Source: a candidate division TA06 bacterium SM23_40
Lineage (GTDB): Bacteria > LJUI01 > SM1-40
Length of the DNA stretch: 41,736 bases
Direction of reading: 5' to 3'
Assembly (NCBI GenBank): GCA_001303705.1
Contig: LJUI01000006.1
Location: forward strand, 1-41,736
Both the position numbers and the translations under genes were made by a program. Positions 1 through 41,736 of the stretch are shown in pieces (positions within the stretch are counted from its first letter, which is position 1; every line of letters starts with the position of its first letter). The notes beneath the pieces were generated by a model that saw nothing but the letters and a program-made list of their open reading frames with translations, had not been told where the DNA came from and made no database searches.

Positions 1-177
1 GTTCTCTGGGGCGATGACCGGAGGTGCCTTATACCGTCGCCAATCGCCTGCCGCAGGAGCGCGAGCACCACGGCGCACAAAGGCACAGCGGCATCTGAGG
101 TCCTGCTAAAGACAGGCTGCCTCGACGCCCGGAGCCGCCCAGATCTATCCGGCGGCCATGTCGAGCGCCCCCGTCGA

Positions 178-1488
178 TCAATAAGGGTAGAAGATGAAGA
201 AGAGGAGGGAGAGGAGGGAGAGAGGCCAGAGGCCGGGGTTGATGTCGGCTCGCCGACCGGCGGCCAGCTTGAAGATCGGATAGACGACGAATCCGGCGGC
301 GATGCCGATGCCGATGTTGTAGGTGAAGCTCATGAGGACGATGACGATGAACCCAGGCATCAGCTCGGTGAAGTCTTCAAATTTGATCTTGGTGACGGCG
401 GAGAGCATCAGCATCCCCACGATGATCAATGCCGGGCCGGTCGCCTGTCCCGGGATGGCGGTGAAGAGCGGGGCGAAGAAGAGACAGACGAGGAAGAGGA
501 GGGCAACGACCACGGCAGTCAGCCCCGTGCGGCCGCCCGCCTCCACTCCCGCGGCCGATTCTATGTAGGTGCCTGAGGTCGTCGTACCGACGAGCGCCCC
601 GAAGACGGTCGCCAGGGCATCGGCCAGCATCGGCTTCTCGATATCTGGAAGATTCCCGTCCTCATCGAGGAATCCGGCCCGCGCCGACACTCCGATGAGA
701 GTGCCCATGGTATCGACGAAGTCCATGATGAAGATCGTGAGAACGACGGCGAGGAATCCCCACGTGAGCGCTCCCAGGATGTCGATCTTGAAGAAGATGG
801 GCGCCAGTGAGGGGGGCGCGCTCACCCATCCCTCGGGAGCCTTTGTCACCCCTAGGGGAATCGACAGGAAGGTGATGGCCAGGATACCGATGAGTATCGC
901 AGCTCTCACCCGCTTCGTCATCAAGATCCCCATGAGGAAGAGCCCCAGGATCGCCAACAGTACTTCGGTAGATCTGATATCGCCCACGTGGACCGGAGCC
1001 CCGGGGATGCCGAGCGTCACGATCCCCGACTCGTTCAGGCCGACGAATGTGAGGAATAGACCGATCCCCGCCGCGAAACTGTACTTGAGCCCCATCGGTA
1101 TCGCCTTGGCCAGCCACGCGCGCAGACCTGCCACCGTCATCACTACGAAGATGATCCCGCTGAGAAAAATCGCCCCCAGGGCCTGCTGCCACGAGTATCC
1201 CAGCAGCTTGACGACCGTGAAGGCAACGAATGCATTCTCCCCCATGTAGGGGGCAATGGCGAACGGCCGCCTGGCATACACTCCCATGAGCAGGGTACCG
1301 AAGACAGCGGAGAGTATCGTCGCCACCATGGAGGGCCCGCGGGGGATGCCGGCAGCCATGAGAATGGCCGGGTTGACAATGACGATATAGACCATTGTCA
1401 TGAACGTCACCAGGCCGGCCATCGCTTCTGTCCGGATATTTGTGCCCTGACGACTCAGGCCGAAATATCTGTCCAGGGCGGCGCGCAT
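178..1488 (-). CDS. NCS2-family purine (hypoxanthine/guanine/adenine) permease, AzgA/PbuG type
   Basis: This is a 436-residue inner-membrane transporter predicted to bring purine bases into the cell by proton symport. The sequence is almost entirely hydrophobic segments, consistent with the 12-14 membrane helices of the family. It carries features of the AzgA/PbuG branch: an N-terminal FGL...GTNIRTE stretch, the TFMTMVYI segment near residue 30, AxFGTLLMG near 60 and the PYMGENAFVAF motif near 80-90. Length matches the family (about 430-450). The start is well supported: GGGGAGGAG lies a few bases before the ATG at 1488. A strong promoter-like site lies about 90 bases upstream (1580-1608). 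The gene stands alone and is divergent from the ABC-transporter operon. The exact base transported cannot be read from sequence. No purine riboswitch was seen in the leader. Confidence 0.92.
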   Translation of the reverse strand: MRAALDRYFGLSRQGTNIRTEAMAGLVTFMTMVYIVIVNPAILMAAGIPRGPSMVATILSAVFGTLLMGVYARRPFAIAPYMGENAFVAFTVVKLLGYSWQQALGAIFLSGIIFVVMTVAGLRAWLAKAIPMGLKYSFAAGIGLFLTFVGLNESGIVTLGIPGAPVHVGDIRSTEVLLAILGLFLMGILMTKRVRAAILIGILAITFLSIPLGVTKAPEGWVSAPPSLAPIFFKIDILGALTWGFLAVVLTIFIMDFVDTMGTLIGVSARAGFLDEDGNLPDIEKPMLADALATVFGALVGTTTSGTYIESAAGVEAGGRTGLTAVVVALLFLVCLFFAPLFTAIPGQATGPALIIVGMLMLSAVTKIKFEDFTELMPGFIVIVLMSFTYNIGIGIAAGFVVYPIFKLAAGRRADINPGLWPLSLLSLLFFIFYPY

Positions 1489-1579
1489 TCACTCCTCCCC
1501 GATTATGGTCTATCGATCGGCATTCACTCGATCTGAACCCGGCTACTCCGCACGTCAATCCTCGACCGGAACGCGCAAG

Positions 1580-1608
1580 ACTATAGGGACCGTCTGCCCA
1601 TCTGTCAA
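1580..1608 (-). promoter_or_regulatory. Sigma-70-like promoter of the purine permease
   Basis: On the minus strand TTGACA (1603-1608) is followed by a 17-nt spacer and TATAGT (1580-1585). This is a perfect -35 box with 5/6 of the -10 consensus, about 90 bases before the permease start. The gap 1489-1860 otherwise holds only this and the divergent promoter at 1738-1766. Confidence 0.7.
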
Positions 1609-1737
1609 GTGCCAATTGGGGTCGCGGTTCCGGCCCCCACTCATTCCCCCCTGGCGGGGGCACAGACCAGCAATCCGGACCCATGCAACCGGGCCGCGCC
1701 ATTGCAGATAGAGGGACGGTCAGCGCATAGATTTTCC

Positions 1738-1766
1738 TTGACACAGGGGAACTCATGTGCTATTAC
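1738..1766 (+). promoter_or_regulatory. Sigma-70-like promoter of the ABC exporter operon
   Basis: TTGACA (1738-1743), a 17-nt spacer and TATTAC (1761-1766) precede the ABC ATPase start at 1861 by about 95 bases. The -35 box is perfect and the -10 box is a 4/6 match. It is arranged back to back with the permease promoter. Confidence 0.6.
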
Positions 1767-1860
1767 TACGTCTCCAGTTGTGCGGAGAGGCGTCGCCAGC
1801 AGATTTCCCAGCGCCAGCAAGTTCCGGCGCTGGCTCAGTTTGTAAGCTCGAGGATATATC

Positions 1861-2841
1861 ATGATCGAAGCAACAAATCTCGTGAAGCGGTTCGGTCCTA
1901 CCGTCGCCGTCAATGATATCTCCTTCACGGTCGCCAAAGGAGAAGTCCTGGGCTTTCTCGGCCCGAATGGTGCGGGAAAGACAACAACGATGCGTATCTT
2001 GACCTGCTTTCTCGTCGCCGATTCCGGCACAGCCACCGTCGCGGGGTATGACATCCACGAGGATCCGATCGAAGTCCGAAGGAGGATCGGATATCTCCCG
2101 GAGACTGCACCCCTGTACAACGACATGACCGTTGTCGACTATCTCAACTTCATCGCCGAGGCCCGCGGTATCCGCAACGGCGGGCGCAAGGCCGCTGTCG
2201 ATCGTATGATCGAGGTGACGAGCCTGAAAGGTGTCACCAAGCAGTCGATCGGGTCACTCTCTCGAGGGTACCGACAGCGCGTGGGATTGGCCCAGACACT
2301 CATACACGATCCCGAGATCCTTATCCTCGACGAGCCGACGAGCGGCCTCGACCCCAATCAGATCATCGAGATCCGCGAGCTCATCAAGAGACTGGGCGAG
2401 GAGAAGACGGTCCTGTTGAGCACCCACATCCTCCCCGAGGTCTCAGCCACATGCAGTCGCATGATCATCATCGACCAGGGAGAGCTGGTTGCAAGCGGCA
2501 CTCCTGAGGAGCTGTCGAACCAGGCGAGCCGGGAGGGCACCACGGTAGTCTCGATCCGCGGCCCCCTTCCCGAGATCACCTCCACCCTCGCCGCCGCGCC
2601 GTGGGTCGCCGACTGGCACCAGGTGGGCGAGAGCATCGGCGACCTCCATCGCCTGAGGCTGCGAGGCAGTGAGGGCAGGGATATCGCGGAGGACCTGTTC
2701 CGGACCGTCGTGACCAAAGGGTGGAGTCTCGCTGAACTGTACCGGGAACAGGTGAGCCTCGAGGAGGTCTTCCTCCGTCTCACCATGAGCGAACGTGGAG
2801 ATGCAGCGAAGGAGGAGCGAAGCGAGGTGAATCCGGAATGA
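1861..2841 (+). CDS. ABC transporter ATP-binding protein (GldA-like)
   Basis: This 326-residue cytoplasmic ATPase would energise an ABC-2 type exporter. It has Walker A GPNGAGKTT (about residues 34-42), the ABC signature LSRGYRQR (about 133-140), Walker B LILDEPTSGLDP and a switch-histidine segment LLSTHIL. The roughly 90-residue C-terminal extension is typical of GldA/CcmA-type ATPases that pair with ABC-2 permeases. GAGGATATATC before the ATG is an acceptable ribosome site. The gene overlaps the next by 4 bases (ATGA), so translation is coupled to the permease. With the following three genes it forms the widespread GldA-GldF-GldG-DUF4340 type cluster. The substrate is unknown. The resemblance to gliding-motility genes does not by itself imply gliding. 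Confidence 0.92.
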   Translation: MIEATNLVKRFGPTVAVNDISFTVAKGEVLGFLGPNGAGKTTTMRILTCFLVADSGTATVAGYDIHEDPIEVRRRIGYLPETAPLYNDMTVVDYLNFIAEARGIRNGGRKAAVDRMIEVTSLKGVTKQSIGSLSRGYRQRVGLAQTLIHDPEILILDEPTSGLDPNQIIEIRELIKRLGEEKTVLLSTHILPEVSATCSRMIIIDQGELVASGTPEELSNQASREGTTVVSIRGPLPEITSTLAAAPWVADWHQVGESIGDLHRLRLRGSEGRDIAEDLFRTVVTKGWSLAELYREQVSLEEVFLRLTMSERGDAAKEERSEVNPE

Positions 2842-3548
2842 CGAACACACTAACCGTCTTCAAGAAGGAGTTCCGCACGTACTTCGCTTCCCCCATGGGA
2901 TATATCTACATCACTGTCTTTCTCGTGGCTACGAACTGGCTGTTTCTTCGGGGATTCTTCCTGATCAACCAGGCCTCATTGAGGGGGTTCTTCGGCGTTC
3001 TCCCCTGGATATTCCTGCTATTCGTGCCGGCCGTCACGATGCGGCTCTGGGCCGAGGAACGGAAGGTAGGCACGGCAGAAGTGCTGATGACGTTGCCACT
3101 CCGGGATCACGAGATAGTCCTCGGGAAGTTCCTCGCGAGCCTGGCATTTGTCGCCATCTCCCTTGCCCTCACCCTGGTGCTTCCCATCACCACAGCCATC
3201 ATCGGCAGCCCTGACACAGGATCGATCATCGGCGGGTATATCGGAGCCCTGCTGTTGGGCGCCGCATACCTCGCTATCGGCATCTTTGCCTCCGGCCTCA
3301 CAGAGAACCAGATCGTCGCATTCATAGTCGGCATCGCGATCTGCTTTGTGCTGCTCGTTCTGGGCGAGAACATCGTCCTCTTCACTCTGCCGACGCCACT
3401 CGTGCCGGTCTTCGAATTTCTCGGACTGGGAGCTCACTTCCGGAGTATCTCAAGAGGAGTGCTCGACTCCCGCGATATCGTATACTACCTGTCTGTGGTG
3501 GTGCTCTTTCTCTATCTCAATCTGAGAACACTCGAAAACCAGAGGTAG
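2838..3548 (+). CDS. ABC-2 type transporter permease (GldF-like)
   Basis: The protein is 236 residues with about six hydrophobic segments, the usual size and topology of GldF/NosY-like ABC-2 permeases. Features seen are the N-terminal FKKEFRTYFASPMGYIY segment (amphipathic, then first helix), LFVPAVTMRLWAEERKVGTAEVLMTLPL near residues 60-85, typical of this family, and a last helix ending in a short basic tail. It starts inside the stop codon of the ATPase gene (ATGA overlap). A 57-base gap separates it from the GldG-like gene. It should form the membrane channel with the ATPase at 1861-2841. Confidence 0.9.
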   Translation: MTNTLTVFKKEFRTYFASPMGYIYITVFLVATNWLFLRGFFLINQASLRGFFGVLPWIFLLFVPAVTMRLWAEERKVGTAEVLMTLPLRDHEIVLGKFLASLAFVAISLALTLVLPITTAIIGSPDTGSIIGGYIGALLLGAAYLAIGIFASGLTENQIVAFIVGIAICFVLLVLGENIVLFTLPTPLVPVFEFLGLGAHFRSISRGVLDSRDIVYYLSVVVLFLYLNLRTLENQR

Positions 3549-3605
3549 CACAACAGACAGGACTATTCTGTCACAACTTCATTCATCAACGGGAGATCTC
3601 TGGTC

Positions 3606-5189
3606 ATGACCTCTCGCAGGGCCACTCAGCGGACAACCTCCATCACTCTCGTCGTGATACTGGTGGTCATCCTCATCGTCGCCAACATACTTGCTGCCAG
3701 ACGATTCGTCAGAGTCGATCTCACAGATGGGAAGATCCACACGCTCTCAGCCGCAAGCCGCCGCATCGCTTCCAGGCTCGATGACTTGCTGACGATCGAA
3801 GTCTACATCTCCGATAAACTCCCCCCACACCTCATCGGGCTGCGCAACGATATCGAAGACCTACTTACCGAATACCGTGCGTACTCGGGCGGCAATATCA
3901 ACGTACGGGTCCTCGATCCGGCAGATGATCCCGAGATGCAGCGCAAACTTCAACACCTCGGTGTCCCCCGCGTTCAGATGAACATCATCGAGCGAGATCA
4001 GGCACGAGTCATCAGCGGCTATCTCGGAATGGCACTCTTCTACGAAGACCGGGCTGAGGTGATACCGGTGATCGAGGCCACGTCGATGCTCGAGTACGAT
4101 CTCTCCGTCGGCATCATCAAGGTAACCGGTGAGCGGAGGCCGAAGATCGGTTTCCTCCTCACGGGGAGCGAGTACGATTTCGTGGAGGATTTCGAGTCAC
4201 TTCGCTCTGAATTGACACGACAGTATGACGTGCGGGAGGTGACGCTCGACCGCGCAAGGGGAATACCCGAGGATATCAACACGCTCCTCATCATGGGCGT
4301 ACGCGATCTCGATGAGTGGCAGCAGTACCAGATCGATCAGTTCATAATGCGCGGCGGGAAGAGCTTGTTCATGATCGATGCAGTGGAGATCGGCGAAGGA
4401 CTCATGGCGGTTGCGCAGGAGGCCGTCCCGTATGATCAGCTCCATCACTACGGGATCGACGTCCAGAAGAATCTCGTGCTCGATGCATCCAATGAGATGG
4501 CATCATTCAGCTCGGGCTTCTTCAGCTTCTTCGTCCCCTATCCGTTCTGGGTCAAGGTACGGCAAGAGGGATTCTCACAGGACAATCCCATCGTCAGCCG
4601 GCTCGAATCGCTCTCTCTCCCCTGGACGAGCTCCCTCGAGACCGTCCCCGATATGGGGCCCGAGGTCGAGGTCATCCCCCTGGCGAGATCGAGCCCGCGG
4701 AGCTGGCGGCAGGCAGAACGTTTCGATCTCAACCCGCAACAGGATTTCGGGGCCTGGATGATCGGCGACCCACAGCCGGAGATGGTTGTCGCCCTACTCT
4801 CCGGGAGTTTCACCAGCTATTTCGCCGAACGCGATGTGCCGGCCCCGGAACAGGGGCCCCCGCCCCCTCCCGAGGAACCGATCGCCGAGAGTCCGTCCAA
4901 TCAGATGATCGTCATCGGGAATTCGCGTCTGGCGACCGATGACTTCATGTCTCGCTTCCCGGCCAACATGGTCTTCCTCCTCAATACCGTCGACTGGTTC
5001 AGTCTGAGCGAGGATCTGATCTCCATACGGTCCCGGGGCGTCACAGACCGGCCGCTCTCCCAGCTCACACAGCCCCAGAAAGCCGCATTCAAGATAGTCA
5101 ACACCTATGCGATGGCTCTCGCCATCGTGATATTCGGTCTGGCACGGCTCGTTCTGCGACGACGAGACAGGCTGGCTGGCGGAGGATAG
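3606..5189 (+). CDS. GldG-family ABC transporter auxiliary protein
   Basis: This 527-residue protein is anchored by a membrane helix at each end (about residues 12-30 and 497-518), leaving a large extracytoplasmic domain. The N-terminal part reads like the ABC_transp_aux (GldG) family: RRFVRVDLTDGKIHTLS near 32-48, then a segment with ISDKLPP and GGNINVRVLDPADDPE near 95-108. A proline-rich stretch (PEQGPPPPPEEP) near residue 415 looks like a linker. It lies between the ABC permease and the DUF4340 gene, as is common for this cluster. In Bacteroidota GldG is needed for gliding; in other phyla the role is unknown and probably concerns export or envelope function. GGGAG about 11 bases before the ATG serves as ribosome site. 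Confidence 0.87.
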   Translation: MTSRRATQRTTSITLVVILVVILIVANILAARRFVRVDLTDGKIHTLSAASRRIASRLDDLLTIEVYISDKLPPHLIGLRNDIEDLLTEYRAYSGGNINVRVLDPADDPEMQRKLQHLGVPRVQMNIIERDQARVISGYLGMALFYEDRAEVIPVIEATSMLEYDLSVGIIKVTGERRPKIGFLLTGSEYDFVEDFESLRSELTRQYDVREVTLDRARGIPEDINTLLIMGVRDLDEWQQYQIDQFIMRGGKSLFMIDAVEIGEGLMAVAQEAVPYDQLHHYGIDVQKNLVLDASNEMASFSSGFFSFFVPYPFWVKVRQEGFSQDNPIVSRLESLSLPWTSSLETVPDMGPEVEVIPLARSSPRSWRQAERFDLNPQQDFGAWMIGDPQPEMVVALLSGSFTSYFAERDVPAPEQGPPPPPEEPIAESPSNQMIVIGNSRLATDDFMSRFPANMVFLLNTVDWFSLSEDLISIRSRGVTDRPLSQLTQPQKAAFKIVNTYAMALAIVIFGLARLVLRRRDRLAGGG

Positions 5190-5199
5190 GGCACCCACG

Positions 5200-6177
5200 A
5201 TGAAGCGCAGACAATTCCGGCCCCTCCTGTTCGCCCTGGCGGCACTCATCCTCCTGTTCCTTGTCTCGGAGGGGGTCCTGAGGCTCGGGAGACGCGAACC
5301 GCGCTCCACGACGCTCTTCCCCGACTTCGATGGCTCGAGAGTGGAGGCGATCAGCATTGCGCGGCGAGCGACCTCGGTCCGTCTGACTCGTGCGGCGACA
5401 GGGTGGAGGGTCCACTCGGACACCATGTCCTATGGCGCAGATCCCGATATCGTCGATCGGCTCATCACTGCCCTGGCAGATATGGAGGGCAGTCTGGTAT
5501 CGCATAATCCCGCCAACCACGCCGTCTTCGAGGTGGATAGTGTGAACGGTACCAGTGCCGCAGTGCTGGATGCGGCCGGCCTGCCGCTCGCGTCTCTTGT
5601 CATAGGGAAGACCGCCCCCAGTATGGCGGGGACATATTTGCGGCGCGCGGATGAGCCAGAGGTATACCTCACCGATAGCTTTCTGCGGTCGATCTTCTCC
5701 CCCAATCTCAGGACGTGGCGGAACAGAAAGATACTCTCTTTCGAGCCGTCCGAACTGCGCAGCATAGAACTAGAGTCTCCGACCGAATCGATCCGGTTGG
5801 AGCGGACTGACGCTGACACGCCCTGGCAGATGACGCATCCCGAGGAGTGCCTCGCCGATGCCGCAACCGTCGACGGAATGACCCGGATCTTATCCCATCT
5901 CACCGCATCTGATTTCGCACCAGACACCCTGAGCCCCGAGAATGCGGGCTTGACACCGCCGCAATATCGGATCATGATCGAACTGGCGAGCGGTGAGAGC
6001 AGGGAAGTCCTCGCCGGCGGGGACCCGGAGGCGGTACGGCTCAATGTACAGATCTCCGGGGAGAAGACGACCTATATCCTGCCGAGAGTATCGATCGAAA
6101 TGGTGATGAAAGGGCCGGAGGAGCTCAAAGCGGAAATTGAGGATCCGGTCGCCCCGGAAAGCGTAGAGACGAAATAG
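5200..6177 (+). CDS. DUF4340-family membrane-anchored protein
   Basis: A 325-residue protein begins with a basic stretch and one hydrophobic helix (about residues 8-24), leaving the rest outside the cytoplasm. The body has the repeated beta-rich pattern of DUF4340 proteins: a segment on whether residues act as EAISI..., W.V...., then ADPDIVDRLITALADM, and a second half LRSIELESPTESIRLERT...W. It starts 10 bases after the GldG-like gene, with GGAGGATAGGG upstream, and is the last gene of the ABC operon. DUF4340 genes commonly follow GldG-like genes in diverse bacteria. The molecular function is not established. An auxiliary role to the exporter is an inference from neighbourhood. Confidence 0.82.
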   Translation: MKRRQFRPLLFALAALILLFLVSEGVLRLGRREPRSTTLFPDFDGSRVEAISIARRATSVRLTRAATGWRVHSDTMSYGADPDIVDRLITALADMEGSLVSHNPANHAVFEVDSVNGTSAAVLDAAGLPLASLVIGKTAPSMAGTYLRRADEPEVYLTDSFLRSIFSPNLRTWRNRKILSFEPSELRSIELESPTESIRLERTDADTPWQMTHPEECLADAATVDGMTRILSHLTASDFAPDTLSPENAGLTPPQYRIMIELASGESREVLAGGDPEAVRLNVQISGEKTTYILPRVSIEMVMKGPEELKAEIEDPVAPESVETK

Positions 6178-6344
6178 ACGAACGAAGAGACCGAACGCGG
6201 GCATCGGTCGTTCAACAGCGAGGCCGAGGCGGTCTCGCTTGAATTCTTGTTGCTGCCGCAGTAGATTGGCCGGTCACCGTCGGGTCCTGACGGGGCTATT
6301 GCACCGGAAGTGTCACGTGTGGGCCCGCGGGAGAGGAGATTGCC

Positions 6345-8738
6345 GTGCCCCCCTCCACATTGCCGTCTCAGGTGATAGATCTTCTCACACAGATGATCGA
6401 CGACGCCGTCACTACGGTAGACGCCGACGGGGGGAGAATCCTGCTTCTGGAGAGAGAAAGCGGGACGTTCACGAGACAGATCGAACGCGATTTCGATAGC
6501 ACCGCGCTCGAGGCGCCCCCCGACGTCAAGGCCACTCTCCATGCCTGGCGTCGCAGGATCATCGAGCGCGAGGAGGTTCTGACGATTCATGATCTACCGG
6601 CCGCCCGACGGATCACATCTCCAGCTCAGGGGCAGCCTGTCCCACCTGTCTATCGCTCCCTGCTCGGCATCCCGATCTGTGCACGGGGGAAGGTGCTCGG
6701 CCTGCTCGAGCTCGCGGGACGGCGGCCGGGCAAGTTCACCGGCCGGGAGACCACATCGCTCAAGCTCGTGGGAAGAGAGATGGGGCTCATATTCGAACTG
6801 GCAAAGCAGGGGTGGGAATCGCGCATTACCGCAGATCGTTTTCGTCTGCTGAACGATACGACGCAATCGCTCAGTTCGTGTACGCTCGCCGAGGACATCT
6901 TCGGCACTCTGTCCCAGGGCGTGCGCAGTATCTACGCTGATGGCCTCTGCCTCGTAATCATCGTTGACCGATCGAGAGGTATTCTCAGAACCGTCCTGCG
7001 TGCATCGCCCGAGGGCAGTGAGCAGACTGACGGACCGGCATTCGACATCACACCGGCGTACGACCCCATCCTTACCAGGCAGGAGCTGATGGTCGCGCGT
7101 GACCTGGCTACTGCGGCGCGATGTCCCCACGAGAAAGTGTTGTCGGGAGAGGGCTGCCGAACGTCGATATCGATCCCCATCGCCGCCGGCGATCACGTGC
7201 TCGGCATCCTCGCCATCGGAAACCCCCAGCCCGTAGTCCACGAGACGGGCGACATCGACCTGCTTCTGACGATGGCGCACCACGCTGCCGTCGCCCTCAT
7301 GAACGCAAGAGTCCACGCCACCTTACAGCAGAAGGCCAAGAAGTATCGAGCTCTGATAGAAGACGCCCCTGAGGCCATACTGCTTATCGACGTGACATCA
7401 GGAGCGATAGTAGAGTCGAACTCGGAGAGTCGCTCGCTTACCGGATACGACAGACATGAACTGATCGGGCAACCGATCGTATCCCTGGTGCCGTCAGATA
7501 GCCAATCTGCGCTCCGCGACGCTTTGAGGTCGACCGAGCGGGGCACGGAGGTTACTACTGTTGAGATCGGGTTCGTGCTGAAGGATGGAACTCTCATCGA
7601 TGCGGAGATCAGGCTGAGGGCTGTGTCCCTTGAAGGAGGAGGTCTGGCTGAAGCCGCCGTCCGCGATGTGAGTCGGCAACGCCGCGCCGCGAGAGACATG
7701 CGCCGACGCCTCGAGGATCTCACCGTCCTGAATACGATCTCCGAAACTCTCGCTCGCTCCGGCAGTCTCGACCATATGCTACGCTCCGTGCTCGATAATG
7801 CTCTCCAGCTCGCCGGCTTCGACGCAGGGGGCATCTTCCTCCTGGACGAAGCAACATCTCAGGAGAGGCTGATGTGCTGGGCCGGCGTAGCTTCCGCCCT
7901 AGCAGAGGGCCCGGATTTCCGCGACTGGGGACACGCGATCGGGCGCTATCTAGGTGAGACTGCGGGCGCCCTCATCGTGGAAGAGCTCGCGAAGGATCAG
8001 CGATTCGCCCACTCCCCCATCGCCAAGCAGGGATATCGCAGCTTTCTTGCCCTCCCCCTCAGGATATCGCAACGGAATCTCGGCTCGCTATGGATGGCCT
8101 CGCGAAGCCTGCGGGAAGTGAAGGGTCGGACCGTATCGCTTCTCTCCCATGTCGTCCGCCACCTGGCGTTGGCGATCGACGAGTTCCACGCCATAGAGAA
8201 TCTGCGCCGGTCCGAGGCGGACAGCAGACTTCTCTTCGAATCGGGGATCCAGGCGGTGGCAATCGTGAACGCTGATGGGTCTATTGTCCGTGTCAACAGT
8301 CGATTCGAGCAGTTGACAGGGCAGCGTGCAGGCGAGATCGTAGGCCGCGTCAACCTGCGAGGCATCCTCGGCTGCCAGTTGCTGCCCAAGACGCCAGTCC
8401 CCGAGGGAGCCGGGAACGCCCGAGCAGCACCGATGCACTACGACATCAGTGTGCCTGACAACGATGGTGAGGAACGCTGGCTTGACGTCGCCATCTCCGG
8501 GCTGCCGGAGGGCGATCAATACCTCGTCTCCATTCTGGACGTAACGGATCGCAAGCGCGCTCAGATCGCCCTCGCCAGAGAGAACGAGGAACTCCGCCAG
8601 CAGGTCCAGGACCTCGAGCGGTTCAATCGGTTCAGTATCGGCCGGGAGCGAAGGATTCACGAACTGAAGGCTCGCATCGATGAGCTCGAGGGAAGACTTC
8701 CCCAGCAGGAAAGACAGAGGCGGAAAGAAAGTCGATAG
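6345..8738 (+). CDS. Multidomain GAF/PAS sensor protein without an output domain
   Basis: The 797-residue soluble protein starts at GTG, preceded by GAGAGGAGAT at a good distance. Domains judged by pattern are a GAF (about 5-155), a second GAF (about 165-325), a PAS (about 335-450; ALIEDAPEAILLIDVTSGAIVESN), a third GAF (about 460-615) and a second PAS (about 620-735; LLFESGIQAVAIVNADGS). The end (about 740-797) is a charged coiled coil with the ERFNRFSIGRERRIHELK segment often seen after PAS domains. No histidine-kinase, GGDEF, EAL, HD or DNA-binding module is present. No membrane segment is seen, so it is probably cytosolic and signals by protein contact. A weak promoter candidate (TTGAAT, 17 nt, TAGATT at 6239-6267) lies upstream. 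It is separated from the ABC operon by 167 bases. Confidence 0.85.
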   Translation: MPPSTLPSQVIDLLTQMIDDAVTTVDADGGRILLLERESGTFTRQIERDFDSTALEAPPDVKATLHAWRRRIIEREEVLTIHDLPAARRITSPAQGQPVPPVYRSLLGIPICARGKVLGLLELAGRRPGKFTGRETTSLKLVGREMGLIFELAKQGWESRITADRFRLLNDTTQSLSSCTLAEDIFGTLSQGVRSIYADGLCLVIIVDRSRGILRTVLRASPEGSEQTDGPAFDITPAYDPILTRQELMVARDLATAARCPHEKVLSGEGCRTSISIPIAAGDHVLGILAIGNPQPVVHETGDIDLLLTMAHHAAVALMNARVHATLQQKAKKYRALIEDAPEAILLIDVTSGAIVESNSESRSLTGYDRHELIGQPIVSLVPSDSQSALRDALRSTERGTEVTTVEIGFVLKDGTLIDAEIRLRAVSLEGGGLAEAAVRDVSRQRRAARDMRRRLEDLTVLNTISETLARSGSLDHMLRSVLDNALQLAGFDAGGIFLLDEATSQERLMCWAGVASALAEGPDFRDWGHAIGRYLGETAGALIVEELAKDQRFAHSPIAKQGYRSFLALPLRISQRNLGSLWMASRSLREVKGRTVSLLSHVVRHLALAIDEFHAIENLRRSEADSRLLFESGIQAVAIVNADGSIVRVNSRFEQLTGQRAGEIVGRVNLRGILGCQLLPKTPVPEGAGNARAAPMHYDISVPDNDGEERWLDVAISGLPEGDQYLVSILDVTDRKRAQIALARENEELRQQVQDLERFNRFSIGRERRIHELKARIDELEGRLPQQERQRRKESR

Positions 8739-8801
8739 GGACCACCGACACGCTCTACCGCCGCAACCCCAACTCTCCGCAGGCGTGGCCCGATGCGAAG
8801 A

Positions 8802-9566
8802 TCATCGCTCCTGCGATGGGCCGCGCAGCGGCGGCTCGCCCTTCACAGACCCGATGATTTCGACGGCCTGAGCCATCAGCGACCGCTCCCCTGTGATCGC
8901 CAGGACTACCGCTCCTTCGGAACCGAACACACCCCCTGAGGCGAAGTGGACGGCATCGACGTCCGCGAGAATCCCGAGCGCCTCTATCTCAGTCACCACA
9001 TTGGCGTTGACGACCGGCATGAGCGCACAGGGTCGACCGTCTACGCAGTCGAATTCCTGTTGTCCCCCCACAAGAGAGGCATTGATCACCGACGGAATGA
9101 GCTTTTCCAGGCCGACGGGAACGATGAAGTGTGCGCCGCGGGCCAGAACGATCCCCATCGCCTGGGCAACGGTGCCCCCTGTCGGGCTCCCCATCAGAAT
9201 GCCCACATTCCCCTCCGGATCGACGGCATTGGCACCCTTGATGAAAACGTCGTCGGAGCTGAACTCCTGGAGCGCCTCCGGGGGGCTCATCTCCACGCGA
9301 CTGCCGTCCTTGAGAACGATGGGCCTCTGCCTCTCCTCCTTACCGAGAACCGCGAGTTCACCGTGCCCGATGTACCCGGCGACATGGCGCTCCTTTTCCA
9401 ACGGCTGTTTGAGCAATTCCTCCGCGACGTACGCATTAGTCGTCCCCCTCCCGATCACGATCCATCCGCGCTCCAGTGCCTGTCTCACTTCAGGCATGCC
9501 GGCTACCGCCATCGCGATCAATCGTTTCGACTCGGAAGGGAGAAGCACGCAGAGTGCGTTCGCCAT
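8802..9566 (-). CDS. Conserved hypothetical protein, possible ISOCOT-fold (LUD/CoA-transferase-like)
   Basis: I do not recognise a named family for this 254-residue protein. The start at 9566 is chosen because GGAGGAGG lies 8 bases before that ATG; the ATG at 9572 is too close to it. The glycine-rich segment VIGRGTTNAYVAEEL near residue 38 and the central pattern KGANAVDPEGNVGILMGSP followed by a hydrophobic strand and VPVGLEKLIP resemble the substrate loops of the ISOCOT fold (LUD lactate-utilisation proteins, CoA transferases, ribose-5-phosphate isomerase). That reading is an inference by eye. No Cys cluster, signal peptide or membrane helix is seen. It is convergent with the sensor gene, 63 bases away, with no obvious partner. 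Confidence 0.7.
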   Translation of the reverse strand: MANALCVLLPSESKRLIAMAVAGMPEVRQALERGWIVIGRGTTNAYVAEELLKQPLEKERHVAGYIGHGELAVLGKEERQRPIVLKDGSRVEMSPPEALQEFSSDDVFIKGANAVDPEGNVGILMGSPTGGTVAQAMGIVLARGAHFIVPVGLEKLIPSVINASLVGGQQEFDCVDGRPCALMPVVNANVVTEIEALGILADVDAVHFASGGVFGSEGAVVLAITGERSLMAQAVEIIGSVKGEPPLRGPSQER

Positions 9567-9776
9567 AAGCATTACCTCCTCCGGGTTGTCCCCCCATCGC
9601 TGCGTCAGGACGTGCGCGCGCCGAGGCGCCTCCTGTACCTGCTGGCACCAGCCTATACCGTCACCGCTACCAGATCAACACCAATCGTACCTACACCCGA
9701 TACCCGAGGGGACAACCCGAAACTTCCCCGTGGGACACCTGCTCGGGATATATTCCGAAGAATCGGCAGAAAAGTG

Positions 9777-9806
9777 TTGACACCGATATCGGCCTCTGCA
9801 TATACT
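9777..9806 (+). promoter_or_regulatory. Sigma-70-like promoter of citrate synthase
   Basis: TTGACA (9777-9782), an 18-nt spacer and TATACT (9801-9806): perfect -35 and 5/6 -10 match. It leaves an unusually long leader of about 220 bases before the citrate synthase ATG at 10033. Apart from this promoter I see no gene in 9567-10032. Confidence 0.65.
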
Positions 9807-10032
9807 GACCCACGCTCGGCGCTCGATCTCGACTCCGGGAGACGGAAGAAGCTCGTCATCAGTACGTTGCAACCTCATGTCACTCCGTCGGATCCGCCGT
9901 TAGCATTCTTACCTCCCGTCGGCACCTATCCCAATGGTGTCACATTTCATGCTGGAGCAGCCCTCGTCCGAAGAGGTGGGCACGCCCGGCATGGCGCAGC
10001 GTTCAAATCTAACCACAGGAGGTTGTGTGTCT

Positions 10033-11340
10033 ATGGCCACCCTGAAGGAAACGTTGGCAGCGAAGATTGAACCGATGAGAAAGGAGGTTCAGGCAGTCCT
10101 CAAGAACCACGGGGACAACGTCGTCTCCGAGGTGACAGTCACCCAGGCCTACGGCGGCATGAGAGGGGTCAAGTGCATGGTGACCGAAACCTCGGCCCTC
10201 GACCCGATGGAGGGAATCCGCTTCCGCGGATACAATATCCCCCAGCTGCGAGAGAAGTTGCCGAAGGCTCCGGGCGGCGAAGAGCCACTCCCCGAGGGCA
10301 TCTTCTATCTGCTCCTCACCGGCGATCTCCCTACAGAGAAGAACGTCAAGGAAGTGACGGAGGAGTGGAAGAAGCGGAGCACGTTGCCAGACCATCTCGT
10401 CAAAACGATGGACGCAGTGCCGAAGGATACGCACCCGATGACCCAGTTCTCCCTCGGGATTCTCGCCCTCCAGCGCGATTCGGTCTTCGTCCAGAAATAC
10501 CGTGAGGGGATGAGCAAGCTCGAGTACTGGGATCCGACGTACGAAGACGTCATGAATCTGCTGGCTAAGCTCCCCGGGATCGCGTCCTATATCTATCGGC
10601 GCAGCTACAAAGACGGGAAGCGGATTCCGGCAGATCCCAAGCTCGACTGGGGTGGCAACTTCGCGCACATGATGGGCGTCGAGAATGAAGAGTACAAGGA
10701 ACTGATGAGGCTGTACCTCGTGCTCCACAGCGACCACGAGGGAGGCAATGTCAGCGCCCACACAACTCATCTCGTCGGCTCAGCACTCTCCGATCCTTAC
10801 TACGCGCTCAGCGCTGGCATCAATGGGCTCGCCGGACCGTTGCACGGGCTCGCCAACCAGGAAGTGCTGCGGTGGATCATGGAGGTGAAGGAAGAACTGG
10901 GAGGGGGAGTCCCGACAAAGAAGCAGCTGGTCGACTTTCTCTGGGATACGCTGAAGAGCGGAAAGGTGATTCCCGGGTATGGCCACGCCGTTCTGAGACA
11001 GACCGACCCCCGGTACACTGCCCAGCGGGAGTTCGCTCTCAAGCATTGCCCGGAGGACGAAACCTTCAAGATCGTCAGCATGATCTTCGAGGTCGCTCCC
11101 GGAATCCTTCAGGAGCACGGCAAGGCAAAGAATCCGTGGCCGAACGTGGATGCCCACTCCGGCTGTCTCCAGGTGTACTACGGCGTCGTCGAGTACGACT
11201 TCTACACCGTCCTCTTCGGCGTATCTCGTGCCATGGGCGTGCTCTGCTCGCTGATCTGGGACCGAGCGCTCGGACTGCCGATCGAAAGACCCAAGTCGAT
11301 CACAACCGGGTGGGTCAAGGAGCATGTAAAGGCGAAGTAG
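10033..11340 (+). CDS. gltA: Citrate synthase, eukaryotic (mitochondrial) type
   Basis: This 435-residue enzyme condenses acetyl-CoA with oxaloacetate to citrate, the entry reaction of the TCA cycle. The catalytic triad of the family can be read: His271 in GPLHGLANQE, His318 in PGYGHAVLRQTDPR and Asp373 in PNVDAHSG. The long N-terminal region with GMRGVKCMVTETSALDPMEGIRFRGY and the HSDHEGGNVSAHTTHLVGS block point to the eukaryote-type branch rather than the E. coli GltA branch. The start is set by AGGAGG (10017-10022), 10 bases before ATG 10033; an in-frame extension to 9934 is not needed. It has its own promoter (9777-9806) and terminator (11408-11435), so it is monocistronic. The long leader could hold regulation, but I see no recognisable riboswitch. 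Confidence 0.95.
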   Translation: MATLKETLAAKIEPMRKEVQAVLKNHGDNVVSEVTVTQAYGGMRGVKCMVTETSALDPMEGIRFRGYNIPQLREKLPKAPGGEEPLPEGIFYLLLTGDLPTEKNVKEVTEEWKKRSTLPDHLVKTMDAVPKDTHPMTQFSLGILALQRDSVFVQKYREGMSKLEYWDPTYEDVMNLLAKLPGIASYIYRRSYKDGKRIPADPKLDWGGNFAHMMGVENEEYKELMRLYLVLHSDHEGGNVSAHTTHLVGSALSDPYYALSAGINGLAGPLHGLANQEVLRWIMEVKEELGGGVPTKKQLVDFLWDTLKSGKVIPGYGHAVLRQTDPRYTAQREFALKHCPEDETFKIVSMIFEVAPGILQEHGKAKNPWPNVDAHSGCLQVYYGVVEYDFYTVLFGVSRAMGVLCSLIWDRALGLPIERPKSITTGWVKEHVKAK

Positions 11341-11407
11341 CGCGACGACCACTCAGAAACGACCCCGGAGCATCCCGCCGACCAGGCGGAGATGCTGCAC
11401 ATCAGCT

Positions 11408-11435
11408 AAGGGGGATGGCTATTGCCGTCCCCCTT
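11408..11435 (+). terminator. Rho-independent terminator of citrate synthase
   Basis: A 12-bp stem, AAGGGGGATGGC against GCCGTCCCCCTT with one G-T wobble, closes a 4-base TATT loop and is followed by CTCTTTG. It lies 67 bases after the citrate synthase stop. Besides this the gap 11341-11674 holds only a weak promoter candidate (TTGCCA, 17 nt, TAGTAT at 11550-11578) for the glycosyltransferase operon. Confidence 0.8.
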
Positions 11436-11674
11436 CTCTTTGTCCGTCGCAGTCCCCTCTGCCCGTTCCCGGCTTACGCGACGTCCCGACGCGACGTCCT
11501 GAAAAGAAGACGTAACTATCTTCCCCCTCGCACCCGAGCAAATGTCCCATTGCCAATGCAGCTCATCTATGATAGTATGCCCCGCCAGGGCATTCTGCGC
11601 CCGAAACTCGGCTTCCCTGCGACTCGTACGGAGCGGCCTCTACACAGCCATCGACCGAGGGAGAGGAAGCGCAT

Positions 11675-12919
11675 ATGCAAGGGGTCAGGCGCGTCACGAT
11701 GGTCATCCCCTCCTACTGGAGGCCAGAGTCTCAGCCCGATACGGAAGGAATCGAGCCGTCACTCTCTGGAGAAGAAGAGAGTCTATTCGACCACCCCACA
11801 CCACTGAATGAACAGGGTACTCTTCCCAGACTCCTCAGTAGCCTGGAGACCCTGCATGATCTCCCACCGCGCAATGCCGGCATCTTCACGCTTGTCATCA
11901 TCGCCGTCCCAACTCTCTCCCGCATCGCCGATCAGGTACTGGCCAAGTTGGAAGAGCTGATCCATCCATATCGCCGACGATATGACATCCGGATACTACA
12001 CGCCCACAACCTCGAACATCTGAAGAACGAGCTGATCGCCGAAGGCGTATCTGGTGGTGCCTGCGAGCTGATAGGGCTCAATAACTATGCTGCCGTCCGC
12101 AACATGTGCTCGTTGGCGAGCATCCTCAACGGCAGCCAACTCGCTCTGTTCATCGACGACGACGAGGTGTTTATCGATCCCGACTTCTTACGGGAGGCGC
12201 AGGAGTTTACCGGTGGCGAATGGGACGGACGACCGGTGCGAGCGGTGGCAGGGTACTACCTCCAGCCTGATACCTACCGGCTCGACGTCAGCAAAACCCC
12301 GGCATGGCGCAGGCCCTACTGGGATAACGCGAGCGCGATGAACGAGGCATTCGATCTCATCATCGGGAGAGCGCCCCGGTTGAAGCCCACCCCATTCGTC
12401 TTCGGCGGGAACATGGTTGTCGAATGCGACCTTCTCAGCCGGATCCCGTTCGATCCCCTCATCACGCGGGGCGAAGACATCGACTTCCTCATCAACCTGA
12501 GGGCCAACGGCGTCACATTCTGGCTCGACCGTGAGCTGTCGATCAAGCACCTGCCCCCCCGGTCCTCCTCGCCCGACTGGAAGAAGTTGCGAGAAGACGC
12601 CAGGCGATTCCTCTACGAACGCAAGAAGCTCGCCGACCACAGCGATCTGGACGGCCTCGACCGGCAGGCGCTCATGCCGTACCCGGGCCTGTTCTTGGGG
12701 CCGGATCTCGAAGAGCGTATCATCAAGACGAGCCTTCTCCTCAAACAGGAATACGAATCCGCCTCCCGGCACCAGGAAGCGCCGGAATGCGACGCCATCG
12801 CAGCACTGGCGGAAGAGAATCCATATGCCCGGATCGACACGAAGAGGTGGCTCGTGGACCTGACGGAACGATGGCAGGAACTGACCGCGGCGGCAGCAGC
12901 ACGGGGAATCCCCCCGTGA
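11675..12919 (+). CDS. Glycosyltransferase, GT-A fold (family 2-like)
   Basis: A 414-residue protein with an N-terminal VTMVIPSYWRPES strand typical of GT-A nucleotide-sugar transferases. It has an acidic metal-binding motif FIDDDE (about residues 166-171), a GGNMVVE segment near 248 and RGEDIDFLINLR near 265. The last matches the ED/acceptor-side motif of family-2-like enzymes. No membrane helix is apparent, so it probably acts at the cytoplasmic face on a lipid- or protein-linked acceptor. GAGGAAG upstream of the ATG is the ribosome site. It is followed, 95 bases later, by a family-4 glycosyltransferase and an amidotransferase, so it is likely part of a small surface-glycan set. Donor and acceptor cannot be inferred. 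Confidence 0.8.
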   Translation: MQGVRRVTMVIPSYWRPESQPDTEGIEPSLSGEEESLFDHPTPLNEQGTLPRLLSSLETLHDLPPRNAGIFTLVIIAVPTLSRIADQVLAKLEELIHPYRRRYDIRILHAHNLEHLKNELIAEGVSGGACELIGLNNYAAVRNMCSLASILNGSQLALFIDDDEVFIDPDFLREAQEFTGGEWDGRPVRAVAGYYLQPDTYRLDVSKTPAWRRPYWDNASAMNEAFDLIIGRAPRLKPTPFVFGGNMVVECDLLSRIPFDPLITRGEDIDFLINLRANGVTFWLDRELSIKHLPPRSSSPDWKKLREDARRFLYERKKLADHSDLDGLDRQALMPYPGLFLGPDLEERIIKTSLLLKQEYESASRHQEAPECDAIAALAEENPYARIDTKRWLVDLTERWQELTAAAAARGIPP

Positions 12920-13014
12920 GTTCGAGATAGCCCGCGAGTCCCTCGCCGCAAGGCGCGGGAGAGCATGATGAAGCGAGTCACCATTTGTGCCCTTCCCAGG
13001 AGGGTAGACCGGAA

Positions 13015-14241
13015 TTGAGGATCCTGTTTGTGCCGAAGGAGCTCCCGCACGGCAAAGTCATCGGTGGGCCTATCATAATCTACAATCGCATCAAGTACCT
13101 GTCCCGCAATCACGAAGTAGGTCTCGCTTCCTTCATGCGTGAGCAGGATCGCCAGTATCTCGACACACTCACGCCCTACCTGTTCGAAATGGAGCTGGTG
13201 GCGTATCCCCCTCCGCGCGGCATCTGGCGGAAGATCGGCGACTATCTCTTCTCCCACGTACCTCCTTACATGTGCAACACCAGATCAGCGGCGATGCGTG
13301 AGGCAGTAGGCGAGATGACCAGACGCTCTTGCTATGATGCGGTGATAGCCGAGTACTCCGTGATGGGGCAGTATCTGTACCAGAACGAAAAGATCAGTCC
13401 GTCTACCAAGAGAGTCATCTCTGTACACGAGTGCTACACGATCGCACGCAAGAAGGTGCTGGCACTGTACGGACCGTTTTCTCGACGCGGACTCGCGGCG
13501 CTGATCGACCTCCGTCGCCTGGAAACCTATGAGTTCGCTATGTACCGCGATGCTGATAGGATCATCACTCTCACGCCGCAAGAGCGAGATGGCCTGCTGA
13601 GCTATGCACCCGACCTGACGATCGATGTAGTACCCCATGGGACGGATACTGAGCTGTTCATCCCGGCCCCGCCCGAAGAACGCGAGACGAGCGTCGCGTT
13701 CCTCGGTAACTACCCACACGACCCCAACCGGGACGCAGTCATCCACTTCATCGACAAGATCTGGCCGCGACTCAAGCAGAAGATCCCGGGTATCGTCTTC
13801 TACGTGATCGGACGGGGCCCGACTTCGGATATTCTGGCTGCTGCCGAACGAGACCCTTACATCCGCGTCACCGGGCAGGTAGAAGATGTGCGCACCTATC
13901 TCCGGCGGACACGTATCTTCGTGGCACCGATACGATTGGGAAGGGGGTTCCGAGGCAAGATCCTCGAGGCGATGGCGATGGGAATACCAGTCGTCACGAC
14001 CTCCCTCGGCGCGGAGGGCATCCCCGCAAAGGACCTCGAGAACATTGCAATCGCCGATGATAGCGATGCATTTGTCGAACGAACGGTCAGGCTGTTTGAG
14101 GACGCGGAGCTGTACGAGAAGATCTCCCGGGCGGCCCGCACACTTGTCGAGGACAATTTCTCCTGGGAAAGAGGGGTCGCCATACTCGAGCGTGTTCTAC
14201 TGGATGTCGTGACAGGAGAGCGGAGACGAAATGGAGACTAG
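13015..14241 (+). CDS. Glycosyltransferase family 4
   Basis: This 408-residue GT-B fold enzyme begins MRILFVPKELPHGKVIGGP, a typical N-terminal strand and glycine loop. The C-terminal nucleotide-sugar domain shows SVAFLGNYPHDPNRDAV (about residue 225) and GRGFRGKILEAMAMGIPVVTT with GAEGI (about 305-335), the classic family-4 donor-binding region with its ExxxxxxG motif. I chose the TTG at 13015, because AGGAGGG (12998-13004) sits 10 bases upstream and the upstream in-frame TTG at 12985 would place that sequence inside the gene. The stop overlaps the next gene by 11 bases, so the two are co-translated. It probably transfers a hexose-type sugar during glycan synthesis. Confidence 0.87.
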   Translation: MRILFVPKELPHGKVIGGPIIIYNRIKYLSRNHEVGLASFMREQDRQYLDTLTPYLFEMELVAYPPPRGIWRKIGDYLFSHVPPYMCNTRSAAMREAVGEMTRRSCYDAVIAEYSVMGQYLYQNEKISPSTKRVISVHECYTIARKKVLALYGPFSRRGLAALIDLRRLETYEFAMYRDADRIITLTPQERDGLLSYAPDLTIDVVPHGTDTELFIPAPPEERETSVAFLGNYPHDPNRDAVIHFIDKIWPRLKQKIPGIVFYVIGRGPTSDILAAAERDPYIRVTGQVEDVRTYLRRTRIFVAPIRLGRGFRGKILEAMAMGIPVVTTSLGAEGIPAKDLENIAIADDSDAFVERTVRLFEDAELYEKISRAARTLVEDNFSWERGVAILERVLLDVVTGERRRNGD

Positions 14242-15241
14242 CGTGAAACGGTGCAGAAAGTGCATTCTCCCGGCGAATGCCCCTAATATCAGGTTCGATC
14301 GCCACGGTATCTGCAACTATTGTGACACGTATCGCCGCATCGAATACCAGGGCGAGGATGCCCTACTCGAGCTCATCGACCATCACCGCGGCTCGTCCCG
14401 ATGCTACGACTGCATCGTGAATATCAGCGGAGGGAGGGACAGCTCGTACGCGATATTGAAGATATCAAAGAATTATGGCATGAAGGTGCTCGCCGTCAAC
14501 TACAAGAACCCGTATACCCATCCTCTCGCCGCAGAGAACATTGCCAGGATCAGAGATGTATTGAAGGTCGATCTCGTCCAGTTCCAACTCCGGGGGAATC
14601 TACACCGGACACTATTACAGAGCAACCTGCGCGCATGGTATGCGAATCCATCGGCCGCAATGGTTCCCATGGTATGCCTTGGATGCAAGCTCATCTGGGC
14701 AGAGATCATGAGACTGGCCCGACAACATGGCATCAGTATGATCATATCCGGAGGGAACCTGTTGGAGCAGGTCGGGTTCTGGCGCGAACTACTCGGAGTC
14801 AGCCGTGACGCCCGCATCCATCAGTTCTATTCGCTTTATGCCGTGGGGCTGCTGCGAGAGGCTGCCAGAAACTTCAAGTATCTCAACCGGAAAACGCTCA
14901 TCCACACTATTCGCGGCTACTGCTATGCCAACCCTAACGCACCTTTCGTTCGTCTGTCGGGACGGGGCCTGGCCAGAGTCGATCTCTTCCACTTCGTACC
15001 GTGGGACGAAACAGAAGTAGTATCCCGCATCGAAGAGGAGCTGGAGTGGCGATCTCCGCCACCACCTTCCGGTACCTGGCGTTTCGACTGCAAGATCGGG
15101 CAACTGAAGGAGTACATGTATTCGCTCACCCTCGGCATGAGCGAGAAGGAAGGGTTCTACAGCAGGATGATACGGGAAGGACTTATCTCGCGGGAAGTCG
15201 CCCTCCGGAGGGTGGCGAGAGAGAGCAGACTGGATTGGTAA
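14231..15241 (+). CDS. N-acetyl sugar amidotransferase, WbpG/PseA-like PP-loop enzyme
   Basis: The 336-residue protein belongs to the PP-loop ATP-pyrophosphatase family that converts an N-acetyl group of a nucleotide-linked sugar to an acetamidino group. Seen directly are an N-terminal Cys pair arrangement (C8, C11, C28, C31) and the PP-loop ISGGRDSS (residues 65-72). A VPMVCLGC motif near 140-147 and a Trp/Cys-containing C-terminal half also follow the family. WbpG enzymes normally take ammonia from HisH/HisF-like partners (WbpH/WbpI context), and none is present in this window. Start: ATG 14231 overlaps the upstream glycosyltransferase; GTG 14243, just after an internal GGAG, is an alternative. 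Role: modification of a surface sugar (O-antigen, capsule or legionaminic/pseudaminic-like sugar). Confidence 0.85.
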   Translation: METSVKRCRKCILPANAPNIRFDRHGICNYCDTYRRIEYQGEDALLELIDHHRGSSRCYDCIVNISGGRDSSYAILKISKNYGMKVLAVNYKNPYTHPLAAENIARIRDVLKVDLVQFQLRGNLHRTLLQSNLRAWYANPSAAMVPMVCLGCKLIWAEIMRLARQHGISMIISGGNLLEQVGFWRELLGVSRDARIHQFYSLYAVGLLREAARNFKYLNRKTLIHTIRGYCYANPNAPFVRLSGRGLARVDLFHFVPWDETEVVSRIEEELEWRSPPPPSGTWRFDCKIGQLKEYMYSLTLGMSEKEGFYSRMIREGLISREVALRRVARESRLDW

Positions 15242-15434
15242 GTGGTCGATGACCTCCTTTGCCAGATCGGCATCGACAGAGAACAGTTCGAGAAGCATGT
15301 TATCGGGAGGATACAACATCGAGGAACGATGCATCTTCAACCAGCACCCTCCTGGGTGCACCCGAGCCAACTCGAGGAGCGGTCGGCAGACTTCGGGGAA
15401 CCGATTCCCCACGAGCCGCGCCGAGATTCGGTTC

Positions 15435-16808
15435 ATGGAATATCCGAGTAGGGGGAGGCACCGCATCAAGCGATGGCGGGCGCCGTGCGCTGCCGCGGCG
15501 GTGGCTCTTCTACTTGCCATGTCGCTCGGCTGCGCCGAGTATGAGAGCCGGCATCTGGAATCCCTGTCAGAACTCCGCCTGGCGCAGGGGCAGAATGCAC
15601 TCAATGATGGCCGGTTCGTAGAGGCCGAGGATCTGGTGCACCTTGCACTCCTCCTCGACGACACAAACCACGACGCCCACCTGTGGATGGGGCGGATCCA
15701 GCTCACCAGGTACCGTCTCGAGCGAGCAGAGAGTCGCCTCAGACGCGCGATCGAGCTCGCCCCGCAAGCCCCCGATTCCTACTACCTCCTCGGCTATCTA
15801 TTCGAACTGGAGGGAGCGTTTCCGCGGGCCGCCGCCTACTACCGGAAACACCTGGCTCTGCTCCCTCCTGACTCGGACTCAGTTCTGCAGGCGGAGATAG
15901 AGACTCTCGCCCACTTCCTCGCCGCGTTCGGAACCGCCGAACCGTATGACCATGATAAGGCCACGCCACCCGCGAGCGTTGCGTTCGCAGGGGAAAGAGA
16001 TCGTGAAGACGCACTGCCCCTCGTGCCGGTCTCCATCAATGGCCTCCCGGAACGGGCGTTCTACCTCGACACCAAGCAGACGGGCTACCTCCGCATCTGC
16101 CGAGAGACGGCTGAGGCCACAGGACTGATCACGCCCGCGCCGAACGACCTCCGAGGTCTCCGGCCCGGGGCGGGAGATGATAGCTACCTGATGCTGATCG
16201 ACTCACTCTCGCTGGGTCCGCTCACCATCCGCAATGTGCCGGCATCGGTCGAGATCGCGGGTTGCGGCCAGCAGGTGGGGTCCGTGGGAGGAAAAATCGG
16301 GAGCCTCGACTTGCGTCTGTTCCTCATCACCTTCGACTTCCCGCGAGACAGCCTCACTCTCATCCCCTACCCTGATTCTCTCGATGAGTACACCCGGTTC
16401 ATCGACGCGGTGACGTCGCGGGGACTCATAATCAGGCCCCGATTCCTCAACGGACGAGTCTATGTCGAGGGCGAGATCGAAGAGAGAAGAGGGCTGCTTC
16501 TGCTCGACACCGGGGCCCTCCGGTCCACAGTAGTATCTTCGAACGCCTCTCTGTCCGGTGGCCCCGGCCATGCGATGAAGGGCGGGATGCCGCCCGACCC
16601 GGCGGCGCAGCAGCCCGAGGGCAGTCTATACCCTGAAACAGCCCGCGATGTCTGGTTCTCCTTCGGAGGCCTCGTGGAGCGAACAGATGTGGTGCAACTG
16701 GTCTACGAACGCACTCACCCCCTCGAGATCGGCCGTCTGGGGCTCGACATACTCGGGCGGTATCGAGTAACGCTCTCCTACCGGGGCAGCTTCGTGATGT
16801 TCGAGTAG
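15435..16808 (+). CDS. Exported TPR protein with retropepsin-like aspartyl-protease domains
   Basis: A 457-residue envelope protein. A basic N-terminus and hydrophobic segment (about residues 17-32) end at Cys33, suggesting a lipoprotein or Sec signal, although the residues before the cysteine fit the lipobox imperfectly. Residues 45-145 contain about three TPR-like helical repeats (YYLLGYLFELEGAFPRAAAYYRKHLALLP). The C-terminal half reads as two retropepsin-like lobes: VPVSINGLPERAFYLDTK (Asp212) and EGEIEERRGLLLLDTGA (Asp358). The GKIGSLDLRLF segment between them fits the GxxG psi-loop of the first lobe. The second lobe has an intact DTG, while the first has DTK, so activity is uncertain. 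Start at 15435 was chosen because it places the signal at the N-terminus; the in-frame extension to 15249 looks like noncoding sequence. Confidence 0.75.
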   Translation: MEYPSRGRHRIKRWRAPCAAAAVALLLAMSLGCAEYESRHLESLSELRLAQGQNALNDGRFVEAEDLVHLALLLDDTNHDAHLWMGRIQLTRYRLERAESRLRRAIELAPQAPDSYYLLGYLFELEGAFPRAAAYYRKHLALLPPDSDSVLQAEIETLAHFLAAFGTAEPYDHDKATPPASVAFAGERDREDALPLVPVSINGLPERAFYLDTKQTGYLRICRETAEATGLITPAPNDLRGLRPGAGDDSYLMLIDSLSLGPLTIRNVPASVEIAGCGQQVGSVGGKIGSLDLRLFLITFDFPRDSLTLIPYPDSLDEYTRFIDAVTSRGLIIRPRFLNGRVYVEGEIEERRGLLLLDTGALRSTVVSSNASLSGGPGHAMKGGMPPDPAAQQPEGSLYPETARDVWFSFGGLVERTDVVQLVYERTHPLEIGRLGLDILGRYRVTLSYRGSFVMFE

Positions 16809-17637
16809 ACCCCTCTGCCGCTCTTCCCAAGCCCCAGGATTCCCTCCAGCACGTCCCAGACGCAGGCCTCCCGTCCACGCCTGTCAGCTTTCCGCCCCGA
16901 GACCAGCCCCGCAGCCGGAATAAGGTCTCCACACCACACTACCTGACCACCCCTGGAGAAGGCGTTACAAGCCGCCTTCGTGGCGAGAGCGGAAGGACGA
17001 GGCCCAGAGGGCTGCCTGTGCCAGGGCAACACAGAACATTTTTACCTGGCTAAGAATAGAACATTTCTATTTGGCATTGACACCCACGCCCGGACGCGTG
17101 GTGTGAAAAGGATGGACCTGAGAAAAAAGACGCTCCTGCTCCCTGCGCCGAATCCAATCCCCGGCCCTCCTGAGTTGTGTAACTATCCCTAGTATAGCCG
17201 GATAGAGGATGACTATAGAGCATGGCAGACGCGCCGCGGGTCCGGACCGAGGCACGATGACTGAGTTGAGTCGTCTGGGGAGGATCCACTGGCTCAAAGA
17301 CACCCCGGGTAAAGGAATTACGGCTGCCCGCCTTCAGCCCGTCGGCCACGCCTGCGTCCCCATCCGCACCTGGTGCGAATCTATCCACATCATCCTGCCC
17401 GGAGCGTCAATGCCTTCACCGGCACATCCGACAGCGGGGCGAAGACCCCGGGCTCTATCTCGCGGGAACCCAATATCTTCCGCCAGAACCCGGCACCCCT
17501 CCCCGGCAGCGGGCCACCGCGGCCAGTCGATGGCACCGTTCTTGCTACCCGTTGGCCAACGGAGGGCCCTCGGACGTATCCCGGACCTCCCGGGTGACGA
17601 CAACTGCAACCGTACACTGAACAACGAGCGATTTCTC
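16809..17637. other. Long intergenic region, no gene recognised
   Basis: About 830 bases separate the aspartyl-protease-like gene from the rhomboid start. Open frames exist here (one runs in frame with the rhomboid gene from 17209), but their translations are Pro/Arg/Gly-rich without family resemblance and lack ribosome sites. The only structure I can point to is a tandem repeat with a TTGACA box at 17033-17082 and some G/C-rich inverted repeats around 17500-17600. No tRNA, tmRNA, RNase P or riboswitch consensus was recognised. Confidence 0.5.
17033..17082 (+). repeat. Two tandem 25-bp direct repeats, possible operator
   Basis: AGAACATTTTTACCTGGC (17033-17050) recurs as AGAACATTTCTATTTGGC (17058-17075), with 15 of 18 identical bases and a period of 25. 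The second copy runs straight into TTGACA (17076-17081). No good -10 box follows at the right distance. The arrangement resembles tandem activator or repressor sites placed just upstream of a -35 box, but the nearest downstream gene starts 555 bases away. Confidence 0.45.
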
Positions 17638-18906
17638 ATGTTTCTTCTGTACCCGGTCGGCCACGATAAAGAGGTGTGGCGCACACCCTACGTCACACTC
17701 GGGTTGATTGCCGTCAATGCCATCATCTGGCTCCTCACCCTACCGCTCGTCCTCAGCTCGCCCGAGACCTTCTTGTCCCGCTTCGGACTCATACCGGCGG
17801 ATTTCAACTGGCTCTCGATCTTCACGTCGATGTTCCTTCACGCCGGACTGTTCCATCTCGTGGGGAACCTGTGGTTCCTCTATCTGGTCGGCTGCAATAT
17901 GGAGGATGTTTGGGGCCGCCTGCCGTTCCTTGGCTTCTTTCTCCTCGGGGGGGTGGCCGGCGCTCTGGCCCACATGGCCATGAACCTCGAATCGACAATC
18001 CCGTGCATCGGTGCGTCTGGCGCGATATCCGGTGTGATGGGCGCATTCATGGTCCGCAACTATCGGACGAAAATCAAGATAGGGTGGCTATTCATATTCA
18101 TTCCTTTTGTGCGCGCGGGCACATTCAAGGCGCAGGCGTACATCGTGTTCGGCTGGTGGTTCCTCGACCAGCTCCTGCTCGCCTCACTCGGCGGCGAAAG
18201 CGGCGTCGCCGTCTGGGCCCACATCGGGGGGTTCACGTTTGGGCTCGTCGTTGCTCTGTTGATGAAGGGAATGAGGATCGAGGAGCAGTATCTCACGCCG
18301 CGCTTAGAGCAGACAACAGAGCTGGTGGAACAGGACCCGAGGTTACTGCAGGCGATCGAGGCTCGTGCAAACGGCAGCCCGGAGCACTCTCTCGATCTGC
18401 TGCGCGAGATTATTGCCGATGCCCCCGACAATATCGACGCCCGCCTCGAGGCAGCCCAGCAACAGCTCTCCCTCGGCCAGACCGAGGATGCTCTCGTCAA
18501 CTACGACAACGCCATAGAGCAGCTCCTCAAGATCGGGGATGAGAATTCCGCATTGAATGTTCTCGCAGAGCTGTCCGCAGCCGAGCTCGACGGCAAGCTT
18601 GGCCCGAATTCGCTTTTCCGTCTGGCGAATCTCCACGCCGAACGCGAGCGGTACGATGAAGCCGCGCGCCTGTTTGGGCTCATCCCCCACCTCCATGCAT
18701 CCCACCCGCTCGCGCCTGTTGCGCTATACCGCTGTGGATCTATTTTGCGCGAGAAACTGGGCGATCTGAGATTGGCCGCTGGCGCCTACCGATATCTCAT
18801 CGAACACTACCCCGACACCGAATGGATCGCGAGCGTCCAGGACGCGCTCGCTGAAATGTCGGGAACTGATCTGTCTGCCTCGACCATATCGAGTTGTCCC
18901 ACCTGA
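17638..18906 (+). CDS. Rhomboid-family intramembrane serine protease with C-terminal TPR region
   Basis: A 422-residue protein. Residues 1-210 form a rhomboid domain of about six to seven helices. It has HxxxxHxxxN (His68, His73, Asn77), the catalytic Ser127 in GASG, and His195 in AHIGGF that completes the Ser-His dyad. Residues 220-415 are soluble and helical with TPR-like periodicity (ALVNYDNAIEQLLKIGDENSALNVLAEL; YDEAARLFGLIP). Rhomboids cleave membrane proteins within the bilayer; the TPR tail probably recruits partners on the cytoplasmic side. The ATG at 17638 is chosen because MFLLYPVGHD directly precedes the first helix as in family members. The ribosome site is weak. A perfect 20-nt palindrome follows the stop (18938-18957). 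Confidence 0.88.
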   Translation: MFLLYPVGHDKEVWRTPYVTLGLIAVNAIIWLLTLPLVLSSPETFLSRFGLIPADFNWLSIFTSMFLHAGLFHLVGNLWFLYLVGCNMEDVWGRLPFLGFFLLGGVAGALAHMAMNLESTIPCIGASGAISGVMGAFMVRNYRTKIKIGWLFIFIPFVRAGTFKAQAYIVFGWWFLDQLLLASLGGESGVAVWAHIGGFTFGLVVALLMKGMRIEEQYLTPRLEQTTELVEQDPRLLQAIEARANGSPEHSLDLLREIIADAPDNIDARLEAAQQQLSLGQTEDALVNYDNAIEQLLKIGDENSALNVLAELSAAELDGKLGPNSLFRLANLHAERERYDEAARLFGLIPHLHASHPLAPVALYRCGSILREKLGDLRLAAGAYRYLIEHYPDTEWIASVQDALAEMSGTDLSASTISSCPT

Positions 18907-18937
18907 TCCCTTACTCCAGCTCCCGTAGACAGAAAAG

Positions 18938-18957
18938 GGCCTCGGATATCCGAGGCC
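18938..18957 (-). terminator. Palindromic terminator between convergent genes
   Basis: A perfect 20-base palindrome, GGCCTCGGATATCCGAGGCC, lies between the rhomboid gene and the minus-strand hydrolase gene. On the minus strand it is followed by CTTTTCTG, fitting a Rho-independent terminator for the HD-GYP/hydrolase operon. It may also work for the rhomboid transcript, though the plus-strand T tract is poor. Confidence 0.6.
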
Positions 18958-19055
18958 ACAATACGTTGCAGAATCCATTTGGCCCTTCGAAGTGAGGGCC
19001 GCCATATGAGCCGTTGGTAGATTCAAGGCTCAACGGCGGGCGGAGCAGAAACCCA

Positions 19056-19919
19056 TCAGAGCTTAATCACACTCTCCTCGTCCGCGGCAAAACACTTCAT
19101 CTTTATCTTTCTCTTCTTCCTCCTCCTGTTCCTGGCCCTTATCTCTTTGCGACACTGTTCGACGAGGGAGTCTATCATATCGTCGCTGTGTGCTGGATCA
19201 TGGTGATAGAGCGCAAACCGAGAGACTCCAGCCTTGATTGCCAGCTCGAGTGCGGTCATCCACGTTGAATGGCCCCATCCCACCGTCTTCTCGTACTCCT
19301 CATCCGTATACATTGCGTCATGAATAAGAAGATCCGCTCCTCTACAGAATCGGACGTGCTCTTCGAACGGTACCTTCTTGATCGCGGACGAGCGGAGCTC
19401 GTTATCCGTCATGAAGACGAAGGATTTCCCGTTCTCCTCAACGCGAAACGCGAATGTATCGCCTGGATGATTCGTCTCTATCGACGTCATCCGCGCGCCG
19501 CCCAGATCGATATCTCCCGATCCGAGCTCGCGTAACCGGAAATCGGCACCCAGGGCATCGAACCCAATCGGGAAATAGGGCTCGACCATCAGATCCTCGA
19601 ATATCTGTCTGACACCGCTCCCCGCCAGGGGACGGGCGATGATTTCGAACTGATTTCCCTCCACATAAGCGGGGACAAAGAAGGGAAATCCCTGGATGTG
19701 ATCCCAATGAATATGCGTCAATATTATCTGCGCACGGATCGGCTGGCCGCTCTTCATCAGCTCCAGCCCCAACTCGCGGATACCTGTCCCGCTGTCGAAG
19801 ATGATAAGTGTTCCATCATCGAGCCGCACCTCGAGACACGGCGTGTTGCCGCCATAACGAACCGTCTCGGCGCCGGGTGCGGGAATCGACCCCCTCGTCC
19901 CCCAGCATCTGATCTTCAT
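19056..19919 (-). CDS. Metallo-beta-lactamase-fold hydrolase
   Basis: A 287-residue cytosolic hydrolase with the binuclear metal motif THIHWDHIQGFPFF (His69, His71, Asp73, His74). Later metal ligands are plausible at TNHPGDTFAFRV, DLLIHDAMY and the near-C-terminal YHHDPAHSDD. The N-terminus KIRCWGTRGSIPAPG...RYGGNT is typical of a subgroup of MBL proteins often found beside signalling genes. A start at 19919 is fixed by GGAGATCTCAGA before the ATG; a longer frame to 20183 overlaps the upstream gene and is rejected. The C-terminus is lysine/arginine-rich (RNRRRKKRKIKMK). It lies 40 bases downstream of the HD-GYP gene and shares its promoter. The substrate is unknown; a phosphodiester or cyclic nucleotide is one possibility from context. 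Confidence 0.85.
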   Translation of the reverse strand: MKIRCWGTRGSIPAPGAETVRYGGNTPCLEVRLDDGTLIIFDSGTGIRELGLELMKSGQPIRAQIILTHIHWDHIQGFPFFVPAYVEGNQFEIIARPLAGSGVRQIFEDLMVEPYFPIGFDALGADFRLRELGSGDIDLGGARMTSIETNHPGDTFAFRVEENGKSFVFMTDNELRSSAIKKVPFEEHVRFCRGADLLIHDAMYTDEEYEKTVGWGHSTWMTALELAIKAGVSRFALYHHDPAHSDDMIDSLVEQCRKEIRARNRRRKKRKIKMKCFAADEESVIKL

Positions 19920-19959
19920 TCTGAGATCTCCATGTTTGAGTGACTGCGAGTCGACAAGA

Positions 19960-21168
19960 CTATGCGCCCGAGGATTCCTGCGCAGCATCCCCTGCGGTCG
20001 TTTCAGGATACTCCGCCTTGATCTCCATGATGCGATCGAATGTGTCAAAGAACGCAGCAACAACATCTGGATCGAAATGCTTTCCTGAGTCTTCCTTGAG
20101 AATGTTGAGAGCGCGATCCATATCGAATGCGGGCTTGTATACACGCTGTGTGGAGAGCGCATCGAAAACGTCGGCGAGTGCAACTATCCGACCGTTCAGT
20201 GGGATACCATCACCTTTCAGGCCACTGGGATAGCCTGAACCATCGAACTTCTCATGGTGAGAGAGTGCCACCTCCTCCGATGCTGCCATGATAGGAGAAT
20301 CGGGAGGAGCCAGTATGTTCGCCCCGATGATCGTATGGGTCTCCATCACCTTGCGTTCGTCTGCCGTCAGCTTCCCCGGCTTCAGGAGTATGGAGTCGGG
20401 GATGCCCAACTTGCCCACATCGTGCATAGGACTTGCGTACAGGAGAAGCTCGACCTCGCTCGGTGGGAGCCCGAGCTGCCTCCCCAGCGTCGCCGAGTAC
20501 TGACTGACGCGGGTGATGTGCATTGCCGTATCTTCGTCACGGTATTCCGCCGCCACCGAAAGACGGAGAATCGTGTCGTAGTGAGCCTTCTTCAGGGCCA
20601 TCGTCAGCTGGGCGTTCTGAATCGCCACCGCTGCCTGGGATGCCAATGACTGGATCAACTCCTCATGCTGCTTGGTGTAGGTAGCAACTCGACCTTCGCT
20701 GTTGAGGGCGTTGATGAGCTGGAGCACCCCTATGATGCTATCCTCTTGATCCTTCATCGGTACGACAAGCATCGACTGCGTGCGGTAATCGTTTCGCTCG
20801 TCGAAATCCCGATTGAAACGGTACACCCTATCCCGAGGGATACGATATACATCGGCCAGGTTAATCACCTCGCCCGTGCTCGCCACGTATCCGGCGAGGC
20901 TGTGGCGCGAGAGCGGTAGTGTAAACGGCTTGAATAGCGCCTTCGCTCCCTCCGCGCCGAGGCGCTCCCTCAATAGATCACTCTGGCTCACGCTAAACCG
21001 AAGGACATCCCCATCTCTGATATACAGACTGCCCGCATCTGAATTCGTGAGCCCGCGGGCCTCCGTTACGATCAGTTCGAGGAGCCCATCCAGATCGTGC
21101 ATGCTCGTGAGGGCGATACCGATCTTGTTGAGCTTGAGTATCTGATCCCGTGCAGTAATGTCCTCCAT
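19960..21168 (-). CDS. GAF domain HD-GYP phosphodiesterase
   Basis: The 402-residue protein has an N-terminal GAF domain (about 15-185) and an HD-GYP domain (about 195-380). The diagnostic residues are present: HD dyad in SPMHDVGKLGIPD (His249, Asp250), HHEKFDGSGYP (Gly312-Pro314) and the following GLKGDGIPLNGRIVALADVFDAL. HD-GYP proteins hydrolyse cyclic-di-GMP or related dinucleotides. The intact signature predicts activity, controlled by the GAF domain through an unknown small ligand. The start at 21168 is chosen because GGGAGGG lies about 6-7 bases before that ATG; the ATG at 21174 is too close. A promoter (21205-21233) drives this gene and the MBL hydrolase. Confidence 0.93.
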   Translation of the reverse strand: MEDITARDQILKLNKIGIALTSMHDLDGLLELIVTEARGLTNSDAGSLYIRDGDVLRFSVSQSDLLRERLGAEGAKALFKPFTLPLSRHSLAGYVASTGEVINLADVYRIPRDRVYRFNRDFDERNDYRTQSMLVVPMKDQEDSIIGVLQLINALNSEGRVATYTKQHEELIQSLASQAAVAIQNAQLTMALKKAHYDTILRLSVAAEYRDEDTAMHITRVSQYSATLGRQLGLPPSEVELLLYASPMHDVGKLGIPDSILLKPGKLTADERKVMETHTIIGANILAPPDSPIMAASEEVALSHHEKFDGSGYPSGLKGDGIPLNGRIVALADVFDALSTQRVYKPAFDMDRALNILKEDSGKHFDPDVVAAFFDTFDRIMEIKAEYPETTAGDAAQESSGA

Positions 21169-21204
21169 AACCATCCCTCCCGTCTGCATCTATCTCAACT
21201 CTCT

Positions 21205-21233
21205 ATGGTACCCGATCTGGAGATGAATGTCAA
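21205..21233 (-). promoter_or_regulatory. Promoter of the HD-GYP/hydrolase operon
   Basis: On the minus strand TTGACA (21228-21233) is followed by a 17-nt spacer and TACCAT (21205-21210), placing the start of transcription about 30 bases before the gene. The same TACCAT -10 sequence is used at 29802-29807. Confidence 0.6.
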
Positions 21234-21295
21234 CCACCAAATGGGGGCCACCGCCTTCTGGAAGCCCGAATCGGATGCAGGGGGCGGTTTTGCGC

Positions 21296-21324
21296 TTGAC
21301 AAAGTCCCAGCCGTCTGGTATTGA
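21296..21324 (+). promoter_or_regulatory. Promoter candidate of the HMG-CoA synthase operon
   Basis: TTGACA (21296-21301), 17-nt spacer, TATTGA (21319-21324). The -35 box is perfect and the -10 box weak. It lies about 150 bases before the HMG-CoA synthase start and is divergent from the HD-GYP promoter. Confidence 0.5.
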
Positions 21325-21472
21325 AGCAGAAGCAGCTAGCTGTCTCCCCATGTTGCCCCCGGGGCTGGGGACGATACCCCTTGCAAGCACCCAGGGGCCG
21401 TGGTATGATAGGCCCTCTGCCACATTGCCAAGCCGGGGATTCCCGTCACTTCAACAGATGAGGACAAGTACG

Positions 21473-22519
21473 ATGGTTGGAATTGTAGGGTACGGTACGT
21501 ACATTCCGAGACACAGAATCAAAGTGGAAGCAATCGCCAAGGTCTGGGGAGCGGATGCACCGAGCTACGAACGCGGCCTGCTGCTCAAGGAGAAGTCCGT
21601 TCCCACGCCGGACCAGGATACGATCACGATGTCCGTCGAGGCGGCAAAGAACGCCCTGCGACGCGCCCAGATAGATCCATCGGAGATAGGCGCAGTATAT
21701 GTCGGTTCAGAGTCACATCCCTATGCTGTGAAGCCGAGCGGCACGGTCCTCGCCGAGGCAATCGGAGCGACCCCCGAAGTCCACTGCGCTGACTTCGAAT
21801 TCGCCTGCAAGGCCGGCACTGAGGGTATGTTCGTCTGCATCGGCCTCGTCCAGGCCGGCTTGATACGATATGGGCTGGGAGTCGGGGCGGATACCTCACA
21901 GGGGGCACCTGGAGATGCTCTCGAGTATTCGGCTGCCGCCGGAGCGGCCGCATTCATCTTCGGAGACGACAAGGTAGTGGCCGAAGTCGAGGAGACCTAC
22001 GCGTACATGACAGACACGCCGGACTTCTGGAGACGAGAGCATCAGTTCTATCCGGAGCACGGAGGCAGGTTCACCGGCGAGCCCGCATACTTCAAGCACA
22101 TCATGGGCGCGGCAAGAGGGATCATGGCCAAAGCGAACGCCACCGCCGCCGACTTCACCTATGTCATCTTCCACCAGCCGAATGGCAAATTCCCCCAGAG
22201 GGTCGGTAAGATGCTCGGTTTCACCAAGACCCAGATCGAGCCCGGGTGGCTCTCCCCCACCTTAGGCAATACCTATTCTGGATCATCGCCCATGGGACTC
22301 GCGTCCACGCTCGACATTGCCAAAGCAGGTGACCGGATCCTGCTCGTCTCTTATGGGTCGGGAGCGGGGAGCGATGCGTTCATCTTCCGCGTCACCGAGC
22401 GAATTGATGAAGTGCGCGACGTCGCGCCCAGAACGCGCGATCAACTCGATAACAACAAGGTCTACATCGACTACGGAACATACGCAAAGTTCCGTGGGAA
22501 GATACGCAAAGCCACCTAG
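21473..22519 (+). CDS. Hydroxymethylglutaryl-CoA synthase, archaeal type
   Basis: The 348-residue enzyme interconverts acetyl-CoA plus acetoacetyl-CoA and HMG-CoA. The catalytic Glu-Cys-His set is visible: Glu80 in [12 protein letters not shown], Cys112 in [10 protein letters not shown] and His234 in [10 protein letters not shown]. The FACKAGT context and the length match the archaeal branch rather than the eukaryotic or Gram-positive MvaS branch. The ATG at 21473 is chosen because GAGGA lies 8 bases upstream; the ATG at 21458 would cover it. It is followed 12 bases later by a thiolase and then a DUF35 gene, the order known for the archaeal thiolase/HMG-CoA synthase complex. Genes of leucine catabolism follow on the same strand, so its working direction here is an open question (see findings). 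Confidence 0.93.
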
Positions 22520-22531
22520 GAGGTTACGCGA

Positions 22532-23689
22532 ATGAGGGACGTTGCAGTAATCGGTGTGGGAATGGCCAAGTGGGGTGAATTGTGGGACAAGGCATTGCGG
22601 GACGTCTTCGTCGAAACCGCCCTCCTGGCAATCGATGATGCCGGGGTGGACCACATCGACTCGATGTACGTCGGGTGCATGTCGAGTGGACTCTTCGTCG
22701 GACAGGAGCATCTGGCATCACTTCTGGCGGACTACCTGGGCATCGCGCCCGTGCCTGCGGCGCGGGTGGAGACTGCCTGTGCCTCTGGCGGCCTTGCCTT
22801 CCGCCAGGGCTGGATGGAGGTGGCACTGGGACAGAGCGATATCGTACTCGTGTCCGGTATCGAGAAGATGACGGACGTCACAGGCGATGGCGCCACGTAT
22901 GCGCTCGGCACCGCGGCTGATCAGGAGTACGAGGGATATCACGGCATCACCTTCCCGGGCCTGTACGCCATGATGGCCAGACGGCACATGCATGACTACG
23001 GGACGACGAGAGAGCAACTGGCCCAGGTCGCAGTGAAGAATCACCGCCACGGAGCCATGAATCCCCTGGCCCAGTTCCCGTTCGAGGTGACGATCGACCA
23101 GGTGAAGAGCTCCGTCATGATCGCCGACCCCCTCAGGATACTCGACTGCTCCCCGATCACCGATGGAGCAGCCGCCGTCGTCATCTGCCCCCTGGACCGG
23201 GCCAAGACGTTGGGCGACAAACCGCCCGTCAAGATGGTCGGCTCCGGACATGCAACGGACACGATCGCACTCCACGCCCGCCCCGACATAACGTGGCTGA
23301 GCGCGACGGAGAGAGCGGCGGAAGCGGCCTATAAGATGGCAGGCGTCAAGCCGGACCAGATCGACCTGGCTGAAGTCCATGACTGCTTCACAATAGCCGA
23401 GATATGCGTTACCGAGGCCCTGGGGTTTGTCGACAGGGGAAAGGGCGGGCAGGCGGTCGAGAGCGGTTTCACCGCACTCGGTGGGACGATACCGGTCAAC
23501 ACGAGTGGGGGATTGAAGTCGAAGGGTCACCCTGTCGGCGCTACGGGGGTGGCTCAGATCGTCGAACTGACGAAGCAACTGCGCGGCGATGCTGGCGACC
23601 GGCAGGTGGAAGGTGCCAGGGTCGGGCTTGCCCAGAACATGGGTGGTAGCGGTGGCAGCACCCTCGTACACATACTGGAGGCAACATAG
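22532..23689 (+). CDS. Acetyl-CoA C-acetyltransferase (thiolase), archaeal/SCP-x type
   Basis: This 385-residue thiolase would interconvert two acetyl-CoA and acetoacetyl-CoA. The nucleophile Cys83 lies in VETACASGG. His137 in GYHGITFPG, the [10 protein letters not shown] segment and [10 protein letters not shown] near residue 330 supply the other active-site parts of the SCP-x-like/archaeal thiolases. Length is normal. AGGAGG precedes the ATG by 8 bases. It begins 12 bases after the HMG-CoA synthase, and the DUF35 gene starts at the base after its stop. In the archaeal complex the thiolase and HMG-CoA synthase share a CoA site so that acetoacetyl-CoA is passed on directly; the same arrangement is inferred here. 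Confidence 0.92.
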
Positions 23690-24079
23690 ATGAGTTCACC
23701 CCGATACTGGAGAGAGATCCCTCAGCGCTATAGACTCGAGGCGGGCAAGTGCACAGACTGTGGGAATATCCACTTCCCGCCCCGGCTCGTCTGTTCTGCA
23801 TGCAGCGGACGCCAGTTCGAGACTGTCAAGCTCTCAGATGAGGGGACGGTCTTCACGTACACGATTATCCGCGTCGCGCCCAGCCAGTTCGTCGATCAGG
23901 CTCCCTACGCCGTCGGGATCGTCGAACTGGACGACGGAGTGAGAATCTCGGCGCAGATCGCGGACGTCGACCTCGACGCACTCGAGATCGGCCAGCGTGT
24001 CCGCATCGAATTTCGCCTGATCCAGAACGAGGGAGAGGCCGGGATCATCTGCTACGGATACAAGTGCGTCCCGGCCTAG
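23690..24079 (+). CDS. DUF35 Zn-ribbon/OB-fold scaffold protein of the thiolase-HMGCS complex
   Basis: A 129-residue protein with an N-terminal rubredoxin-like zinc ribbon (Cys21, Cys24, Cys35, Cys38 in CTDCGNIHFPPRLVCSAC) and a C-terminal OB fold (about 48-125). These are the two halves of DUF35. In archaea this protein bridges thiolase and HMG-CoA synthase and holds the pantetheine part of the CoA ligand. The gene starts immediately after the thiolase stop, which implies tight co-translation. A 132-base gap then separates it from the carboxyltransferase gene, with no clear terminator or promoter seen in it. Confidence 0.93.
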   Translation: MSSPRYWREIPQRYRLEAGKCTDCGNIHFPPRLVCSACSGRQFETVKLSDEGTVFTYTIIRVAPSQFVDQAPYAVGIVELDDGVRISAQIADVDLDALEIGQRVRIEFRLIQNEGEAGIICYGYKCVPA

Positions 24080-24211
24080 GACCCGCGAGGAGGACGGGTG
24101 GGAGATCCATGGCCGAATGACCGAATGATCAGTGATCCCGGTCCGGGCGGTCCTCGCCGCTCCACCAGACGTCAGATCTCCTGCCCCAACGGCTGACGAG
24201 AGAGTCGAAGC

Positions 24212-25819
24212 ATGTATCGGATAGAATCGAGGATCGACACGTCGAGTCAGGAATTCAAGGAGAACAAGGAGTACTACCTCGAGAAGATCGAGGAATTCCG
24301 AAGCCGACTCGAACAGGCAAAGGCCGGCGGGCCACCGGCGGCCCATGAAAAACACAAGTCCCGCGGCAAGCTCACCGCGCGGGAGCGCCTCCGGCTTCTC
24401 TTCGACCCCGGCACCCCCTTCCTCGAGTTCAGCTCGCTCGCAGCATATGACATGTACAAGAATGAAGCCCCCTGTTCAGGCATCGTGACAGGTGTCGGTG
24501 TGGTCCACGGCAAAGAGGTGCTCATCGTTGCCAACGACGCTACCGTCAAAGGCGGGACCTATTTCCCCGAAACGATCAAGAAGCACGTCCGGGCCCAGGA
24601 GATCGCACTCGAAAACAGACTCCCCTGTGTCTATCTCGTCGACTCGGGCGGGATCTTTCTTCCACTCCAGGCAGGAGTCTTCCCGGATAAAGGGCATTTC
24701 GGCAGCATCTTCTACAATCAGGCGAGACTGTCGGCGTTCTCCATTCCGCAGATTTCGGTCGTCCTCGGGTTCTGCACCGCCGGCGGCGCATACGTGCCGG
24801 CAATGAGCGACGAGACGGTGATCGTGAAGGGAAGAGGTACCATCTACATCGGCGGCCCTCCGCTCGTGAAGGCCGCCACGGGCGTCGATGTCACCCCGGA
24901 GGAACTCGGGGGAGCGGATGTCCACTGCCGCATCTCCGGTGTCTCCGATCACTACGCGCTCGACGACGAACATGCCCTGGAGATCACCCGGAACATCGTC
25001 GAAAACCTCCCCCGACCAACGAAATTCCAACTGGATGTGGCTCCGCCCGAGGATCCGGCATATGACCCGGAGGAGATCTACGGGATAGTCCCCCGCGATC
25101 TCCGAAAGCAGTTCGACATCCGCGAAGTGATCGCGCGATTGGTCGACGGAAGCCGGTTTCACGAATTCAAGGAACTCTACGGCACTACCCTCGTCTGCGG
25201 CTTTGCCCGCATCATGGGGTACCCCGTCGGAATCCTCGCGAACAATGGGGTCCTCTTCTCGGAGAGCGCGCTGAAAGGAGCCCATTTCGTCTCGATGTGT
25301 TCCGTGCGCAAGATCCCCCTCCTCTTCCTTCAGAATATCACCGGGTTCATCGTTGGCAAGGAGTACGAACACGGGGGCATTGCGAAGGACGGGGCAAAGA
25401 TGGTGCATGCGGTCGCCAATGCGGACGTGCCCAAGTTCACAGTGATCGTCGGGGGATCGCATGGAGCCGGCAACTACGGGATGTGTGGGCGGGCGTACGG
25501 ACCGCGCCTCATGTGGATGTGGCCTGCCGCGAAGATCTCCGTCATGGGCGGCGAGGAAGCAGCGAATGTACTCCTTACTGTCAAGATGGACATACTCCGC
25601 CGCGAAGGAAAGACGATGACCCCGGAGGAACAGGAGGCGTTCAAGGCCCCCACCCTGGAGAAATACGAGCAAGAAGGAAGCGCATATTTTGCCACCGCCC
25701 GGTTGTGGGACGATGGTGTGATCGAGCCGCTCGACACCAGGACGGCCCTCGCCCTGGCGATCTCCATGTCCCTCAATGCACCGATCCCGGATCACCGCTT
25801 CGGCGTATTCAGGATGTAG
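24212..25819 (+). CDS. Methylcrotonyl-CoA carboxylase, carboxyltransferase (beta) subunit
   Basis: The 535-residue carboxyltransferase moves CO2 from carboxybiotin to an acyl-CoA. It reads as the methylcrotonyl branch, not the propionyl branch. The evidence is the [17 protein letters not shown] segment, [25 protein letters not shown] followed by [37 protein letters not shown], and [17 protein letters not shown]. Length equals the family (about 535). The gene is followed by methylglutaconyl-CoA hydratase, biotin carboxylase and a biotin carrier, as in liu-type leucine/isovalerate clusters. It would act on 3-methylcrotonyl-CoA to give 3-methylglutaconyl-CoA in the cytosol. Run in reverse it would decarboxylate the latter. 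The ribosome site GAGAGAG is moderate. Confidence 0.92.
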
Positions 25820-25850
25820 AAGATCCATAGCCCGAGTGAGCAGACCGAGA

Positions 25851-26654
25851 ATGCAGGACTACACGACCATCAGATGTGATGTCGGCGACAGGGTGGGACG
25901 CATCCTGCTCAATCGTCCCGAGATCCACAATGCGTTCAACGACGTCATGATTACCGAGCTGCTTGAGGTCCTCTCCCGCCTGGCGTCTGACGAGGACGTC
26001 CGCGTCGTCGTCCTGACCGGCAGCGGCAAGTCATTCTGCGCCGGCGCTGACCTCCACTGGATGAAGGCGGTCAAGGACTACTCGTACGACGAAAATGTCG
26101 CCGACGCTCTCGAGCTGTCGAAGCTCCTCTACGCCATCTACTCGCTCCCCAAGCCGACGATCGCCAGAGTGAATGGCGCAGCCATCGGGGGGGGCACCGG
26201 CTTCGTGTCGACCTGCGATATGGCCATCGCTGCCGAGACAGCGAAGTTCAGTTTCAGCGAGGTCAAGATCGGAGTTGTGCCTGCATGTATCTCTCCCTAC
26301 GTAGTCCGAAAGGTGGGTGAGGGAACATGCCGTGAGTTCTTCCTTACCGGCAAGCGTCTCACAGCTGCCGAAGTGGAGCAAGCGGGACTCGTCAACCGGG
26401 TCGTTCCTGTTGAACAGCTCGACGCCGCTGTCGACGATCTGATCAAGGAGCTTCTCTCGAGCGGGCCACATGCACTCGGGGTATGCAAAGACTTACTGGA
26501 GAACGTCCCGTCGATGTCGCTCGAAGACGCTCAGCTATACACGGCGAAGATCCTCGCCACGCTCCGCATGGGCGACGAGGGTCAAGAAGGCATGTCTGCG
26601 TACTTCGATAAGAGGAAACCGCAGTGGGCTTCGCCCCAGCAGCCAGCGGACTGA
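25851..26654 (+). CDS. Methylglutaconyl-CoA hydratase-like enoyl-CoA hydratase
   Basis: A 267-residue crotonase-family enzyme. The oxyanion-hole segments are seen as SFCAGADLHWMK (about 60-71) and NGAAIGGGTGF (about 108-118). FSEVKIGVVPACISPYVV (about 134-151) is the form found in LiuC/AUH-type hydratases, which hydrate 3-methylglutaconyl-CoA to HMG-CoA. Start at ATG 25851; GTG 25836 is in frame but has no better ribosome site. It follows the carboxyltransferase gene by 31 bases. With the upstream HMG-CoA synthase it closes the path between methylglutaconyl-CoA and acetoacetyl-CoA. Assignment to the methylglutaconyl substrate rests on motif similarity and context; a generic short-chain enoyl-CoA hydratase is the alternative. 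Confidence 0.87.
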   Translation: MQDYTTIRCDVGDRVGRILLNRPEIHNAFNDVMITELLEVLSRLASDEDVRVVVLTGSGKSFCAGADLHWMKAVKDYSYDENVADALELSKLLYAIYSLPKPTIARVNGAAIGGGTGFVSTCDMAIAAETAKFSFSEVKIGVVPACISPYVVRKVGEGTCREFFLTGKRLTAAEVEQAGLVNRVVPVEQLDAAVDDLIKELLSSGPHALGVCKDLLENVPSMSLEDAQLYTAKILATLRMGDEGQEGMSAYFDKRKPQWASPQQPAD

Positions 26655-26771
26655 CCAGATCCTGTCTACCGATCGAGATCGAGGCGGTGTAGGGGGTAGT
26701 GCGGTGTACGGGGCAGTCCTGAGGCAGGCCCAGGAGGCTCTGGCCCGAAGGAGGGAGACTTTCCGAGCACA

Positions 26772-28292
26772 ATGCTGAAGAAAGTCCTTGTAGCAAACAG
26801 AGGTGAGATCGCCGTACGCATCATCCGGGCCTGTCGGGAGGTCGGTATCCCGACAGTTGCTGTCTATTCCGATGTCGATCACTCCTCCCTTCACGTCCAG
26901 CTCGCCAACGAGGCATACTCGCTCGGGCCCCCACCTCCTCTGGAAAGCTATCTCAATATCGATAAGATCATCGACATCGCAAAGATGAGTGGGGCTGACG
27001 CCATCCATCCCGGATATGGCTTCCTCGCCGAGAATTACCATTTCACCAAGCGATGCGAGGATGAGGGGCTGATTTTCGTGGGCGCCACCTCCGAGGCCAT
27101 CAGGTTGCTCGGGAACAAGCTGGAATCCCGGGAGACGATGATACGGGCTGGAATCCCGGTCATCCCCGGCATGGAGACTGCCGTTCGCGATACGGCCGCC
27201 CTCGTGCAACAGGCATCCCGAATCGGATACCCGGTTCTGATCAAAGCTGCCTCCGGCGGAGGAGGCAAGGGCATGAGGGCCGTCAGTTCTCAGGCAGAGC
27301 TCGAACGCGCACTGGAGGGAGCCCGCCGGGAGTCGAAATCGGCGTTCGGCGACGACACCGTCTACGTAGAGAAGTTCATCGAACGGCCCCGCCACGTGGA
27401 ATTTCAGATACTGGCGGACCATTCGGGCAACACAGTCCACCTATTCGAACGGGAGTGCTCGATCCAGCGGCGGCATCAGAAGATAGTCGAAGAAACTCCC
27501 TGTACCGCTCTCGACGACCAGCTGAGGAGGAAGATGGGAGAGGTGGCGATCGAAGTCGCCAGGGTGGCACACTACACAAATGCGGGGACCGTCGAGTTCC
27601 TGCTCGATCAGGATGGCGACTTCTACTTCCTCGAAGTCAACACCAGGGTCCAGGTGGAACACCCCATAACCGAGATGACGACCGGTATCGACATCGTCAA
27701 GCTACAGCTCGCCCTCGCCTCGGGAGACCCCATTCCGGTGAAACAACAGGATATCGTCCCGAGAGGCCATTCGATCGAAGCGAGGATCTACGCCGAGGAC
27801 GCTGAGAACGATTTCATGCCTTCGTTCGGAACAATACTATTCCTCCAGGAACCGGCCGGCCCTGGAATACGCAACGATACCGGCATCTACGCCGGATGCG
27901 ACGTGACGATGCACTATGACCCCATCCTGGCGAAACTGATCGTCTGGGACGAGAACCGCGAGATGGCGCGAAGTCGCATGCTCACGGCACTCAGGGATTA
28001 CACCATTCTAGGGATCAAGACCACGATTGCCTTCCTTCGAGACGTCATCGCGCACCCGGAGTTTGCCGCCGGCAATACACATACGGACTTCATCCCCGAG
28101 CATTTCGCCCAGTGGCGCGAAGCGGGGGACGAACCGGCGAACCTGGATGTTGCGCTCCTCTCGGCCGCCATCTACAGGCATCTCAATCCGCCGCGGGCAG
28201 CAGGACGAGCAGCCGCATCGGGCCCTGCATTTCCCAATCCATGGAATGCTACCGGAGAGTGGGAGATCGGCCAGGGGAAGGGAGCAGACTGA
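26772..28292 (+). CDS. Biotin carboxylase subunit of an acyl-CoA carboxylase
   Basis: The 506-residue ATP-grasp enzyme carboxylates biotin with bicarbonate and ATP. It begins KKVLVANRGEIAVRIIRACRE, followed by HPGYGFLAEN (about 77-86), the glycine-rich ATP lid KAASGGGGKGMR (about 157-168) and EVNTRVQVEHPITEM (about 290-304). The C-terminal biotin-carboxylase domain ends near 440, and the last 60 residues include PRAAGRAAASGP and NPWN. The latter resembles the start of the linker found in one-piece methylcrotonyl-CoA carboxylase alpha chains. The carrier domain is on a separate gene 7 bases downstream in another frame. A good AAGGAGGG lies 14 bases before the ATG, rather far. It should serve the carboxyltransferase at 24212-25819. 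Confidence 0.92.
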   Translation: MLKKVLVANRGEIAVRIIRACREVGIPTVAVYSDVDHSSLHVQLANEAYSLGPPPPLESYLNIDKIIDIAKMSGADAIHPGYGFLAENYHFTKRCEDEGLIFVGATSEAIRLLGNKLESRETMIRAGIPVIPGMETAVRDTAALVQQASRIGYPVLIKAASGGGGKGMRAVSSQAELERALEGARRESKSAFGDDTVYVEKFIERPRHVEFQILADHSGNTVHLFERECSIQRRHQKIVEETPCTALDDQLRRKMGEVAIEVARVAHYTNAGTVEFLLDQDGDFYFLEVNTRVQVEHPITEMTTGIDIVKLQLALASGDPIPVKQQDIVPRGHSIEARIYAEDAENDFMPSFGTILFLQEPAGPGIRNDTGIYAGCDVTMHYDPILAKLIVWDENREMARSRMLTALRDYTILGIKTTIAFLRDVIAHPEFAAGNTHTDFIPEHFAQWREAGDEPANLDVALLSAAIYRHLNPPRAAGRAAASGPAFPNPWNATGEWEIGQGKGAD

Positions 28293-28299
28293 GAGAAAA

Positions 28300-28809
28300 G
28301 TGGAACTGAATCTCACGTTCAATAACGAAGAGTACAGACTGGGGGTGGAACGAGCTGAGGACGGATACGAGGTGACGGTGGGAGATCGGATCTACCAGGT
28401 CTCAGTACGCCCCATCTCCTCGAACACGTTCTCTCTCGTAATCCACGGGGCCAACCGGCTCATCCATATCGCGTCGGCCGGGCGAGCCACATACGTGGCC
28501 GTCGATGGGCGGCAGTTCTGCTTCCAGGAAGCCACACCCGGTGGCCGTAAGCACGGCACCAGGGACCTCCCGATCGACAGACGAGAATTGACGGCGATCG
28601 CGCCTATGCCCGGAAGGGTGGTCAAGCTGAACGTCACGGAGGGCGATCGGGTTGAACGCGGCCACACACTGGCAGTGGTAGAGGCCATGAAGATGGAGAA
28701 CGAGGTGCGGGCCCCGATTGACGGCTACGTGGACCGCGTCCTCGTGCGGGAGGACGACATGGTGAACGTGGGACAGGTGATGATCGAGCTCAAGAGTGGG
28801 GAGGATTGA
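28300..28809 (+). CDS. Biotin carboxyl carrier protein of the acyl-CoA carboxylase
   Basis: A 169-residue protein with a C-terminal biotinyl domain. The biotin-accepting Lys131 lies in VEAMKMENEV, and GRVVKLNVTEGDRVERG precedes it. Residues 1-75 form a beta-rich part (YEVTVGDRIYQVSVRP) like the BT/linker region of methylcrotonyl- and propionyl-CoA carboxylase alpha chains. The start is taken as GTG 28300, 7 bases after the biotin carboxylase stop, with GAGAG just upstream; larger in-frame starts overlap the previous gene. Together the two genes (506 + 169 residues) equal one usual alpha chain (about 660), so this looks like a naturally split alpha subunit. It is the last gene of the operon. 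Confidence 0.9.
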   Translation: MELNLTFNNEEYRLGVERAEDGYEVTVGDRIYQVSVRPISSNTFSLVIHGANRLIHIASAGRATYVAVDGRQFCFQEATPGGRKHGTRDLPIDRRELTAIAPMPGRVVKLNVTEGDRVERGHTLAVVEAMKMENEVRAPIDGYVDRVLVREDDMVNVGQVMIELKSGED

Positions 28810-28811
28810 GG

Positions 28812-29063
28812 TCATTCGTCCGCCAGCCTGACTTCAAATACGAGGCCAGTGTCGTCGGGACACGAAGCACAGGTTACATTCTTGTTACCTTCCCAGAAGA
28901 ACTTCCCTCCGCACTGCAGAGTCAGAATGAGAGGAAAGAGTGCATCGAAAGCAGAGGTGCACATCCCCTCGGGAGTGAGGTTACCGATCGTCCAGCTATC
29001 CCCCACCTTGTGGAATCCCTGATTGCATTCGCCGCTCTTGACGGTTGCCCTGACAGGCTTCAT
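28812..29063 (-). CDS. TIGR04076-family small protein
   Basis: An 83-residue protein with the pattern of the TIGR04076 family: KPVRATVKSGECNQGFHKVGDSW, then LTPEGMCTSAFDALFPLILTLQCGG and a final CASCPD.. FEVRL. Four to five conserved cysteines suggest metal binding or a redox role. The function is unknown. AAGGAG lies 7 bases before ATG 29063; the GTG three bases upstream (29066) is possible but closer. It follows the ribulose-phosphate epimerase gene by 21 bases on the same strand and so shares its transcript. It is convergent with the biotin carrier gene, with 2 bases between the stops and no terminator between them. Confidence 0.82.
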   Translation of the reverse strand: MKPVRATVKSGECNQGFHKVGDSWTIGNLTPEGMCTSAFDALFPLILTLQCGGKFFWEGNKNVTCASCPDDTGLVFEVRLADE

Positions 29064-29084
29064 CACAGTGCTCCTTTCCCGACG

Positions 29085-29738
29085 CTAGACATCCTCGTCC
29101 TTCAGACCGGCTATGGCACGGCGCATATCATCGGCCTGGAAGATCGCCGTCGCCGCCACCAGTATGTCGGCACCTGCCTCGATCAGTTGCCTTGCCAACT
29201 CCGGCTTCACTCCACCGTCGACCTCGAGCTCTATCTCGTACCCCGCGGCCCTGATCTGCCTCTTGGTCTCGGCCATCTTGGCCAACACTCGGCGATCGAA
29301 TTCCTGGCCAGCGCGGCCCGGCTGGACGGACATGATCAATAACAGATCGATCTCGGGGAAGAGTGATGCCAGCTGCTCAGTGGGAGTGTCGGGATTCACC
29401 GCGATACCGGCTCGCGCCCCGCGCCGCCTGATATCCGACAGAACGGTCCGTGGCTCCGGACACGCCTCATAGTGGATCGTGATGTAATCCGCCCCGGCTT
29501 CCACCATCGGCTGTACCCAGTTCCCTGGATCTGCGACCATCAGGTGAACGTCGAGGGGCAGCGAAGTCCAGCTATCCACCTTCGCCACCAAGGTGTGATC
29601 GAACGTCGCGTTGTCAACGAATCGACCGTCCATCACATCGAGGTGAATAAGATCGACACCCGCAGACTCAGCCTTCTCGACTTCCGCCTTCAGCCTGGAG
29701 AAATCCGCCGACAGAATCGATGCTGCGACTTTCGGCAT
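29085..29738 (-). CDS. rpe: Ribulose-phosphate 3-epimerase
   Basis: This 217-residue TIM-barrel enzyme of the pentose phosphate pathway interconverts ribulose-5-phosphate and xylulose-5-phosphate. Family motifs are present: ASILSADFSRL at the N-terminus, LIHLDVMDGRFVDN (metal-binding His and catalytic Asp, about 32-45), DVHLMVADP (about 66-74), MSVQPGRAGQEF (about 137-148) and LEVDGGV (about 170-176). The phosphate-loop motif is VQPGRAGQ rather than the commoner VNPGFGGQ. The start at 29738 is chosen because GAGGG lies 7 bases before this ATG; ATG 29744 and 29756 are poorer. A promoter is visible at 29802-29830. The TIGR04076 gene follows in the operon. Confidence 0.94.
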   Translation of the reverse strand: MPKVAASILSADFSRLKAEVEKAESAGVDLIHLDVMDGRFVDNATFDHTLVAKVDSWTSLPLDVHLMVADPGNWVQPMVEAGADYITIHYEACPEPRTVLSDIRRRGARAGIAVNPDTPTEQLASLFPEIDLLLIMSVQPGRAGQEFDRRVLAKMAETKRQIRAAGYEIELEVDGGVKPELARQLIEAGADILVAATAIFQADDMRRAIAGLKDEDV

Positions 29739-29801
29739 ACCCATTCCCTCGATCATCGTGTGTCGCCGTCACCTTCCACACTCGCTTGCCAAACACATAT
29801 T

Positions 29802-29830
29802 ATGGTAGACAAAGGTAGGGGCAATGTCAA
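29802..29830 (-). promoter_or_regulatory. Promoter of the rpe operon
   Basis: On the minus strand TTGACA (29825-29830), 17-nt spacer, TACCAT (29802-29807), about 65 bases before the epimerase start. The -10 sequence is identical to that of the HD-GYP promoter. Confidence 0.6.
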
Positions 29831-29849
29831 GGGCTTCTCGCTTTTCCTG

Positions 29850-29879
29850 TTGACGCACGCAGCTTCTCTCTGATAACCT
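29850..29879 (+). promoter_or_regulatory. Promoter candidate of the dCMP deaminase gene
   Basis: TTGACG (29850-29855), an 18-nt spacer and TAACCT (29874-29879) precede the gene at 29961 by about 80 bases. The -10 box is weak; GATAAC at a 16-nt spacing is an alternative. Confidence 0.4.
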
Positions 29880-29960
29880 CTAGACCTGATTCCAGAGCTC
29901 CCGCCGGTACGGACCGGGAAGAGCAGCCTGAGACCGATACCTGACTACAGAAGCACTATC

Positions 29961-30473
29961 ATGGGTAGGCCATCCAAAGACAAATACTATCTCAACCTCG
30001 CGCGTGAGGTTGCGAGACGAGGGACCTGCATCAGGAGGAATTTCGGTGCGGTCATCGTAAATCACGATCAGATCGTGAGTACCGGCTACAGCGGAGCACC
30101 CCGCGGAACCGTGAACTGCGTCGATATCGGCTACTGCCCTCGTGAGGAGGCCAAGATCCCGCGCGGCGAGCGATACGAGCTGTGTCGATCGGTGCATGCG
30201 GAGATGAATGCAGCCATCCACGCAGCACGGCGAGACATGGTGGGCGCCACGCTGTACCTCGCCGGCCTCTCTGCGGATGACAGTCGGCCAGTGACAGGAA
30301 CGAGGCCGTGCAAGCTCTGTCGCCGGGTCATCATCAATGCCGGCATTGACAGAGTAGTGGTCGCGGAGGGCGACCGGATCGTATCGTATGCTGTCTCCGA
30401 CTGGGTGGAGGAGGAAGAGGCTGACACATCGATAGATGATATGGTCTGGGAGCCCCTCCATCCCCCGACCTGA
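29961..30473 (+). CDS. Deoxycytidylate (dCMP) deaminase family protein
   Basis: The 170-residue zinc-dependent deaminase most likely converts dCMP to dUMP for dTMP synthesis. Catalytic motif HAEMNA (His79, Glu81) and the zinc cysteines in PCKLC (Cys117, Cys120) are intact. NFGAVIVNHDQIVSTGYSGAPRG (about 28-50) and the extra CVDIGYCPR segment are typical of the dCMP deaminase/ComEB branch, not cytidine deaminase. The start is ATG 29961; its ribosome site is weak. The gene is monocistronic, with a promoter candidate at 29850-29879 and a good terminator at 30520-30571. Confidence 0.9.
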   Translation: MGRPSKDKYYLNLAREVARRGTCIRRNFGAVIVNHDQIVSTGYSGAPRGTVNCVDIGYCPREEAKIPRGERYELCRSVHAEMNAAIHAARRDMVGATLYLAGLSADDSRPVTGTRPCKLCRRVIINAGIDRVVVAEGDRIVSYAVSDWVEEEEADTSIDDMVWEPLHPPT

Positions 30474-30519
30474 GCGCATTCCCTCCTACGACATCTCCAT
30501 CTCGTCACTCAGAAGACAA

Positions 30520-30571
30520 AGAGACCGGATTGCGTCGAAGAGTCTCGTACGCAGTCCGGCCTCTCTTGTTT
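30520..30571 (+). terminator. Rho-independent terminator after dCMP deaminase
   Basis: A two-part stem, AGAGA/TCTCT then CCGGATTGCGT/ACGCAGTCCGG with one T-G pair and a 2-base bulge, encloses a 13-base loop and is followed by TTGTTT. It lies about 45 bases after the stop and could also work for the minus-strand basic-protein gene beyond it. Confidence 0.65.
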
Positions 30572-30666
30572 CATGGCCCGCGGCGTTGCACCGCCAGGCT
30601 GCCGCCTGCGATGCATTCAGAGCCACGTAGCGCATGGCATCCCGTACTGGCGAAAGGCCATCGCTA

Positions 30667-30912
30667 CTACTTCCTCTTCTTCCTTCTTCTCGCCTTCTTC
30701 TTCGTCGTAGTCTTCTTTGCCGCCTTCTTCGCCGCAGTCCTGTGCTGAGCGCAGTACGGAGAACGCGGCGCCGCCGGTCGCTTGCACCGCTTACCGGCAC
30801 GGGTCTTCGCGATGCACCTTGCCTTTGGCGCAGCCTTCTTCTTCGTAGCCTTCCTCTTCGTAGTCCTCTTTCTCTTCGCCTTTGCTTTCGTCTTCCTCTT
30901 GGCTCGCATCAT
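30667..30912 (-). CDS. Lysine/arginine-rich basic protein with a Cys/His knuckle
   Basis: An 81-residue protein, extremely basic, with two arms like histone H1 or bacterial HU tails: KRKTKAKAKRKRTTKRKATKKK at the start (residues 5-25 approximately) and TAAKKAAKKTTTKKKARRRKK at the end. Between them lies CIAKTRAGKRCKRPAAPRSPYC followed two residues later by His, a CxxxTxxGxxC...CxxH pattern that looks like a small zinc knuckle seen in scattered bacterial, phage and giant-virus proteins of unknown function. The start at 30912 is preceded by AGGAGG (11 bases); a GTG at 30924 touches that sequence. It is probably a nucleic-acid-binding, nucleoid-associated protein. The minus strand is repetitive in A/G, so the frame was checked against the opposite strand, which gives no sensible protein. 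Confidence 0.75.
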   Translation of the reverse strand: MMRAKRKTKAKAKRKRTTKRKATKKKAAPKARCIAKTRAGKRCKRPAAPRSPYCAQHRTAAKKAAKKTTTKKKARRRKKRK

Positions 30913-31164
30913 TCCGACCTTCACCTCCTCTCCCGTGAGAGTGACTGCACCTGACTGAACTGCTCTACAACGACTCTCCTCAACATCTAGTCTTCCTTCA
31001 TCATCCTCCCCACCATGATCTCAAGCATTCGTCTGTTACGCCTCACCCCCTCTCTCTTGGAGTTGATCCATTCGACACATCACTGACCGATTTCCGATCG
31101 GAACAGACTCTTGCGTCGAGACCATCGTGCATGAGGCGATCATCATCTCAGTACGTATCTCATG

Positions 31165-31193
31165 TTGACACCGTACATACATCATCGTGTAAA
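31165..31193 (+). promoter_or_regulatory. Promoter candidate toward ftcD
   Basis: TTGACA (31165-31170), 17-nt spacer, TGTAAA (31188-31193). The -35 box is perfect and the -10 box a partial match. It would give a leader of about 335 bases before the ftcD start at 31537. Confidence 0.45.
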
Positions 31194-31221
31194 ACATAAA
31201 GCACTCGCTTACATTCGTCAA
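31193..31221 (-). promoter_or_regulatory. Promoter candidate toward the basic-protein gene
   Basis: On the minus strand TTGACG (31216-31221), 17-nt spacer, TATGTT (31193-31198). It faces the plus-strand site at 31165-31193, the two -10 boxes touching. It would give a leader of about 275 bases before 30912. Confidence 0.45.
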
Positions 31222-31536
31222 TACTTTTTCTCTCGAAAACAAAATATTTTTTTACCGACTTTCGGCCCGTTCACCGATCGGACCAGGACCTCGTACAGAC
31301 ACGGAGCAACGTCCGACCCATATCGTCTCCGCCTCGTCAGTCTCCGGTCTCAATTCTTCAGGCCACTACTTCCGACAGAACCTATCGAGGCTTTTTCGTT
31401 GACGCCAACGAGAAAACCGGCTAATCTCCCAGCACAGCATCACGCGGAGTCAGGCAACGAAGCTGATCGGAGCGGCATGGCCCGATCCCATAGACGGCTA
31501 TAGGGATGTCACATGCGGATGAGAGGGGGAGAAGGT

Positions 31537-33213
31537 ATGCTAAGGCTTGTTGAGTGCGTCCCCAACTTCAGTGAAGGCAGGGACATGGATATTGTCAACA
31601 ATATCTCAGCCGAGATCTCCAGCACAGCCGAGGTCAAGCTCCTCGACGTAGATCCCGGCCGCGATACCAACCGAACCGTCGTGACGTTCATCGGTTCTCC
31701 GGAAGGTGTCATCGAGGCAGCGTTCAACGCCATCAGGAAGGCAGCCGAGCTCATCGACATGTCGAAACACGAGGGCGCCCATGCTCGCATGGGAGCAACC
31801 GACGTCTGTCCGCTCGTACCCGTGAGTGGAGTCACCATGGACGATTGTGTCGAGCTGGCCAGGCGACTCGGGAAACGGGTGGCCGACGAACTCAAGATTC
31901 CGGTCTACCTCTATGAGAATGCAGCCACCGTACCCGAACGCCGGAAGCTGCCGACGATTCGAAAGGGTGAGTACGAGGGACTGGCGGACAAGCTGAAGGA
32001 TCCCCAATGGAAGCCAGATTTCGGCGAACCGGTCTTCAACCCCAGGTCCGGGGCGACGGTAGTCGGAGCGCGCGAATTCCTCATCGCGTACAACATAAAT
32101 CTCAACACGACCGACGCGAGGCTGGCGAAGGAGATAGCCTTCAATATCCGCGAGACCGGAAAGGCAAAGCGGGACAAGGACGGCAGGATCGTCAGAGACG
32201 AGAATGGCCGCGCCCTGAGACAACCAGGGACCCTCAAAGCATGCAATGCTACAGGGTGGTATCTCGATGATTTCGGCATCGCCCAGGTCACGATGAATCT
32301 CATCAACTACAAGGTGACGCCGCCCCACGTTGCGTTCGAAGAGGTCGTTCGCGAGGCAGATCGCCTCGGGCTTCGCGTCACCGGCAGTGAGCTCGTGGGC
32401 TTGATCCCGAAAGCTGCCGTACTGGAGGCGGGCCGCTACTTTCTACAGAAGCAAGGGAAGTCCGCTGGCGTACCTGAGGAAGTCCTCATCGAAACCGCAA
32501 TACGCTCGATGGGGTTCAGGGAGATCGCCGAATTCGACCCGCGGAAGAAGATCATCGAATATCAATTCGGCCGGAACGAGGATTCCCTCGTATCAAAGGA
32601 TATCCAGAGTTTCATGAACGAGCTGTCTGTCGACTCTCCGGCTCCTGGAGGGGGGAGTGCGGCTGCCCTGTGCGGAGCTCTCGCAGCATCGCTTGCCTCC
32701 ATGGTGGCCAATCTCACCTTCGGCAAGAAGGAATATAGAGACTCGCAGGATGAGATGGAACGTATCGCCGTCAGGGCTCAGGAGCTGAAGGATGGGTTCG
32801 TGGCCGCCATCGACCGCGATACCGCGGCCTTCAACAGAGTCATGGCGGCATTCAGGCTGCGGAAGAAGACGGACGAGGACAAGGCGCGGAGACAGGAGGC
32901 CATCCAGGAGGCAACAAAGCAGGCCACCCTCGTGCCGCTCGAGGTACTCGAAACCTCGGTCGAGGCCCTCAAGCTCGCACTCCGCGTCGCCGAGAAAGGG
33001 TTGCGGACCTCCGTCAGCGATGCGGGCGTGGCCGGCGTCGCCGGGCGGGCGGCGGCCATCGGAGCCTACTACAACGTCCGGATCAACCTCGCATCGATCA
33101 CCGATGAGGCGTTTGTGGGAAAAGTGCGCAATCAGGCAACGACGTACCGCGATGAGGCGCTCAAGCTCGCCGATCGGATCGCAGAGGCCGTCGGGCAAGA
33201 ACTCGAGAAATAG
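31537..33213 (+). CDS. ftcD: Bifunctional glutamate formimidoyltransferase / formimidoyl-THF cyclodeaminase
   Basis: A 558-residue fusion like the vertebrate FTCD (about 541). The N-terminal formimidoyltransferase part (about 1-300) starts RLVECVPNFSEGRD and has KHEGAHARMGATDVCPLVPV with His82 at the position of the known catalytic His. The C-terminal cyclodeaminase part (about 345-555) carries PAPGGGSAAALCGALAASLASMVANLT. It transfers the formimino group from formiminoglutamate (histidine breakdown) to tetrahydrofolate and cyclises it to methenyl-THF with release of ammonia. ATG 31537 is chosen over 31513 because it follows GGGGGAGAAGGT and aligns with the family start. No other histidine-degradation gene is in the window. 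Confidence 0.95.
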   Translation: MLRLVECVPNFSEGRDMDIVNNISAEISSTAEVKLLDVDPGRDTNRTVVTFIGSPEGVIEAAFNAIRKAAELIDMSKHEGAHARMGATDVCPLVPVSGVTMDDCVELARRLGKRVADELKIPVYLYENAATVPERRKLPTIRKGEYEGLADKLKDPQWKPDFGEPVFNPRSGATVVGAREFLIAYNINLNTTDARLAKEIAFNIRETGKAKRDKDGRIVRDENGRALRQPGTLKACNATGWYLDDFGIAQVTMNLINYKVTPPHVAFEEVVREADRLGLRVTGSELVGLIPKAAVLEAGRYFLQKQGKSAGVPEEVLIETAIRSMGFREIAEFDPRKKIIEYQFGRNEDSLVSKDIQSFMNELSVDSPAPGGGSAAALCGALAASLASMVANLTFGKKEYRDSQDEMERIAVRAQELKDGFVAAIDRDTAAFNRVMAAFRLRKKTDEDKARRQEAIQEATKQATLVPLEVLETSVEALKLALRVAEKGLRTSVSDAGVAGVAGRAAAIGAYYNVRINLASITDEAFVGKVRNQATTYRDEALKLADRIAEAVGQELEK

Positions 33214-33334
33214 ACGAATCTACGCTCTCAGTCCATATCCCGATCTAGGGAGGACGTGGAGGACCCACCACACGGGGTGATCGGAGGGGGAGCGGACAGA
33301 TAGGGGAGCTCATGGATGAGACGAGCCGGCCCCG

Positions 33335-35449
33335 CTAGCACGGGGCTGGACTCACATTGATGCGAACGTCAACGACCTTGCAGTCCTCGGGCCTGGGAGC
33401 AGCGATGAACGGGTTGACATCGAGCTCACCGATACAGTGGAAGTCAGTAACCAACTGAGAGAGCCGCTGGAGGGATTCGACCAACGTTTCGATATGGACA
33501 CCCTCCTCCCCGCGCATTCCGGTGAGGAGCGGATAGCCGCGAATGGACGTCACCATCTCCTCCGCGTCCACATCAGTGATGGGAACGACACGGAAAATCA
33601 CATCACGTAGCACCTCGACGTACTTCCCTCCCAGTCCGAACATCAGAAGGGGACCATATGTCGGGTCGTAGACCATGCCGAGAATAACCTCCTGGCCCGT
33701 CTTCCCCATCTCCTGCACATAATAGCCTTCGACCCTGTCGATCACACCGTGTTTCGTCAGGGCCTTCTTCATCGTCCTGAAGGCCTCCACGAACTCCTTG
33801 CCATCACGTATGTCGACGATGACGCCGCCGATATCTGATTTGTGAACGATACCCCTTCCGGCGACCTTGAGGACGAGCGGATATCCCAGCTCTTCGGCTG
33901 CCTCGAGGCCATCCTCGATCGTATCGACAAGTTTCAGGCGGCAATACCGGAACCCGTATGCGGCGAGGACTTCGTAGGCCTCCAGCTGCTCGAGATATCC
34001 TCCTCCGCCACGCTGCCGGGATTCGAGTATCTTCGCTGCTCTTTCCCGGTCGACATCCGCGACTGCGACCTCTCCCTTCGGTCTGGACCGCCATGTATGG
34101 TAGTGGTACAGCTCGGCACACGCACGGGCGGCAGATTCGGGAAACCGGTACACCGGCGGACTGTCGGGCACAATCAGTGGAACCTGCTCGAAAAATGTCT
34201 CCTCGGCCATGAAGACCCCCAATACTGGCTTCTCGAACCGCTGCTTCACCTCCGTCACCGCCCTGATGATGTCAACCGGGTTGATCATCATGGGTGGTAC
34301 GAACGTGACAATCACCATATCGTTGTCGGGATCGGCGAGGATGAGTTCGAGCGCTCTGCGATAGTCATCGGCAACCGCGCTCGCTATCATGTCGACTGGA
34401 TTGACGATGCTCGCTTCAGGAGGGAGAAACCGCCGGAGCCCCTCGACTGTCTCGGGCGACAGTGTGGCAATCTTTAAGCCGAGACTGACGCAGGCGTCTG
34501 TGGCCATTATGGCGGGGCCGCCTGCATTCGTGAGGATGGCAACTCGATTGCCGCAGGGCACAGGACATTTGGTGAACGCGAGTATGAGATCGAGCATCTC
34601 TTCGATATCGAACGCTCGAATCACTCCACACTGATGAAGAAGCGCGTCGACGGCCACATCCCGGGCCACCATTGCGCCGGTATGGGAAGATGCGGCGCGG
34701 GCTCCTGCCTCCGTCCTACCCGACTTCACTACGATGATCGGCTTTTTCTTGGAGATACGTCTCGCGAGTGGGGTGAATGAGCGCGGGTCGCCGAAGGATT
34801 CGAGATAGAGAGCTATCACTTCTGTCTGGTCATCATTCTCCCAGTATTCGAGCAGGTCGTTCCCGGAGATGTCCGCCTTATTGCCGACACTGGCGAAATA
34901 GGAGAATCCTATGTGAGCACGCTGAGCGACATTGAGGATCGCCACCCCTAACGCGCCGCTCTGGGACATGAAGCCGATCCTTCCCTGAGACGGCTGCGTA
35001 GGGGCAAAGGTCGCGTTGAGACGAACATCAGGATCGGCGTTGAATACTCCCATGCAGTTGGGCCCGATCATGCGCATACCATGGCGGCGCACAATCTCCA
35101 TCAACTTCTGTTCGCGCTCGATGCCCTGGCCGCCGATCTCCTTGAAGCCAGCGCTTATGACGATAAGGCCTTTGACACCCTTTTCTCCACACTGCTCCAC
35201 GACCTCGAGCACGCTCTCCTTGGGAACGACGATAACCGCCAGATCAACTTCATCCGGGATATCAGTAATTGAATGGTAGCACTTGATACTGTGGGTGAAC
35301 TCGGCCCTCGGGTTGACAGGGAATAGCTTGCCGTTGAACTCGAAATCAATGATATTGCGCACGATCTGGTGGCCGATCGCACCCTTGCGCGTTGAGGCCC
35401 CGATCACGGCAACTGACTTCGGTCTGAAAATGGGGTCGAGCGATGACAT
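33335..35449 (-). CDS. ADP-forming acyl-CoA synthetase (acetate-CoA ligase type), fused alpha-beta
   Basis: This 704-residue enzyme fuses an alpha part (CoA-binding Rossmann domain, about 1-130, SVAVIGASTRKGAIGHQIVRN; succinyl-CoA-ligase-like domains, about 145-460) to an ATP-grasp beta part (about 480-700, ELGYPLVLKVAGRGIVHKSDIGGV). The phosphohistidine loop is readable as AASSHTGAMV (about residues 254-263). It would convert acyl-CoA plus ADP and phosphate to acid, CoA and ATP, or the reverse. Acetyl-, isovaleryl- or other acyl-CoA are all possible substrates. The ribosome site is weak. It lies 69 bases downstream of the small zinc-ribbon gene on the same strand and probably shares its transcript. 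A G/C-rich hairpin covers its stop codon but lacks a T tract. Confidence 0.92.
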   Translation of the reverse strand: MSSLDPIFRPKSVAVIGASTRKGAIGHQIVRNIIDFEFNGKLFPVNPRAEFTHSIKCYHSITDIPDEVDLAVIVVPKESVLEVVEQCGEKGVKGLIVISAGFKEIGGQGIEREQKLMEIVRRHGMRMIGPNCMGVFNADPDVRLNATFAPTQPSQGRIGFMSQSGALGVAILNVAQRAHIGFSYFASVGNKADISGNDLLEYWENDDQTEVIALYLESFGDPRSFTPLARRISKKKPIIVVKSGRTEAGARAASSHTGAMVARDVAVDALLHQCGVIRAFDIEEMLDLILAFTKCPVPCGNRVAILTNAGGPAIMATDACVSLGLKIATLSPETVEGLRRFLPPEASIVNPVDMIASAVADDYRRALELILADPDNDMVIVTFVPPMMINPVDIIRAVTEVKQRFEKPVLGVFMAEETFFEQVPLIVPDSPPVYRFPESAARACAELYHYHTWRSRPKGEVAVADVDRERAAKILESRQRGGGGYLEQLEAYEVLAAYGFRYCRLKLVDTIEDGLEAAEELGYPLVLKVAGRGIVHKSDIGGVIVDIRDGKEFVEAFRTMKKALTKHGVIDRVEGYYVQEMGKTGQEVILGMVYDPTYGPLLMFGLGGKYVEVLRDVIFRVVPITDVDAEEMVTSIRGYPLLTGMRGEEGVHIETLVESLQRLSQLVTDFHCIGELDVNPFIAAPRPEDCKVVDVRINVSPAPC

Positions 35450-35518
35450 ACACAGGTAGCCCTGGAAGTGAGGCTTTTCATTGAGAAGTGGTGACCCCGG
35501 TCGAGCGCGAGGAGACCC

Positions 35519-35884
35519 CTAGGCGCGAGCAGCGAGGGTCTTCTGTCCCAGCCTATGAAAACGGACCGTTATCGCACTACGACCTTGCCCGGAGGGGCGC
35601 TTGCTCAGGACAACACCAGTGTCATTCCAGGCCTTGTGGAATATGCGGTCGCCTACCGCGAAGGTGTGGGCCGGGCTGTATTCTCGCGCGGGGAGAGAAT
35701 AGACCTGACTGCCTCCTTCCTCCCTCTCCTCCGCACTCTCCCATCGACTGGGAAAGATATGCCCGCACACCAGACACTTCATCCACACTAACCCGTCTCC
35801 ATCGCGCTGACGGACGATCTCGGTAGCAGTGATCTGCGTACACATCTTACAGTAGCTCGATTGCTCCGTACCTGATGGCCTCAT
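35519..35884 (-). CDS. Small zinc-ribbon protein with a C-terminal SH3-like segment
   Basis: This is a 121-residue hypothetical protein. An N-terminal zinc ribbon (CKMCTQ ... MKCLVCGH, two CxxC pairs 24 residues apart) is joined by a charged linker to a C-terminal beta segment, FAVGDRIFHKAWNDTGVVLSKRP ... ITVRFHRLGQKTL. The latter resembles the small SH3-like modules of CarD-like or DUF3553 proteins that contact nucleic acid or RNA polymerase. That is an inference by eye; I do not recognise a named family. ATG 35884 is chosen because GAGAGG lies 6 bases upstream; ATG 35917 would put this sequence inside the gene. It is the first gene of the transcript that includes the acyl-CoA synthetase, from the promoter at 36078-36106. 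Confidence 0.75.
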   Translation of the reverse strand: MRPSGTEQSSYCKMCTQITATEIVRQRDGDGLVWMKCLVCGHIFPSRWESAEEREEGGSQVYSLPAREYSPAHTFAVGDRIFHKAWNDTGVVLSKRPSGQGRSAITVRFHRLGQKTLAARA

Positions 35885-36077
35885 TGTCCGCCTCTCCCTC
35901 CTCTCCATGTCGAGCATTCTCCCCTTCTACACCCATTGCGATGCCTGGCAGACACGAACTCTCGATACGCCACTCCTGCCCTCTTCTTGCGATACCCATC
36001 GGGAACCGGCCGTTCACTCCGCCATAGAAGGAGGACGCGGTGTGACGTATGGTATGTTGTGAGGCTGTACTATACCC

Positions 36078-36106
36078 ATGATACCGCATCGGGCCTCACT
36101 TGTCAA
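36078..36106 (-). promoter_or_regulatory. Promoter of the zinc-ribbon/acyl-CoA synthetase transcript
   Basis: On the minus strand TTGACA (36101-36106), 17-nt spacer, TATCAT (36078-36083), a strong match at both boxes. It leaves a leader of about 185 bases. The gap 35885-36350 otherwise holds the divergent promoter of the deiminase gene. Confidence 0.65.
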
Positions 36107-36142
36107 CTGTCACGCCGCCGACTCGCACATCGCCATTCGCTC

Positions 36143-36171
36143 TTGACGAACTACACAAACTGTGGTATGCT
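36143..36171 (+). promoter_or_regulatory. Promoter of the secreted deiminase gene
   Basis: TTGACG (36143-36148), 17-nt spacer, TATGCT (36166-36171), followed by a leader of about 175 bases to the start at 36351. Confidence 0.6.
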
Positions 36172-36350
36172 CTCATGAGATCGAGTCGAGCAGAACCGAA
36201 GAGATAGTCGTGTCTCGTGCCCGGATCGTGCCTCAGTCCACGGCAGGACTCTGTACGGAGGCGGAGCAGCGTACGATGTGGCGGTGAGGGAGCACGTCCA
36301 CCGGAAAGACGACCACGGGCCACAGTCACAACGATAGGAGGAGATCGATC

Positions 36351-37808
36351 ATGTCCGCGAAGGTGCACCGCGCCATATTGCTGGCTATCCTGGCATTCGC
36401 CGGCACAGCATTAGCTGTTCCGAGGGAGAACAATATCCCCGGAGAGGCTTCATCCGACTTCCTGCCCGCCTATATGACGCCGGAGGAGGAAGGGCTTCGC
36501 CACCTGATCGGAGTGGATCACCGCTGGACGCCTCCTCCCACACAGCCGGTACGTTGTCCGGGAGAATTCGAGCCCCTGGACGGCGTCCTCATCAGATGGT
36601 ACACCTTCTCCGTTACCATCGACCTAATCGACGAGATCCAAGAGGAGACGACCTGCTACATAATAGTCGATAACGCCTCCCAGCAGTCATACGCCGAGTC
36701 GTATCTCACAGGTGTCGGGATCCCGCTCGACAACATTCAATTCATAATCGGGCCAACCAATTCGATCTGGATCCGCGATTACGGTCCGTGGTTTATCTGG
36801 GACGGAGACGGCGGGTACGGCATCGTAGATCTCATCTACAATCGCCCGAGACCTCTGGACGACCTTATTCCCCAGGTGATAGGAGATGCGTGGGATATCC
36901 CTGTGTACGAGCCCACTCTGGTCCATGCGGGCGGGAACTTCATGGTCGACGGGATCGGCACCGGGATGTCGAGCGAGTTGATATATGAAGAGAATCCGGG
37001 CCTCACACCGGCAGAGATCGACTCGGTAATCGAGTACTACCTCGGCTGCGAGCAATTTCTCGTCCTCCCGCGCATGTACGGCGAGTACACCGGGCACATC
37101 GACATCTGGGCCAAGATACTGAACGATCACACCGTGATGGTGGGCGAGTACCCTCCCGGGAACCCGAACTACCAGCGCCTCAATGATAATGCCGCCACCA
37201 TCGCCTCGACCCAGAACCTGAACGGCGAGTATTACGACGTGGTGCGCATCCCCATGCCCCCCGATCCCCCCCCGAATGACTATCCCACATACCTCAACTC
37301 GCTCTTCGTCAATAGCAAAGTGCTCGTCCCCGTCGGGTACGACGTCGCGTACGACGATTCTGCCATGACCATCTATGAGAATGCCCTGCCGGATCGCGAC
37401 ATCATCGGCATCGACTGCGCGGCCATGATCGGCTGGGGCGGGGCAGTCCACTGCATCACCATGCAGGTTCCATCCCGCAGCCCTGTCACCATCGATCTCG
37501 TCCCCGACGCCACTGTCTTCGCGACAGGTGACACCCTCGGCTTCACGGCCCACCTCGTCAATCAGACCCCGGAGGTCCAGACCTTCTACGCGCGGACCGA
37601 GGCGCTAGTGCCGGGGGTGGGCAGCTATCCGCTCATGGGCCCGATGCGGGTAACGCTCTCGCCCGGGCAGGTGGTCGATCGATATATCGCTCACGAGATT
37701 CCGGGCAATGCTCCGCTCGGGGAATACGAGTACATTGCCACCATCGGCGTGCCGCCGGACGAGGTGTGGTGTGAGGATAGCTTCACGTTCGATGTGATTG
37801 CAGAGTAG
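36351..37808 (+). CDS. Secreted agmatine/peptidylarginine deiminase family protein
   Basis: The 485-residue protein has a Sec signal peptide (hydrophobic 8-20, cleavage likely after ALA near 22). Residues about 70-378 form an amidinotransferase-fold deiminase domain, with WIRDYGPW (Asp143), HAGGNFMVDG, TGHIDIWAKI (His249, Asp251) and the nucleophile Cys368 in GAVHCITMQ. Residues about 380-485 form a beta-rich Ig-like domain (GDTLGFTAHLVNQTPEVQ ... YEYIATIG). This layout (signal, deiminase, Ig-like) matches the Porphyromonas peptidylarginine deiminase rather than cytosolic agmatine deiminases. The YNRPRP segment (Arg165, Arg167) is where that enzyme has its carboxylate-binding arginines. It may citrullinate C-terminal arginines or act on free arginine derivatives. 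AGGAGGAG before the ATG is a strong ribosome site. Monocistronic. Confidence 0.87.
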   Translation: MSAKVHRAILLAILAFAGTALAVPRENNIPGEASSDFLPAYMTPEEEGLRHLIGVDHRWTPPPTQPVRCPGEFEPLDGVLIRWYTFSVTIDLIDEIQEETTCYIIVDNASQQSYAESYLTGVGIPLDNIQFIIGPTNSIWIRDYGPWFIWDGDGGYGIVDLIYNRPRPLDDLIPQVIGDAWDIPVYEPTLVHAGGNFMVDGIGTGMSSELIYEENPGLTPAEIDSVIEYYLGCEQFLVLPRMYGEYTGHIDIWAKILNDHTVMVGEYPPGNPNYQRLNDNAATIASTQNLNGEYYDVVRIPMPPDPPPNDYPTYLNSLFVNSKVLVPVGYDVAYDDSAMTIYENALPDRDIIGIDCAAMIGWGGAVHCITMQVPSRSPVTIDLVPDATVFATGDTLGFTAHLVNQTPEVQTFYARTEALVPGVGSYPLMGPMRVTLSPGQVVDRYIAHEIPGNAPLGEYEYIATIGVPPDEVWCEDSFTFDVIAE

Positions 37809-37874
37809 GGAGCCCACGCCGCAGACAACCGTCATTCCTCAAGGGGAGTGACCCAACAGACAACTACGATTTCG

Positions 37875-37909
37875 GGAAGGGAGCGACCCTGGTCGGGTCG
37901 CTCCCTTCC
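37875..37909 (+). terminator. Terminator after the secreted deiminase
   Basis: A perfect 15-bp stem (GGAAGGGAGCGACCC with its complement) and a 5-base loop TGGTC lie 66 bases after the stop, followed by TGTCTGATC. The T tract is short, but the stem is very stable. Confidence 0.7.
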
Positions 37910-38031
37910 TGTCTGATCATCTCGCCGGACGCGCGGGCCCGAAAAGGACTTGCCCCTCGATAGTACCTGTGATAGAAGGGAACTGTAAAGCCTGACGGTC
38001 GAAATCCACCCTGTAAGGAAAGAGGGAAACG

Positions 38032-40095
38032 ATGTCACCGACGCGGGAGATCTACTGGAATATCCCCGGCCATCTGCTGCTGTACCCGCTCTTCGCCATC
38101 TCTCTTGCCATCTTCGCCTATGGAGTCTGGAGAAGAGTGCGCCTGTGGATGCTCGGCGCACGGCACCTCAGCGCCGCTTCCCCCGGCGTCATCCATGAGA
38201 TCTATCCAACCACCCCGGGCCGGCGCATAGCTCGCGTAGTCTCTCTCGGACTGGGACACGCACGATTTTTCCGGACGCCATTTCCCGGTATCGCTCACTT
38301 CCTGCTGTTCTGGGGATTTGCTGTTCTCCTTGTCGGCACGATAATCGTCTTTCTCGAGGCCGACCTCCCGGGCCGCTTCTACTTCGGTCCGTTCTATTTG
38401 GCTGTCTCATTCGCCCTCGAGCTCGGAGGGATCGCCTTCCTTCTCGGAATTCTGCTCCTAGGGTTGAGACGCTACATCCAACGCCCCGAGCAGCTGGACG
38501 AGCGATTCGACGACAAGATCGCACTCGCCCTTCTTCTCTTCCTGGCCGTAAGCGGCTTCCTCATCGAAGGACTCCGCCTCTATGTTCTACAGCCACCGTG
38601 GGAGAGTTGGTCGTTCGTAGGAGCCGGCATCGCCAGGCTCGCCGGTGCGGCCTCGTTGAGCGATGGCGCAACTACCAGGCTGCACCAGCTCTTCTGGTGG
38701 CTGCACCTTCTGGCCACATTCGGATTCATTGCTTATATTCCGTATTCGAGGCTCCTCCACATCCTCACATCGCCGATCAACATCGCCGTCGCGTCCTCCG
38801 ATCCCCGGGGAACACTCAGGCCCATGGATCTCGAGGCATCGGAGATCTATGGCACCTCGCAGATCGACGAATTCGCGCCGAAGCAGCTTCTCGAGCTCGA
38901 CGCCTGCACCCGGTGTGGCCGGTGTCAGGCTGTCTGCCCCGCCCATCTCAGCGACAAGCCGCTCTCTCCCAAGAAAGTTCTTCAAGATTTGAGACACCAC
39001 CTCTCCGTGTACGGACCGACCATCCTGAGGGCGTCGAGGGCGGGAGAGAAGAATCAGGAAGCCACAGCGGACCCGGAGCTGCCCCTTGTCACCGGCGGGA
39101 CGATCGAGGAGGACGTGCTCTGGGCGTGCACCACCTGCGCCGCCTGCGAGACTGAGTGCCCCGTCCTTATACGGGTGATCGACAAGATCGCCGACATGCG
39201 TCGATACCTCGTCCTCTCGGAGAGCAAGTTTCCGTCCGAGCTCCGCCTCTTCTTCAAGAACATGGAGACGAATTTCAATCCGTGGGGGATCGGGTGGGCG
39301 ACCCGTGCCGACTGGGCCCAGGGACTCGACATCCCCATCCTCTCTGAGGTTGGGTCGAGCAAGTTGCTGTACTGGGTCGGCTGCGCCGCCTCATTCGACG
39401 AACGGAATAAGAAGGTCGCCGTGGCGACCTCCAGGCTCCTCAAGGCTGCCGGCGTCGAATTCGCAATCCTCGGTGCCGAGGAGAAATGCTGTGGAGAGAC
39501 TGCTCGCCGCCTGGGTAACGAATACCTGTTTCAGATGATGGCGATGGAGAATGTCGAACTCTTCAAGCAGTATGGTGTAACACGGATCGTCACCACTTGC
39601 CCTCACTGCTACAATTCCTTCAGGCACGAGTATCGAGAACACGGGACCGGAATCGAGGTGATCCACCATACCGAGCTCCTCGCCACATTGATCGAGGATA
39701 GTCGGCTCCGCCTCCATGGCCCCGCCGCCTCGGGAACAGCGGTCTATCACGACTCATGCTATCTCGGCAGATATAACGACATATTCGAAGCACCGCGTTC
39801 CGTCCTCAGAGCTGCTCTTGACCCGGCGCCGCAGGAGCTGCCCCGTGCGATGGATCGATCCTTCTGCTGTGGCGCGGGCGGCGGCCGGATGTGGATGGAA
39901 GAGACGATCGGCCAGAGGATAAACGAGTTGCGCACGCGCGAGGCGCTCGAGGCGGGTGTGGCGACGATATGCACCGCCTGTCCCTACTGCCTCACCATGT
40001 TCGAAGACGGGTTGAAGGCGGAGAACGCTGACGAACGTGTTCGCGTTCGGGACATCGCGGAGCTGGCCGAGGAGGCGGGAGAGGTATCGGTCTGA
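38032..40095 (+). CDS. Membrane Fe-S oxidoreductase (HdrD/GlpC-like; ETF:quinone oxidoreductase type)
   Basis: A 687-residue protein. The N-terminal 245 residues hold about five to six membrane helices with several His residues (for example in GIAHFLLFWG and WWLHLLATFG), like NarI-type b-haem subunits. Two 4Fe-4S motifs follow: CTRCGRCQAVCP (292-302) and CTTCAACETECP (366-376). Then come two CCG cysteine-rich domains: CCGETARRLG with CPHC, and CCGAGGGRMWME with CTACPYC. This is the layout of the HdrDE-like fusion proposed to pass electrons from electron transfer flavoprotein to menaquinone. It is convergent with etfA/etfB, which supports that role, and would serve acyl-CoA dehydrogenases. A weak promoter candidate is at 37950-37978. 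Confidence 0.88.
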   Translation: MSPTREIYWNIPGHLLLYPLFAISLAIFAYGVWRRVRLWMLGARHLSAASPGVIHEIYPTTPGRRIARVVSLGLGHARFFRTPFPGIAHFLLFWGFAVLLVGTIIVFLEADLPGRFYFGPFYLAVSFALELGGIAFLLGILLLGLRRYIQRPEQLDERFDDKIALALLLFLAVSGFLIEGLRLYVLQPPWESWSFVGAGIARLAGAASLSDGATTRLHQLFWWLHLLATFGFIAYIPYSRLLHILTSPINIAVASSDPRGTLRPMDLEASEIYGTSQIDEFAPKQLLELDACTRCGRCQAVCPAHLSDKPLSPKKVLQDLRHHLSVYGPTILRASRAGEKNQEATADPELPLVTGGTIEEDVLWACTTCAACETECPVLIRVIDKIADMRRYLVLSESKFPSELRLFFKNMETNFNPWGIGWATRADWAQGLDIPILSEVGSSKLLYWVGCAASFDERNKKVAVATSRLLKAAGVEFAILGAEEKCCGETARRLGNEYLFQMMAMENVELFKQYGVTRIVTTCPHCYNSFRHEYREHGTGIEVIHHTELLATLIEDSRLRLHGPAASGTAVYHDSCYLGRYNDIFEAPRSVLRAALDPAPQELPRAMDRSFCCGAGGGRMWMEETIGQRINELRTREALEAGVATICTACPYCLTMFEDGLKAENADERVRVRDIAELAEEAGEVSV

Positions 40096-40167
40096 CCAGC
40101 AAGCCTCAGGTTAGAGATGGCTGACCCCGGCTGCAGTCACCGGCGACACTCGGGTCAACAGAGAAAA

Positions 40168-40200
40168 GGGGGCAGTGAGAAGCCCTTGCTCACTGCCCCC
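40168..40200. terminator. Bidirectional terminator between the Fe-S oxidoreductase and etfA
   Basis: A 12-bp perfect stem (GGGGGCAGTGAG with its complement) and a 9-base loop lie between the convergent stops. On the minus strand it is followed by TTTTCTCTG, a good terminator for the etf genes. On the plus strand the T tract is absent. Confidence 0.75.
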
Positions 40201-40217
40201 TGGTATGTACACGACCA

Positions 40218-41213
40218 CTACTCCCCCAGGATATGCCTCAGCTCCTGGGTGACTATCGGAACAGCCTCGAACAGATCGGCCACGATCCCGTAGTCCGCAA
40301 TCTTGAAGATGGGCGCCTCCGGATCCTTGTTGATCGCCACGATACATTTCGACGAAGACATTCCCACCAGGTGCTGTATCGCCCCGGAGATACCGCATGC
40401 AATATAGAGATTGGGAGATATCACCTTGCCGGTCTGGCCGACCTGATCGGCGTGATCTCTCCACCCCTCATCGACGGCGGATCGTGAAGCGCCGACGGCA
40501 GCACTGAGCAGATCGGCCAATTCCTCGAGGATTTTGAAATTCTCGGCACCCTTCATTCCCCTACCGCCCGAGACGACAACCTCCGCATCGGCGACATTGA
40601 TCCGCTCACCTACAGTCTCTATCATCTCAACGATGGCGGTGCGGGCAGGCTCGGGCGAGGGAACGAACTCCAGGGTCTCTGTCTCCGCAGTCCGTGCTGC
40701 ATCCGGTTCGCCGAGGGGAAAGATGTTGGGGCGCACAGTTGCCATCTGAATGCCCCCGTGCGGCCAGTCCACCTCGGCGATGACCTTCCCTCCGTACATG
40801 GGTCTGTATGCCTTGAGCGTCTGCCCATCACCCGTCACGTTCAGGTCGGTACAGTCTGTCGCCAGTCCTGCTCCGATGCGCGTTGCAACCCGAGGGGCAA
40901 GATCCTTCCCCAGCACTGTTGCGCCGAAGAGAACGATGGCCGGTTGCTGCCGGCGCAACGCCTCAGTCAGTGCCGACGCATAAGCATCAGTAGTGTAGTG
41001 TTCCAGAGCGTCGTGCTCGACAAGGAGAACGCGATCTGCACCGTACTGCGCCAGCGTACCTGCAGCATCGCGGATCCCCTTCCCGCAGACGATGGCTACA
41101 ACGTCCTTCCCTAACGTATCTGCAAATTCCCTGGCCTGACTGAGGAGTTCGAGCGATACTCTACGCGCCTCACCTTTCCTCATCTCGATGAATACAGCAA
41201 CACCATTCGGCAC
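40218..41213 (-). CDS. etfA: Electron transfer flavoprotein alpha subunit
   Basis: This 331-residue subunit binds FAD and, with EtfB, takes electrons from acyl-CoA dehydrogenases. The C-terminal FAD domain is clear: [24 protein letters not shown] (about 210-233), [13 protein letters not shown] (about 236-248), [29 protein letters not shown] (about 252-280) and [23 protein letters not shown] near the end. The N-terminal domain is of normal length. The start is GTG at 41213, with AGGAGG 10 bases upstream. It follows etfB by 21 bases in one transcript. Its neighbour across the terminator is the likely quinone-reducing partner. Confidence 0.95.
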
Positions 41214-41234
41214 CGATGTCTTCCCTCCTGATCG

Positions 41235-41736: not shown

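Follow-up and report, generated by a model that had tools for sequence, protein, structure and literature searches.

The closest described counterpart of the locus reported here is the thiolase/HMGCS/DUF35 complex of Methanothermococcus thermolithotrophicus (PDB 6ESQ/6ET9). The same three proteins are predicted here, their genes are adjacent, and the presumed active-site residues are conserved. However, the archaeal complex opens mevalonate synthesis, whereas the present triad is found in bacteria that have the MEP pathway, lack a canonical HMG-CoA reductase (HMGR), and carry the triad in an operon with methylcrotonyl-CoA carboxylase (MCC). In myxobacteria, the aib route has HMG-CoA, methylglutaconyl-CoA, and methylcrotonyl-CoA as intermediates and is tied to an HMG-CoA synthase (HMGS). 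That HMGS is of another type, and the route has a dedicated decarboxylase and reductase in place of the biotin-dependent MCC and archaeal-type triad seen here. The thiolase-plus-DUF35 architecture is shared with BbsAB (benzoylsuccinyl-CoA thiolase) and with PhlABC, which has an HMGS homologue as well, but both are less similar to the triad and act on other substrates. A Liu/isovalerate degradation cluster is known from Desulfococcus multivorans (PMC5109826). Our locus would share with it the route to HMG-CoA through MCC and a predicted crotonase-type hydratase, as well as the anaerobic use, but the triad appears to stand in the place of HMG-CoA lyase, and free acetoacetate would not be expected.

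The seven-gene locus and its conservation

The window is the whole analyzed stretch of 41,736 nucleotides from the candidate division TA06 bacterium SM23_40, whose genome is 89.8% complete. All seven genes lie on the plus strand at positions 21473 to 28809, where the preliminary description had placed them, in the order HMGS, thiolase, DUF35, MCC carboxyltransferase, LiuC-type hydratase, biotin carboxylase, and biotin carrier. Profile and structure comparisons bore out the identities it had given to the seven same-strand genes. They also support the continuous chain it had drawn, 3-methylcrotonyl-CoA ↔ methylglutaconyl-CoA ↔ HMG-CoA ↔ acetoacetyl-CoA + acetyl-CoA ↔ acetyl-CoA.

The archaeal-type HMGS (21473 to 22519; 348 aa) scored 561.5 bits against TIGR00748 (cut-off, 353). 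The acetoacetyl-CoA thiolase of the SCP2/archaeal type (22532 to 23689; 385 aa) scored 552 bits against NF004720, above the cut-off of 420, and 554 bits against NF053570, below the cut-off of 600. The DUF35 scaffold protein (23690 to 24079; 129 aa) has a zinc ribbon and an OB fold (PF12172 and PF01796). Only 12 bp separate the HMGS and thiolase genes, and the DUF35 start codon abuts the thiolase stop codon (gap of 0 bp). PDB 6ESQ is the best structural relative of all three proteins, with identities of 64% for HMGS (chain I), 50% for the thiolase (chain A), and 41% for DUF35 (chain E). HMGS residues E80, C112, and H234, which we take to be catalytic from general knowledge of HMGS, are unchanged across 80 sequences, and the presumed active-site residues of the thiolase (C83, H283, and H333) are unchanged across 76. 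By family, gene adjacency, and presumed catalytic residues, the predicted proteins match the archaeal-type thiolase/HMGCS/DUF35 set. PhlA, PhlB, and PhlC rank among the next structural relatives, and the triad might instead be a PhlABC-like acyltransferase that does not form HMG-CoA. However, bit scores are higher against 6ESQ than against the Phl proteins (HMGS, 491 versus 222; thiolase, 390 versus 131; DUF35, 106 versus 57), and the HMGS retains E80, C112, and H234. On this lower similarity and the retained active-site residues we ruled out a PhlABC-type identity, which we regard as extremely improbable.

The MCC carboxyltransferase (beta) subunit (24212 to 25819; PF01039, 511 bits) scored 737 bits against the Pseudomonas aeruginosa MCC beta structure and 736 against mitochondrial MCC beta, compared with 468 against geranyl-CoA carboxylase (GCC) and at most 296 against subunits of the propionyl-CoA carboxylase (PCC) type. 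Its top structure match, 9tps (759 bits), carries the label propionyl-CoA carboxylase. By sequence, the predicted subunit is of the MCC clade and not PCC or GCC; the latter two identities were ruled out by the bit scores to solved structures. A separate PCC-like carboxyltransferase adjoins an acyl-CoA dehydrogenase (ACAD) elsewhere in this genome (L086). The next gene encodes a LiuC/AtuE-like enoyl-CoA hydratase, a predicted 3-methylglutaconyl-CoA hydratase (25851 to 26654; PF00378, 211 bits). Its homology starts at about position 25851, and an in-frame ATG lies further upstream at 25776. The LiuC/AtuE-like assignment follows its best models, NF005675 (279 bits) and NF004227 (263 bits), both scores being below the respective cut-offs; its best structures are 3i47 and 4kpk. 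The predicted biotin carboxylase subunit of MCC (26772 to 28292; PF00289, PF02786, and PF02785) is followed by a biotin carboxyl carrier subunit with a GTG start (28300 to 28809; PF00364, 66.8 bits, and a weak match to PF21139, BT_MCC_alpha), whose reading frame contains the biotinylation motif EAMKME.

A homologue search inside the window's own phylum returned only its own genome, so the relatives were taken from another search; most are fragmented metagenome-assembled genomes (MAGs). The order of all seven genes is identical at 26 of the 80 homologous loci; these 26 span at least nine phylum labels, and many of the other loci end at contig ends. The linkage therefore goes beyond chance, and the co-conservation of the seven genes in relatives that the preliminary description had proposed to check was found. 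The MCC-linked state occurs in scattered parts of the HMGS tree, with 12 changes, of which at least 8 are forced by well supported branches. This pattern suggests that the linkage arose or was retained many times.

HMG-CoA lyase and isoprenoid genes in triad-bearing genomes

The preliminary description had noted the lack of an HMG-CoA lyase at the locus, and a profile search (NF004283) of the whole genome, at its 89.8% completeness, likewise detected none. Among 50 triad-bearing genomes, 9 had a lyase above the curated cut-off. The lyase was rarer when the triad was linked to MCC, being present in 2 of 34 linked and 7 of 16 unlinked genomes (Fisher P = 0.0027). A tree-controlled test of linkage against lyase went in the predicted direction but was underpowered, with few independent pairs (median P = 0.5). 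The linked genomes that also carry a lyase are G017 and G023, both over the cut-off, and G045, which has a split match. When the split match in G045 is counted as a lyase, the enzyme is missing from 34 of the 39 triad genomes that have an MCC-clade carboxyltransferase. In G016, a lyase lies about 2.7 kb from MCC, and the triad is at a separate locus without MCC.

Because the genome is incomplete and most relatives are fragmented MAGs, there is room for an overlooked lyase, and the classical pathway might operate with a lyase in unassembled sequence or one too divergent for the profile. However, none of the six single-contig chromosomes with an MCC-linked triad (G007, G014, G024, G037, G038, and G048) has a lyase, although the same profile detects lyases at 256 to 370 bits in related Aminicenantes, Zixibacteria, Planctomycetota, and others. 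Given these six lyase-free chromosomes, we consider a missed lyase very unlikely.

The genome has DXR, of the MEP pathway, and in the search for canonical HMGR the sole match was a divergent homologue of 455 aa (41 bits). Mevalonate synthesis was ruled out for this genome on these two grounds, and the combination that would have explained the triad differently, a mevalonate pathway with a separate lyase, is not what the genome holds. Across the set, 44 of 51 genomes carry DXR, and 5 of 50 carry a full-length HMGR. Four of these five have no DXR (G027, G032, G038, and G046), as a mevalonate route predicts. The first three of these have the MCC-linked cluster, so in them the triad probably also works forward, for isoprenoids. 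These genomes speak for the possibility that the triad makes HMG-CoA mainly for other ends (in some lineages, mevalonate) and just happens to lie beside MCC. However, the prevalence of DXR and the rarity of full-length HMGR argue against a shared HMG-CoA pool, and most carriers have no known outlet for HMG-CoA besides the MCC-triad operon. We therefore think mere co-location improbable; mevalonate synthesis does not appear to explain the triad in general.

A proposed lyase-free route

With the lyase missing and the triad in its place beside leucine-breakdown genes, reverse operation of the triad is probable. We propose that the operon is probably a lyase-free module for the degradation of leucine or isovalerate, its direction being drawn from gene context. 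A branched-chain 2-oxoacid:ferredoxin oxidoreductase and an Etf-linked ACAD would supply 3-methylcrotonyl-CoA. By homology, MCC would convert this to 3-methylglutaconyl-CoA at the cost of one ATP, and the LiuC-type hydratase would turn the product into HMG-CoA. HMGS, working in reverse, would split HMG-CoA with CoA into acetyl-CoA and acetoacetyl-CoA. The latter would be handed to the thiolase and, with a second CoA, give two further acetyl-CoA. The net reaction would be HMG-CoA + 2 CoA → 3 acetyl-CoA + H2O, and the carboxylate bought with the ATP of MCC would finish as a thioester. No free acetoacetate would then arise, and no CoA-transferase or ligase would be needed to reactivate it. Of 51 genomes, a single one has a match above the cut-off for the acetoacetate CoA-transferase family TIGR02429, and that genome has a lyase and an unlinked triad.

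Several points count against this proposal. HMGS is usually regarded as near-irreversible in the condensing direction. The ACADs found in this genome lack the classical isovaleryl-CoA dehydrogenase signature, and the one at C124 is Bcd-like. Also counted were the three linked genomes with HMGR and no DXR, the three linked genomes that carry a lyase, and the low power of the tree-controlled test. Our literature search returned no paper showing the thiolase/HMGCS/DUF35 complex in reverse, and nothing direct on the triad in leucine degradation or on thermodynamic values. On balance, it seems fairly likely that this is a widespread and apparently undescribed pathway of uncultured bacteria, in which the reverse triad replaces the lyase, yields three acetyl-CoA, and conserves the carboxylation ATP.

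If so, a complex studied as the archaeal entry to isoprenoids would serve catabolism, reversed, in many uncultured bacterial lineages. Standard annotation would overlook leucine degradation in its carriers because the expected lyase is absent. The assembly would store carboxylation energy as a thioester and save about one ATP equivalent per leucine, a saving relevant to energy-limited anaerobes. Natural reversal of HMGS would also become directly testable with three purified proteins.

Electron transfer, dehydrogenases, and the direction of flux

The window holds further genes relevant to the direction of flux. A membrane Fe-S oxidoreductase with NarI-like and CCG domains (38032 to 40095, plus strand; PF02665, Fer4, and PF02754) resembles EtfAB:menaquinone oxidoreductase, an analogue of which is known from Syntrophomonas wolfei (PMC5101538). 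EtfA (40218 to 41213) and EtfB (41235 to 41702) follow on the minus strand (PF01012 and PF00766); EtfB is a 155-aa open reading frame in which only the latter half of the ETF domain was matched, and the window ends at 41736. On the same strand, an ADP-forming acyl-CoA synthetase of the acetate-CoA ligase type (33335 to 35449; TIGR02717, 544 bits, cut-off 567; ATP-grasp_5) may provide an ATP-yielding end step. VorB is present in the genome (553 bits).

Four ACADs were found in the genome. All four have IGEGT or YEGT in place of the GAGT motif, which we take from general knowledge as the criterion for isovaleryl-CoA dehydrogenase, so none has the classical signature. In relatives, same-strand ACADs lie downstream of the complete cluster at seven loci (L012, L013, L024, L034, L042, L049, and L056). 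In the genome studied here, the ACAD at C124 shares 69% identity with the L024 enzyme. Its best scores are against enzymes of the clostridial Bcd type and enzymes like acryloyl-CoA reductase, which can act reductively.

The preliminary description had held a catabolic and an anabolic direction level. Sequence cannot fix the direction, but the context favors catabolism: MCC is ATP-dependent, VorB is present, EtfAB occurs with the menaquinone oxidoreductase-like protein, an ACAD stands beside the cluster in several relatives, and there is an ADP-forming acyl-CoA synthetase and no acetoacetate CoA-transferase. In the anabolic direction, the triad would condense three acetyl-CoA to HMG-CoA, the hydratase would dehydrate, MCC would run backwards as an ATP-yielding decarboxylase, and an Etf-linked reductase would form isovaleryl-CoA. 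This product would serve iso-branched lipids or leave as a fermentation end product, by a logic like that of the myxobacterial route. Condensation is the described direction of the triad, every step is reversible in principle, and the type of ACAD found beside the cluster is similar to Bcd and to acryloyl-CoA reductase. We nevertheless consider both this flux and such a use of isovaleryl-CoA unlikely. Myxobacteria rely on the dedicated decarboxylase and reductase rather than on MCC, and VorB can yield isovaleryl-CoA directly from the leucine-derived oxoacid. The lyase profile detected no LeuA-type enzyme in this genome, with matches in 14 of 14 control genomes, which fits the use of imported leucine. 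Finally, EtfAB and the menaquinone oxidoreductase-like protein suit oxidation.

The seven-gene cluster and its relatives

The seven genes at 21473-28809 lie on one strand. Profile searches identify their products as an archaeal-type HMG-CoA synthase (HMGS), an SCP2-type thiolase, a DUF35 protein, a methylcrotonyl-CoA carboxylase (MCC) carboxyltransferase, a crotonase-type hydratase, a biotin carboxylase, and a biotin carrier protein. HMGS, thiolase, and DUF35 form a triad whose nearest solved structure is in each case 6ESQ, the Methanothermococcus complex (64%, 50%, and 41% identity, respectively). Against MCC beta structures the carboxyltransferase scored 736 to 737 bits, compared with 468 for geranyl-CoA carboxylase and at most 296 for PCC-type subunits. 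Its top match, 9tps (759 bits), is annotated as propionyl-CoA carboxylase, which we take to be a matter of naming within the carboxyltransferase's own clade. LiuC/AtuE-like models are closest to the hydratase, and because the scores fall under their cut-offs, we infer its exact substrate.

Scanning 84,980 species genomes for HMGS yielded at least 586 confirmed relatives, from which the best 80 loci were retained. The identical seven-gene order on a single strand recurs in 26 of these best 80 loci (L010-L017, L022, L024, L025, L029, L031, L032, L034, L037, L038, L040, L042, L043, L046, L049, L056, L071, L072, and L079), and many of the remaining loci end at contig ends. The relatives' record titles, which are binning labels, include Aminicenantes, Zixibacteria, Gemmatimonadota, Coatesbacteria, Delongbacteria, Eisenbacteria, Latescibacterota, Ignavibacterium, Deltaproteobacteria, and others. 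The linked state (MCC genes near the triad) requires 12 changes on the HMGS tree. Well supported branches force at least 8 of these, and the state is more clustered than shuffled labels (as low in 2 of 500 shuffles). Pairwise distances of the linked proteins correlate (r 0.54-0.78), which is weak evidence because the comparison held no unlinked control gene.

Six triads (L045, L063, L065, L075, L076, and L080) have a different biotin carboxylase, 44-50% identical. Their carboxyltransferase, where seen, is just 33-35% identical to the window's, and a hydratase immediately follows DUF35 in five of the six. They are perhaps a parallel version using another carboxylase.

Absence of HMG-CoA lyase

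A lyase profile search found no HMG-CoA lyase in the window's own genome (2.88 Mb, 189 contigs, 89.8% complete), the sole representative of its phylum among the genomes searched. The profile matched in all 14 control genomes, presumably via LeuA-type relatives. The own genome gave no match whatever, and therefore LeuA-route leucine synthesis is probably missing as well.

Among 50 triad-bearing genomes, nine exceeded the lyase cut-off: 2 of the 34 with an MCC-linked triad, linkage being scored on either strand inside the fetched flank, versus 7 of the 16 others (Fisher p 0.0027). Counting a split hit in G045 as a lyase gives 3/34 and p 0.007. Lyase is absent from all six single-contig chromosomes with a linked triad (G007, G014, G024, G037, G038, and G048; the G038 cluster is missing the adjacent hydratase), and from 34 of the 39 genomes carrying an MCC-clade carboxyltransferase. 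An independent-pairs tree test of linkage against lyase went in the predicted direction in nearly all pairings, with significance unreachable. Genome G016 has the classical arrangement, with MCC about 2.7 kb from a lyase and the triad at a separate locus without MCC.

Proposed reversal of the triad

We infer a mechanism, a direction, and energetics in which the triad would run in reverse (HMG-CoA + 2 CoA -> 3 acetyl-CoA), in place of lyase in leucine or isovalerate breakdown. What the analysis itself demonstrates is which genes are present, how they are ordered and conserved, and which are missing. The standard free energies of the HMGS and thiolase steps are opposite in sign and roughly similar in size, so the overall reaction should sit near equilibrium; the open-access papers searched yielded no thermodynamic values for it. 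The classical lyase route leaves free acetoacetate, whose reactivation costs about 1 ATP equivalent. No TIGR02429 acetoacetate CoA-transferase was found in the own genome, and the one genome of 51 with a match over the cut-off, G049, carries a lyase, and its triad is unlinked. HMGS-thiolase coupling inside one complex has been described for the archaeal enzyme, as summarised in PMC12329534. Similar coupling here would let thiolysis drag HMGS backwards.

In the open-access papers searched, the triad turned up solely in the context of mevalonate synthesis in archaea or of other thiolase complexes, and descriptions of anaerobic isovalerate degradation all involved the lyase. Because the search covered open-access papers, the priority of the proposed role in leucine breakdown is uncertain.

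Supporting genes and the isoprenoid route

Six POR_N matches occur in the own genome. One is VorB (553 bits; cut-off, 399), a subunit of the oxidoreductase turning branched-chain oxoacids into branched acyl-CoA. The search found four acyl-CoA dehydrogenases (ACADs) in the genome, and an ACAD lies downstream of the complete cluster on the same strand in L012, L013, L024, L034, L042, L049, and L056. The own genome's ACAD at C124 shares 69% identity with the one in L024 and about 62% with those in L034, L029, and L056. Its catalytic Glu motif is the usual IGEGT, not that of classical isovaleryl-CoA dehydrogenases. Among solved structures it is closest to a chain of 5ol2, a clostridial butyryl-CoA dehydrogenase/Etf complex. 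For these reasons it is a candidate isovaleryl-CoA dehydrogenase, and it may have a reductive role. A YtnP-lactonase-like metallo-beta-lactamase-fold gene repeatedly adjoins the ACAD (L024:19299-20150, L032, L034, L046, and L085:395-1252).

The window also encodes an ADP-forming acyl-CoA synthetase (33335-35449), EtfAB (from 40218), and a NarI/CCG-domain Fe-S protein (38032-40095) resembling the EtfAB:menaquinone oxidoreductase reported from Syntrophomonas wolfei (PMC5101538). A glutamate formiminotransferase/cyclodeaminase fusion (31513-33213) points to histidine degradation, and a TPR region is fused with a rhomboid domain at 17209-18906.

DXR, the MEP-pathway marker, is present in the own genome and in 44 of 51 genomes overall. 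Full-length HMG-CoA reductase (HMGR), of the mevalonate pathway, occurs in 5 of 50 (G027, G032, G038, G039, and G046). DXR was not found in four of these five, where HMGR lies inside unusually long frames of 753-803 aa (G027:C254, G032:C37, G038:C1, and G046:C46); HMGR without DXR makes a switch from the MEP to the mevalonate pathway likely there. Three of the four (G027, G032, and G038) have the linked cluster, and their triad may serve both roles. The sole HMGR-like protein of the own genome (G000:C91:3289-4158; L089:1477-2844, minus strand) is divergent (455 aa, 41 bits), with CxxC motifs preceding the divergent HMGR domain. Similar weak matches occur in G002 and G004.
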